Shown piece after piece: positions 1 through 54,552 of a DNA stretch of 54,552 nucleotides. A program made the translations under genes and the position numbers. The notes beneath the pieces are model-generated. The model was not told the origin of the DNA. It made no database searches and was given only the letters and a program-made list of their open reading frames with translations. How positions within the stretch are numbered: position 1 is the first letter of the stretch; each line of letters begins with the position of its first letter. The DNA comes from Lachnospiraceae bacterium (GTDB taxonomy: Bacteria > Bacillota > Clostridia > Lachnospirales > Bianqueaceae), in NCBI GenBank assembly GCA_021442595.1, contig JABUST010000117.1, positions 1 to 54,552 on the forward strand, in the 5' to 3' direction.

Positions 1-43
1 GAAGCGGTTTGGATTTGCATAATTAGGCAGTGGTGTTACAAAA

Positions 44-781
44 ATGCTTGACCACTACAAACTCAAGCAGATCAGCGATTCTCTAAAGAACGAGGAAGTA
101 TATGCCGCCTTGGGCGTTTCTGCACCCAAAGGGCTGCTGCTTTACGGAGAACCCGGCGTAGGAAAGTCATTGATGGCCAACGCCATCATTGAAGAGAGCG
201 GGAGACAGGTATTTACCTGCCGCAAAGAAAAACCAAACGGCGATTTCATTAATGAAATCAAAGAAACCTTTGATAAAGCTGCCGAAAACGCTCCGTCCAT
301 CGTCTATCTGGATGATATGGACAAGTTTACAAACGGCGACGAGAACCATCCTGATGCGGAGGAGTATGTTACTGTTCAATCCTGCATTGACAGGGTTAAG
401 GAGAAGAGGGTGTTTGTTCTTGCCACGGCCAACAACATCCGGTGTCTCCCCAATTCTTTGCGCCGTGTCGGAAGATTTGATCGAAAGATTGAAGTTCGAG
501 CTCCGAGAGGCGAAGATGCAGAGAAAATTATAGGTCATTATCTTGAAAATAAAAAGTATGTGGATGGCATGGATGCCAGGACTATTGCCAGAATCATGAA
601 TGGAAGATCCTGCGCCGAAATTGAGAAGTATTACCGGAAAGCAAAGGAAATCATCTCATTGAACATAGATTTCGTCGGGATGGTCGCCGCCGCTTTGACC
701 CAAAAGCACATTCTGTCTGCAGTTGACATTAATCAAATCAAGAGCGAATGCACGATAAAAAGAAATGTCTCCCTTGTATAA
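44..781 (+). CDS. FtsH-like AAA+ ATPase lacking the protease domain (possible remnant)
   Basis: A 245-residue AAA+ ATPase. Walker A is GEPGVGKS (residues 35-42), Walker B is IVYLDD (about 86-91), and the second region of homology with arginine finger is LRRVGRFDRK (about 138-147), all typical of the FtsH/Cdc48 branch. In related Clostridia proteins the AAA part is followed by an M41 zinc protease with an HEXXH motif. Here residues after about 195 jump straight into a helical stretch like the C-terminal tail of FtsH proteins, and no HEXXH is present. An in-frame stop at 20-22 precedes the ATG and no good ribosome binding site is visible, so the 5' end may also be damaged. It lies before a PLD/helicase gene in the same direction. 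ATPase assignment is firm; activity in the cell is uncertain. Confidence 0.7.
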   Translation: MLDHYKLKQISDSLKNEEVYAALGVSAPKGLLLYGEPGVGKSLMANAIIEESGRQVFTCRKEKPNGDFINEIKETFDKAAENAPSIVYLDDMDKFTNGDENHPDAEEYVTVQSCIDRVKEKRVFVLATANNIRCLPNSLRRVGRFDRKIEVRAPRGEDAEKIIGHYLENKKYVDGMDARTIARIMNGRSCAEIEKYYRKAKEIISLNIDFVGMVAAALTQKHILSAVDINQIKSECTIKRNVSLV

Positions 782-852
782 ACTCGTCCTGTGAATTATC
801 CTTAGAGAATAGCTAAGGTTGCCGGAACGAGTAATTAGTATAAATCGGCAAC
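782..852 (+). other. Nested, mutually exclusive inverted repeats between AAA gene and helicase gene
   Basis: Three inverted repeats overlap here. ACTCGT (782-787) pairs with ACGAGT (827-832). CCTTAG (800-805) pairs with CTAAGG (813-818). GTTGCCG (818-824) pairs with CGGCAAC (846-852). The last cannot form together with the first two because the segments overlap. No T-tract follows, so this is not a normal terminator. It could be a leader that switches between folds upstream of the helicase gene, or the scar of a small mobile element. Confidence 0.4.
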
Positions 853-976
853 TAAGTATCCTATGGGAGTCGCCGAGAAAGCAGGAAATACAGATAAGCG
901 GCGACCGGAGGATAAAGATAAGTTGCCGCCTTTTGCAGAAGTTGGAAATCGCGGCGACCTGAATAAGGAGGCGACC

Positions 977-3900
977 ATGCTGCATCCGGGTTTATATGAG
1001 CAGATCATCAACCGGGCCCTATCCGGTGAGCTTTCGGGGATTCCCGAGGCCCGCAAGGCCGTTGCGCCCATTGACGAGGCGGAGGCCTCGAAGGTGCTGG
1101 CCAAATACATAGCGGATGTTGTACAAAAGGGTCTGGATAATGTGGTGGACAACGGGGGCGACATCGCATCCCAGGTGGAGCTGGCCAACCGTATCGTGGA
1201 GCTCATCAAAGGCGCCACCCGGGAGGAGGAATTCGAGTCCTTAAGTGTCGCACTGAGCGAAGACAGCAAGGCACAGCAGCTCCTGGCGCTCTTGCATGAT
1301 GCTGACCCGCGCCTGGCTCTGGGCAAGTCGGCTTCAGACATGGAGAGGCCGGAGACGTCCATCGCCCGGAGTTCCCTGTTCACGGGAGCTGTTCATGAGC
1401 CCCAGATGTACACGGAGCTGAAGAAGGAGATCCTCTCTGCAGACCGTATCGACATGCTGGTGTCCTTCATTAAGTGGAGCGGTCTTCGGCTTATCATGGA
1501 TGAGCTCAGGGAGTTCACTCAAAACGGCGGTGAACTGCGCATCATCACCACCTCCTACATGGGAGCCACCGATGTGAAGGCCATGGAGGAGCTGCGGAAG
1601 CTGCCCAACACGAAGATCAAAGTCAGCTATGACACCAAACGAACCCGCCTCCACGCCAAGACCTATGTTTTCTACAGAAACTCCGGATTTACCACCGCTT
1701 ACGTGGGCTCCTCCAACCTGTCCAATGCAGCCATATCCAGTGGTCTGGAGTGGAATGTGAAGGTGACCTGCACGGACCTGCCGGAGACCATTGACAAGAT
1801 TTCTGCTACCTTTGAAAGCTACTGGAACTCCTTTGAATTTGAATACTATTCTGAAGATCAGAAGGAGCGCCTGGCCAGAGCCCTCATGGCGGAAAAGTAC
1901 TTTGATAGCAACGACAGCAATCAATACACCATGGACATTGCACCCTATGCTTATCAGCAGGAGATCCTGGACAAGCTGGAGGCAGAGCGCCGGGTGCGGG
2001 GCTATACCCGGAATCTGGTGGTGGCTGCCACGGGAACCGGCAAGACCGTCATCTCTGCTTTGGACTATAAGCGCTTCTGCAAGCAGAATCCTCAGCATCC
2101 CTGCCGGTTGCTGTTTGTGGCTCATCGGGAGGAGATTTTGAAGCAGAGCCTGTACACCTTCCGGGCAGTTTTGAAGGATGCCAACTTCGGCGATCTCTTC
2201 GTGGGAAGCTATAAACCGGAGAGTATCGACCATCTTTTTATCTCCATACAGACCTTGAATTCTCAGGATTTTACAGAAAAGACGGCAAACGACTTTTTCG
2301 ATTACATCATCGTGGATGAGTTCCATCACGCGGCGGCCCCTACCTACAAAAAACTGCTGAACTACTATCAGCCGAAGATCCTCCTGGGCCTCACCGCCAC
2401 CCCGGAGCGTATGGACGGAAAGAGCATTCTGCCCTATTTTCATGACCGCATTGCGGCGGAGATCCGCCTGCCGGAGGCCATCGATCGGAAGCTGCTGTCT
2501 CCCTTCCAATATTTCGGCGTCACGGACACCATTGACCTGAATGACCTGAAGTGGAGCGTTGGGGGCTACGACAAGGGTGAGCTAACCAAGATTTATACCC
2601 TGAGTGGTATGATGGCTGAAAGACGGGCAGACCTGGTGGTACAATCTCTCCTCAAATATGTGACCGATATCGACAGGGTGAAGGGCCTTGGCTTTTGTGT
2701 ATCGATGGACCACGCGGAATTTATGTGCCGCTACTTTAATCAGAGGGGTATTCCCTCCATGTTCCTGACCGGGAACTCCCCGGATGAGGAGAGAAGGAGC
2801 GCCAAACAGAAGCTGGTTTCCGGAGATGTTCGCTTTATCTTTGTGGTGGATATTTATAACGAGGGTGTGGACATTCCGGAGGTGAACACGGTTCTCTTCC
2901 TGCGCCCCACAGAGTCTCTGACTATTTTCCTGCAGCAGCTGGGCCGTGGTCTCCGTTTGGCGGAGGATAAAGAGTGCCTGACAGTGCTGGATTTCATCGG
3001 TCAGGCCAATAAAAAATATAACTTTGAGGATAAGTTTGCAGCTCTCCTGTCCAACACCACCCGCAGTGTCACCAGAGAGATCAAGGACGGTTTTATCTCT
3101 GCCCCCAAGGGCTGCTATATTCAGCTGGAAAAGAAGGCTGCCGGATATATTCTGGATAATATCCGGGCTTCCTACGGAAACAGCGCCGGTCTGGTGAGCC
3201 GCATTGCATCCTTTGATTCGGATACCGGTCTGAAGCTGAGCCTGAAAAATTTTCTGGACTATTATCATTTGGATCCTAAAGCGCTGTATAAGTTCTCTTC
3301 CTTCTCCAGGTTGTGTGCCAGAGCGGATGTTCGTCCTGATTTTTCAGAGCCGTTGGAGGACATCCTGACCAGGGCTCTGGCAAAGTTGGCCCTTGCGGAC
3401 TCCAGGCGGTGGATTAGTTTCCTCCTGAAGCTTTTGCCGAATCTGGATGATACGGATTTTGACAAGCTGTCTGACCCGGAGCAACGCATGCTGCAGATGT
3501 TTTATGTGACTGTCTGGGGAAAGACTGTTCCCGAATGGCAGAGCGATGAGGTGTTGGATAATCTTTATGCCCTTGCGGACAGCCCGGTCATGCTGCATGA
3601 GCTCATGGAGCTTCTTGAGTACCGCTATGAGCAGATCGACTTCATTGACGAGCCGGTGGATCTGGGCTTTGAGAGTCCTTTGGATCTTCACTGCACCTAT
3701 ACCCGGGACCAGATTCTGGTGGCTATGGACTATATGAATCCTTCCATCGTCCGTGAGGGTGTGAAGTGGCTGCCGGAGAAGCAGCTGGATGTGTTCTTCG
3801 TGACTCTGAATAAGGCAGATAAGGACTATTCCCCCACCACCATGTACAACGACTATTCCATCAGCGAGAGTCTGTTCCATTGGCAGAGCCAGAGCACCAC

Positions 3901-4144
3901 ATCGGAGAACTCTGTGACCGGACAGCGGTACATTCATCATAGAGCTAAGGGGAGCCGCGTGCTGCTCTTTGTCCGGGAGTTTAAGACGGACCGCATTTCC
4001 GGAGGGGCAGAGGCTTATACCTTTCTGGGAACCGCCAATTATGTGAAGCATGTGGGCTCAAGACCCATGAATATTACCTGGAGATTGGATAGACCCATTC
4101 CCGCCAGGTTCCTCAAGAAAACCGGCAAGCTGGTGGTGGGATGA
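977..4144 (+). CDS. PLD-like nuclease / superfamily II helicase with DUF3427-type C-terminus
   Basis: A large (1055-residue) DNA-processing enzyme. Residues 1-130 are of unknown type. A phospholipase-D-like nuclease domain follows, with HAK at 226-228 and GSSN at 244-247. Next is a superfamily II helicase with Walker A ATGTGKT (351-357), a DEFH box (447-450), motif III LTATPER and motif VI QQLGRGLR (653-660). The C-terminal third resembles the DUF3427 family, ending in a typical GTANYVKHVGSRPMNI stretch. Start chosen at 977 because AAGGAGG lies at 965-971, five bases upstream; an in-frame ATG at 863 lacks this. The family is common in accessory and defence-type regions. No methyltransferase or other defence partner is seen, so a role in phage defence or repair is inference. 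Its stop codon lies in a tandem repeat. Confidence 0.85.
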   Translation: MLHPGLYEQIINRALSGELSGIPEARKAVAPIDEAEASKVLAKYIADVVQKGLDNVVDNGGDIASQVELANRIVELIKGATREEEFESLSVALSEDSKAQQLLALLHDADPRLALGKSASDMERPETSIARSSLFTGAVHEPQMYTELKKEILSADRIDMLVSFIKWSGLRLIMDELREFTQNGGELRIITTSYMGATDVKAMEELRKLPNTKIKVSYDTKRTRLHAKTYVFYRNSGFTTAYVGSSNLSNAAISSGLEWNVKVTCTDLPETIDKISATFESYWNSFEFEYYSEDQKERLARALMAEKYFDSNDSNQYTMDIAPYAYQQEILDKLEAERRVRGYTRNLVVAATGTGKTVISALDYKRFCKQNPQHPCRLLFVAHREEILKQSLYTFRAVLKDANFGDLFVGSYKPESIDHLFISIQTLNSQDFTEKTANDFFDYIIVDEFHHAAAPTYKKLLNYYQPKILLGLTATPERMDGKSILPYFHDRIAAEIRLPEAIDRKLLSPFQYFGVTDTIDLNDLKWSVGGYDKGELTKIYTLSGMMAERRADLVVQSLLKYVTDIDRVKGLGFCVSMDHAEFMCRYFNQRGIPSMFLTGNSPDEERRSAKQKLVSGDVRFIFVVDIYNEGVDIPEVNTVLFLRPTESLTIFLQQLGRGLRLAEDKECLTVLDFIGQANKKYNFEDKFAALLSNTTRSVTREIKDGFISAPKGCYIQLEKKAAGYILDNIRASYGNSAGLVSRIASFDSDTGLKLSLKNFLDYYHLDPKALYKFSSFSRLCARADVRPDFSEPLEDILTRALAKLALADSRRWISFLLKLLPNLDDTDFDKLSDPEQRMLQMFYVTVWGKTVPEWQSDEVLDNLYALADSPVMLHELMELLEYRYEQIDFIDEPVDLGFESPLDLHCTYTRDQILVAMDYMNPSIVREGVKWLPEKQLDVFFVTLNKADKDYSPTTMYNDYSISESLFHWQSQSTTSENSVTGQRYIHHRAKGSRVLLFVREFKTDRISGGAEAYTFLGTANYVKHVGSRPMNITWRLDRPIPARFLKKTGKLVVG

Positions 4145-4223
4145 AATCCTGGCAGTATGCGTCTACGGTGGGATGAGTACGGTGGCAGTATGCGTCTACG
4201 GTGGGATGAGTACGGTGGCAGGA
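4135..4223 (+). repeat. 33-bp tandem repeat overlapping the helicase stop codon
   Basis: Two perfect 33-bp copies (4151-4183 and 4184-4216) are flanked by partial copies. The ten bases GGTGGGATGA occur at 4135-4144, 4167-4176 and 4200-4209. The first contains the stop codon of the helicase gene, so the array seems to have grown out of the 3' end of the gene. Length is a multiple of three. Confidence 0.85.
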
Positions 4224-4260
4224 TGAATCTGTATCTCACATAACAAATACTTAATACACA

Positions 4261-4306
4261 AATGACCATATCGGCAGAGATGCCAATATGGTCATTATTG
4301 TTTTAC
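4261..4306 (+). terminator. Rho-independent terminator after the helicase gene
   Basis: AATGACCATAT (4261-4271) pairs with ATATGGTCATT (4286-4296), with an inner GGCA/TGCC extension and a GAGA loop, followed by ATTGTTTTA. It probably ends the plus-strand accessory transcript. On the minus strand only a weak T-poor tail follows. Confidence 0.75.
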
Positions 4307-4328
4307 TAATAGGTGTTTCGGTTTTTAG

Positions 4329-4373
4329 CCCTTTCGGCAAAAGAGAATAATTGCCGACAGGGTCTTTTTATTT
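4329..4373 (+). terminator. Second plus-strand terminator, overlapping the symporter stop
   Basis: CCCTTTCGGCAA (4329-4340) pairs with TTGCCGACAGGG (4351-4362) with one mismatch and is followed on the plus strand by TCTTTTTATTT. The T-tract covers the 3' end of the minus-strand symporter gene, so it mainly blocks read-through from the left into the antisense of that operon. Confidence 0.65.
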
Positions 4374-5762
4374 GATGATCCCCAATGACTGCAGGAGCAT
4401 GACGAAGAGGAGGAAGGGGGCGATGAACCGCACCATGACGATATAGAGGGGTTTGCGGATGAATTTCTTGCCGTTTTTTTCCATCTCGGAGCACGCATAT
4501 TCGGGTTTCATGATCCAGCCTATGAGCACGCATTCGGCAATGGCCACGATGGGCATCAGGACGGAATTGGAAAGATAATCCATGACGTCCAGCACCTGAG
4601 CCACAGAGCCGTTGGGAAGGGGAAGTTCGAAGTAGAGGGCGTTGTAACCCAGGCATACGATGATGGCCAGCACAAAGGTGCAGGCGCTGCAGATGAGGAC
4701 GGCCTTCTTCCGGGTGAAGCTGAACTTGTCAATGACGCTGGATACGATAGCTTCCAGGATGGAAACGGAGGATGTCAGGGCGGCGAAGAATACCAGCAGG
4801 AAGAACACCAGGCCCACGAAGGCACCCAGCTGTCCCATGCTGTTGAAGACCTTGGGCAGAGTGATGAACATCAAACTGGGACCGGCGGACATGCCTTCCC
4901 GTCCGGAGAACACGAAGACTGCGGGAATGATCATGACGCCTGCCAGGAATGCCACCAGGGTGTCGAAGATCTCGATCTGATTGATGGACTTGCTCATGTC
5001 CACATCATCCTTCATGTAGGAACCGTATGCCACCATGATGCCCATTGCCACGCTGAGGGAATAGAACATCTGGGACATGGCATCCGAGATGACACGGAGA
5101 AGGCCGGTGAAAGATAGATCTTTGAAATCCGGGATAACGTATATGGAGAGCCCCTCCAGACCGGAGCGGGTAATGCCTGAATCATCGGTGTGATGCAGCG
5201 TAATGCTGAATACGGAGATGCCGATGATCATGATGAACAGCATAGGCATCAGGATACGGGAGCAGCGCTCGATGCCTTTGTCCACGCCCAGGAAGACAAT
5301 GAGGACGTTGGCGGACAGGAAAATGATCATGTAGATTAGAGGTCCGGAATAGTCTGTGATGAATCCGGTAAAGTAACCGTCAGTTGCGGCACCGCTCATG
5401 TTGCCGGAGATGAAGGCAACGAAGTAATGCATTACCCAGCCGCCGATGACGCTGTAGTAGGGCATGATGATGAAGGGAACCAGACTGGCAAAAATACCCA
5501 GGGGGCCCCATCCCTTGCGGATGGAACCGTAGGCTGTCAGGGGGCTCTGCCGGGTTTTTCGTCCGATGGCGATCTCTGTAGTCAGCAGAGAAAATCCAAA
5601 GGTGAGGGTCAGGATCAGGTAGGTGAGCAGGAATATTCCGCCCCCGTCCTGGGCTGCCAGATAGGGGAACCGCCAGATGTTTCCAAGTCCTACGGCGCTT
5701 CCGGCGGCGGCCAGAACAAAGCCCAGACCGCTGCTGAAAGAACCTCTTTGTTTCTTTTCCAT
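4368..5762 (-). CDS. Neurotransmitter:sodium symporter (SNF) family transporter
   Basis: A 464-residue polytopic membrane protein of the NSS (SNF) family, which couples uptake of amino acids or related small molecules to sodium. TM1 carries the family signature GLGNIWRFPY (26-34), preceded by AAAGSAV; about 11 hydrophobic segments can be counted, the number usual for short bacterial members. Substrate cannot be read from sequence; tryptophan, tyrosine or branched-chain amino acids are the usual bacterial ones. The ribosome binding site AAGAGG (5771-5776) overlaps the stop codon of a small upstream frame, so it appears to be the last gene of a minus-strand operon with a beta-mannosidase. The functional link with mannoside breakdown is not obvious. 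Confidence 0.93.
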   Translation of the reverse strand: MEKKQRGSFSSGLGFVLAAAGSAVGLGNIWRFPYLAAQDGGGIFLLTYLILTLTFGFSLLTTEIAIGRKTRQSPLTAYGSIRKGWGPLGIFASLVPFIIMPYYSVIGGWVMHYFVAFISGNMSGAATDGYFTGFITDYSGPLIYMIIFLSANVLIVFLGVDKGIERCSRILMPMLFIMIIGISVFSITLHHTDDSGITRSGLEGLSIYVIPDFKDLSFTGLLRVISDAMSQMFYSLSVAMGIMVAYGSYMKDDVDMSKSINQIEIFDTLVAFLAGVMIIPAVFVFSGREGMSAGPSLMFITLPKVFNSMGQLGAFVGLVFFLLVFFAALTSSVSILEAIVSSVIDKFSFTRKKAVLICSACTFVLAIIVCLGYNALYFELPLPNGSVAQVLDVMDYLSNSVLMPIVAIAECVLIGWIMKPEYACSEMEKNGKKFIRKPLYIVMVRFIAPFLLFVMLLQSLGIIK

Positions 5763-5773
5763 AACAAAACCTC

Positions 5774-5946
5774 TTAGTTAAAATTTCCCTTATTCCCTTC
5801 CCTCAGGATCTGCTCGCTTTCCAGTTCGCCGCCGGTTTTGACGATGTCCCGTCCGAAGCGGTCGTAGAGGCCCATGAGGGATTTGTTCAGTTTGTCCCGC
5901 TTTTCGGTGCGCTCGTTTTCGGACAGGGTGATCTGTTTTTTTTCAT
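5774..5946 (-). CDS. Small protein, frame broken at an A8 run (hypothetical)
   Basis: Read on the minus strand, an ATG at 5946-5944 overlaps the beta-mannosidase stop as ATGA, and is followed by eight A's (plus-strand 5936-5943). As written, the ATG frame stops after 19 codons. With one more A in the run it would give a 57-residue hydrophilic protein beginning MKKKQITLSENERTEK and ending at the TAA at 5774-5776, which itself sits in the ribosome binding site of the symporter. The open frame beyond the A-run looks natural: charged, with an LMGLYDRFGRDIVKTGGELE core and no stops. Either the assembly has dropped a base, or the gene is decayed, or polymerase/ribosome slippage on the A-run makes a fraction of full product. 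No family is recognised. Confidence 0.4.
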
Positions 5947-8447
5947 CTTCCGATATTGTAGACAGTGCGGATGGTCATTCCAGAGTTCAGCTCTTCGGCG
6001 GTGGGTGCCTGATCGGCGGGGCCTCTCCAAACAGCGGTGAGAGTCTTTTCAGCTGCGTCCGTCAGATCGAAGTAGTTGTCCGACAGCACCAGGTCGTAGT
6101 GCTCAAAGTCGATCTCTACATGGCTGGCATACTTCTCGGCCTGCACGTTGATAGTATAAGTAACCGTGTCTGCCTTGCAGGTCTGATTTTTGGAACAGAC
6201 AGCGCTGCTTTGATGAATTTCCTGTTCTGTCACAACAGCCTTCACCCTGGGATCCTGCAGGTGGAAACGGCGGGGCTTCTCAAAGAGCAGGGAGGAAGAG
6301 ACCAGAATACTTCCGTCTTCATCTTGCAGCTCGTAGGCCAGGAAGCGGTCCCGGGCATAGCCCTTGATGGAAGCGGCAAATTCCTTCTGGGTAATGTCCA
6401 GAGAGGTGAGGGCGTCAACATTAACAGGGGCGGAGCCGGCTTCGTATACATTGAAATCGGAGTCCAGAATGCGGTAGGTGAGGGTGCCTTTGAAGACTCG
6501 CATGGTCTCGTTGGACACGTTGAAGACTACCTTGGTGCCTTCCTCATGGGCAGACAGGAGCACTGGAGCGAAGAAGCGCTTGGCTCCGTAGTGCAGGGCC
6601 TTCCAGCGGCCGAAGTAGTCGATGGAGGACCAGGAGCACACGGGCCAGCTGTCGTTCAGCTGCCAGTAGATGGCGCCCATGCAGCGACCCCGGAAGCGGC
6701 GGAAATGCTCTACGCCGTAGCGGATGGCATCCAGCTGCAGCAGCTGGGAGGCATAGACCAGGGAAGTGAAATCGTAGGGATAGAGGTACTTGTCGGACAG
6801 ATAGGAGATGATCTTGTTGTTGCCGGAGAGGCACTTCTGGTGGTTCTCCATGACGGCCCCGAAGGGATTCATGTCCTCCTCCCGGGCGAAGCTGCGGATG
6901 GTCTTCACAGAGGGGAAGGCCTCGAAGCCGAACTCGGAGCAGAAGCGGAAGTAGTGCCGGCGGTAGCTCTCAAAGGGAATGCTGCCGTGCCATGCTCCCC
7001 AGTAGTGGGCGTCACCCCGGTTCTCGTCCTGGGGATCGTCAAAGCCGCCTCCGGAGGAGGGGGAGGAGGGCCAGTAAAAGATGTCCGGGCATTCTACGTC
7101 GCACAGGTCCGGCATCAGGTGCTCGTAGAGCTCCAGATAATCCAGCTTGTCCCGGGCGGAGTCCTTGCACTCATCCCAGCCGATGACAGCCTCTTCCATC
7201 TCGTTGTTTCCACTGATGATGCCGATGCAGGCATGGTCACGGATGCGGCGGATCTGGTCCCGGCACTCGGCCATGATGTTTTCTTTAAAGTCCTTGCTCA
7301 GGCGCACGTTGCAGCAGGCCACCATGAAGTCCTGCCACAGCAGGATGCCCAGCTCGTCACAGATGTCATAAAACTCGTTGCTGCAGTAGAAGCCGCCGCC
7401 CCAGATGCGGACGCTGTTGAAGTTTGCAGCTACGCAGTCCTCCAGAAGCCGGCGGGAGCGCTCCGTATTCATGCGGGGGATCAGGTTATCCTCCGGCACA
7501 TAGCTGGCACCCATGGCGAAGATCTTTACACTATTGACGGTGAAGCAGAACTCCCGTCCCCAGGTGTCGGGGCCGTTGGAAACGGTGAGGGTCCGAAGGC
7601 CCAGCCGGGAGGTGTAGGTGTCCAGCACATCTTCTCCCGACTCCAGGAGCACCTGAACCTTGTACAGAGGCTGGTCGCCATAGCCGTGGGGCCACCAGAG
7701 CCGGGCGTTTTCCACCGTCACAGCGCCCTTGCCTTTGGAATTCAGCTGAGTTTCGAAGACCTGCCCGTCGGGAGCGGTGACCTTCAGAGTCATGGTAAGG
7801 TTCCCGGCTCCGTGGAGGGTCTCCGCCTGACAGCTTATGGTGACGTCCGTTCCGCTTTTAGTCTTTTTGTGCTGCTGACGGAGGAACACGTTGGAGAGGC
7901 GGTCGGTATTGTAGCAGAGCAGGGTCACCGGGCGGTAGATGCCGCAGTCCGGCAGCTTGGGACCCCAGTCCCAGCCGAAGCTGTAGTTGGCCTTGCGGAT
8001 CTGGGAGAAGCCGTCCATGGTGCAGCTGTGGCCCCAGGCGAAGTGCCGGTGCTGCAGGTCGTTAATGTAAGCCACGGGGGAGTGAAAGTGGATCAGCAGC
8101 TGATTCTCTCCCTCCTTCAGGGCCTCCTTCACATCAAATTCGAAGATGCGGTGCATGTTGCAGGCATAGCCTACCTCAAGACCGTTCACATAAATGTCGG
8201 CGATGGTGTCGATGCCTTCAAAGCGCAGCACCTGATACTCCTGCGCCAACTCTTTGGGGGATACTGTAAAGTCGCAGATGAAGTCCCAATCTTCTTCAGA
8301 CAGGGGCGTCAGCAGGGGCTCGTTCTCGCCGTCGTAGGGATCCGGGATCTTCCCGAAGCTGTAGAGGGTCTGGTACATGGAGAAGGGCACCCGGCAGGGC
8401 AGGTCTCCGTATGTGGGGTGGCGCAGTATGAAATTTGTCAGTTCCAT
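5943..8447 (-). CDS. Beta-mannosidase, glycoside hydrolase family 2
   Basis: An 834-residue cytoplasmic glycosidase that should remove terminal beta-linked mannose from oligosaccharides. Domain order is the GH2 one: sugar-binding jelly roll (about 1-180), immunoglobulin-like domain (about 185-285), TIM barrel (about 300-620), then C-terminal beta domains. The acid/base is Glu416 in SGNNEM and the nucleophile Glu505 in CSEFGFEAFPS. RIWGGGFY (347-354) and the WQLNDSWPVCSW stretch are typical of beta-mannosidases rather than beta-galactosidases. There is no signal peptide. It starts the operon with the small frame and the SNF symporter and is preceded by the carboxypeptidase gene on the same strand. 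Substrate is inferred from family; another beta-glycoside is possible. Confidence 0.9.
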   Translation of the reverse strand: MELTNFILRHPTYGDLPCRVPFSMYQTLYSFGKIPDPYDGENEPLLTPLSEEDWDFICDFTVSPKELAQEYQVLRFEGIDTIADIYVNGLEVGYACNMHRIFEFDVKEALKEGENQLLIHFHSPVAYINDLQHRHFAWGHSCTMDGFSQIRKANYSFGWDWGPKLPDCGIYRPVTLLCYNTDRLSNVFLRQQHKKTKSGTDVTISCQAETLHGAGNLTMTLKVTAPDGQVFETQLNSKGKGAVTVENARLWWPHGYGDQPLYKVQVLLESGEDVLDTYTSRLGLRTLTVSNGPDTWGREFCFTVNSVKIFAMGASYVPEDNLIPRMNTERSRRLLEDCVAANFNSVRIWGGGFYCSNEFYDICDELGILLWQDFMVACCNVRLSKDFKENIMAECRDQIRRIRDHACIGIISGNNEMEEAVIGWDECKDSARDKLDYLELYEHLMPDLCDVECPDIFYWPSSPSSGGGFDDPQDENRGDAHYWGAWHGSIPFESYRRHYFRFCSEFGFEAFPSVKTIRSFAREEDMNPFGAVMENHQKCLSGNNKIISYLSDKYLYPYDFTSLVYASQLLQLDAIRYGVEHFRRFRGRCMGAIYWQLNDSWPVCSWSSIDYFGRWKALHYGAKRFFAPVLLSAHEEGTKVVFNVSNETMRVFKGTLTYRILDSDFNVYEAGSAPVNVDALTSLDITQKEFAASIKGYARDRFLAYELQDEDGSILVSSSLLFEKPRRFHLQDPRVKAVVTEQEIHQSSAVCSKNQTCKADTVTYTINVQAEKYASHVEIDFEHYDLVLSDNYFDLTDAAEKTLTAVWRGPADQAPTAEELNSGMTIRTVYNIGR

Positions 8448-8485
8448 GGATGAGTGCTCCTGATATGGATCAGTTTTAGAATCAT

Positions 8486-8525
8486 GGACCGGCCCGGGGC
8501 CGGTCCGTTTGTTTTATGTTTGTTT
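8486..8525 (+). terminator. Plus-oriented terminator between two minus-strand genes
   Basis: GGACCGGCC (8486-8494) pairs perfectly with GGCCGGTCC (8498-8506) and is followed on the plus strand by GTTTGTTTTATGTTTG and more T's. On the minus strand, where both neighbours are read, the hairpin is followed by ATGATTCT with no T-tract. A second hairpin lies at 8531-8557 (TGCCG, GACCGG / CCGGTC, CGGCA), also without a minus-strand T-tract. Confidence 0.6.
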
Positions 8526-8593
8526 TTGGGTGCCGATGACCGGAGGCCGGTCCGGCAGTTGATCGGTCAATGCTTTAATGGCACCGGCATGGA

Positions 8594-10066
8594 TCAGTTA
8601 TTCGGCATGCCGCCCAGGACAAACTCGCGGATGTCCTCGCACAGCTCATGGGTGTTGTCCTCGCCGAAGTAGATCATGTGGCCGGAGTTATAGTTCTTGC
8701 GGCAGATGCGGTCCATGGGAAGGCCTGCATGGGTCAGCAGATAGTCGATGAAACCGGTGTAGGTGGCGGTGTCAAACCGGCCGTTGGCGAAGAAGGTCCT
8801 CATGCCCAGGGTCTTGCGCATGGCCTTGTTAAGCTGCTCACCGGTGGTGCCCATGGACTCCTCCTGATTCCAGCTGCTGGTCATGGTGGCACGGTTCCAG
8901 GTGGAGAAGCCTGTGAGGTAGGTGCGGTCCATCTGGATGCCCATCATGGGGAAGATCACGCCGCAGCAGGCGGAGAGGTAGTAGGAGCTGTAGCAGTTGG
9001 AGGAAGCGTCATCGAAGATGCCCTTGGTGTTCTCCTCGGTCTCGGGAGTGTAGCGGGGACGGGTGATACGGGCGTCGAAGCGAGCCACGGACAGCCCCTT
9101 GTCCTTCAGCACCTCCAGACGGTAGGTACGGTCGTCGATCTTCATGTTCCGGTCCTCCAGATACTGTCTGGAGCATCCGGTGTAATAGGAAATCCTTTCT
9201 ATGATGGCGTCCTTCTCCTCCTGAGTCAGTGACTCGCCCCGGTACAGAGCAAGCAGGTAGTCATGATTGGCAAAGGCCTTGGCTTCCTCGATGAATTCCT
9301 CGATGGTCTGCTCCGTGGTGGGGTGGTTGTGGTAGTAGTTCACGGCGGCGTAGGTCTGGAAGGCGATGACAGCGTGGTCCACCGGAAGCTCACGGCCGAA
9401 GTACTTGCCGGGGGTGACGGTGTTGCCGATCATCACCAAGCCGTCGAAGGCCAGGTTGAAGCTGCGGGTCTTGCTGCCGGAAGCGGCGATGCCTGCGGCA
9501 GCTGCGTTGCGGGTGCAACCGTAGGACTCGCCTACCAGATATTTGGGGCTCATGAAACGGTTATATTTATGAAGCCACTTCTCAATGAAGTAGTCCAGAG
9601 CTTCGCCGTCCTGCTCGATGCCGAAGAACTGACCGGCCTGCTCCTCGTCCAGCAGGATGCCGTAGCCGGCGCCTACCGGGTCCACCACCACGATGTCCGC
9701 AATGTCCAGGAGACAATCGGGATTGTCGATGACTTCGTAGGGAGGCAGAGAGGTCTCACGGGTGATGTTGTCGGAGTAGGTGACCCGCTTGGTGCCCAGA
9801 AAGCCGGCATGTACGAAGTAGCTGGCAGAGCCGGGACCGCCGTTGTAGCCAAAGAGCACGGGGCGGCTGGAGGGGTCTTCCACGTCGGTGCGGAAATATG
9901 AGTAGGAAAAGATGGAAGCGATGGGCTTTCCGTTCTTATCATAAAATACGTTATCCTCGGCCACGGTCTTGTAGCTGATGGTCTGTCCTCTCAGCTCCAT
10001 GGTGTGGTCGGCCTCGAAGCGGCGGGGGACGAAGTTAGCGGGGGTAAAATTCTCGGTTGTGTACAT
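8594..10066 (-). CDS. S10-type serine carboxypeptidase-like peptidase
   Basis: A 490-residue alpha/beta-hydrolase of the S10 (serine carboxypeptidase) type. The oxyanion signature NGGPGS is at 75-80, the nucleophile Ser181 in GESYG, the acid Asp432 in NGRFDTATY and the base His463 in NSGHMIYF, so the triad is complete and in the usual order. No signal peptide is seen, unlike yeast and plant relatives, so it probably acts in the cytoplasm on peptides or peptide-like compounds. Start chosen at 10066, where AAGGAG (minus strand of 10073-10078) is seven bases upstream; a longer frame opening at 10168 lacks such a site. It has its own long leader. Whether it cleaves peptides or acts as an acyl-hydrolase cannot be told. 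Confidence 0.87.
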   Translation of the reverse strand: MYTTENFTPANFVPRRFEADHTMELRGQTISYKTVAEDNVFYDKNGKPIASIFSYSYFRTDVEDPSSRPVLFGYNGGPGSASYFVHAGFLGTKRVTYSDNITRETSLPPYEVIDNPDCLLDIADIVVVDPVGAGYGILLDEEQAGQFFGIEQDGEALDYFIEKWLHKYNRFMSPKYLVGESYGCTRNAAAAGIAASGSKTRSFNLAFDGLVMIGNTVTPGKYFGRELPVDHAVIAFQTYAAVNYYHNHPTTEQTIEEFIEEAKAFANHDYLLALYRGESLTQEEKDAIIERISYYTGCSRQYLEDRNMKIDDRTYRLEVLKDKGLSVARFDARITRPRYTPETEENTKGIFDDASSNCYSSYYLSACCGVIFPMMGIQMDRTYLTGFSTWNRATMTSSWNQEESMGTTGEQLNKAMRKTLGMRTFFANGRFDTATYTGFIDYLLTHAGLPMDRICRKNYNSGHMIYFGEDNTHELCEDIREFVLGGMPNN

Positions 10067-10350
10067 GGCGTGCTCCTTGGTAGAATAATGCGATGAACGA
10101 TGCTGACCTGCCGTATGGTTTGACGGGACCTTTTGAGAGTCCCGAGATGAAGCTTGCTGCTCGTCCATCCTTCATAGAAACCGGCACGGCGAGCCGGCAT
10201 GGATGAGATTTATTTTATCACAGTTTCCGATGCCTAGAAAGACGAAGAACAGGGGAATAAACAAGGGAAGAAAAAAGACTGAAGGTAAGGTGAAGGGAGA
10301 GCTTGAAGGTTAAGGGAGAACAGGCCAAAAAAGTTCGGAAAGCGAGTAAA
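10067..10350. other. Intergenic region with leader hairpins upstream of the S10 peptidase
   Basis: About 290 bases before the rpsO promoter hold no gene. CGGGAC (10124-10129) pairs with GTCCCG (10139-10144), and CCGGC/GCCGG arms lie around 10182-10198. These would be in the 5' leader of the minus-strand peptidase. I looked for a T-box and saw no conserved T-box sequence. No convincing minus-strand promoter was found. Confidence 0.4.
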
Positions 10351-10356
10351 AAACAG

Positions 10357-10385
10357 TTGCAGGATATCCTGCACAGAGGTATAAT
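10357..10385 (+). promoter_or_regulatory. rpsO promoter with a 16-bp perfect palindrome in its spacer
   Basis: TTGCAG (10357-10362), 17 bases, then TATAAT (10380-10385). The palindrome TGCAGGATATCCTGCA (10358-10373) starts within the -35 box and fills most of the spacer, where a repressor would block polymerase. The -35 box is poor (three of six), the -10 box perfect. Confidence 0.6.
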
Positions 10386-10481
10386 ATAAAGCCGTGTGAA
10401 CGTTCCGCTTCTCGGTATTCGGCCGCCTCCGGCCACTACTTGGATGTCGGAGAATTTTATGCATTTATGGAGGGTTTCAAA
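10386..10481 (+). promoter_or_regulatory. Structured rpsO leader
   Basis: About 90 transcribed bases before rpsO contain the perfect hairpin GGCCG (10421-10425) / CGGCC (10430-10434). S15 represses its own translation by binding leader structures in several bacteria, so this may be such an element; the specific S15 contact motif cannot be confirmed by eye. Confidence 0.35.
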
Positions 10482-10745
10482 ATGACCAAAGAAAGAAAGC
10501 AGGAGCTTGTCGCTCTGTACGGCAAGAACGAGAAGGACACCGGATCTCCCGAGGTTCAGATTGCTATTCTTACCGACCGCATCAATGAGCTGACTGAGCA
10601 TCTCAGAAGCCACAAGAAGGATCATCACAGCCGCCGCGGTATGTTGATGATGATCGGTCGTCGTCGCGGACTTCTTGACTATCTGAAGTCCAAGGATATC
10701 GAAGCATATCGTGTACTCATCGAGAAGCTGGGTATCCGCCGCTAA
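10482..10745 (+). CDS. rpsO: 30S ribosomal protein S15
   Basis: S15 is a primary 16S rRNA binder of the small subunit platform. The 87-residue product starts MTKERKQEL and contains the conserved [15 protein letters not shown] and [11 protein letters not shown] stretches and the C-terminal [10 protein letters not shown], matching the normal family length of 87-89. Start is set at 10482 because GGAGGG (10469-10474) lies seven bases upstream; upstream in-frame ATGs at 10440 and 10467 would add residues absent from the family. It is followed by pnp, the classic rpsO-pnp pair, with a 253-base spacer full of hairpins. Confidence 0.97.
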
Positions 10746-10757
10746 GTTTGGACACAA

Positions 10758-10971
10758 CAGTTGCAGGTCGTTTTGTGCGGCCTGCAACTGCTATGTCTGA
10801 GCAGTCTTCACACAGACAAATTCGCTGCCTGCCCGGAGCCGGCAGCACAGTCCATATAAGCATTTCATCCCCGATTCATGCAGACCCGGGCCTTTTCCCG
10901 GCCGAGTGCGCATGAGGCCCGGGAGGAGATGCGTATTGGCGGAAGAAGGTAGTGCAGGCAAGGTGCCTGCA
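10758..10971 (+). promoter_or_regulatory. rpsO-pnp intercistronic / pnp leader hairpins
   Basis: Four stem-loops lie between rpsO and pnp. CAGTTGCAGG (10758-10767) pairs with CCTGCAACTG (10781-10790), ten bases, no T-tract. TGTCTG (10794-10799) pairs with CAGACA (10813-10818). CCCGGGCC (10885-10892) pairs with GGCCCGGG (10916-10923). TGCAGGCA (10953-10960) pairs with TGCCTGCA (10964-10971), ending 16 bases before the pnp ribosome binding site. In E. coli, pnp is controlled by RNase III cutting of a leader hairpin and then by PNPase; these stems fit that kind of control, which is inference here. Confidence 0.6.
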
Positions 10972-10998
10972 GTCGAAAAATGTAACTAGGAGGTAACT

Positions 10999-13200
10999 AT
11001 GTCTCACATTTTCGAAATGGAACTGGCCGGACGCAAGCTGAAAGCTGAGATCGGCAAGGTCGCTGAGCAGGCCAGCGGTGCTGTCATTCTGTCCTACGGC
11101 GAAACCACCATCCTGTCCAGTGCCACTGCATCCAAGAAGCCCAGAGAAGGAGTGGATTTCTTCCCTCTGAGCGTTGATTACGAAGAAAAAATGTACTCCA
11201 TCGGAAAGATTCCCGGTGGTTTCCTGAAGAGGGAAGGACGTCCCAGCGAGAATGCCACTCTGACCGCACGCTGCATCGACCGTCCCATGCGTCCCCTGTT
11301 CCCCAAGGATTACCGCAATGACGTCTCCATCGTGAACACCGTTCTGACCGTCGATCAGGACTGCGCTCCCGAGACTCTGGCCATGCTGGGTTCCTCCATC
11401 GCCGTGTCTGTATCGGACATCCCCTTCTACGGCCCTGTGGGCGCTGTAAATGTGGGCATGGTGGACGGAGAGCTCATCATCAACCCCACCAGCGAGCAGC
11501 GCAAGGTCTCCGATCTGGATCTGACCGTGGCTTCCACCGCTGAGAAGGTGGTCATGATCGAAGCCGGCGCCAACGAGGTTCCCGAGGATAAGATGATCGA
11601 AGCCATTTTCCTGGCTCACGAGACCAACCAGCAGATCGTTGCCTGGATCAATGAGATCGTGGCAGTTTGCGGAAAGCCCAAGAGCGCTTACGAGGAACAG
11701 GTGGTTCCCGAGTGCGTCTTTGAGGCGCTGAAGAAGGTTTGTCCTCCCGAGCAGATGGAAGAAGCTGTGTTCACCGATGACAAGATGGTCCGGGATGAGC
11801 GCGTAGCCAAGGTCACCGCTGATTTCGAGGCTTACATCGCTGCCCTTCCCGAGGAGGAGCAGGCTAAACTGGCTCCCTATGTGGCTGAGGGTGTTTACCA
11901 GTATCAGAAGAAGACCGTCCGCAAGATGATCAAGGTAGATGGAAAACGTCCCGATGGCCGTGCCATGACCGAGATCCGTCCTCTGTCTGCAGAGATCGAT
12001 CTGCTGCCCCGCGTACACGGCAGCGCTCTGTTCAAGAGGGGTCAGACCCAGGTGCTGAACATCGTTACCCTGGGCGCTATGAGCGAGCGTCAGATTCTGG
12101 ACTCTCTGGATGTGAACGTGGAGACCAAGCGCTACATGCATCAGTACAACATGCCTTCCTATTCCGTAGGCGAGACCAAGCCCAGCCGCGGCCCCGGACG
12201 CCGTGAGATCGGGCATGGCGCTCTGGCTGAGCGCGCTCTGGTTCCCGTGCTGCCCACTCCCGAGGAGTTCCCCTACGCTATCCGCAGCGTGTCTGAGGTT
12301 CTTTCCTCCAACGGCTCCACTTCTCAGGGAAGTATCTGCGCAAGCTCCATGGCTCTGATGGCTGCCGGTGTGCCCCTGAAGGCTCCCGTGGCAGGTATCT
12401 CCTGCGGTCTTGTCACCGGAGATACCGACGACGATTTCGTTCTGCTGACAGATATTCAGGGTCTCGAGGACTTCTTCGGCGATATGGACTTCAAGGTGGC
12501 AGGAACCCATAAGGGTATCACCGCTATCCAGATGGATATCAAGGTGAAGGGTCTGACCCGTGCTGTCATTGAAGGCGCCATCGCCCGCACTAAGGAGGCT
12601 CGTACCTACATTCTGGACGAGGTCATGGCTAAGGCTATCTCCGCTCCTGCTGAGCATCTGTCTGCTTATGCTCCCAAGATCTTCTCCACCAAGATCAGTG
12701 TCAACAAGATCGGTGAGGTGGTTGGACCTAAGGGCAAGATGATCAACAAGATCATCGATGAGACCGGCACTCAGATCGACATCGAAGAGGATGGTTCCGT
12801 ATATGTTCTGGGTCTGGATGAGGAGATGTGCATGAAGGCCATCAAGACCATCGAGACTATTGCCAAGGAGATCCAGATGGAGGAGATCTACAACGCAAAG
12901 GTAGTCCGTCTGGCCAACTTCGGTGCTTTCGTGGAACTGCTTCCCGGTAAGGATGCTCTGCTGCATCTGTCCGAGATCAGCTACGACTATGTGAACAAGG
13001 TGGAGGACGTGCTGGAGCTTGGTGACGAGCTCATGGTGAAGGTCATCGGCATTGACGATCAGGGCAAGGTGAAGGTATCCCGCAAGGCTCTCCTTCCCCC
13101 TCCTGAGGGCGTAGATCTTTCCGCTCCCCGTCAGAACAATTTCCGTCGTGAGCGCAACGACCGCAATGATCATCGCGGCTACCGCCGTGACAACCGCTGA
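10999..13200 (+). CDS. pnp: Polyribonucleotide nucleotidyltransferase (PNPase)
   Basis: PNPase degrades RNA 3' to 5' with phosphate and works in mRNA turnover. The 733-residue protein has two RNase PH domains (about 10-225 and 315-540) joined by a helical linker, a KH domain with the GPKG loop near 575-578, and an S1 domain at about 620-690 (KVVRLANFGAFVEL). The tail is basic and Arg/Asn rich. AGGAGGT (10988-10994) precedes the ATG. A strong terminator follows directly. The long structured leader suggests autoregulation. Length and domain order are those of intact bacterial PNPases. Confidence 0.97.
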   Translation: MSHIFEMELAGRKLKAEIGKVAEQASGAVILSYGETTILSSATASKKPREGVDFFPLSVDYEEKMYSIGKIPGGFLKREGRPSENATLTARCIDRPMRPLFPKDYRNDVSIVNTVLTVDQDCAPETLAMLGSSIAVSVSDIPFYGPVGAVNVGMVDGELIINPTSEQRKVSDLDLTVASTAEKVVMIEAGANEVPEDKMIEAIFLAHETNQQIVAWINEIVAVCGKPKSAYEEQVVPECVFEALKKVCPPEQMEEAVFTDDKMVRDERVAKVTADFEAYIAALPEEEQAKLAPYVAEGVYQYQKKTVRKMIKVDGKRPDGRAMTEIRPLSAEIDLLPRVHGSALFKRGQTQVLNIVTLGAMSERQILDSLDVNVETKRYMHQYNMPSYSVGETKPSRGPGRREIGHGALAERALVPVLPTPEEFPYAIRSVSEVLSSNGSTSQGSICASSMALMAAGVPLKAPVAGISCGLVTGDTDDDFVLLTDIQGLEDFFGDMDFKVAGTHKGITAIQMDIKVKGLTRAVIEGAIARTKEARTYILDEVMAKAISAPAEHLSAYAPKIFSTKISVNKIGEVVGPKGKMINKIIDETGTQIDIEEDGSVYVLGLDEEMCMKAIKTIETIAKEIQMEEIYNAKVVRLANFGAFVELLPGKDALLHLSEISYDYVNKVEDVLELGDELMVKVIGIDDQGKVKVSRKALLPPPEGVDLSAPRQNNFRRERNDRNDHRGYRRDNR

Positions 13201-13228
13201 TCTGCGGAAGAATAAGTAATAAAATGAT

Positions 13229-13264
13229 AATGCCTCCGGGGCTTCCCGGAGGCATTGTTTGTTT
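13229..13264 (+). terminator. Terminator after pnp
   Basis: A perfect 12-bp stem, AATGCCTCCGGG (13229-13240) with CCCGGAGGCATT (13245-13256), a GCTT loop, and a GTTTGTTT tail. Confidence 0.92.
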
Positions 13265-13280
13265 CGGGTTATAGGACGTG

Positions 13281-13323
13281 AAAACCCCTTCAAATCCGCC
13301 GGTAAAGAGGGTTTGGAGGGGTT
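13281..13323 (-). terminator. Terminator after pepF
   Basis: On the plus strand AACCCCTTCAAA (13283-13294) pairs with TTTGGAGGGGTT (13312-13323), one G-T wobble. Read on the minus strand the stem ends in four T's (13284-13281), a rather short tail. It faces the pnp terminator. Confidence 0.6.
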
Positions 13324-13342
13324 CTGTCTTGTTGCTGCAGAC

Positions 13343-15154
13343 TTAGTCCGGCTTGATGCCGTCCAGCTCTTCCGTCAGGGCAACGATCTCATCCACAATG
13401 CTGCCGATGTAATCGATGGTATTCTGAAGAGCCTCCTCGGTGGTCAGGTCGATGCCTGCCAGCTTGCCCAGACCGATGGGATCCAGGGTGGAACCGGCTG
13501 CCAGCAGCTTCTTCCAGTCATCCACAGCAGGCTGTCCTTCCTTAGCGATCCGCAGGGAAGCCTGGGTGGCCAGGGTGAGGCCGGCGCTGTAGGTATAGGA
13601 GTAGAGACCCATGTAGTAGTGAGGCTGACGCATCCAGGTGAGCTCGGCGCCCTCGGGGATCTTCACTGCATCTCCCCAGAACAGCTCCAGGTTCTTCCGG
13701 AACAGGTCATTCAGGACAGCTGCATTTACGCTGCCGCCCTCGGAGACGATCTTATAGACCTCGCGCTGGTACCAGGCTTCTCTCAGATGAGTTACGAAAT
13801 TGTGGTAGTAGGTGTGGCCGATCATGCTGGAGAGGACCCAGCGGCGGAAGCGCTTGTCATCGGAGGACTTCATGAGATGCTGGGCCAGCAGCAGCTCGTT
13901 CATGGTGGAGGGAGCTTCCACCAGGTAGGTGGAAACCGCTGTGTCATAGAGAGACTGAGCGGCGTTGCAAGCCTTGAAGTGTCCTGCGTGTCCCAGCTCA
14001 TGGGCGATGGTGAATACGTCTGCCATGCGGTTGTTCCAGCTCAGCAGGATGTAGGAGTTCTTTCCGTAGGGGGAGGCACAGAAGCCGCCGGTGCACTTGC
14101 CCTGGTTCTTGGCGAAGTCGATCCAGCGCTGCTCATAGGCGGTCTCCACCATCTCGGCGTAGTCCTCTCCCAGGATGGAGAGGGCGGATTTTACATAATC
14201 CTTGGACTCGTCTATGGTGACTCTGGGGTCGAACTCCGGATCGATGGCCAGCTTCAGGTCGGCGAAGGTCATTTCCTCCAGACCGTGGACCTTCTGCAGC
14301 AATTTTGCGTAGCGGCGCATATGGGGAGCCAGCTTCTCGGTGATCATGTCGATCTGGCGGTCATACATGTCCCGGGTGACCTTCTGGTTCTCCAGCAGGT
14401 AGTCGAAGACCGTGTCATATCCCCGAAGCTCGGCCATGATCTTATCCTGGGTCACGTAGGCATTGTAAGCGGAAGCAGTGGTGTTTTCATATTGGCGCAG
14501 TTTGTCATAGAAATGCTTGAACGCTGCGCGGCGTACGTCAGTATCGACCTCGTATTCGTAATCGTCCTCGAAGAGGGAATAGCCCAGGGGATATTCCTTG
14601 CCGTTGACGGTGAAGGAGTCGAACTTCATGTCTGCAAGCTTGCTCATGTTGTACACGTCGTAGGGGGCGCTCAGGGGCTGGGACAGGGCGGCCAGGACCT
14701 TCTCGGTCTCGGGGTGCAGCAGATGGGCCTTCTTGCGGAGCAGGTCCTTCAGGTAGTTGCGGCAGCCCTTGGTGAGCTTCATGGCAGCGGATATAGTCTC
14801 TTCGCTCTGGGAGAGGATCTCGCTCTCCAGAAAAGCCAGGTCGGCGCCGCACTGGGCCATGATGGCGCCCATGCGGGCTTCGGTCTCCAGAGCCTTGGTG
14901 TCATAGCTGTCCACGGAGGTAGCCAGGTTGGCGTAGGTGCTGGATACGTAGAAAATCTCTTCGGCCTTCATGTTGGTCTCTACGGCCTTCACGATGTTCT
15001 CGGGTGTGTTCAAGGTGCCTTTCATGGCCGCCACTTCCTTCACCAGAACGAGGGCCCGTTCTACATCGGCCTGAAAAGCTTCGTCGTTGGGATAAAGCAG
15101 GGTCAGATCCCAGGTCTCCCGGGTCGGGACTTCACTGCGCTTTAATGGTTTCAT
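13343..15154 (-). CDS. pepF: Oligoendopeptidase F (M3 family)
   Basis: A cytoplasmic zinc metallopeptidase that cuts medium-sized peptides. The 603-residue product has the HELGH zinc motif (His385, Glu386, His389) and the PepF-type N-terminal helical region starting with LKRSEVPTRETWDL. No signal peptide. Start set at 15154, where AAGGAG (minus strand of 15161-15166) is well spaced; an upstream frame to 15283 adds residues not expected for the family. Single-gene unit, convergent with pnp and divergent from ftsK. Confidence 0.94.
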   Translation of the reverse strand: MKPLKRSEVPTRETWDLTLLYPNDEAFQADVERALVLVKEVAAMKGTLNTPENIVKAVETNMKAEEIFYVSSTYANLATSVDSYDTKALETEARMGAIMAQCGADLAFLESEILSQSEETISAAMKLTKGCRNYLKDLLRKKAHLLHPETEKVLAALSQPLSAPYDVYNMSKLADMKFDSFTVNGKEYPLGYSLFEDDYEYEVDTDVRRAAFKHFYDKLRQYENTTASAYNAYVTQDKIMAELRGYDTVFDYLLENQKVTRDMYDRQIDMITEKLAPHMRRYAKLLQKVHGLEEMTFADLKLAIDPEFDPRVTIDESKDYVKSALSILGEDYAEMVETAYEQRWIDFAKNQGKCTGGFCASPYGKNSYILLSWNNRMADVFTIAHELGHAGHFKACNAAQSLYDTAVSTYLVEAPSTMNELLLAQHLMKSSDDKRFRRWVLSSMIGHTYYHNFVTHLREAWYQREVYKIVSEGGSVNAAVLNDLFRKNLELFWGDAVKIPEGAELTWMRQPHYYMGLYSYTYSAGLTLATQASLRIAKEGQPAVDDWKKLLAAGSTLDPIGLGKLAGIDLTTEEALQNTIDYIGSIVDEIVALTEELDGIKPD

Positions 15155-15252
15155 AGGGTTCTCCTTTGGGACTTTCTGCAGGTGCATGTATGGCAAAAAA
15201 GTGATGGATCTTTGGATTCGGGCATGCATGAGCAGGTAAAATGAATGCATAT

Positions 15253-15258
15253 ATTGTA
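15253..15258 (-). promoter_or_regulatory. Possible extended -10 promoter for pepF
   Basis: On the minus strand TGCTACAAT carries a TGn-TACAAT extended -10 element about 100 bases upstream of pepF. No good -35 box is seen. Confidence 0.4.
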
Positions 15259-15317
15259 GCAAAAACGGAGAGAAAATTGACACGAAGAAAAACTTCGTAT
15301 ATTTTTGTGCAAGGGGG

Positions 15318-15379
15318 TTGACATATGAAGAATATCTGCATAGAATCTAATTTACATTTCGGCCGCTCTGTGATACAAT
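15318..15379 (+). promoter_or_regulatory. Two tandem sigma-A promoters for ftsK
   Basis: P1 is TTGACA (15318-15323), 17 bases, TAGAAT (15341-15346). P2 is TTTACA (15351-15356), 17 bases, TACAAT (15374-15379). Both have near-consensus boxes and ideal spacing, so the gene should be well expressed. Confidence 0.8.
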
Positions 15380-15441
15380 AAACTGCTATCTTTTCTAATA
15401 TATAGCCCCGAAAAAATATACAAGGAAAAGGAGGGAAAACC

Positions 15442-18400
15442 GTGGCACAGACTAAGAACTCTAAGGGAAAGAAATCTTCATCCGGATCTTCGTCCAAATC
15501 GACATCCAAAAAGACCGCAGGAACACGGTCAGGCGCTAAAAAGAGCGCTTCTGCCTCCGCAGCACATAACACATCCAATCATCGGCAGAGCAGCCACACG
15601 GAAATGCGTCCCGAGATCAAGCGGGAACTCATCGGCTGGGTGGTGGTGTTCGCTCTGCTCATTTTGACGCTGGGGATCTATCTGAAGGACGGCATGGGCC
15701 TTCTGGGCCGGGGCATGAACAGCTTCTTTGTGGGGGTGTTCGGCTTCAGCGCCTATGTGATCACTGCCTATTCCATGATCATCGCCTGCATCTATCTGTT
15801 CAACAAGCTGACTAAGCGTCTGTGGGGCAGACTGATGTACGGCTATGCCTTCATGCTGCTGCTGGATGCTCTGCTGCACATGGTCAACGGCCAGGCCCTG
15901 ACCACCGTGAAGCTCATGTACAACGGCGCTACCTATAAGACCGGCGGCGTGGTGGGCGGCGGCATTGCCACGGCTCTCATGAAGCTGGTGGGAAATCTGG
16001 GCACCATGATGATCCTCATCCTGGCCATGATCCTGCTGCTCATCGCCCTGACCCGCAAGTCGCTGGTAGACCTGCTCCGGGTCTTCGGCATCAAGACCAA
16101 GAACGGCACGGAGAAGGTGGTTTCCTTCGCAGATGATAAGATCACCAAAGCCAAGCTGCGGGCGGAGGAGAAGGCTGCCTACCACAGGGAAATGCTTCTG
16201 GAAGTCGATGACGACGGGCAGATGATGCTGCCGGAGGGCACTTCAGAGACGGGAGAGCCTGTGAACGGAGTTCCCGGTGAGATGTCGGATCCGGCTGAAA
16301 TTCAGGAACAGCCCGAGGATAGAAGAGCTTTCCGTGAAGGAGCTCAGGCAGGAGCTGCCGCCGGGAATATGACCGCTCGCAGATCCTTCCTTTCACGCCT
16401 GAAGATTGGTGAGCTTCTTCCCCTCGGAAAGGGGAGAGCATCCCGTCGGGAGATGGCTGAGGCAAATGGAGAGGTCGGCTGCGGACAGGAAGGAAACGGG
16501 CAGGGACCTGTTCAGGGTTATGTACAGGGCGCACCCCAGCGGTACTGGCCGGGAGATGAGCAGGCCACGGCCAATGGCGCTTTCGGCGAAGGAATTGCCG
16601 GCGCAGGGGCTTCCTTTGCAAGTGGTGTTTATGGCTCCCGGACAGTTCAGCCTGCATATGATGATACAACCTTTGAAACGAAAAGTCTGACAGAGATCGC
16701 TCAGCAAAAAGGCATTGAATCCGGAGAGGTGGAGGTGCCTGAGGAGAAAGATAATCCCGGGGCTAAGAAGATGATCTCCAGTATCTACGCCAAGGAGGCG
16801 GATATCTGGTTCGAGGTTCCTCTGGACTATACCAAGAAGGTACCGGCGGATCCTCAAAAGGTGGAGGAAGCCAAGAAAAGAGCCAGAGAAGCCGGTTATC
16901 CCAGCATCACTCTTCCCGGGGCAAATCCTCCTGCAGGAAATATCAACACACCTTCCTTTACTCCTTCCGGCAGCGCAGCCTATTCGGATGTGAATCGGGC
17001 TGTGGGAAGACGCTCTCTGGTGGATGAATCGAAAATGCTCGACATTCCTTTGGTGGCCAATGACGTTTATCTGGAGAAGAAGAGACGCTATCAGGAGCGC
17101 CAGCGCCAGGCCATGGAGCAGGAAAATTCCGAGAACATGATCTACGAGGAGGAGCGTAAAGCTGCGGAAAAGGCCCAGGCAGCTGCCTCTGCCTATGCAG
17201 GTGGGGAGAATGCCTATGAGAGCAGATTTGCTGCAAGCAGTTTTGCTTCAAACTCCGAGGCTGCAGCGGATGATGCGGAGGGCTGGAATCGGTTTGTGAA
17301 AAATGAGGCTCCTGCAGATGCTGCCGCAGCTGAAAAGGATACACTTTCTGCAGACACTGCCGGAACGGATCAGTATTCTACCGGGAGTCAGAAGTCCGCA
17401 GAGCCGGTTTCTTCCGACTTAGAGGCTGGAAGAAGGAACATCGGCAGCGTCAAGATCAACACAGATGATTACTTCGGTGAAGAAGATTTTCCGGAAGGGT
17501 ACGAGGAGCGCAGCGAGACTGCTAAGAAGATCCAGAAGGAGAATGATGCCAAGCCCGTGGTGAAGAAGCCCGGTCCCGGTGGCAAGTATGTGTTCCCGCC
17601 CATTGATCTTCTGAGTCGTCCTAAATATGAGACAGCCTCCCGGGAGACCAGGCTGGCTGAAGAGATGGAAAAGAAGGAGATGGCTGAAAAGCTGCGGAAG
17701 GTCCTGGTGGAGTTCGGCGTGGAGATCGAGGATGAGATCCATGTGAACCGGGGTCCCAGCGTTACCCGCTTTGAGGTGCGTCCTAAGACCGGCGTTCGGG
17801 TCAAGAGAATTGCGGATCTGGCAGATGACATTGCCATGAACCTGGCGGCACAGACCATCCGAATTGAAGCTCCCATTCCCGGAAAGAGCGCGGTGGGCAT
17901 CGAGATTCCCAACAAGGATCGCCGTATGATCACCCTCCGGGAGGTGCTGGAGGACGATGCTTTCAAGAAGGCAGACTCCAAGGTCAGCTTCGCCCTGGGC
18001 CGTGATATCGACAACACAGTGCGGGTGGGGGATGTGGCCAAGATGCCCCATATGCTCATCGCCGGCGCCACGGGAAACGGTAAATCCGTATTTATCAACG
18101 CTCTGATCCTTTCTTTGCTGTATAAGGCCAAGCCGGATGAGGTGCGCATGATCCTGGTTGACCCCAAGGTGGTGGAGCTGTCGGTATATAACGGCATTCC
18201 TCATCTGATGCTGCCGGTGGTGAATGATCCCAAGCAGGCCAGCGCTACTTTGAACTGGGCTGTGCAGGAGATGACCAGGCGGTACAAGCAGTTCACGGAG
18301 ACTAATGTTCGTGACATCAAAGGATACAATTCTCATGTGGATAGTCATCCCGATGAGAAACGGGAGAAGATGCCCCAGATCGTCATCATCATCGATGAGC

Positions 18401-19053
18401 TGGCTGATCTGATGATGGTGGCCGGCAAGGAGGTGGAGACTTCCATCTGCCGTCTGGCTCAAATGGCCCGTGCCGCAGGTATGCACCTGGTGGTGGCCAC
18501 CCAGAGACCTTCTGTGGATGTCATTACCGGTCTCATCAAGGCGAATATTCCTTCCCGTGTGGCCTTCGGTGTGTCCTCCGGTGTGGATTCCAAAACCATT
18601 CTGGATGGAGTTGGCGCTGAGAAGCTGCTGGGCAAGGGCGATATGCTCTTCTCTCCCAACGGATCCAACAAGCCTGCCCGTATCCAGGGCGCCTTCGCTT
18701 CCGATCAGGAGGTGGAGAATGTGGTGAACTTCATCAAGGATCACTACGGAGAAGTAACCTATGACCTGACGGTCATGACTCCTTCGGAGAACGGAGGCAG
18801 CTCCGAAAACGGAGGAGGCAAGGAGGGAGAAATCTCTGAAGATGAACAGCTCTTCCGGAAGGCTGTGGTGAAGGTCATTGAAAAGCAGAAGGCCAGCATC
18901 AGTATGCTCCAGAGAGAGTTCCGCATCGGCTTCAACAGGGCAGCCCGCCTTATGGACGAGCTGGAGGAGAGAGGCGTCGTGGGGGAGGACCTTGGTTCCA
19001 AACCCCGTCAGGTCCTGCTGACCATGGATGAGTGGGAGAGTATGAATCGGTGA
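15442..19053 (+). CDS. ftsK: DNA translocase FtsK/SpoIIIE
   Basis: A septal DNA pump that clears chromosome ends at division or sporulation. The 1203-residue protein starts at a GTG with AAGGAGGG at 15428-15434. After a Ser/Lys-rich N-terminus come four membrane segments (about 58-77, 93-121, 128-150 and 187-207), a long low-complexity linker (about 210-690) rich in Ala, Glu, Gly and Ser, then the alpha/beta RecA-like motor with Walker A GATGNGKS (near 874-882) and DELADLM Walker B, and a C-terminal winged-helix gamma domain (about 1135-1195) that reads orienting sequences. The linker is longer than in B. subtilis SpoIIIE. Tandem promoters precede it. ftsK and spoIIIE roles cannot be separated by sequence. 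Confidence 0.95.
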   Translation: MAQTKNSKGKKSSSGSSSKSTSKKTAGTRSGAKKSASASAAHNTSNHRQSSHTEMRPEIKRELIGWVVVFALLILTLGIYLKDGMGLLGRGMNSFFVGVFGFSAYVITAYSMIIACIYLFNKLTKRLWGRLMYGYAFMLLLDALLHMVNGQALTTVKLMYNGATYKTGGVVGGGIATALMKLVGNLGTMMILILAMILLLIALTRKSLVDLLRVFGIKTKNGTEKVVSFADDKITKAKLRAEEKAAYHREMLLEVDDDGQMMLPEGTSETGEPVNGVPGEMSDPAEIQEQPEDRRAFREGAQAGAAAGNMTARRSFLSRLKIGELLPLGKGRASRREMAEANGEVGCGQEGNGQGPVQGYVQGAPQRYWPGDEQATANGAFGEGIAGAGASFASGVYGSRTVQPAYDDTTFETKSLTEIAQQKGIESGEVEVPEEKDNPGAKKMISSIYAKEADIWFEVPLDYTKKVPADPQKVEEAKKRAREAGYPSITLPGANPPAGNINTPSFTPSGSAAYSDVNRAVGRRSLVDESKMLDIPLVANDVYLEKKRRYQERQRQAMEQENSENMIYEEERKAAEKAQAAASAYAGGENAYESRFAASSFASNSEAAADDAEGWNRFVKNEAPADAAAAEKDTLSADTAGTDQYSTGSQKSAEPVSSDLEAGRRNIGSVKINTDDYFGEEDFPEGYEERSETAKKIQKENDAKPVVKKPGPGGKYVFPPIDLLSRPKYETASRETRLAEEMEKKEMAEKLRKVLVEFGVEIEDEIHVNRGPSVTRFEVRPKTGVRVKRIADLADDIAMNLAAQTIRIEAPIPGKSAVGIEIPNKDRRMITLREVLEDDAFKKADSKVSFALGRDIDNTVRVGDVAKMPHMLIAGATGNGKSVFINALILSLLYKAKPDEVRMILVDPKVVELSVYNGIPHLMLPVVNDPKQASATLNWAVQEMTRRYKQFTETNVRDIKGYNSHVDSHPDEKREKMPQIVIIIDELADLMMVAGKEVETSICRLAQMARAAGMHLVVATQRPSVDVITGLIKANIPSRVAFGVSSGVDSKTILDGVGAEKLLGKGDMLFSPNGSNKPARIQGAFASDQEVENVVNFIKDHYGEVTYDLTVMTPSENGGSSENGGGKEGEISEDEQLFRKAVVKVIEKQKASISMLQREFRIGFNRAARLMDELEERGVVGEDLGSKPRQVLLTMDEWESMNR

Positions 19054-19146
19054 TGCTTTAGCGTAGACAGGAAAGACATACTTACCGAATGATTAACGAA
19101 AGCGGATGGAAGGGAGAATCCTTTTATCTGCAGCAAGGGAGGTTTC

Positions 19147-20823
19147 ATGGCTTACAAATCAGACATTGAGATCGCACAGGAAGCAAAGATGCTTCCCATC
19201 ACCCGGATTGCGGAGCAGCTGGGTATCGAGGAAGAAGATATGGAATGCTACGGCCGATACAAGGCCAAGCTGACCAATGGCCTCTGGAAAAAGATCCGGG
19301 ACCGCCAGGATGGAAAGCTCATCCTGGTGACGGCCATCAATCCCACCCCCGCAGGAGAAGGCAAGACCACTACCACGGTTGGTTTGGGTCAGGCCTTCGG
19401 CAGGTTGGGAAAGAAGGCGATCATTGCCCTTCGGGAGCCTTCCCTGGGTCCCTGCATGGGGGTCAAGGGCGGTGCAGCCGGAGGCGGATATGCCCAGGTG
19501 GTTCCCATGGAGGATATCAACCTGCACTTTACCGGGGACCTGCATGCCATCACTACAGCTCATAATCTCCTCTCTGCCATGATCGACAATCACCTGCAGC
19601 AGGGAAATGAACTGGGCATCGATCCCCGCACCATCACCTGGAAACGGGTGGTGGACCTGAATGACAGAGCTCTGAGAAATGTCATCATAGGTCTGGGGGG
19701 CAAGAGTCAGGGCGTTCCCAGAGAAACAGGATACATGATCACGGTGGCTTCCGAGATCATGGCCATCCTCTGTCTGGCCAAGGACCTGATGGACCTGAAG
19801 GAAAGGATCGCCCGGATCCTCATCGGATATACCTATGAGGGCAAGCCCGTGTACTGCGCTGACCTGAAGGCTCAGGGCGCCATGGCTGCTCTTTTGAAGG
19901 ATGCGGTGAATCCCAACCTGGTGCAGACTCTGGAAAACACTCCTGCCATCATTCATGGCGGACCCTTCGCCAATATTGCCCACGGCTGCAATTCCCTCAG
20001 GGCCACCCGCTACGCTTTGAAGCTGGCGGATTATGTGGTCACGGAGGCAGGCTTCGGAGCAGACCTGGGAGCTGAGAAGTTCCTGGACATCAAGTGCCGC
20101 ATCGGCGGACTGAAGCCTGATGCCATCGTATTGGTGGCCACCATCCGAGCCCTGAAGTATAACGGCGGTGTGAAGAAGGAGGATACCTCCAAGCCCAACA
20201 TGGAAGCCTTGAAAGCCGGATTTGTAAATCTGGAGGCCCATGTAAAGAACCTGCAGCAGTTTGAGGTGCCTGTGGTGGTGACCTTGAACTCCTTTGTCAC
20301 TGACACGGAAGAGGAGGTCGCCTACGTGGAGGAGACCGTCCGGGGCATGGGCTGTGAATTCGCCCTCTCCAAGGTCTGGGAGAAAGGCGGCGAAGGCGGT
20401 GTGGAGCTGGCAGAAGCCGTGCTGAACACCCTGGAGAATAAAGAAAGCAAGTACCATACCCTGTATCCGGACGACATGAGTCTGGAAGAGAAGATCAAGA
20501 CCATTGCCACTAAGATCTACGGGGCTGCCGGAGTCACCTTCGAGGCCGGCACGAAGACTACGCTTAAGAAGCTGACGGAGATGGGCTACGGAAATCTTCC
20601 GGTGTGCATCGCCAAGACACAGTACTCCCTGTCGGACAATCCCAAGAAGCTGGGAAGACCTGTGGGCTTCAAGATCTCCATCCGACAGGTCAACCTGTCT
20701 GCCGGCGCCGGTTTTGTGGTGGCTTTGGCCGGAGACATCATGACCATGCCCGGTCTGCCCAAGGTTCCGGCTGCGGAAGCCATTGATGTAGATGCGGACG
20801 GAAACATTACCGGTCTGTTCTGA
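19147..20823 (+). CDS. fhs: Formate--tetrahydrofolate ligase
   Basis: Makes 10-formyl-THF from formate, THF and ATP, feeding purine synthesis and, in acetogens, the methyl branch of the Wood-Ljungdahl pathway. The 558-residue length is normal. The P-loop-like [11 protein letters not shown] lies near residues 59-69, with conserved [19 protein letters not shown] after it. AAGGGAGG precedes the ATG. folD follows 18 bases after the stop, so the two consecutive one-carbon enzymes are co-transcribed. No THF riboswitch was seen in the short upstream gap. Confidence 0.97.
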
Positions 20824-20841
20824 TTTGAAGGAGGATAAGTT

Positions 20842-21702
20842 ATGGATACAAGAATCATCAGCGGTTCTGAGATCGCAAAGGCTGTGAGAGCCGATGTGCG
20901 CAATGAAGTAAAAACCTATGTGCAGGCCGGAAGACGGGCTCCCAAGCTGGCAGTCATCCTGGTGGGCAACGACCCCGCCTCCGAGGTGTACGTGAGAAAT
21001 AAGTCCAAGGCCTGCGAGAAGGTGGGCATCCTGCACGATACCATCAATATGAGCGCCGACTCTACGGAGGAGGAAGTCATCAAGGTCATTGAGGGTCTGA
21101 ATGCGGATCCTCAGGTGGACGGCATTTTGCTGCAGCTTCCCCTTCCCGCTCATCTGGACGAGAAGAAGATCACCCAGCTGGTTCTGGCAAATAAAGATGT
21201 GGACGGGTTCCACATTGAGAACGCAGGTATGCTCTCCACAGGCAGATGGGAAGCTTTCTTCCCCTGCACTCCCTGGGGCGTCATTGAGATCATGAAGAGA
21301 GAAGGCCTTCCCATTCGGGGCAAGCATTGCGTGATCGTGGGCAGAAGCAACCTGGTGGGCAAGCCGGAGGCACTGCTTATGCTGGCAGAGGATGCCACCG
21401 TGACCGTATGTCACTCCCGCACACCTGATCTGAAAGCATTTACTTCACAGGCAGACATCCTGGTGGTGGCTGTGGGTAGACCCGGAACCGTGAACGGCGA
21501 CATGATCAAAGAAGGGGCAGTAGTCATAGATGTGGGTATCAACCGCACAGAGGAAGGCCTGAAGGGCGATGTAGACTTCGACTCCTGCCTGGGCAAGGCC
21601 GCTGCTATCACCCCGGTGCCCGGCGGTGTTGGTCCCATGACCATTGCCATGCTGCTGAAGAACACTCTGAAGGCTTACAAGTTACACGAACAGATCGACT
21701 AA
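20842..21702 (+). CDS. folD: Bifunctional methylene-THF dehydrogenase / methenyl-THF cyclohydrolase
   Basis: Interconverts 5,10-methylene-THF and 10-formyl-THF, using NAD(P). The 286-residue protein shows the catalytic Lys56 in the YVRNKSKAC motif, the substrate-binding DGILLQLPLP stretch, the nucleotide-binding VIVGRSNLVGKP and the C-terminal TPVPGGVGPMT signature. GAAGGAGG precedes the ATG. It completes the formyl-THF branch with fhs upstream. A hairpin, TTGGAAAA (21715-21722) with TTTTCCAA (21726-21733), follows the stop, lacking a downstream T-tract. Confidence 0.97.
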   Translation: MDTRIISGSEIAKAVRADVRNEVKTYVQAGRRAPKLAVILVGNDPASEVYVRNKSKACEKVGILHDTINMSADSTEEEVIKVIEGLNADPQVDGILLQLPLPAHLDEKKITQLVLANKDVDGFHIENAGMLSTGRWEAFFPCTPWGVIEIMKREGLPIRGKHCVIVGRSNLVGKPEALLMLAEDATVTVCHSRTPDLKAFTSQADILVVAVGRPGTVNGDMIKEGAVVIDVGINRTEEGLKGDVDFDSCLGKAAAITPVPGGVGPMTIAMLLKNTLKAYKLHEQID

Positions 21703-21753
21703 AGATATCCCCGTTTGGAAAACGTTTTTCCAATCGGAGATAGGACCGAAAAT

Positions 21754-23112
21754 ATGGAAAAGAACAGGAAAATTTCCTTTGTCTCCCTTGGCTGCGACAA
21801 AAACGCCATCGACAGTGAGATCATGGTGAAGCTGCTGAAGGATCATGGTTATGAGATCACAAAGGATGACGCTCTGGCAGATGTCATCGTGATCAATACC
21901 TGCGCCTTCATTGACGATGCAAAGGAAGAGTCTATCAATACCATTATTGAGATGGGTGAGTATAAGGAGACCGGATGCTGCCGGGCCCTGGTGGTCACCG
22001 GTTGTCTTGCCCAGCGCTATGCGGATGAGATCTTCACGGAACTGCCGGAGGTGGACGCCGTGGTGGGCACCGGAAGCTACGAAAAGATCTGCGAAACCGT
22101 GGATGCTCTCCTGGAAAAGCAGGAGAGTCAGCTGAAGGTCCTGTGTCCTTTGGGGGATCGGCCTCTGGAAGTAACGGGCCGCGAGATCACCACTCCCGGG
22201 TACTTTGAATATCTCAGGATCGCTGTAGGATGCGACAATCACTGCACCTACTGCATCATTCCCAAGCTCCGGGGCCCCTACCGCAGCCGTGACCGGGAGA
22301 CCATCCTGCAGGAGGCCAGGTGGCTGGCAGAGCAGGGTGTGAAGGAACTGATGCTGGTGGCTCAGGATGTGACCAAGTACGGCAAGGACAGGCAGGACGA
22401 TTATCGGCTGCCTCAGCTGCTGACGGATCTGTGCCGCATCGACGGTCTGGAGTGGATCCGCCTGCTGTACTGCTATCCGGAGGATGTGAGCGATGAGCTC
22501 ATCGCCGTCATGAAGCAGGAACCCAAGATCTGCCACTACATCGATATGCCCATTCAGCACTGCAGTGATACGGTTCTGAAGCGGATGCTGCGTCACCATG
22601 ACAAGGCTCTTCTGAAGGAGCGCATCGGTGCTCTGCGCCGGGAGATCCCGGATATCTGCATCCGCACCACCCTCATCACCGGTTTCCCGGGAGAGACGGA
22701 GGAAGAGTTTGAGGAGATGAAGCAGTTCATTGAAGAAAGCCGCTTCGACCGTCTGGGCGTCTTCACTTACTCTCAGGAGGAGAACACTCCCGCCGCCCTC
22801 ATGAAGGATCAGATTTCCGAGGATGTGAAGGAGGAGCGGAAGGCTGAGCTCATGGCTCTGCAGCAGGAGATCTCTCAGGAAATCTCCGGAGAAATGGTGG
22901 ACCGGGAGCTGGAAGTTCTGGTGGAAGGCAGGATCCCCGATGAAGAAGAGGAGGAGGGCGTCATGGTGTACAGCGCCCGCACCTACCGGGATGCACCTGA
23001 TATCGACGGATTCCTTTTCCTGACTTCAGAGCAGGAGCTTCGCAGTGGAGACATGGTGCGCTGCCGCGTCATCGGAGCCTATGAATATGACCTGATCGGA
23101 GAACTGCTATGA
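21754..23112 (+). CDS. rimO: Ribosomal protein S12 methylthiotransferase
   Basis: A radical SAM enzyme that adds a methylthio group to an Asp of S12. The 452-residue protein begins with the UPF0004 domain (SFVSLGCDKNAIDSE), then the radical SAM centre CDNHCTYC with the CxxxCxxC spacing, and ends with a TRAM domain. SLGCDKN and GCDNHCTYCIIP separate RimO from MiaB. Start set at the ATG at 21754 with AGGA eight bases upstream; a longer frame from a TTG at 21715 overlaps a hairpin and lacks a good site. Its stop overlaps the pgsA start as ATGA, implying coupled translation. Confidence 0.95.
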   Translation: MEKNRKISFVSLGCDKNAIDSEIMVKLLKDHGYEITKDDALADVIVINTCAFIDDAKEESINTIIEMGEYKETGCCRALVVTGCLAQRYADEIFTELPEVDAVVGTGSYEKICETVDALLEKQESQLKVLCPLGDRPLEVTGREITTPGYFEYLRIAVGCDNHCTYCIIPKLRGPYRSRDRETILQEARWLAEQGVKELMLVAQDVTKYGKDRQDDYRLPQLLTDLCRIDGLEWIRLLYCYPEDVSDELIAVMKQEPKICHYIDMPIQHCSDTVLKRMLRHHDKALLKERIGALRREIPDICIRTTLITGFPGETEEEFEEMKQFIEESRFDRLGVFTYSQEENTPAALMKDQISEDVKEERKAELMALQQEISQEISGEMVDRELEVLVEGRIPDEEEEEGVMVYSARTYRDAPDIDGFLFLTSEQELRSGDMVRCRVIGAYEYDLIGELL

Positions 23113-23654
23113 AAATGAACCTGCCTAACCAACTGACCATGAGCCGCATGCTGCTGGTCCCTGTGTTCGTGTTCATTTATCTTACTAATCTGATTCCTTC
23201 TCCCCTGAAGGATTATCTGGCAGCCATCGTATTCACGGTGGCGTCCCTGACAGACCTTCTGGACGGAAAGCTGGCCAGGAAGATGAATCTGGTGTCAGAC
23301 TTCGGAAAGTTCATGGATCCTCTGGCAGATAAACTGCTGGTGGGTTCCGCCCTTATCTGCTTTACCGCCTCCGGCATAGTCCCTGCCTGGGCTGTGGTCA
23401 TCCTCATCGGACGGGAGTTCGTCATTTCCGGTTTCCGTTTGGTGGCTGCAGGCAAGGGAGTGGTCATTGCCGCAGACATCTGGGGCAAGCTGAAGACCAC
23501 AGTGCAGATGGCAGCCATGGTGATGCTGATGATGCCCTGGGATCTGGCATGGTTCAGGATTCTGTCTCTGGTGGGCTTTTACGCCAGCGTAGTCCTGTCT
23601 GTAATCTCTGTGGTGAATTACCTGACAAAGAACAAAGCCGTCCTTCAGGATTGA
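23109..23654 (+). CDS. pgsA: CDP-diacylglycerol--glycerol-3-phosphate 3-phosphatidyltransferase
   Basis: Makes phosphatidylglycerol phosphate in the membrane. The 181-residue protein has the CDP-alcohol phosphatidyltransferase signature, read here as DLLDGKLAR followed by DFGKFMDPLADK, with all the conserved Asp residues. About four to five hydrophobic segments are visible. Start overlaps the rimO stop by four bases. recA follows 90 bases on with its own -10 box. The rimO-pgsA-recA order is common in Firmicutes. Confidence 0.95.
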   Translation: MKMNLPNQLTMSRMLLVPVFVFIYLTNLIPSPLKDYLAAIVFTVASLTDLLDGKLARKMNLVSDFGKFMDPLADKLLVGSALICFTASGIVPAWAVVILIGREFVISGFRLVAAGKGVVIAADIWGKLKTTVQMAAMVMLMMPWDLAWFRILSLVGFYASVVLSVISVVNYLTKNKAVLQD

Positions 23655-23712
23655 GAAAGAAAATTTATTTTTGACCGCACCGGAAGGGATGCTTCAAACG
23701 ATACTGATCTTA

Positions 23713-23718
23713 TATAAT
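23713..23718 (+). promoter_or_regulatory. recA promoter -10 box
   Basis: A perfect TATAAT lies 27 bases before the recA start. No good -35 box is found at 16-18 bases. I looked for a Gram-positive LexA box (GAAC-N4-GTTC) in the upstream 100 bases and saw none. Confidence 0.5.
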
Positions 23719-23744
23719 GATAACCCCGCATAAGGAGGAAAAAC

Positions 23745-24785
23745 ATGCAGGACGAAAGACAAAAAGCATTGGATGCTGCCATCGGTAAGATCCAGAAGGA
23801 CTTCGGACAGGGCGCTGTTATGAAGCTGGGTGACAACCTGAGCACCATGAATGTGGAGACCATTTCCACCGGTTCCCTGAGCCTTGACCTGGCTCTGGGC
23901 GTAGGCGGAATTCCCAAGGGACGAATCATTGAAGTCTACGGACCGGAATCTTCCGGTAAGACCACCATCGCACTGCACATGGTGGCAGAGGTACAGCGCC
24001 AGGGCGGCATCGCCGGCTTCATTGATGCTGAGCATGCACTGGATCCCAAGTACGCCAAGAACCTGGGCGTAGATATCGATAACCTTTACATTTCTCAGCC
24101 GGATAACGGTGAGCAGGCTCTGGAGATCGCCGAGACCATGGTCCGCAGCGGAGCCATGGATATCGTGGTGGTGGACTCTGTGGCAGCCCTGGTTCCCAAG
24201 GCAGAGATCGACGGAGAGATGGGCGACAGCCATGTGGGTCTTCAGGCAAGACTCATGTCTCAGGCTCTGCGGAAGCTGACTGCAGCCATCAACAACGCCA
24301 AGTGTATCGTGGTCTTCATCAACCAGCTTCGTGAGAAGGTGGGTGTGATGTTCGGAAATCCGGAGACTACCACCGGCGGCCGCGCCCTGAAGTTCTACTC
24401 CTCTGTGAGACTGGATGTGCGCAAGATCGAGACCCTGAAGCAGAACGGCGCCTTCATCGGCAACCGCACCCGTGTACGTGTGGTCAAGAACAAGGTGGCT
24501 CCTCCCTTTAAAGAGGCTGAATTCGATATCATGTACGGTACCGGTATATCCCATGCCGGTGATGTGCTGGATCTGGCTGTGGCCGAGGACATCGTCCAGA
24601 AGAGCGGCGCCTGGTACAACTATAACGGCGAGCGCCTGGGACAGGGTCGTGAGAATGCCAAGGCAGTGTTCCAGAACAATCCCCAGCTGTTGCTGGAGGT
24701 AGAGAACAAGGTCCGTGAGAAGAACGGTCTGGCTCCCCTGACCACCGACGGCGCCGAGCCTGAGGGACAAAGCACTCTGCTGTAA
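23745..24785 (+). CDS. recA: Recombinase RecA
   Basis: RecA forms filaments on single-stranded DNA for strand exchange and triggers LexA self-cleavage. The 346-residue protein has Walker A GPESSGKT (66-73), the [23 protein letters not shown]2-region signature (near residues 190-210) and the usual acidic C-terminus. AAGGAGG precedes the ATG. It heads a repair cluster (uvrB, uvrA, radA) on the same strand, separated from uvrB by two hairpins. The usual recX neighbour is missing. Confidence 0.98.
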
Positions 24786-24802
24786 GAAAAGCATTTGAAA
24801 TA

Positions 24803-24910
24803 AGGAGCTATCGAGATAGGAAGCTCCTGCGAAAGGATGTTCGCGCATTAAGAACCTCCTGCAGTAAACCTATGACCGAAGTCCCCGCGAAAGTGATTTC
24901 GCGGGGCTTT
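24803..24910 (+). terminator. Stem-loop and terminator-like hairpin after recA
   Basis: AGGAGCT (24803-24809) pairs with AGCTCCT (24822-24828), then a perfect ten-bp stem CCCCGCGAAA (24883-24892) with TTTCGCGGGG (24897-24906), GTGA loop and a short CTTTAG tail. The stem is strong but the T-tract is weak, so read-through into uvrB is likely. Confidence 0.65.
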
Positions 24911-24964
24911 AGTCAGGACCGGCGGTGACGCCGTCCGATCAAATACATGAAGGAGGGACGGAAT

Positions 24965-27034
24965 ATGGAAAGCAGTGATTTTTCCAAGACTTCTGCGGGC
25001 GAGATGTGGGCCCCTTCCACGGAAATGGCAGCTTCCTTTAAAGTGGAGTCCCCCTTTCAGCCCACCGGCGATCAGCCGGAGGCCATTGATCAGCTGGTAC
25101 AGGGCTTTCAGCAGGGAAACCGATTCCAGACCCTTCTGGGCGTCACCGGCTCCGGTAAGACCTTCACCATGGCCAAGGTGATTGAAAGACTTCAGAAGCC
25201 CACCCTGGTTCTGGCCCACAACAAGACCCTTGCTGCCCAGCTGTACAACGAGTTCAAGGAATTCTTCCCCAACAATGCGGTAGAGTACTTCGTCTCCTAC
25301 TACGACTATTATCAGCCGGAGGCCTATGTGCCCCAGTCCGACACTTACATTGAAAAGGATGCTTCCATTAATGAGGAGATCGACCGGCTCCGACAGTCCG
25401 CCACCATGTCCCTCTTTGAGAGACGGGATGTCATCGTGGTGGCTTCCGTGTCCTGTATTTACGGTCTGGGTGACCCATCCGAGTACAGCGGCATGGCCCT
25501 GAGCCTGCGGGTAGGTATGGAGAAGGATCGGGACGAAGCGCTGAAGCGCCTCATCGAGATGCAGTACGACCGCAATGACATGGTCATGGAACGAGGCTGC
25601 TTCCGGGTCCGGGGAGATGTGCTGGAGGTCATGCCCGCGGCCTATGACAAAAGTGCCTATCGGGTGGAGTTCTTTGGAGATGAGGTGGACCGCATCACAG
25701 AGTACGACGTACTCACCGGAGAGATCTACGGAAACCGAAGTCATCTTATGATCTATCCCGCTTCTCATTATGTGACCTCCGCCGATAAAATGAGGCGGGC
25801 CATTACTTCCATTGAGGAGGAACTGGACGGAAGACTGAAGGAGCTTTCTCTGGAAGGAAAGCTGCTGGAGACCCAACGGCTTTCGGAGAGGACCCACTAT
25901 GACATTGAAATGATGCGGGAGACAGGTTTCTGTTCCGGCATCGAGAATTATTCCCGCCACATGGAGGGCAGAGAACCGGGCAGTGCTCCTCTGACCCTTT
26001 TAGACTATTTCCGTGGCGATGATTATCTGTTGATGATCGACGAGTCCCATATGACCATTCCTCAGGTAAGGGCCATGTACCACGGAGATCAGCAGCGAAA
26101 GCAGGTGCTGGTGGATTACGGCTTCCGTCTTCCCTCCGCAAAGGACAACCGGCCCCTGAGCTTTAGTGAATTTGAGCAGCGCATCAATCAGGTGCTCTTC
26201 GTATCTGCCACACCGGCGGATTATGAGAAGCAGCATCAGGAGCTTATGGCGGAGCAGATCATTCGTCCCACGGGACTCATCGATCCTCTGGTGGAGGTAC
26301 ACCCCATAGAGGGACAGATCGATGATCTCATCGGGGAACTGAACAAGGTCATCACCAAAGGGCAGAAGGCCCTCATCACCACTCTCACCAAGCGCATGGC
26401 AGAGGACCTGACCCGGTATCTCAAGGAGGCCGGCATCAAGGTGAATTATCTTCACTCCGATGTGGTGACCCTGGAAAGACTGGAGATCGTCAGAGATCTG
26501 CGCATGGGTGTCTATGATGTCCTGGTGGGCATCAACCTGCTGCGTGAAGGACTGGACATTCCGGAGGTGAGCTTCATTGCCATCCTGGATGCAGATAAAG
26601 AAGGGTTCCTGCGCAGTGAGACGGCTCTCATCCAGACCATCGGCCGAGCCGCCCGAAATGTGGAGGGCCGTGTAGTCCTGTATGCGGATTACATTACGGA
26701 TTCCATGCGCCGGGCCATGGATGAGACCAACCGAAGAAGAGAAATACAGAGCGCCTACAACGAGGCCCACGGCATTGTGCCACAGAGCATCGTGAAGAAG
26801 GTCCATGACGTCATCCGGGCCACCAAGCAGGAGGATGACCACCACAGCCGTAAGGCCGGACCGGAGGTGGATGCAGAGTCCATGAGCATCCCCGCTCTTG
26901 AAAAACGAATAGAAGAACTGAAGAAAGCAATGTACAAGGCAGCTGCGGAGCTGGAATTCGAGACTGCAGCCATCCTCAGAGACCAGGTGATGGAACTGAA
27001 GACCGCCCTGGAAGAGTTGAAACATGAGCGATAA
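24965..27034 (+). CDS. uvrB: Excinuclease ABC subunit B
   Basis: UvrB verifies DNA damage after loading by UvrA and then recruits UvrC. The 689-residue protein has Walker A TGSGKT (61-66), the beta-hairpin region [13 protein letters not shown] (about 112-124), helicase motif QTIGRAARN, and a C-terminal UVR motif (about 645-680) that binds UvrC. Start set at 24965, where AGGAGGG (24951-24957) is seven bases upstream; it gives a short extra N-terminal tail compared with most UvrBs. The last 11 bases overlap uvrA, so the two are translated together. Confidence 0.97.
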
Positions 27035-29870
27035 AGAAAACATGATCCGGATCCGGGGAGCTAATGAGAACAACCTGAAGGATCTGAATGTGACCATCCC
27101 CAGAGACAAGCTGGTGGTGCTGACGGGACTCTCCGGCAGCGGCAAGTCCTCTCTGGCCTTTGATACCATCTTCGCCGAGGGTCAGCGGCGCTACATGGAG
27201 TCCCTTTCCTCCTATGCCCGCATGTTCCTGGGCCAGATGGAAAAGCCGAATGTGGAGAGTATTGAGGGACTTTCTCCCGCTATTGCCATTGACCAGAAGA
27301 CCACCTCCAAAAACCCCAGATCCACCGTGGCTACCGTCACTGAGATCTATGACTACCTCCGGCTTCTCTACGCCCGCATCGGTGTGGTCCACTGCCCCTC
27401 CTGCGGGCGGGTCATTGAAAAGCAGAGCGTGGATCAGATGGTGGATACCGTCATGTCCTATCCTGCCGGGTCCCGGATCCAGCTGCTGGCTCCTGTGATT
27501 CAGGGAAGGAAGGGCCGTCACGAGAAGCTGCTGGAGAAGATGCAGAAGGACGGCTTCGTCCGGGCCTATGTGGACGGAGAGCTGCGCTCTTTAGATGAAG
27601 ACATTGAGCTGGAGAAGAATATCAAGCACACCATCGAAGTGGTGGTAGACCGCCTGGTGGTGAAGGAAGGCATCGAAGGTCGTCTGACGGATTCCATAGA
27701 GACGGTGCTGAAGCTTTCCGAGGGCCTGCTCTATGTGGATAAGGGAGAGAAGGGTAAGGATGTGTTCAGCGAGAACTTTGCCTGTCCTTTCTGCGGAATT
27801 TCCGTGGCTGAGCCGCAGCCCAGATCGTTCTCTTTTAACAATCCCTTCGGTGCCTGTCCCGACTGTCTGGGTCTGGGTGTTAAGTCCGAATTCGATATAG
27901 AACTGCTGGTTCCCAATCCTACTCTGTCTCTGAATGAGGGGGCCATTGCCGCCCCGGGCTTTGGGTCCATTTCAAATTCAGATAGCTACGGCGGTAAGGT
28001 CATCCGGGAACTGGCTCGCTTTCACGGCTTCTCCCTGGATACTCCCTGGAACGAGCTTCCGGAGAAGTTCCGCCGCATCATCATGCACGAGGGAGATGAT
28101 CATGTTTTTCGCATCTCCTATGAGGGACGGTACGGAAGCAGAGATTACGATATGAAATTCGAGGGTATTCTGCCCACCCTCAGGCGCCGGTACGATGAAA
28201 CACCGGAGAGCTTCCGGGGTGAATATGAGAGCTTTATGTCCCATACTCCCTGTCCCACCTGTCAGGGAAGCCGGCTGAAGAAGGATTCTCTGTCTGTACT
28301 GGTGGGAGGTTTGAACATTTCCGAGATTACCTCCATGTCCATCAAGAAGGCCAAAGCTTTCTTCGATCAGCTCTATCTGACGGATCGGGAGATGCTCATC
28401 GCCAACCAGCTGCTGAGGGAGATCCGGGCAAGACTGAACTTTCTGAATAACGTGGGTCTGGATTATCTGACTTTGGGAAGAGCGGCCGGGACGCTATCCG
28501 GCGGCGAGGCTCAGCGCATCCGTCTGGCCACCCAGATCGGCTCCGGCCTTATGGGAGTGCTGTATATTCTGGATGAGCCCAGCATCGGACTGCACCAGCG
28601 GGATAATTCCAAGCTGCTGTCTGCCCTGCTGCGGCTCAGAGATCTGGGCAATACTCTGGTGGTGGTGGAGCACGACGAGGAGACCATGCGGCTGGCGGAT
28701 CACATCGTGGACATCGGCCCCGGCGCCGGCATCCACGGAGGACGGCTGGTATGTCAGGGCACGGTGGAGGACATCTGTAACTGCAAGGAGTCCATCACAG
28801 GAGACTATCTCAGCGGCCGGAAGAAGATCCCGGTCCCCGAGAAGCGCAGGACTCCTGATGATCGGTGGATCCGTCTCCGGGGCTGCTTCAAGAATAACCT
28901 GGAAGGTACCGATTTTGACGTACCTGTTGGGGTGTTTACCTGCGTCACCGGAGTCTCCGGCAGCGGCAAGAGTACCTTCGTCAATGAGATCCTCTACAAG
29001 GCCATGGCCAGAGATCTGAACCGGGCCAAGGAGAAGCCGGGTCATTACGATTCCCTTACGGGACTGGAGCATCTGGATAAGGTCATCGTGATCGACCAGA
29101 GTCCTATCGGAAGAACTCCCAGGTCCAACCCTGCCACCTATACCGGTGTCTTTGATTTGATCAGGGATCTGTTTGCTTCCACCCAGGATGCCAAGATGCA
29201 CGGTTTCAGCAAAGGACGATTCTCCTTTAACGTTAAGGGAGGCCGATGTGAATCCTGTAACGGTGATGGCATTTTGAAGATCGAGATGCATTTCCTTCCG
29301 GATGTGTATGTGCCCTGTCAGGTCTGCCACGGAAAGCGGTACAACAGGGAGACTCTGGAGGTCCATTATAAAGGCAAATCCATTGCGGATGTGCTGGATA
29401 TGACGGTGGAAGAAGCCATGACCTTCTTTGAGAATGTGCCCCGGATCCGCAATAAGATCAAGACCATGCATGAGGTGGGTCTGTCTTATATTAAGCTGGG
29501 ACAGCCTTCCACGGAGCTTTCCGGCGGCGAGGCTCAGCGCATCAAGCTGGCCACGGAGCTATCCAGAAAGAGTACGGGTAAGACCTTCTACATTCTGGAT
29601 GAGCCCACCACGGGTCTGCACTTCGAGGATGTAAACAAGCTGCTGGATATGCTGCAGCGGCTGGTGGAGGCCGGAAATTCCGTGCTGGTCATCGAACATA
29701 ATCTGGATGTCATCAAGACGGCAGATTACATCATCGATCTGGGTCCCGAGGGAGGAGACAAGGGCGGTAAGGTCATCGCCTTCGGCACCCCCGAGGAGGT
29801 ATCCCAAGTGGAGGGTTCCTATACAGGCGCCTTCCTGAAGGATATTCTGTATCCGCAGGGAAATACATAA
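27024..29870 (+). CDS. uvrA: Excinuclease ABC subunit A
   Basis: The damage-sensing ABC ATPase dimer of nucleotide excision repair. The 948-residue protein has two ABC modules, each with Walker A (GLSGSGKSS near 33-41 and GVSGSGKST near 640) and an LSGGEAQRI signature, and the C-terminal zinc finger CESCNGDG...CQVCHG; a first zinc site CPFC...CPDC sits near 252-282. The start lies inside the uvrB 3' end. No terminator separates it from clpC 135 bases on. Confidence 0.98.
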
Positions 29871-30005
29871 AGGACTATTGGAGGCATATCCGAAAGCTTC
29901 CCGGGAAACAAAAACTGAATCATGCGGATGATCCAAATGGATGGTTCCGAGAAAACCGGATGATGTATCAAATCAATAAACGACACGATCCCGAAAGGAG
30001 ATCCT

Positions 30006-32465
30006 ATGAAATATACTAAGCTGGCAGAGAAAGCCTTTGAGCTGGCAAAACAGCTGGCCTTTGAACTGGGTCACGGCTACGCAGGCTCCGAGCATGTGGT
30101 CTATGCTCTGGTGAGCATGGAGGAGAACTATGCCCGGGAGGTATTGCGCTCTGTAAAGGTTACGGCGGAGGAGGTAAGCGAGTTTCTGCGCCGCATGAAT
30201 ATGGAAGCGGCCTCTTCCCCGGAGGGGCCGGAGCAGGTGAAAGCTGCGCCTCAAATGGAGCTGCTGCGCCGCCGGTCCGAGGAATGGTGCAGCCGTATGA
30301 ATAATACGGAGATGGGTACCGAACACATCCTTTTGGCTTTGCTGGATGATCCCAACCTCATGGGCACCAAGCTCCTGGCCTTCATGGGCGTTGAACTGGG
30401 GAATCTGTATCATCAGATTCGGCATGAACTGGGTATTCCTGAAGAAAGGGAACCTGTCATGCCCCAGGGAGGTCCCGCCGATGAGTTTGCGGATCCGGAT
30501 AAGCGTTCCATGACCGAGCGCTTTGCTAAAGATCTGACTTCCCCTGAAAACCTGAAAAAGGCAGACCCGGTCATCGGCCGGGAGGAAGAGATCCAAAGAG
30601 TTATGCAGATCCTGTGCCGCCGCACCAAGAACAACCCTGCATTGGTGGGAGAGAGCGGCGTAGGCAAGACCGCCATCGTGGAAGCTCTTGCCCAGCGCAT
30701 CGGAAAGGGTGAGGTTCCGGAGATTTTGAAAAACAAGCGGATCCTGGCGCTGGATATGGCTGCTCTGGTGGCCGGCACCAAGTTCCGGGGTGAGTTTGAA
30801 GACAGACTGAAAAAGCTCATGGAGGAGATCAAGTCCGACGGGAATCTGATCCTGTTCATGGACGAGATGCATACCCTCATCGGCGCCGGTAATTCCGAAG
30901 GCGCTATGGATGCCGCCAACATTCTGAAGCCCGCTTTATCCAGAGGGGAGATGCAGATGATCGGCGCCACCACCGTGGGTGAGTATTCCAAGCATATTGA
31001 GAAGGACGGAGCTCTGGCCAGACGATTCCAGCAGGTGCTGGTGGAAGAGCCGGACGAGGCCCAGACCCTGACTATTCTTAAGGGCATTGCAGACCGCTAT
31101 GCCCGGCATCACGGAGTCACCTACACAGAGAAAGCTCTGGAGGCAGCGGTCCGTCTGTCCCATCGGTATATCTCCGATCGGTATATGCCGGATAAGGCCA
31201 TCGATCTTTTGGATGAAGCCGGTTCCAGAGCCCGCCTGCGGCTGTTCAGGGAGCAAGATGAAGCCCGCAGCGCTGAAGGAGCTGTGTCTGCCGGGGATCT
31301 GCAAAAGCAGAAGGAAGAGGCCATTCTCCGGGGAGATCTGGCCGGAGCAGCTGCCATCCGGGAGAAGGAGAAGGCCCTGGAGCTTCAGCTGAAGGCTGAG
31401 ACTGCAGATAATAAACGCGCCGGAAGAATGAAAGAAAAAGCCATCACTGCTGCTGATGTGGAGGATGTGGTGTCCCTCTGGACTGGAATTCCTCTCAGCA
31501 AGCTGGCAGAGTCCGATGCAGATCGTCTGGCTCATATGGAGGATCGGATCCATGAGAGAGTCATCGGACAGAATGAGGCGGTGGCCGCCGTGTCCAAGGC
31601 CATTCGCCGCGGTCGTCTGGGACTCAAGGATCCCAAGCGTCCCATCGGTTCCTTCCTGCTGCTGGGTCCCACCGGTGTGGGAAAGACAGAGCTGTCCAAG
31701 GCGGTGGCTGAGGTCATGTTCGCTCAGGAGGATGCCCTGATCCGAGTGGATATGTCCGAGTACATGGAAAAGTATTCCGTCTCCAAGTTTATCGGATCCG
31801 CACCCGGATATGTGGGATACGAGGAGGGCGGTCAACTCAGCGAGAAGATCCGGAAAAAGCCCTATTCCGTTATCCTGTTTGATGAGATCGAAAAGGCTCA
31901 TCCTGATGTGTTCAATATTCTGCTGCAGGTTCTGGATGAAGGACATATCACCGACTCCAAGGGCCGGAAGGTGGACTTCAAGAACACGGTCATCATTATG
32001 ACTTCCAATACAGGTGCCCGCAGCATCCAGAGCAATAAGCATCTGGGCTTCCGGGCGGGAGATACGGCTGCGGCAGACTACCGCCAGATGAAGGACCATG
32101 TGATGGAGGAGGTCAAGCGCACCTTCCGTCCCGAGTTTTTGAACCGAATCGACGATATGATCGTCTTCCACTCTCTGACGAAGGAAGAGATCGCGGACAT
32201 CGCAGAGCTCATGTTCCGGGCTGTGTCCAAGCAGCTTCAGGAGTCTCAGCAGATCCGCATGGTGCTTTCCCCCGAGGCTAAAGAATATTTCTGCCGGAAG
32301 GGTTACGATCCTGCCTACGGCGCCAGACCGCTGCGCCGCCTGCTCCAGTCGGATCTGGAGGATCTGATGGCGGATGCCATCCTGGCGGGAACCATCCATG
32401 CCGGGGCCTCAGTCCTGGTGACAGTGGAAGAGGATAAGATCGCTCTGAAGGAAGTAAAAGAATAA
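30006..32465 (+). CDS. clpC: ClpC-type ATP-dependent Clp protease ATPase
   Basis: An AAA+ unfoldase that feeds proteins to ClpP. The 819-residue protein has the double Clp-N repeat (about 1-150), two AAA modules with Walker A GESGVGKT (near 215) and GPTGVGKTE (near 554), a middle coiled segment (about 410-470), and the LGF tripeptide (near 678) in the loop that docks ClpP. AAAGGAG precedes the ATG. In many Firmicutes clpC follows ctsR-mcsA-mcsB; here these are absent and it lies between uvrA and radA. No CtsR box was seen in the 135-base gap, so its heat control may differ. Confidence 0.95.
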   Translation: MKYTKLAEKAFELAKQLAFELGHGYAGSEHVVYALVSMEENYAREVLRSVKVTAEEVSEFLRRMNMEAASSPEGPEQVKAAPQMELLRRRSEEWCSRMNNTEMGTEHILLALLDDPNLMGTKLLAFMGVELGNLYHQIRHELGIPEEREPVMPQGGPADEFADPDKRSMTERFAKDLTSPENLKKADPVIGREEEIQRVMQILCRRTKNNPALVGESGVGKTAIVEALAQRIGKGEVPEILKNKRILALDMAALVAGTKFRGEFEDRLKKLMEEIKSDGNLILFMDEMHTLIGAGNSEGAMDAANILKPALSRGEMQMIGATTVGEYSKHIEKDGALARRFQQVLVEEPDEAQTLTILKGIADRYARHHGVTYTEKALEAAVRLSHRYISDRYMPDKAIDLLDEAGSRARLRLFREQDEARSAEGAVSAGDLQKQKEEAILRGDLAGAAAIREKEKALELQLKAETADNKRAGRMKEKAITAADVEDVVSLWTGIPLSKLAESDADRLAHMEDRIHERVIGQNEAVAAVSKAIRRGRLGLKDPKRPIGSFLLLGPTGVGKTELSKAVAEVMFAQEDALIRVDMSEYMEKYSVSKFIGSAPGYVGYEEGGQLSEKIRKKPYSVILFDEIEKAHPDVFNILLQVLDEGHITDSKGRKVDFKNTVIIMTSNTGARSIQSNKHLGFRAGDTAAADYRQMKDHVMEEVKRTFRPEFLNRIDDMIVFHSLTKEEIADIAELMFRAVSKQLQESQQIRMVLSPEAKEYFCRKGYDPAYGARPLRRLLQSDLEDLMADAILAGTIHAGASVLVTVEEDKIALKEVKE

Positions 32466-32486
32466 CGAATACGTATAACGAATATC

Positions 32487-33905
32487 ATGGCAAAGGCTAA
32501 GACGGTTTATGTTTGTACCTCCTGCGGTGCAGTCCAGAGCAAGTGGATGGGGCAGTGCCCTGCCTGCAAGTCCTGGAATGTGATGGAGGAGAGAGAAGAG
32601 ACGACTGCACCGGCTGCGGTTCACGGAAAGCCGGGAAAGACCAGGCTGGAGGGGCAGCTGCAGCAGCTCAGACAGGTGCAGAGCCGCAGAGATGACAGGA
32701 TCAGCACCGGCATGGCCGAGATGGACAGGGTGCTGGGAGGCGGCATCGTTCGGGATTCCGTGACCATCATCGCTGCGAAACCGGGAGCCGGTAAGTCCAC
32801 CCTCATGCTGCAGATGGCCCAGAACATTGCTCTCAACGGATGCACGGTGCTTTATGTCTCCGGAGAGGAGAGTGAGAGCCAGCTCAGATCCAGAGCAGAG
32901 CGCATTCTTCATACCATCGATGAGCATATCTGGGTCTATGCCACGGCCCATATGAACGAGGTGCTGACAGCTGTAGGGACCATGGATCCGGATCTGGTGA
33001 TTCTGGACAGCATCCAGACCTTTTTCCTGGACGAGTTCACATCCCGGCCAGGAACTCCCACCCAGATCATGGAGTGCACCAATGCGGTCATGAAAATCGC
33101 CAAGGATCCTGTGAGACCCAGGGCAGTCATGATGGCAGGGCAGCTCACCAAGGAGGATGAGCTGGCAGGTGTCCGCTCCCTGGAGCACATGGTGGATACG
33201 GTGCTCTTTATGGAAGCGGATCCGGTGGAGGAGCTGAGAGTTCTTTCCTCCAGTAAAAACCGCTTCGGTTCCACCGGGGAGATGGGCTTCTTTACTATGG
33301 AAGAAAAAGGTCTGGAGCCCATTGATAATCCCTCCCGTTTCTTTATGACGGAGCGCAGTGAATTTGCCCAGGTCCATGGCAGTGCTCTTTCTGTGCTGAA
33401 AGAGGGGACCAGGCCCATGATCCTGGAGATCGAGAGTTTGATTTCCCACAGCTATACCCCTTATCCCTCCCGGATATCCGAGTGTCTCAGCAGGGATCAG
33501 ATGGGAACTTTGATCTCCATCCTGGAGCAGCGAGGGGGCATTGCCCTCTATGACCAGAATGTAGTCATCAAATCCACAGGAGGACTGAAGCTGAATCAGC
33601 AGTCCGTAAATCTGGCAGTCATCATGTCCCTGGTTTCATCTGCCCTCAAGCGGACCATTGCCAACACCACAGTGTTCATCGGTGATGTGGGTCTGACGGG
33701 GGAACTGAAGAAGGTGCCTTCTCTGGATATGATGGTGAGGGAGACCGCCCGGCTGGGCTTTAAGAAGATCTACGTTCCCAAAGGGAGTCTTCGAAAGGAG
33801 ACCTATGCCCATCTGGGAGATACGAAGTTGATGGAATGCGCTTATCTGAAGGATGTCATCCGGGGAGAATTCGGTGACTACCGGAAGGATTTTGTGGAGG
33901 CATAG
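32487..33905 (+). CDS. radA: DNA repair protein RadA
   Basis: A RecA-like motor that helps branch migration in recombination. The 472-residue protein starts with a four-Cys zinc finger (Cys10, Cys13, Cys24, Cys27), has Walker A KPGAGKST (near 97-104), the RadA-specific KNRFGST motif (near 257-263) and a Lon-like C-terminal domain. It starts 21 bases after clpC, so co-transcription is likely. In Firmicutes clpC and radA are usually neighbours. Confidence 0.97.
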   Translation: MAKAKTVYVCTSCGAVQSKWMGQCPACKSWNVMEEREETTAPAAVHGKPGKTRLEGQLQQLRQVQSRRDDRISTGMAEMDRVLGGGIVRDSVTIIAAKPGAGKSTLMLQMAQNIALNGCTVLYVSGEESESQLRSRAERILHTIDEHIWVYATAHMNEVLTAVGTMDPDLVILDSIQTFFLDEFTSRPGTPTQIMECTNAVMKIAKDPVRPRAVMMAGQLTKEDELAGVRSLEHMVDTVLFMEADPVEELRVLSSSKNRFGSTGEMGFFTMEEKGLEPIDNPSRFFMTERSEFAQVHGSALSVLKEGTRPMILEIESLISHSYTPYPSRISECLSRDQMGTLISILEQRGGIALYDQNVVIKSTGGLKLNQQSVNLAVIMSLVSSALKRTIANTTVFIGDVGLTGELKKVPSLDMMVRETARLGFKKIYVPKGSLRKETYAHLGDTKLMECAYLKDVIRGEFGDYRKDFVEA

Positions 33906-33977
33906 CAAGTTCGATAGGAGCTATGCAGCAGTTCAGGGAAGGTAAGCAGGAGAGTTGCAGCAGTTGAGGGAGGAAGA

Positions 33978-34721
33978 ATGGATACAGACAGCTTAAGAGC
34001 CAAAGAAGCCTTTCAGAAAATGAATTTTAAGGAGAAGGTAGTCTACCTGATCCAAATATACGGTGTGAAGGCGCTGATATTCATCGGTGTGGCTGTTCTG
34101 GTGCTGGATCTGGTGGGAAGAGCCACATGGAACCGCCCCGCGGACAAGGTGGTGGGCATCGGTATTCACAGTGAGGCCATCGACCAGGATCTGGTGGATA
34201 CCCTGAAGGAGGACATCACCGCCAAATATCCTTCCTTCGTGGAGGACGGAAGGGAGTTCTATGTGTATTGGTTCTATTCCGGATATTCTCAGGATCAGGC
34301 GGAACAGAAGAATTCTACTGCGCAGAAGCTGGCGGGAGCCACGGCAGCCGGCCAGGTGGATGTGATGGTGGGAGATATAGAGTCTCTGGAGCAGGACGCC
34401 AAAGCCAGATACCTGATGCCTCTGACGGAGCTCTTCTCTCAGGAGGAGCTGGAGGCTTTAAACCGGGCTTTCAGCCTCACAGAGGAGGATGAAGTCATTC
34501 CCGGCGTCATGAACCTGTCCTTTGATATTGCCAATGACAACGGCAGAACGGCGGAAAGAGTCCGGGACGTTCCCTATCTTTTGCACATTGCAGGGAAAGA
34601 AGAGCTTCTGGACAATGTACTGATCTATGTGGACGGATATCTTGGCATCGTCAACGGAACCGAAAACCGGGAGGAGACCAGAAGCTTCATCTTCGCTCTG
34701 GCGGGAGATATTGCAGAGTAA
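33978..34721 (+). CDS. Membrane-anchored protein of unknown function
   Basis: A 247-residue protein I do not recognise. Residues about 1-25 are charged and cytoplasmic, about 28-48 form one hydrophobic segment (ALIFIGVAVLVLDLVG), and the rest is a soluble domain probably outside the cell. The soluble part has QVDVMVGDIESLEQ and LMPLTELFSQEEL stretches that recall the sugar/solute-binding protein fold, but this is only an impression. GGGAGGA precedes the ATG. It sits after radA with a 72-base gap and a strong terminator after it. It may be the last gene of the clpC-radA transcript. Confidence 0.75.
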   Translation: MDTDSLRAKEAFQKMNFKEKVVYLIQIYGVKALIFIGVAVLVLDLVGRATWNRPADKVVGIGIHSEAIDQDLVDTLKEDITAKYPSFVEDGREFYVYWFYSGYSQDQAEQKNSTAQKLAGATAAGQVDVMVGDIESLEQDAKARYLMPLTELFSQEELEALNRAFSLTEEDEVIPGVMNLSFDIANDNGRTAERVRDVPYLLHIAGKEELLDNVLIYVDGYLGIVNGTENREETRSFIFALAGDIAE

Positions 34722-34802
34722 CCATGTGCCGGAAGGCAGGGATCCTCAGAGCCAACTCGGCCATGAGGGAGCATTCATACGATTTAAACTTCACTAATAC
34801 AG

Positions 34803-34838
34803 AAACATCCCCGACTGCTTAGCAGTCGGGGATGTTTT
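34803..34838 (+). terminator. Strong terminator before the PTS locus
   Basis: A perfect 16-bp stem, AAACATCCCCGACTGC (34803-34818) with GCAGTCGGGGATGTTT (34822-34837), ending in TTTT. It lies between convergent genes and may work in both directions because the stem ends supply A's and T's. Confidence 0.93.
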
Positions 34839-34911
34839 GGTTAATGTCGAAGAATCGACCTTAAGTTAAGAAATCTATCATCAGAAAATGAACCGGCCCT
34901 TAGTAAACAAC

Positions 34912-36366
<1,455 letters not shown>

Positions 36367-37011
36367 TTAGCGAAGGGCGGCAATGTGCTGCGCATAGGTG
36401 CCGCCTTCACGGAAGAGTGCGCTGGTTCCCAGGACGAAACCGTCGGCTCCCAGCTTGGACAGATCGTCGATGACCTGCGGGCTGCAGGCACCGTCTACCA
36501 TAATTTTGAAACCGTATTTTTCTTTCAGCTTTGCCAGGCGGGCGATCTTGTCTCTGGTAAACTGAACGAATTTCTGACCGGAGAATCCGGGATTAACGGT
36601 CATTACCATAACATAATCGCACAGATTCAGGATCTCCTCGATGGAGGGGATGGATGTGTCGGGATTTATGGCGATGCCGGCAGAAGCTCCCAGTTCCTTG
36701 ATGTGGGCAAGGGTCTTGACCACGTAGCGTTCGGATTCGGGATGAATATAGATGATGCTGGCACCGGCTTTAATGAACCACTCCACCTTGTTGGCGGGAT
36801 TATCGATCATCAGGTGGCAGTCCACTGGTTTGGTGGCAGCTGCAGCAATGGCCTTGACATCCGTGACACCCATGGTGAAGTTGGGAACGAAGGTTCCGTC
36901 CATGATGTCACAGTGAAATACATCTATGCCGGCTTCTTCCAGCTGGTGGACGCTTTCTCTCAGGTTGCCGAAATCGGCGCACATCATGCTGGCGCAAAGA
37001 ATCTTTTCCAT
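36367..37011 (-). CDS. Ribulose-phosphate 3-epimerase family, probably allulose-6-phosphate 3-epimerase
   Basis: A 214-residue TIM barrel of the Rpe family. Metal and catalytic residues lie in FHCDIMDG, CHLM, MTVNPGFSGQKF and MVDGAC. Several stretches are nearer to AlsE than to housekeeping Rpe: SMMCADF instead of PSILSADF, and GTSALF at the phosphate-binding end, as far as I recall the E. coli AlsE sequence. AlsE turns allulose 6-phosphate into fructose 6-phosphate. Placed ten bases after rpiB and 18 before GH1, it belongs to the PTS sugar locus, which also argues against a pentose-cycle role. Plain Rpe activity is still possible. Confidence 0.85.
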   Translation of the reverse strand: MEKILCASMMCADFGNLRESVHQLEEAGIDVFHCDIMDGTFVPNFTMGVTDVKAIAAAATKPVDCHLMIDNPANKVEWFIKAGASIIYIHPESERYVVKTLAHIKELGASAGIAINPDTSIPSIEEILNLCDYVMVMTVNPGFSGQKFVQFTRDKIARLAKLKEKYGFKIMVDGACSPQVIDDLSKLGADGFVLGTSALFREGGTYAQHIAALR

Positions 37012-37021
37012 TGAGTGCTCC

Positions 37022-37483
37022 TTATTCAGCGGCGTTCAGATGCTGGGTGTTTTCAATCTCGGAGATCATGTCCACGCGAACCTGATGACGACCTCCCTCG
37101 TAGGAGGCGTTCAACCACTCATCCACGATCATCTTGGCAGTTTCCACACCGATGACCCGGGCGCCGAAAGCAATGATGTTGGTGTTGTTGTGCTGTCTGG
37201 AAAGCTTTGCGGTATAGGGATCGGAGCACACGCAGGCCCGGATGCCTTTGACCTTGTTGGCAGAGAGGGAAATGCCTACGCCGGTACCGCAGATCAGAAC
37301 ACCCAGATCTACCTCGCCGCCGGCTACCATCTTGGCTACTTTATATCCGGAAACAGGATAGTTGAATCTGTCGGAAGAATCGGTTCCTACATTAATGACT
37401 TCGATTCCCTTGGCCTCAAGGTAAGCTTTGATCTCGTTTTTCATGTCCACGGCGACATGATCATTTCCGATGGCAATTTTCAT
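37022..37483 (-). CDS. rpiB: RpiB/LacAB-family sugar-phosphate isomerase
   Basis: A 153-residue isomerase of the RpiB family, which interconverts ribose 5-phosphate and ribulose 5-phosphate; RpiB of E. coli also isomerises allose 6-phosphate to allulose 6-phosphate. Visible residues are the substrate-binding DH of GNDH (8-9), the catalytic Cys in LICGTGVG, and the SRQHNNTN loop. Start set at 37483 where AAGGAG (minus strand of 37491-37496) is seven bases upstream; a longer frame to 37567 has no such site. It heads the minus-strand operon. Confidence 0.9.
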   Translation of the reverse strand: MKIAIGNDHVAVDMKNEIKAYLEAKGIEVINVGTDSSDRFNYPVSGYKVAKMVAGGEVDLGVLICGTGVGISLSANKVKGIRACVCSDPYTAKLSRQHNNTNIIAFGARVIGVETAKMIVDEWLNASYEGGRHQVRVDMISEIENTQHLNAAE

Positions 37484-37609
37484 GGGAGCGCTCCTTCTGC
37501 CGATGAACGGCATTTGATGATTTGTGAGCTGAGACCGGAGAAAGGATATATCCGGAGATAGATCCAATCCCTCGATCTCGGCAGGATGGACAGTTTATAT
37601 CTCAGATTG

Positions 37610-37638
37610 AGAGTATCATTCATAGGACGGTTTGTCAA
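37610..37638 (-). promoter_or_regulatory. Promoter of the rpiB-rpe-GH1 operon
   Basis: On the minus strand TTGACA (38 down to 33 of 37633-37638), 17 bases, then TACTCT (37615-37610). The -35 box is perfect, the -10 weak, as expected for a controlled promoter. Confidence 0.55.
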
Positions 37639-37653
37639 TAAGGACGAAGCAAA

Positions 37654-37676
37654 ATGTTTATTTAACATGTTTACAT
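37654..37676. promoter_or_regulatory. Candidate LacI-family operator between the divergent promoters
   Basis: ATGTTTATTTAACAT (37654-37668) has ATGTT/AACAT arms and overlaps ATGTTTACAT (37667-37676). The ATGTTTA core occurs twice, 13 bases apart, and resembles the GTGTTTA repeats at the EIIBC promoter. It covers the lacI -35 box (37670-37675). Confidence 0.45.
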
Positions 37677-37699
37677 CCCGGGGAGGGATATGCTATACT
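37670..37699 (+). promoter_or_regulatory. Promoter of the LacI-family regulator
   Basis: TTTACA (37670-37675), 18 bases, TATACT (37694-37699), with a TGC just before the -10 box (extended -10). It overlaps the candidate operator, so self-repression is likely. Confidence 0.65.
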
Positions 37700-37730
37700 G
37701 AAAGTATGAATTGCTTAAGGAGATGGACCA

Positions 37731-38729
37731 ATGTCATCCGGTAAAAGAGTTTCCCTGCGAACTATCGCAAAAATGTGCGGTGTTTCTCCCGCCACTGTGT
37801 CCCGCATTGCCAATGGAAGCGGAGATTTCAGTGAAAAAACCAGAACGCTTGTGCTTGAAACCATGCGGCGTGAAGGTTATTTCAAAACAGAGGATAGTAT
37901 GTCCGGGATGCCGGCCAGCGCCATTGCTGTTTTGATTACCGATATTTCCAATGAATACTTTGCAGCAATGCTGCCGGTGATTACGGATTACTTTACGGAG
38001 AAGAACCTTCGCACGGCCATTCATTTGTTGGGATCGGATTCCAGGAAGAATGCTGCCTTGCTCAAATCACTTCAGAGCAGTGGGGTTGCCGGTATCATAG
38101 TCATCGGAACAACAAGGCTGGATTTGACAGATGCCGGTGTTCCCAATGTGTATCTGGCCAGCTTTCCTCTGGACAATGAAAGCCGCCGCTATACTGTCCG
38201 TTCCGATGAATTCGTGGGAGGCCAGCTGGCAGCGCAGGAGCTGTTAAGACGGGGCTGCAAGGATCCCATCGTATTGTTCAACCGTTTTATTAACCCGGAT
38301 ATTTCCCCCAGGCTGCAGGGTTTTCTGTATGAGTTTGAGTCCCAGGGCATTAAGATTCCCCAGGAGAAGGTCTTCATGGCGGATACCAGCAAAACTTCCT
38401 TTGATTCAGCCAGAGATATGGTCTCCTATCTTTGGACTAAGGGAGTGCCTTTCGACAGCATTTTTGCCTGCAGTGACTGGAGAGCCTGCGGCGCTCTGGT
38501 GGCACTGCAGAGTATCGGTGTCCGGGTACCGGAGGATGTAAGCATTGTAGGATATGACGCTATTCATCTTTCCCGCTGCCTGAATCCGTCTATTACCAGT
38601 GTTCGTCAGAACGTTCCCAATCTGGCCCGGTCAGCTTGTGATATGCTCTGGAAGCTTATGTGCGGAGAAGAGCCGGAGAACCCAAATATTCAGATCCCGG
38701 TGGATCTTCAGATCGGACGTACAACTTGA
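37731..38729 (+). CDS. LacI-family transcriptional regulator of the PTS sugar locus
   Basis: A 332-residue repressor. The N-terminal helix-turn-helix reads LRTIAKMCGVSPATVSRIANG (about 7-26), followed by a hinge and a periplasmic-binding-like sensor domain (about 62-330) with the usual SIVGYDAIHLSRCLNPSITSV stretch. Start at 37731 with TAAGGAGA upstream. It is divergent from the rpiB operon and upstream of the EIIBC operon, the arrangement of a local regulator. Repeats of a TGTTTA core at its own promoter and the EIIBC promoter are likely binding sites. The inducer should be a sugar phosphate or free sugar of the pathway. Confidence 0.93.
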   Translation: MSSGKRVSLRTIAKMCGVSPATVSRIANGSGDFSEKTRTLVLETMRREGYFKTEDSMSGMPASAIAVLITDISNEYFAAMLPVITDYFTEKNLRTAIHLLGSDSRKNAALLKSLQSSGVAGIIVIGTTRLDLTDAGVPNVYLASFPLDNESRRYTVRSDEFVGGQLAAQELLRRGCKDPIVLFNRFINPDISPRLQGFLYEFESQGIKIPQEKVFMADTSKTSFDSARDMVSYLWTKGVPFDSIFACSDWRACGALVALQSIGVRVPEDVSIVGYDAIHLSRCLNPSITSVRQNVPNLARSACDMLWKLMCGEEPENPNIQIPVDLQIGRTT

Positions 38730-38783
38730 GCTTCGCTGTTTTTCAATATACGGAGGGGATAAAGTAAACTTTTTTACCGCTTT

Positions 38784-38803
38784 TCCGGGTGAAAACACCC
38801 GGA
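38784..38803. other. Hairpin downstream of the lacI-family gene
   Basis: TCCGGGTG (38784-38791) pairs with CACCCGGA (38796-38803) around an AAAA loop. No T-tract follows, so it is probably a structure in the 3' untranslated part. Confidence 0.45.
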
Positions 38804-38836
38804 TCACATCCTTTCGATCGATTTTGTTGCTATGAA

Positions 38837-38877
38837 CTCCCGGAAGTGTTGCATAAGTGTTTAGCTTCCCGGGAGAC
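38837..38877 (+). terminator. Terminator of the lacI-family gene with an operator-like loop
   Basis: CTCCCGGAAG (38837-38846 region) pairs with CTTCCCGGGAG (one extra C), followed by ACTTATTTTCTG. The loop holds AGTGTTGCATAAGTGTTTA (38845-38863), of which an exact 19-base copy lies at the EIIBC promoter (38977-38995). Confidence 0.6.
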
Positions 38878-38908
38878 TTATTTTCTGTTGAAAATAAAGA
38901 AAAATGTG

Positions 38909-38937
38909 TTGACAATGGAAAGCGTGTGTGATATTTT
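38909..38937 (+). promoter_or_regulatory. Promoter of the EIIBC-EIIA-HPr-EI operon
   Basis: TTGACA (38909-38914), 17 bases, TATTTT (38932-38937). A large inverted repeat starts 12 bases after the -10 box, so a bound regulator would block the start of transcription. Confidence 0.75.
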
Positions 38938-38948
38938 GTGAAACAGAA

Positions 38949-39008
38949 AGGTAAACACTTTGGCCCGACATGGTGCAGTGTTGCATAAGTGTTTAATGGT
39001 GTTTACCT
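38949..39008. promoter_or_regulatory. Large operator-like inverted repeat at the EIIBC transcription start
   Basis: AGGTAAACAC (38949-38958) pairs with GTGTTTACCT (38999-39008) across 40 bases. Inside lies a second GTGTTTA (38989-38995) and the 19-base repeat shared with the lacI terminator loop (38977-38995). Two LacI-family dimers bound as half-sites, or one looped tetramer, would fit; an RNA stem is the alternative. Confidence 0.6.
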
Positions 39009-39065
39009 TCTGATTTTAAATAACGACAGCAGCGATACGCCTGTCAGAATGATGAGGAGAAAAGC

Positions 39066-40439
39066 ATGACACAAGAAAAAGCAAATGAACTCGCTCTTGC
39101 GATTGTCGAGAAAGTCGGCGGCAAAGAGAACATTGCTTCCCTGACTCACTGTGCAACCCGTCTGCGCTTCAAGCTGGTGGACATGGATAAGGCCAGCAAG
39201 GAAGAAGCCGGCAAGATCAAAGGTGTCGCCAGCGCTATCGTAAGCGGCGGTCAGTTCCAGGTCATCATCGGCAATGAGGTCAATGATGTATTTGAAGCTA
39301 TCCAGGCCAACACCGGTATTCAGGGTTCTGCTCTTAATGTAGTAGAGAAGGATGACCTGAAGGTTAAGAGCAAGGGAATGGATGTCGTGATCGATCTGGT
39401 CACCAGCATCTTTACTCCCATCCTTCCTGTTCTGATCGGCGCCGGTATGATCCGCGCTCTGCTTATGCTCTGCACTCAGTTCGGCTGGATGCAGGCTACC
39501 GATGGCACCTACATTGTTATCAACGAGATCTACAATGCCGTTTACTCTTTCCTGCCTGTTTACCTGGCATACTGCTCTGCTAAGCGCTTCAACTGCAACC
39601 CCATGATCGCAGTTGCTGTGGCTCTGACCATGGTCAGCTCCACGGTTCTGGGCGGCATCAAGGGAGAGAACGGACTACTCCTGCTTGGCATGAAGCTTTC
39701 CGCTCCTGCTCAGGGATACGGCTCCGGCATCATCCCCATCATCGTTACCATCTGGTTCATGAGCTATGTTGAAAAGCTCTGCACCAAGTTCATCCATCCT
39801 GTTGCCCGCAACATCCTGACTCCTCTGCTGTCCCTGATCATCACTGTTCCTGTGATGTTCCTGGTTTTCGGACCCATCTTCAGCACCCTTCAGTCCTGGC
39901 TGGGCGACGGATATACCGCTCTGTACAACTTCAGCCCCATCGTGACCGGTCTCATCATGGGTGGTCTGTGGCAGGTACTGGTGGTCTTCGGTCTGCACTG
40001 GGGTATCGTTCCTCTGGGAACCATCAACCTTTCCCTGTACGGCCGCAACACCATCAACGCTATCACCGGACCTTCCAACTGGTCTCAGGCAGGCGCTGCT
40101 CTTGGTGTAGCTCTTAAGACCAAGAACAAGGAGATCCGCGAGACTGCATTCTCCGCAGGTCTTACCGGTGTGTTCTCCATTACTGAGCCCGCTATCTACG
40201 GTGTAAACCTGAAGTACAAGACTCCCTTCTACTGTGGTGTCGTCTGCGCTACCATCTCCGGTGCTATCGCAGCTGCCGGTAATGCAGCCGCACTGGCAGG
40301 TGGCCCTGTAGGCATCCTGTCCTTCCCCCTGTTCATCGGCGAAGGCTTTGCATACTTCTGCGTGGCCATGGTCGTATCTCTGGTTGGTTCCGCAGTGCTG
40401 TCCTACATCACCTACAACCGCAAGAACGACGAGCTGTAA
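39066..40439 (+). CDS. PTS permease EIIBC, glucose/beta-glucoside superfamily
   Basis: The membrane permease that takes up and phosphorylates the sugar. The 457-residue protein has an N-terminal EIIB domain (about 1-85) with phosphocysteine Cys29 in HCATRLRF, then EIIC with about ten membrane segments (about 105-455) including the GITEPAIYG-like stretch, here SITEPAIYGVNL. No EIIA is fused; a separate EIIA gene is downstream. It opens the operon with an unknown protein, EIIA, HPr and EI. Sugar is not readable from sequence; beta-glucosides, sucrose, trehalose or allose are family substrates. Ribosome binding site GAGGAGA lies just before the ATG. Confidence 0.93.
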   Translation: MTQEKANELALAIVEKVGGKENIASLTHCATRLRFKLVDMDKASKEEAGKIKGVASAIVSGGQFQVIIGNEVNDVFEAIQANTGIQGSALNVVEKDDLKVKSKGMDVVIDLVTSIFTPILPVLIGAGMIRALLMLCTQFGWMQATDGTYIVINEIYNAVYSFLPVYLAYCSAKRFNCNPMIAVAVALTMVSSTVLGGIKGENGLLLLGMKLSAPAQGYGSGIIPIIVTIWFMSYVEKLCTKFIHPVARNILTPLLSLIITVPVMFLVFGPIFSTLQSWLGDGYTALYNFSPIVTGLIMGGLWQVLVVFGLHWGIVPLGTINLSLYGRNTINAITGPSNWSQAGAALGVALKTKNKEIRETAFSAGLTGVFSITEPAIYGVNLKYKTPFYCGVVCATISGAIAAAGNAAALAGGPVGILSFPLFIGEGFAYFCVAMVVSLVGSAVLSYITYNRKNDEL

Positions 40440-40462
40440 TTCTCTATCAGACAACATAAAGA

Positions 40463-40541
40463 CGGGAGCCTTCGGGCTCCCGCAAATAAAAAAGGGTTGT
40501 GATGCTCGCATCCTCAAGGTGTGTCCATCAAGACCCTTTTT
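40463..40541 (+). promoter_or_regulatory. Two consecutive stem-loops inside the PTS operon
   Basis: First, CGGGAGCC (40463-40470) pairs with GGCTCCCG (40475-40482) around a UUCG loop, with no T-tract. Second, AAAAAGGGT (40489-40497) pairs with ACCCTTTTT (40533-40541), containing an inner GATGC/GCATC hairpin (40501-40512). The second resembles a terminator with a branched loop. They may protect the EIIBC message or reduce expression of the downstream genes. Confidence 0.6.
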
Positions 40542-40568
40542 CAATAAGTACATGATCCGGAGGCAGTT

Positions 40569-41507
40569 GTGAGTAACGTTGTACGATTGATCAGCGCATC
40601 TAAAAGCGATTTTGAAAAAATGACCCCCATGGAGCTCAAGGAATCCATCTTTAAGTCCGAGGGACGGGTCATCATGGGTCAGCACCTGCTGTTTGCCAGC
40701 GAGGGTCTGGTCAGAGGCGTCACCAATTCCGAGGTGATGTTTGCCTTTGGAGCCGATATGGTGCTCCTGAACACTATTGATCTGGATAATATGGAGAATA
40801 ACCGGGGACTTCAGGGACTGAGCTATCAGGAATTGAAGGAGAGATGCGGCCAGCGTCCCATCGGTGTTTATCTGGGCTGCCCCAAGGCCGGCAGTGAGGA
40901 TGGCGGAAAGAAAGCTCTGTACCGCCGGGAAGGTATGGTCTGCACCCCCGAGCATGTCCAGAAGTGTGTGGATATGGGTGTTGATTTTGTTATCCTGGGA
41001 GGAAATCCCGGCAGCGGCACTTCCATTTCCGATGTGATCGCCTGCACCAGGTGGGTCAAGGAAAAGTACGGAGATCAGCTCTTCGTCTGGGCAGGCAAAT
41101 GGGAAGACGGCATCAACGAGAAGGTTCTGGGAGATCCTCTGGCCACATATGATGCAAAGGATGTGATCCGTCAGCTCATCGACGCCGGCGCAGACTGCAT
41201 CGATCTGCCTGCTCCCGGAAGTCGTCACGGAATCAGTGTTCATATGATCCAAAATCTGGTACAATATGTACATACCTATAAGCCCGGAACTTTGGCAATG
41301 ACTTTCCTGAACAGTTCGGTGGAGGGAGCCGATCCCGACACCATCCGTCTGGTTGCATTGATGATGAAGGAAACCGGAGCAGATATCCACGCTATCGGAG
41401 ACGGCGGTTTTTCCGGATGCACCTCTCCTGAGAATGTTCATCAGCTCAGTGTGTCCATCAAGGGAAGACCCTACACCTATTTCCGCATGGCAAGCTGGAA
41501 TAAATAA
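40569..41507 (+). CDS. Conserved PTS-operon protein of unknown function, TIM-barrel-like
   Basis: A 312-residue soluble protein I recognise only by its context. It looks like an alternating beta/alpha fold with glycine-rich loops such as LGGNPGSGTSISD (near 150), LPAPGSRHGISV (near 215) and AIGDGGFSG (near 275), the last resembling a phosphate-binding loop of TIM barrels. Proteins of this type recur next to beta-glucoside-like PTS genes, including, from memory, the Listeria allose cassette. GTG start with CCGGAGG (40557-40563) five bases before. It sits between EIIBC and EIIA and is likely a pathway enzyme acting on a sugar phosphate. No catalytic assignment is made. Confidence 0.75.
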   Translation: MSNVVRLISASKSDFEKMTPMELKESIFKSEGRVIMGQHLLFASEGLVRGVTNSEVMFAFGADMVLLNTIDLDNMENNRGLQGLSYQELKERCGQRPIGVYLGCPKAGSEDGGKKALYRREGMVCTPEHVQKCVDMGVDFVILGGNPGSGTSISDVIACTRWVKEKYGDQLFVWAGKWEDGINEKVLGDPLATYDAKDVIRQLIDAGADCIDLPAPGSRHGISVHMIQNLVQYVHTYKPGTLAMTFLNSSVEGADPDTIRLVALMMKETGADIHAIGDGGFSGCTSPENVHQLSVSIKGRPYTYFRMASWNK

Positions 41508-41521
41508 AAAGGAGACTGATT

Positions 41522-42034
41522 ATGGGACTTTTTGACTTTCTGAAGAAATCCTCCGTACCGGCCAGTGTTCCCGTTGAGGAAGTTCCCGGTACCATTCTGC
41601 AGCCCATCGAGGGAAAGATCATCCCGCTGGCAGACATTGCCGACGGCGTTTTTTCTGAGGGTGTTCTGGGCAACGGCTGCGGCGTCATTCCTGCTGCAGA
41701 AGCTGTATATGCACCCATCTCCGGTACCATCAGCACGGTGGCTGACACCAAGCATGCCGTAGGTATCGAGGGTGACGGCGTGGAAATGCTCATCCATGTG
41801 GGACTGGAAACAGTCTCCATGAACGGTAAGGGCTTTGATGTTAAGGTCAAGGAAGGGGATCAGGTGAAAGCCGGCCAACTCCTTATGACCTTCAGTCTCA
41901 ATGAAATGAGCAAAGCAGAAGGCGTTACGTCTACATCGGCCATCCTGGTTACCAATTCTGACGACCTGCCCTGCTGTGAGCAGCTGTTCACCGGAGACGG
42001 AAAAGTCGGAACCCCCATCATCAAGGTTAAATAA
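41522..42034 (+). CDS. PTS EIIA component, glucose type
   Basis: A 170-residue Crr-like EIIA that passes phosphate from HPr to EIIB. The phosphorylated His is His92 in EMLIHVGLETV, and the partner His78 lies in KHAVGI, both as in the family. The N-terminus MGLFDFLKKS resembles the membrane-binding helix of E. coli EIIA-Glc. AAAAGGAGA precedes the ATG, 15 bases after the previous stop. It completes the split EIIBC permease. Confidence 0.95.
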   Translation: MGLFDFLKKSSVPASVPVEEVPGTILQPIEGKIIPLADIADGVFSEGVLGNGCGVIPAAEAVYAPISGTISTVADTKHAVGIEGDGVEMLIHVGLETVSMNGKGFDVKVKEGDQVKAGQLLMTFSLNEMSKAEGVTSTSAILVTNSDDLPCCEQLFTGDGKVGTPIIKVK

Positions 42035-42052
42035 TCTAAAAGGAGATACACC

Positions 42053-42313
42053 ATGAAGGAATTTAGTTTTGCTGTGACCGATCCCCTTGGCATCCATGCT
42101 CGTCCCGCCGGACTGCTGGCTAAGCTTTGCAAGGGATTTGAAGGAACCACCGTTACCGTAGTTAAGGGTGACAAGGAAGCTAAGGCTTCTCAGCTGATGA
42201 AGCTCATGAGCCTGGCAGTAAAGAGCGGTGACACTGTTACCGTAAAAGTAGAAGGTCCTGCAGAGAACGAGGCTTTTGCCGCTCTGGAAGCTTTCTTTAA
42301 AGAAAATCTGTAA
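42053..42313 (+). CDS. HPr-like phosphocarrier protein with altered Ser46 region
   Basis: An 86-residue HPr. The phosphorylated His15 is intact in GIHARPAGLL. The regulatory region reads KASQLMKLMSL; aligned on the MSL anchor, the position of Ser46 in standard HPr (KSIMGVMSL) falls on Gln47 and a Ser sits one place before. This suggests the protein may not be a normal HPr kinase substrate and would escape that control, though raw numbering keeps a Ser at 46. AAAGGAGA precedes the ATG, 19 bases after EIIA. A second, housekeeping HPr would be expected elsewhere in the genome. Confidence 0.93.
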   Translation: MKEFSFAVTDPLGIHARPAGLLAKLCKGFEGTTVTVVKGDKEAKASQLMKLMSLAVKSGDTVTVKVEGPAENEAFAALEAFFKENL

Positions 42314-42322
42314 TTTGAGCCT

Positions 42323-42362
42323 CCCGGGGAGTGCCGCAGCCCGGCGCTTCCCGGGGTTTTCT
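42323..42362 (+). terminator. Intra-operon terminator between HPr and EI
   Basis: CCCGGGGAGTGCCG (42323-42336) pairs with CGGCGCTTCCCGGG (42342-42355 region, two G-T wobbles), followed by GTTTTCTATT. It should lower EI expression relative to HPr. Confidence 0.7.
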
Positions 42363-42387
42363 ATTCCATTGAAAGGAGAAGTCTATC

Positions 42388-44043
42388 ATGATCCTGATGC
42401 AGGGCAAGGGTGTGTCCCGAGGAGTGACCACCGGTAAGCTGTATTTTTTCAAACGTGTGGATACCACTGTGGAACAGCGCTCCGTTGATGATGTGGAGGC
42501 GGAGAAGGAACGAGTCAGACAGGCTCAGGAAAAGTCCATTGCGCAGCTGGAGGTACTGGCTGAAAAATGCCGCCGGGAAGCAGGGGACGAGGCAGCGGTG
42601 CTCTTTGAGACCCACGCTATGTTTGTAGAGGACGAGGATTACGTAGAGTGCATCAACACCACCCTGGAGGACGAAGGGTGCAATGCAGAGTTTGCAGTCC
42701 AGACGGCAGGCGAGCAGTTTGCCGCCATGTTTGCCGCCATGGATGATGCCTACATGCAAGCCCGGGCTGCGGATATCACAGATGTGACCCGCCGTATTCT
42801 CAACAATCTGATGGGTGTTGCAGAAGGAGGCATTGACTCCGATGAGCCTGTGATCCTGGCTGCAGACGATCTGGCTCCCTCTGAGACGGTGCAGCTGGAT
42901 AAATCCAAGATTCTGGGCTTTGCTACTCAGGGCGGATCCGGCAACAGCCATACTGCTATTCTGGCCCGCACCATGGGAATTCCCGCTGTCTGCGGACTGG
43001 GAGATGCCCTGAAAAATGAATATGAAGGCCGTGTGGCATACATGGACGGTGAGACCGGTCAGGTTTTCCTGGATCCCGATGAACTGACGGCTGCAGGTCT
43101 GAAGACCAAATATGAAAAGCAGCAGGAAATGAAGATGCTGCTGCAGGAAATGAAGGGGAAAGAGGATGTGACCCTGGACGGAAAGCATGTGAATGTGTAT
43201 TGCAACATCGGCTCTCCGGAGGATCTGAACGCGGTGCTTCAGAATGACGGTCAGGGCATCGGTCTTTTCCGCTCCGAATTCCTGTATCTTGCCTCCAATG
43301 ACTATCCCACCGAGGACCAGCAGTTTGAAGCTTACAAAGCAGTGGCTGCCGGCATGAACGGCAAGCGGGTCATCATTCGAACACTGGATATCGGCGCAGA
43401 CAAGCAGGTGGATTACTTCGATCTGAAGAAAGAAGAGAATCCGGCCATGGGTCTGCGAGCCATCCGTATCTGCCTGAATCGTCCGGAGGTGTTCCGCACC
43501 CAGCTCAGGGCTCTGTACCGCGCTTCTGCCTTCGGCAAGGTGGCCATCATGTTCCCCATGATCACTTCCGTATGGGAAGTGAAGGAGTGCAAACGGGCCT
43601 GCGCTGCTGTGATGAAAGAGCTGACGGAGGAAGGAATTCCCTTTAATCCGGATACGGAGATCGGCGTGATGATCGAGACTCCCGCTTCTGTCTTTGTGGC
43701 AGAGGACCTGGCAAAGGAAGTGGACTTCTTCTCTGTAGGAACCAATGACCTGACACAGTACACGCTGGCCTGCGACCGTCAGTGCAATGATCTGGGCAAG
43801 TTCTTCGATCCTCATCATCCGGCAGTTCTTCGCGCCCTGAAGATGGCAGCGGATGCTGCTCATAAAAACGGTATCTGGATCGGCATCTGCGGTGAGCTGG
43901 GAGCAGATATTTCTCTGCTTCCCACATTCCTCGCCATGGGCATGGATGAACTCAGCGTCACTCCTTCTGCGGTGCTGCCTCTGAGAGCGGAGATCCGCAA
44001 GTCCATTGCACAGACCTGCGACCTGAAGCTGCTGGAGTGCTGA
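42388..44043 (+). CDS. PTS enzyme I (phosphoenolpyruvate-protein phosphotransferase)
   Basis: Takes phosphate from PEP and gives it to HPr. The 551-residue protein has the phosphohistidine His188 in GGSGNSHTAILAR (canonical GGRTSHTAI), the PEP-binding TIM barrel with DIGADKQ and RAIRICL, the SVGTNDLTQYTLACDR signature and the catalytic Cys in ICGELGAD. AAAGGAG precedes the ATG. It is the last gene of the PTS operon and has a strong terminator after it. A full EI in a sugar operon is unusual; it may be the only EI of the cell or a dedicated copy. Confidence 0.95.
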   Translation: MILMQGKGVSRGVTTGKLYFFKRVDTTVEQRSVDDVEAEKERVRQAQEKSIAQLEVLAEKCRREAGDEAAVLFETHAMFVEDEDYVECINTTLEDEGCNAEFAVQTAGEQFAAMFAAMDDAYMQARAADITDVTRRILNNLMGVAEGGIDSDEPVILAADDLAPSETVQLDKSKILGFATQGGSGNSHTAILARTMGIPAVCGLGDALKNEYEGRVAYMDGETGQVFLDPDELTAAGLKTKYEKQQEMKMLLQEMKGKEDVTLDGKHVNVYCNIGSPEDLNAVLQNDGQGIGLFRSEFLYLASNDYPTEDQQFEAYKAVAAGMNGKRVIIRTLDIGADKQVDYFDLKKEENPAMGLRAIRICLNRPEVFRTQLRALYRASAFGKVAIMFPMITSVWEVKECKRACAAVMKELTEEGIPFNPDTEIGVMIETPASVFVAEDLAKEVDFFSVGTNDLTQYTLACDRQCNDLGKFFDPHHPAVLRALKMAADAAHKNGIWIGICGELGADISLLPTFLAMGMDELSVTPSAVLPLRAEIRKSIAQTCDLKLLEC

Positions 44044-44068
44044 TACTAAGGCATATTGACAGATCCTC

Positions 44069-44106
44069 CTCCCGGGGTTATAACAGACCCCGGGAGTTTT
44101 TTGTTT
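44069..44106 (+). terminator. Terminator after EI
   Basis: CTCCCGGGGT (44069-44078) pairs with ACCCCGGGAG (44087-44096), eight-base loop, followed by TTTTTTGTTT. Strong, marks the operon end. Confidence 0.93.
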
Positions 44107-44133
44107 GACGGCAAACAGACTTTCATATTAATT
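44105..44133 (+). promoter_or_regulatory. Possible hemW promoter
   Basis: TTGACG (44105-44110), 17 bases, TTAATT (44128-44133). The -35 begins inside the T-tract of the EI terminator. The -10 is only fair. Confidence 0.45.
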
Positions 44134-44158
44134 ATATCTTCGGGAAAGGAGCTTTGAC

Positions 44159-45337
44159 ATGAACAGGAATGCAGATCCCATGCTGTATGTACACATTCCC
44201 TTCTGTGTGCGCAAGTGCCATTACTGTGATTTTCTGTCCTTTCCCTGCAATCATCCGGGCGGATCGGAAGAGATATCGTCCTATCTGGCTGCCTTGAACA
44301 AGGAGATTCTCCTGACGGGCAGAGAATCTAATGGGGGAGTCCTCTCATCCGTATTTGTAGGGGGCGGCACTCCCTCTCTGCTGAAGCCGGAGCAGTTTGA
44401 GACCCTGGGGGAAGCGATCCGCGAAGCATTTATATTAGAAAAAAGAACCGAGTGGACCCTGGAGGCCAACCCCGGAACCATCACCCGGGAGAAGGCGGCT
44501 GCCTGGAAGAAGGCGGGGGTCAACCGGATCAGTATGGGAGTACAATCCTTCGATGATGACCTGCTGCAGACCCTTGGCCGGATCCACCGCAGAGACGCGG
44601 TCTTGGAGTCCTATGAGATCCTCCGGGAGGCAGGCTTCGAGAATGTGAGCATGGACCTGATGTTCGGTCTTCCGGACCAGACCATGGACACGTGGAAGCA
44701 GACTCTGGAGGAGGCAGCGTCCCTGAAGCCGGAGCATCTGTCCTGTTACGGGCTGATCATAGAGGAAGGAACGCCCTTCTACGAAAGGCAGAAGGAGCTG
44801 GCCCTGCCGGAGGAGGAGACGGAGCGGGAAATGTATCACTATGCCATCCGTTTTCTGAAGGACCGGGGATATGCCCAATATGAGATATCCAATTTCGCCC
44901 TCCCCGGAGGGGAGAGCCGGCATAATACAGGCTACTGGCAGCGGAGACCTTACTATGGAGTGGGGCTGGGTGCCGCTTCCCTGCTGCCGGGAGATGTTCG
45001 CTGCAGCAATACCCGTAGTATGGAAAAGTATCTGCAGGTCCTGGGAAAATGTGAGGATAGCTGTGATCTGCTTGCCCTCATCCGAGAGAGTGTAACATCC
45101 CTCAGCTGTGCAGAGGCCATGGAGGAATTTATGTTCCTGGGCTTTCGCATGAATGAAGGTGTCAGTGAGGAGGATTTTCTGAGAAGCTTCCATATAGATA
45201 TGAAGAAAGTCTACGGGAAGGTGCTGGAGAAGTATCATAAGGAGGGGCTGCTGCGGGAGCGGGAGGGACGCTGGTCCCTTACGGAGCAGGGCATCGATGT
45301 CTCCAATGTAATCCTGGCGGATTTTCTCATGGAGTGA
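44159..45337 (+). CDS. hemW: Radical SAM heme chaperone HemW
   Basis: A radical SAM protein of the HemN family. The 392-residue product has Cys16, Cys20 and Cys23 in CVRKCHYC, GGGTPSLL, and the LEANPGT stretch. It lacks the extra N-terminal Cys seen in true coproporphyrinogen oxidases, which together with gene context points to HemW (heme insertion) rather than HemN. AAAGGAG precedes the ATG. In Firmicutes hemW stands upstream of hrcA, as here, but with a separate CIRCE promoter between. Confidence 0.93.
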   Translation: MNRNADPMLYVHIPFCVRKCHYCDFLSFPCNHPGGSEEISSYLAALNKEILLTGRESNGGVLSSVFVGGGTPSLLKPEQFETLGEAIREAFILEKRTEWTLEANPGTITREKAAAWKKAGVNRISMGVQSFDDDLLQTLGRIHRRDAVLESYEILREAGFENVSMDLMFGLPDQTMDTWKQTLEEAASLKPEHLSCYGLIIEEGTPFYERQKELALPEEETEREMYHYAIRFLKDRGYAQYEISNFALPGGESRHNTGYWQRRPYYGVGLGAASLLPGDVRCSNTRSMEKYLQVLGKCEDSCDLLALIRESVTSLSCAEAMEEFMFLGFRMNEGVSEEDFLRSFHIDMKKVYGKVLEKYHKEGLLREREGRWSLTEQGIDVSNVILADFLME

Positions 45338-45543
45338 GTCTGCACTCCCGCCATCTCCGGAGCCGGTGTTCCGCTTGGCCGCTGCGCAAGCTTCGTCAGC
45401 ATTGGTCGATATGACATGGCGTAAAATCAATTCTGTTTGTGCTTTTCATTGCAAATGAACTTTGTATACACTATTACATAATGCTGCGCACAAAATATTT
45501 ACAGTATTTCCATAATTTTGAGAGATTTTCATAGGCTGATTGC

Positions 45544-45572
45544 TTGACAATCAGGGAGAGGAGTGATAAATT
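45544..45572 (+). promoter_or_regulatory. Promoter of the hrcA-grpE-dnaK-dnaJ operon
   Basis: TTGACA (45544-45549), 17 bases, TAAATT (45567-45572). CIRCE starts 12 bases downstream, overlapping the expected transcription start. Confidence 0.8.
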
Positions 45573-45583
45573 ATAGCAAGATG

Positions 45584-45610
45584 TTAGCACTCCTCTTTGT
45601 TGAGTGCTAA
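45584..45610. promoter_or_regulatory. CIRCE operator (HrcA binding site)
   Basis: TTAGCACTC (45584-45592), nine bases, GAGTGCTAA (45602-45610), a perfect match to the consensus. HrcA bound here represses the chaperone operon when chaperones are free. Confidence 0.97.
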
Positions 45611-45636
45611 CAGAAGCAGATGAAAGGGGAAACGTT

Positions 45637-46716
45637 ATGCAGCTCAACGAACGTAAACTCCAGATCCTGCAAGCCATCATCATGAATTATCTGGAGACGG
45701 CAGAGCCTGTAGGCTCCCGAACCATCTCCCGTCACTTTCTGACGGAGCTGAGTTCCGCTACCATCCGGAATGAGATGTCAGATCTGGAGGAAATGGGTCT
45801 TATCGAGCAGCCTCATACCTCCGCCGGCCGTGTTCCTTCTTCTAAGGGATACCGCTTATATGTAGATGAACTGATGCACCGTCAGGAGATGGATCAGGAG
45901 CAGCTGGTTGTGGTGAGAGACATTTTACGGTCCAGAACCATGCAGCTGGATTCTCTTCTTCGGGAAATCGGTGATCTTCTGGCCACCTTGACCAAGTATA
46001 CAGCGGTGGTGTCCATGCCTCAGATCAAGAAGGTGGAGCTGAAGCACATTCAGTTGATGCCTCTGGACGAGAAGACAGCCATTCTGGTGGTGGTCACGGA
46101 CGGAAACATTGTCCGCAATCATATGATCCCGCTGCAGCAGCCTTTGCAGCCCCAGGAACTGTACTACATCTCCGATGTGCTGAACCGGGAGCTTTCCGGA
46201 TTGTCCCTCAGCGCCATGGACCTCTCCCTGATCCAGAAGATCAAGAAGGAACTGCGGCTGGAGGCCGGCACCATGGATTCACTGCTGGATGCCATTAACG
46301 ACACCCTTCAGTATGCGGATGATGTAGATACCTACACCGCAGGCGCCACCAACATCCTGAACTTCCCGGAATTCAGCGATATCGCCAAGGCCAGGTCCCT
46401 GATGGATTTCCTGAACGGAAAGGATCAGATGAAGTACCTCAGCGGCGAAAGCTCGACAGAGAAGAGTACCGGCAGCGGACTTCAGATACGTATCGGTAAG
46501 GAGAATGTGCCTGCCCAGCTTCATGACTGCAGCATCGTCACCGCCAACTACCGGTACAACGACCAGAACATCGGATCCATCAGCATTGTGGGTCCCATGA
46601 GAATGGACTATGACAGGGTGGTCTCTGCGCTGGAGAACCTGATGAAGGATTTCCCGGACCTGTTCGCAGGAGACATCCCGAAGATCATACAGGAGGATAA
46701 ACATGACACAGAATGA
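45637..46716 (+). CDS. hrcA: Heat-inducible transcription repressor HrcA
   Basis: A 359-residue repressor that binds CIRCE. The N-terminal winged helix reads LNERKLQILQAIIMNYL and VGSRTISRHF...SSATIRNEM, with the conserved HTSAGRVPSSKGYR. A GAF-like dimer domain follows. Start at 45637 with AAAGGGG upstream; a longer frame from 45604 begins inside CIRCE. The 3' end overlaps grpE by 14 bases. Confidence 0.96.
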   Translation: MQLNERKLQILQAIIMNYLETAEPVGSRTISRHFLTELSSATIRNEMSDLEEMGLIEQPHTSAGRVPSSKGYRLYVDELMHRQEMDQEQLVVVRDILRSRTMQLDSLLREIGDLLATLTKYTAVVSMPQIKKVELKHIQLMPLDEKTAILVVVTDGNIVRNHMIPLQQPLQPQELYYISDVLNRELSGLSLSAMDLSLIQKIKKELRLEAGTMDSLLDAINDTLQYADDVDTYTAGATNILNFPEFSDIAKARSLMDFLNGKDQMKYLSGESSTEKSTGSGLQIRIGKENVPAQLHDCSIVTANYRYNDQNIGSISIVGPMRMDYDRVVSALENLMKDFPDLFAGDIPKIIQEDKHDTE

Positions 46717-47275
46717 ACCCATGACACCGGAAACGGCGGAAGAGATTCAGGAAGAGATTCGTGAGGAGGCTCAGGTTGGTGAACAGGAAACCAATCAGGA
46801 GCAGACCCCCGAGACCCAGGTGGATCCCAACCTGAAGGCTGCCCTGGAAGCTGCAGAGAAATACGAGCAGATCAAGGATCAGCACCTTCGCCTGATGGCA
46901 GAGTTCGACAATTACCGCAAACGCACTACGAAAGAAAAAGAACAGAGCTTTGAAAGAGGTCAGCGCTGCGTGGTAGAGGCCATGCTTCCCGTGATCGACA
47001 ATCTTGAAAGAGCCATCGCTGCCGGGGGCCGGGAGGAGGATCCCTTCGCCAAAGGTGTGCAGATGACCTATGACCAGATGATCAAGGCCCTGAACCAGAT
47101 GGGTGTAGAGCAGCTGGAGGATGTGGGCAAGACCTTTGACCCCAACTTCCACGAAGCCATGATGCGGGTAGATGATGAAAACTTCAAAGAAGATGAGATC
47201 GTCGCCGTGCTGAGAAAGGGCTACACCATGAACGGAGCGCTCCTGAGAGCCTCCCTTGTAAAAGTTGCCAACTAA
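46703..47275 (+). CDS. grpE: Nucleotide exchange factor GrpE
   Basis: Releases ADP from DnaK. The 190-residue protein has an acidic Glu/Gln-rich tail (1-50), a long helix ending RLMAEFDNYRKRT, and the C-terminal beta domain with VVEAMLPVIDNLERA and EAMMRVD. AGGAGGA precedes the ATG inside the hrcA 3' end. It belongs to the CIRCE operon. Confidence 0.96.
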   Translation: MTQNEPMTPETAEEIQEEIREEAQVGEQETNQEQTPETQVDPNLKAALEAAEKYEQIKDQHLRLMAEFDNYRKRTTKEKEQSFERGQRCVVEAMLPVIDNLERAIAAGGREEDPFAKGVQMTYDQMIKALNQMGVEQLEDVGKTFDPNFHEAMMRVDDENFKEDEIVAVLRKGYTMNGALLRASLVKVAN

Positions 47276-47305
47276 TCGGCGCATAAAACAGTCATTCAAC
47301 AGGAC

Positions 47306-47357
47306 CGCATAAACGAAGCGCAAATAACGATGCGCTTATGCGACCCGCAAAAGCGGG
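47306..47357 (+). other. Hairpins between grpE and dnaK
   Basis: CGCATAA (47306-47312) pairs with TTATGCG (47336-47342), with an inner GCGCA (47318-47322)/TGCGC (47331-47335) stem, followed by CCCGC/GCGGG (around 47344-47356). No T-tract. A likely RNA-processing or stabilising structure that separates hrcA-grpE from the more abundant dnaK message. Confidence 0.6.
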
Positions 47358-47375
47358 GAAGTCCGAAACAAATAA

Positions 47376-49277
<1,902 letters not shown>

Positions 49278-49299
49278 TTTTAAGAAAGTCTAAGGAAAA

Positions 49300-50439
49300 A
49301 TGGCAGATAAACGAGATTATTATGAGGTCCTGGGCGTCAGCAAAACTGCGACGGAACAGGAAATCAAGCGGGCCTACCGTCAGCTTGCCAAAAAGTATCA
49401 TCCGGACGTAAATCCGGGTGATAAGGAAGCTGAAGAGAAGTTCAAGGAAGCAGCTGAGGCCTACGGTGTTCTGAGTGATCCCGACAAGAAGGCAAAGTAT
49501 GACCAGTTCGGTCATGCTGCCTTCCAGCAGGGCGGCGGCAGCGGCTACGAGAACATGGACTTCAGTGATATCTTCTCCTCCTTCGGAGATATCTTCGGTG
49601 GCTTCGGCGGTTTCGGAGATATCTTCGGCGGCGGCTCTCGCAGAACCAACCCCAATGCACCCCGTCAGGGCCGGGATATCCAGAGCCGCCTGAACATTTC
49701 CTTCAAGGATGCAGTGTTCGGCACTAAGGAAAATCTGGAGGTTGCCGTCTATGAGACCTGCCCCGAGTGTAACGGCACCATGGCAAAGCCCGGCACGCCC
49801 ATCGACACCTGTGCCACCTGTAAAGGCTCCGGTGTTCAGACGGTACAGATTCAGAGCCTTTTCGGTCCTGCCATGAGCCAGAGAACCTGCAGTTCCTGCG
49901 GAGGAAACGGCAAGTTTATCCGAGAGCACTGTTCCAAGTGCAGCGGCTCCGGCAAGGTGAGGATCAAAAAGACCTATGAGATATCCATTCCTGCCGGCAT
50001 TGATGACGGTCAGTCCATCCGCCTCAGCGGCAAGGGCGAGGCCGGTGTCAACGGAGGTCCCAACGGTGATCTGTACGTGACCGTGTATGTTCAGGATGAT
50101 CCCGTCTTTTCCCGGAAGGGCTGCGACCTCTTCCGCACTATGAATGTGTCCTTTGCCCAGCTGGCTCTTGGCTCTAAACTCCAGGTGGAGACTATGGATG
50201 GTACTCTGGAGTACGACCTGCCCTCAGGTACGGCCTCCGGCGCCCGGTTCCGCATGAAGGGTAAGGGTGTTCCCTACCTGCGCAGCGCTTCCCAGCGAGG
50301 CGACTTGTATGTCACCGTGAATGTGGAGATTCCAAAGAAGATGAATGAGAATCAGAAGCAGAAGCTTCGGGAGTTTGCCGAGGCCATGGGAGAAGGAAAC
50401 GGAAAAGAAGGAAAGAGCGGACTCTTCCGCAAGAAATAA
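49300..50439 (+). CDS. dnaJ: Chaperone protein DnaJ
   Basis: The Hsp40 that delivers clients to DnaK and triggers its ATPase. The 379-residue protein has the J domain with HPD at 34-36, a Gly/Phe-rich region (about 75-115) and the zinc domain with four Cys pairs: [32 protein letters not shown]. The first lacks the last Gly (Met instead), but all eight Cys are kept. C-terminal client-binding domains follow. The 23-base gap to dnaK and a strong terminator after it mark the end of the chaperone unit. Confidence 0.97.
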
Positions 50440-50441
50440 TA

Positions 50442-50470
50442 GTGAAATCTATGCTCCGATAAGGTATACT
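50442..50470 (+). promoter_or_regulatory. Possible prmA promoter inside the dnaJ terminator
   Basis: GTGAAA (50442-50447, four of six), 17 bases, TATACT (50465-50470, five of six). The -10 box lies in the terminator loop, so a new transcript would start in the right arm and not refold it. Confidence 0.4.
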
Positions 50471-50488
50471 TGTCGGAGCATCGTTTTT
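50451..50488 (+). terminator. Terminator after dnaJ
   Basis: ATGCTCCGA (50451-50459) pairs with TCGGAGCAT (50473-50481), 13-base loop, then CGTTTTT. Confidence 0.9.
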
Positions 50489-50501
50489 ACAGGAGAAATC
50501 T

Positions 50502-51464
50502 ATGGAATACCATAAAATAACCGTACATACCGTCACCGAGGCTGTGGAAGCCCTGAGCTACGAGTTCCTGGAGCTGGGCTGCGGAGGTGTGGAGATCTTT
50601 GACCCCAAGGACATTCTGAACCAGGATAAGGAGCCCACCGCCTGGGATTTTATTGATGAAGACCTTTTGAAGGACCTGAACCGGGACGAGGTGCTGATGC
50701 GCTGCTACTTCTCTGTGGAAGTGCTGCCTACCCCCGCCGCTTTGGAGGATATGCTGCTGAAGATCCGGGCCGCCATGAGCAACATCAGTCAGTTCCTGCC
50801 TGTGGGTACCGGGGTCATCGACACGGATTCCGTCTTTGAAGAAGACTGGATGAATGCCTGGAAGAAGTACTACAAGCCCTTCCGTCTGGGACATCATATT
50901 TTTGTGGTGCCCTCCTGGATCGAGGCAGAGGGGGAAGAGGGAGACATCCGGCTGAACATTGACCCCGGAATGGCCTTTGGAACCGGCACCCATGAGACCA
51001 CCTCCATGTGCATGGCCATGCTGGAGGACCATGTGGAGGCAGGCTCCACGGTATTTGACATCGGCTGCGGCAGCGGCATTCTGGGCATCGTGGCTGCCAA
51101 GGTGGGAGCAGGAAAGGTCATCGGCTCGGACCTGGATCCCAACGCCGTGCTGGTGGCTAAAGAAAACGTTGAAAAGAATGACGTAGCGGACAAGCTGACC
51201 ATCTACCACGGAGACCTGACAGAGATCGATGCCTACAAGGATCTGAAGGCAGATCTCATCGTGGCCAACATCATTGCGGATGTAATCATTCTCCTGGCCT
51301 CTAAGATCCGTCCCTCCCTGAAGGAAAACGGGGTCTTCATATCCTCGGGCATCATCAAGGAGAGAAGAGAGGATGTGGAAGAGGCCCTGAAAGCCAACGG
51401 CTTTGACATCCTGGAGGTGGCCGAGAAGGGAAGCTGGGTCTGCATTCGTTCTGTAATGCGATAA
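50502..51464 (+). CDS. prmA: Ribosomal protein L11 methyltransferase
   Basis: Trimethylates lysines of L11 with SAM. The 320-residue protein has a short N-terminal substrate domain, DPGMAFGTGTHETT (about 152-165), the SAM-binding DIGCGSGILGI (about 186-196), and VANIIADVI. CAGGAG precedes the ATG. In Firmicutes it follows dnaJ and precedes rsmE, as here. Confidence 0.95.
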   Translation: MEYHKITVHTVTEAVEALSYEFLELGCGGVEIFDPKDILNQDKEPTAWDFIDEDLLKDLNRDEVLMRCYFSVEVLPTPAALEDMLLKIRAAMSNISQFLPVGTGVIDTDSVFEEDWMNAWKKYYKPFRLGHHIFVVPSWIEAEGEEGDIRLNIDPGMAFGTGTHETTSMCMAMLEDHVEAGSTVFDIGCGSGILGIVAAKVGAGKVIGSDLDPNAVLVAKENVEKNDVADKLTIYHGDLTEIDAYKDLKADLIVANIIADVIILLASKIRPSLKENGVFISSGIIKERREDVEEALKANGFDILEVAEKGSWVCIRSVMR

Positions 51465-51612
51465 GTTTTGATTTCGGAGAATAAAGCTGCAGGAGTTCTT
51501 TTCTGATGCAGGAGAAAACTAAGCGGCCTAAACATCCTGATTTTGCAGAAGACATAGCTGTAGAGGCATCTGCAGCTATCTGTGTTTTAGCGAGAGCAGA
51601 GGAGGGAACACC

Positions 51613-52362
51613 ATGCCGAAGTTCTTTATTACCAGAGAAGATGTACAGGGAAGCTACATCGTCATCCGCTCCGACGTGCACCATATCGTGAATGTGCTCA
51701 GGAAGGGGGAGGGGGATGTGATCTCTGTATGCGACGGCGCCGGCACGGATTATGAGTGCCGCATCATGCAGATCGCTCCGGGAGAGGACAGTCTGATCTG
51801 TCAGATCCTGGACCAAAGGCGCAGCAGTACCGAACCTCAGGTGGAGATCACGGTCTATCAGTCCCTGCCGAAGGGGGACAAGATGGAAACCGTCATCCAG
51901 AAGGGCGTGGAAGTGGGCGTCAGCCGGTTTGTGCCCTTTTATTCCGAGCGCTCGCTGATCCATCTGGATGAGAAGAAGGCCCAGCAGAAGGTCCAGCGCT
52001 GGCAGGGCATCTGCGAGGCGGCGGCCAAGCAGTCCGGCCGGGGATTGATCCCCACGGTGGAGGAGGTCCATTCCTTCCGCCGGGTGCTGCAGGAGGTCTC
52101 TTCCTACGACCTGCCCATTCTCTTTTATGAGAACGCAAGGGATGTGTCGCTGAAGAAACTTCTGACAGAATATGAGACGGAGAAGGGCGTTCCTGCCCGG
52201 GTGGCCATGTGGATTGGCCCGGAGGGAGGCTTTTCCGAGGCGGAGGTGCGGATGCTGAAGGAAGCCGGCTGCCGCCTCTGCGGTCTGGGAAGCCGAATCC
52301 TGCGGACAGAAACCGCAGCCCTGGCGGCCTCGGTGATGATCCTGTATCATTTCGACCGGTAA
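51613..52362 (+). CDS. rsmE: 16S rRNA m3U1498 methyltransferase
   Basis: A SPOUT methyltransferase. The 249-residue protein has an N-terminal PUA-like domain and the SAM-binding trefoil knot with WIGPEGGFSEAEV and LGSRILRTETAALAA, both family signatures. GAGGAGGG (around 51597-51605) precedes the ATG. The 148-base gap after prmA holds a hairpin, ATAGCTG (51554-51560) with CAGCTAT (51573-51579). Its stop codon region is duplicated downstream. Confidence 0.95.
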   Translation: MPKFFITREDVQGSYIVIRSDVHHIVNVLRKGEGDVISVCDGAGTDYECRIMQIAPGEDSLICQILDQRRSSTEPQVEITVYQSLPKGDKMETVIQKGVEVGVSRFVPFYSERSLIHLDEKKAQQKVQRWQGICEAAAKQSGRGLIPTVEEVHSFRRVLQEVSSYDLPILFYENARDVSLKKLLTEYETEKGVPARVAMWIGPEGGFSEAEVRMLKEAGCRLCGLGSRILRTETAALAASVMILYHFDR

Positions 52363-52394
52363 GTATATACAGCATTTCGACCAGTAAATATATA
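52348..52394 (+). repeat. 25-bp direct duplication of the rsmE 3' end
   Basis: CATTTCGACCGGTAAGTATA (from 52348) is repeated as CATTTCGACCAGTAAATATA (from 52373), period 25, with two changes. The copy includes the stop codon triplet TAA, so the gene is unharmed. Confidence 0.8.
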
Positions 52395-52406
52395 TAAGAG
52401 GAATCA

Positions 52407-53567
52407 ATGGAACATTATTTAGACAACGCCGCCACTACGAGACCCTCCGGCGGCGTCATCTCTGTCATCCGGCAGGTGCTGGAGGAGGATTGGGGAAACC
52501 CCTCTTCTCTGCACCGGAAGGGCCAGGAGGCGGAGAAGTACCTTCGAAGATCCAGGAGGCAGATCGCTTCGGTGCTGCTGACGGGGGAGGAGAGCGTTTT
52601 CTTTACCTCCTGCGCCACGGAGAGCACCAATACCTGTCTGAAGGGAGCCGTTTATAAGCAGCGCCACGTGGGCAAGCACATTCTTACCACCCGGGGGGAG
52701 CATGCGGCCACCTATGAGGTGCTGAAGGTCCTGGCTAATGAAGGCTTCGAGATCCAAGAGATCGATAATGACGAAACCGGCCGAATCCTGCTGCAGGATT
52801 TGGAGGCGAAGCTGAGACCGGACACGGCTCTGGTGACGGCGATCCATGTGAACAATGAGACCGGCGTCATCCAGCCCGTGAAAGAGATGGGCAAACTCAT
52901 TAAGGACAAGGCGCCCAAGGCTCTTTTTCATGTGGATGCCACCCAGTCCTTTGCCAAATATGCTTTGTTCCCGGATAAGTGGGGCATCGATATGATCAGC
53001 GCCAGCGCCCATAAGATCAACGGGCCCAAGGGTGTGGGTCTTTTATATTTGCGCCGGGGGCTGCAGATCCCTGCCCTTCTGGCAGGCGGCGGCCAGGAAA
53101 ACCGCTTCCGCTCCGGCACCGAGAATGTGCCCTTCATCGCAGGCTTCGGCCAGGCGGCGGAGGAGATGTGGAAGGACCATGAAGCCATTACCGCAGGAAT
53201 GCAGGAGATCAAGCTCCATCTGGTCCATCGGCTCCTGACGGAGCTGGAGGGAGTTACAGTGAACGGACCGTCTCCGGAAGACGGGGCCGCTCACATAGTG
53301 AACGTCCGCATTGACCGGGTGCGCAGTGAGGTGCTGCTCCACGCCCTGGAGGATGACGGGGTGTATGTCAGCTCCGGCAGCGCCTGCTCCTCCAATAAAC
53401 CTATGGAAAAGAGCCGGCCTCTGGCGGCCCTGGGGCTCAGCGCAGAGCAGATCGACAATTCTCTCAGAATCAGCTTCGGACGCTTCAGTGACATGACCGA
53501 TGCGGATGCCTGCGTGGACAGCATTCTGAAGAATGTGCCTGTGCTTAGGATGCACAGAAGAAGATAA
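52407..53567 (+). CDS. Cysteine desulfurase (NifS/IscS family)
   Basis: A PLP enzyme that removes sulfur from cysteine and passes it as a persulfide. The 386-residue protein has the PLP lysine Lys203 in SASAHKINGPKG and the active Cys327 in SSGSACSSNK, in the short-loop arrangement of the NifS branch. MEHYLDNAATT is the typical N-terminus. It is followed by thiI, so it probably supplies sulfur for tRNA 4-thiouridine. AGAGG precedes the ATG. Confidence 0.95.
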   Translation: MEHYLDNAATTRPSGGVISVIRQVLEEDWGNPSSLHRKGQEAEKYLRRSRRQIASVLLTGEESVFFTSCATESTNTCLKGAVYKQRHVGKHILTTRGEHAATYEVLKVLANEGFEIQEIDNDETGRILLQDLEAKLRPDTALVTAIHVNNETGVIQPVKEMGKLIKDKAPKALFHVDATQSFAKYALFPDKWGIDMISASAHKINGPKGVGLLYLRRGLQIPALLAGGGQENRFRSGTENVPFIAGFGQAAEEMWKDHEAITAGMQEIKLHLVHRLLTELEGVTVNGPSPEDGAAHIVNVRIDRVRSEVLLHALEDDGVYVSSGSACSSNKPMEKSRPLAALGLSAEQIDNSLRISFGRFSDMTDADACVDSILKNVPVLRMHRRR

Positions 53568-53649
53568 GCGGCAGATTTAAATACCGAAATGGCAGGATAT
53601 TCCTGTGCTTGCAGAGCTGATAGCTATTCAGAAAGACGAGGAAACATAT

Positions 53650-54552
53650 ATGCAGAAAGGCATTCTCATCAAATACGGTGAGATCGTTCTGAAAGGAAAT
53701 AACCGGGTTCAGTTTGAGAACCGACTCATCAAGGACATTCGCATTGCCCTGAAGGAAAAGGGCCGACCCTCCATATCCAAGGAGCAGGGCCGTCTGTTCA
53801 TCCAGGCTCCCGAGGGGGCAGGGGAGGAGTGGACCGAGGAGATCACGGAGCGGCTCACCAAGGTCTTCGGCATCATCGGCATCTGCCCTGTGGATGTGCT
53901 GGATGATGACCGCATCGAGACTCTCTGCAGCGGGGCTGTGGAGTATGTGAAGCGGGAGTTCGACCGACCCTGTACCTTCAAGGTCATCGCCCGGAGAGCG
54001 GATAAGCACTATCCCATGAACTCCATGGAGATCGGCGCCAAGGTGGGAGAGGCTGTTCTTTACGGTGTGGAAGGCTGGAAGGTGGATGTGAACGATCCCC
54101 AGGTGAAGCTCTTCGTGGAACTGCGCAGCCGGGTGTATGTGTACGGCAAGGAAGTGAAGGGTCTGGGAGGACTGCCGGTGGGGACCGGCGGCAAAGCCAC
54201 TTTGCTTCTCTCCGGCGGCATCGATTCCCCTGTGGCCGGATGGATGATGGCCAAGCGGGGCATCCAGCTCAGCGCCGTGTACTTCCATGCCCATCCCTTT
54301 ACCTCCGACAGAGCCAAGGAAAAGGTGCTGGAGCTGGCCCGCCTCCTCACCCCCTGGTGCGGTCACATGGTGGTCCATGTGGTCCCCTTCACCGCCATTC
54401 AGGAGGAGCTGCGCCGCTCCTGCCCGGAGGAGCTGTTTACGATCATCATGCGCCGCTTTATGATGCGCATCGCCCAGTCGGTGGCCAGGCGCTGCGGGGC
54501 AGGGGCTCTGGTGACCGGAGAATCTCTGGGGCAGGTCGCCAGTCAGACCATG
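53650..54552 (+). CDS. thiI: tRNA 4-thiouridine synthetase ThiI (cut by window end)
   Basis: Makes 4-thiouridine at tRNA position 8 using sulfur from a cysteine desulfurase. The 301 codons seen have no stop. They start MQKGILIKYGEIVLKGNN, show the N-terminal ferredoxin-like and THUMP domains (about 1-165), then the PP-loop LLLSGGIDSPVAGW (about 184-197) and the YFHAHPFTSDRA and LVTGESLGQVASQT stretches of the adenylation domain. GAGGAA precedes the ATG. Gram-positive ThiI usually lacks the rhodanese domain of E. coli; the end is outside the window. Confidence 0.95.
   Translation, partial: MQKGILIKYGEIVLKGNNRVQFENRLIKDIRIALKEKGRPSISKEQGRLFIQAPEGAGEEWTEEITERLTKVFGIIGICPVDVLDDDRIETLCSGAVEYVKREFDRPCTFKVIARRADKHYPMNSMEIGAKVGEAVLYGVEGWKVDVNDPQVKLFVELRSRVYVYGKEVKGLGGLPVGTGGKATLLLSGGIDSPVAGWMMAKRGIQLSAVYFHAHPFTSDRAKEKVLELARLLTPWCGHMVVHVVPFTAIQEELRRSCPEELFTIIMRRFMMRIAQSVARRCGAGALVTGESLGQVASQTM

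Follow-up and report, generated by a model that had tools for sequence, protein, structure and literature searches.

Between the gene of a LacI-family regulator and the first gene of a PTS operon in the window (the whole 54,552-nucleotide stretch of DNA analysed here), a 19-base word, AGTGTTGCATAAGTGTTTA, occurs exactly twice, at 38845–38863 (copy 1) and 38977–38995 (copy 2), with a step of 132 bp. On balance we think that these 19-mers probably are operator elements of the adjacent LacI-family protein (37731–38729), which would have captured the PTS operon, and that its half-sites are loosely arranged there; comparison of sequences supports a half-site link between the 19-mers and the operators of the regulator's homologues. 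The features on which the argument depends are as follows:

37022–37483, minus strand: rpiB (ribose-5-phosphate isomerase B type; NCBIfam TIGR01120 above cut-off), divergent from lacI
37655–37676, plus strand: candidate operator in the divergent lacI/rpiB promoter, at the same place as GCAACATGTTGC in the homologues
37731–38729, plus strand: LacI-family regulator, 332 aa (PF00356, PF13377; alignment, tree)
38784–38803, plus strand: hairpin behind lacI, 8 pairs, AAAA loop, no U-tract (fold)
38837–38875, plus strand: copy 1 hairpin, arms 38837–38847 and 38864–38875, followed by a weak U-tract (fold)
38845–38863, plus strand: 19-mer copy 1, half-sites TGTTGCAT at 38847 and TGTTTA at 38858
38909–38937, plus strand: predicted EIIBC promoter, TTGACA-17-TATTTT, 10/12 matches
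38944–38959, plus strand: inverted repeat, left arm, carrying the inverted half-site TGTTTACC (minus strand, 38957–38950)
38977–38995, plus strand: 19-mer copy 2, half-sites TGTTGCAT at 38979 and TGTTTA at 38990
38998–39012, plus strand: inverted repeat, right arm, carrying a further tandem half-site TGTTTACC at 39000
39066–40439, plus strand: PTS EIIBC of the beta-glucoside type, first gene of EIIBC-DUF7916-EIIA-HPr-EI

The sequence-only reading of this region had reported the exact 19-mer at both positions, and this was borne out: with up to three mismatches allowed these are the only two matches genome-wide (no third copy in 2,249,566 bases, 94% complete), and 0.02 matches are expected at that stringency from shuffled windows. 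When the 336-bp lacI–EIIBC gap was dinucleotide-shuffled 2000 times, no direct repeat was longer than 14 bases, and a chance origin of the 19-mer is rejected on that ground. Within each copy TGTTGCAT is followed in tandem by TGTTTA, 11 bp apart, and the copies lie at about −99 and +34 relative to the predicted EIIBC start, with the predicted promoter in between. The gap has two promoter-like pairs, of which this is the better one, and transcription of EIIBC would start near 38944; in the promoter scan, 1.7 kb of sequence yielded 4 promoter-like sites versus 2.0 ± 1.4 in shuffles, which alone is weak support. Elsewhere the window has two more exact repeats of 19 bases or longer: a 39-base sequence at 4150–4221 that recurs exactly in tandem, overlapping itself at a step of 33 bp, just behind a long gene (863–4144) that is helicase-like by eye, and an exact 24-base direct repeat at 28497–29543, whose copies, at 28497 and 29520, are 1023 bp apart.

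Copy 2 lies, as had also been stated, within a large inverted repeat at the EIIBC start, and it forms part of a cluster of half-sites there. Before it is the inverted TGTTTACC at 38957–38950, and 3′ of it is an extra unit, GTGTTTACC (38999–39007), whose half-site TGTTTACC is 10 bp on from copy 2's TGTTTA, so the cluster over the start comprises the inverted half-site and direct ones at 38979, 38990 and 39000. The inner edges of the direct half-sites are 21, 32 and 42 bp from the inverted one, which puts all four on about the same side of the DNA helix. A single one of them is GTTGCAT; the other three are GTTTA. The gap as a whole holds seven TGTT(GC/TA) half-sites on the two strands (shuffle mean 0.66, maximum 4 in 2000), and the top two of 646 overlapping 336-bp stretches of the window in half-site density are both here, for a motif that was picked after seeing the sequence and with two of the seven half-sites coming from the non-independent duplicate copy. 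All three GTGTT-N5/6-GTGTT arrangements in the window are in this place (0.08 expected), and of the 7 TGTTTACM matches in the window (1.01 expected) 4 fall outside the regions discussed here. Across the 54.5 kb of the window TGTTGCAT is confined to the two 19-mers; that number is what chance would give (1.94 expected; at least two in 57 of 100 shuffles), and thus only their places are informative. The EIIBC gap contains no palindrome of the AACATGTT type (four 16-mers reach 12/16, all of other kinds), and at the EIIBC start there is no CG-centred even palindrome, the canonical LacI-family operator. Two CG-centred 16-mers of at least 10/16 are present in the whole gap, GAACTCCCGGAAGTGT (38834) and AGCTTCCCGGGAGACT (38863, 12/16); both belong to the copy 1 hairpin and neither is of the AAACGTTT kind.

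The regulator has a LacI helix-turn-helix (PF00356, 33.7 bits; cut-off 27) and a periplasmic-binding-like core (PF13377, 88.7 bits; cut-off 26.5). Its best NCBIfam match is an RbsR model, under cut-off, and it is not a member of the CytR family by that family's model (89.5 bits versus a cut-off of 436). Homologues at E 1e-30 or better were found in six of the 18 other genomes of its family, and an order sample of 392 genomes gave, at E 1e-50, the same six and its own genome only; none of the 50 candidate stretches from a first contig search with this protein was confirmed as a relative. Identity to the homologues is 36–42%, and in a tree the window protein and five homologues form one clade (100/100), from which L038 was left out, as it was from the alignment, since it starts inside the LacI gene. 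The tree kept 8 of 12 intended paralogues (L013, L014, L017 and L018, in which a motif filter gave no reading frame, were left out) and has long branches among them. The window protein branches outside all five homologues, though two share its genus, and its history may therefore be something other than simple descent. The usual hinge-helix motif, which we defined after viewing the alignment, is absent from the window protein and from all five aligned homologues, and present in all five aligned LacI proteins that adjoin related EIIBC operons (from the best 80 of 579 stretches; L072, whose LacI is cut by the contig end, and L075, with no LacI beside EIIBC, were left out of the alignment). A comparison in PMC2329647 links a missing conserved hinge alanine and leucine to a missing central CG, and the AT-centred operators of the homologues agree with that comparison. 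The survey in PMC4052901 gives a central pair other than the usual one for 49 of 1303 regulators, rare but known, and according to PMC12051234 flexible interdomain linkers uncouple LacI-family DNA-binding domains from dimer constraints.

Those operators are copies of the palindrome GCAACATGTTGC, exact in all six homologue-bearing genomes at 7 sites. Five of the sites precede lacI (L036, L037, L039, L004 and L005), where the divergent gene is rpiB in L004 and L005 (by resemblance) and of the GH1 type in L036, L037 and L039 (that of L037, full in L064, matches Pfam PF00232); the sixth (L068) and seventh (L067) are upstream of GH1-glucosidase genes (PF00232). The word TGTTGCAT that begins the tandem of each 19-mer is identical to the lacI-side half of the operator in all five homologue lacI promoters. 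It is present in six of the seven homologue sites (the exception is L067), and the check named with the sequence-only reading, conservation of the motif in related loci, has a mixed outcome: the half-site is kept, and the whole 19-mer is absent from every locus compared when the gap was searched by BLASTN against the relatives' loci, where matches outside window DNA were at most 29 bases long with E 0.079 or worse. We found no genome with the same EIIBC promoter, and the 19-mer is thus without a phylogenetic footprint. Four of the six genomes have one more half-site at a distance of exactly 22 bp from the centre of the operator: it is present at L036, L005 and L068 (L036 and L068 being nearly identical in sequence) and, reading TGTTAC, at L004; L037, L039 and L067 have none there. 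The intact 12-bp palindrome has no site with one mismatch or fewer in the window's own genome, and at that stringency its counts in the six genomes together are no higher than in a reversed control, so that only exact sites are informative. Literature matches to GCAACATGTTGC were only, by title, on a fly and on insects, and a search short of all print gave no published account of this operator arrangement by title or abstract start.

The TGTTTA cores that had been described at the divergent promoter are located at 37655 and 37668. The candidate operator there consists of TGTTTA at 37655 and a AACATGTT-centred site (centre 37667/37668) that overlaps the lacI −35 TTTACA (37670); at the position of the homologues' operator the window reads AACATGTTTACA, with the −35 TTTACA inside it. 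As a palindrome this scores 10/16, and nine others in the same 247-bp region are equal or better. When the own genome was scanned with the lacI-type site, there were 64 matches in forward and 62 in reverse orientation, versus 34 and 35 for the reversed control, and the motif is therefore too loose to define a regulon. In the survey of PMC4052901 the distances between LacI-family sites peak at 13, 22 and 32 bp; the window has spacings of 13 in the lacI region and of 21 and 32 in the EIIBC cluster, these being between half-sites, whereas that survey counts whole sites. Counting against the 19-mers as sites of this regulator are its distance from the homologues (36–42%) and its basal branch outside all five, as well as the unremarkable palindrome at the lacI site in its own region and the flat one-mismatch GCAACATGTTGC control; because of the last two, our confidence is slightly lowered.

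The genes at 39066–44043 form one run with a full private PTS set (EIIBC, EIIA, HPr and EI) and a DUF7916 protein. DUF7916 genes are also found one or two genes behind EIIBC in L069–L074, six of six tested (from the best 80 of 579 stretches). Two strong hairpins between EIIBC and the DUF7916 gene (40463–40482 and 40489–40541; the fold of 40486–40545 has −25.8 kcal/mol and z −7.13, with no Rfam match at gathering score) are likely a terminator or attenuator inside the PTS operon. Facing the regulator, at 34912–37483, are genes for a 6-phospho-beta-glucosidase, a ribulose-phosphate 3-epimerase and RpiB, which together with the PTS could form a route for using beta-glycosides of allose or a similar sugar, as the known allose pathway suggests.

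Within its genus this EIIBC is matched in 4 of 6 other genomes, and there only at 31% identity; of 391 genomes sampled across the class only its own has it at E 1e-110, and an order-wide sample of 392 genomes has it at 1e-100 in five, its own included. The nearest relatives among the best 80 of 579 confirmed stretches (nearer ones may exist) are seven loci, 62–74% identical, from Erysipelotrichaceae MAGs (Solobacterium included), one Clostridia MAG and Atopobium. A divergent LacI gene adjoins EIIBC in six of these seven (L075 is the exception), and the gap contains CG-centred palindromes of at least 12/16 in five (L069, L071–L074), starting 6–8 bp after the −10 in the four loci with promoter hexamers; no such palindrome is in the L070 and L075 gaps, and L070 has, by eye, CGTAAACGTTTATA near its start. 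The own genome (94% complete) has no close copy of the L070 LacI, its best match being the window protein at 28%. The EIIBC operon appears to have changed its repressor, because most of these relatives have their own LacI and CG-centred operators and there is no close own-genome copy of the L070 LacI. The earlier view of the repeated word as a site of a LacI-family regulator gains in part from this lack of a close copy of the LacI that adjoins a related EIIBC operon, and in part from the half-sites common to the operators of the regulator's homologues. That an operator of the canonical type seen in the EIIBC relatives survives at the EIIBC start was considered and rejected, as CG-centred 16-mers of at least 10/16 in the gap are found only in the copy 1 hairpin.

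Could the same elements act in RNA instead? Under such an explanation, which we consider unlikely, a 15-pair stem at the 5′ end of the EIIBC mRNA could protect the message or switch between two pairings (38952–38960 with 38987–38995, or 38950–38958 with 38999–39007), and copy 1 would be the loop of a terminator hairpin behind lacI. The predicted folds speak for it: the inverted repeat at 38944–39012 has 15 pairs (14 Watson-Crick and one U-G) with one bulge, the leader (38943–39016) has −27.2 kcal/mol and z −4.28, and the copy 1 hairpin (11 pairs, the innermost U-G, and one bulge) has −19.3 kcal/mol and z −3.64, with 0 of 200 shuffles as good in either case; in addition, the inverted repeat reaches 5 bp past the half-sites (CAGAA/TTCTG), and the copy 1 loop and the leader arm are complementary at 12 of 13 positions. 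Against it, z falls to −2.63 when the rest of the leader is included, the minimum-energy fold changes if the leader starts two bases later (the centroid is unchanged), no U-tract is seen after the leader stem, Rfam has no family match in the region, by which a known RNA family is rejected, and the same-strand word upstream carrying the homologues' half-site is left unexplained. Copy 1 had previously been put in the loop of the lacI terminator; in the predicted fold it indeed makes up the hairpin loop, plus three bases of the left arm, and the identification of this hairpin as the lacI terminator is plausible only: the lacI stop is upstream at 38729, the tail, ACTTATTTTCT, is a weak U-tract, and the hairpin was not listed by a terminator scan that allows loops of 3–8 only.

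We give a still lower probability to a recent short duplication or functionless remnant. Only 19 bp are common to the two copies, their flanks differ and neither is in any relative compared, all of which a duplication would accommodate, but the word carries the homologues' half-site and is present on both sides of the promoter among further half-sites, and the shuffles come nowhere near the repeat length and half-site density seen locally.

A winged-helix response regulator that reads the tandem 11-bp unit is very improbable. Regulators of the OmpR/PhoB/WalR kind bind direct repeats with an 11-bp step in a 7-4-7 layout, and AGTGTTG-CATA-AGTGTTT-A has that layout; but both 11-bp units miss one letter of the WalR consensus, and a multi-target regulator should have more sites than the few of the 17-mer TGTTGCATAAGTGTTTA, which has three further matches in the genome, each with 3 mismatches, as many as in the reversed control. 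To CcpA bound to the split inverted repeat as a cre-var site we assign hardly any probability, and reject it as the main reading: the arms GGTAAA...TTTACC and their complementary flanks resemble the cre-var layout in PMC5263246, but there is one mismatch per core, the 46-nt spacer is beyond the 0–40 nt searched in that paper, and the 94%-complete genome has no protein over the CcpA cut-off (TIGR01481; the best match is the window LacI with 103.8 bits versus 442.35, a strict cut-off that 2 of 14 control genomes pass).

If the 19-mers are, as we favour, operator elements of the adjacent LacI-family protein, we infer binding, repression, co-operation or looping and operon capture as follows: without inducer, the protein would occupy the cluster at the EIIBC start and block initiation; copy 1, some 99 bp upstream of the predicted start, would serve as a second site; and dimers on the two copies could co-operate, possibly via a DNA loop as in gal. 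Binding at copy 1 might also affect read-through from lacI into the PTS operon, as the sequence-only reading suggested. With 10.5 bp per turn the 132 bp between the copies make 12.6 turns, and this phasing is no argument for looping. Because it is without the usual hinge motif, the protein may tolerate direct and widely spaced half-sites, as CytR does; the operon, which has a LacI of its own in relatives, would have been captured by it. Of the accounts considered, control by a LacI-family protein through half-sites in flexible positions is the best supported, its kind known and this variant new. A broader and more doubtful proposal, which we put forward tentatively, is that loss of the hinge helix has freed a LacI clade of this bacterial family from the need for a CG-centred palindrome; the clade would read TGTTGCAT/TGTTTA singly, in tandem or inverted, and would have captured a foreign PTS operon via phased half-sites on both sides of its promoter, as a parallel to CytR that is independent of it and may work without CRP. 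The locus provides a natural test of how operator grammar responds when members of a very large regulator family lose the hinge helix, and it is probably a case of an operon with a changed repressor; since the homologues have clean palindromes and the window a loose version, both can be assayed with one protein family.

How does this arrangement compare with known systems? The EIIBC relatives L069 and L071–L074 (from the best 80 of 579 stretches) share with the window a LacI gene next door to EIIBC, but there it is divergent from EIIBC, its product has the hinge motif, and the operators are of the GTAAACGTTTAC/GTTAAACGATTAAC kind with a CG centre; the LacI proteins beside related EIIBC genes (five aligned, same best 80 of 579) are 24–27% identical to the window's. 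Clostridial cre-var sites, which are bound by the LacI-family protein CcpA and described in PMC5263246 as having the core TGTAAA/TTTACA and a variable spacer, are likewise split inverted repeats with complementary flanks, but the window has the core GGTAAA/TTTACC, a 46-nt spacer and no CcpA over cut-off. In the E. coli gal operon, GalR loops DNA between OE and OI at −60.5 and +53.5, 113 bp apart (PMC4693257); the window's copies, at about −99 and +34 and 132 bp apart, similarly have the promoter between them, but gal has single 16-bp operators about 11 turns apart, whereas the window has tandem half-sites and a spacing that is not a whole number of turns. E. coli CytR, according to PMC3454398, recognizes octamer half-sites, GTTGCATT, with an optimum in inverted order with 2 bp between them, and also accepts direct repeats and spacers of whole turns, those of two and three turns being described there as unseen in nature. 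CytR works with CRP, and the window's direct octamers are 3 bp apart versus the 1 bp given there as conserved for CytR. The operators of the homologues, on the other hand, are ATGCAAC-AT-GTTGCAT (L036) or close to it, and in the window GTTGCATA is joined by a second, directly repeated unit, a resemblance to CytR operators that is one of layout.
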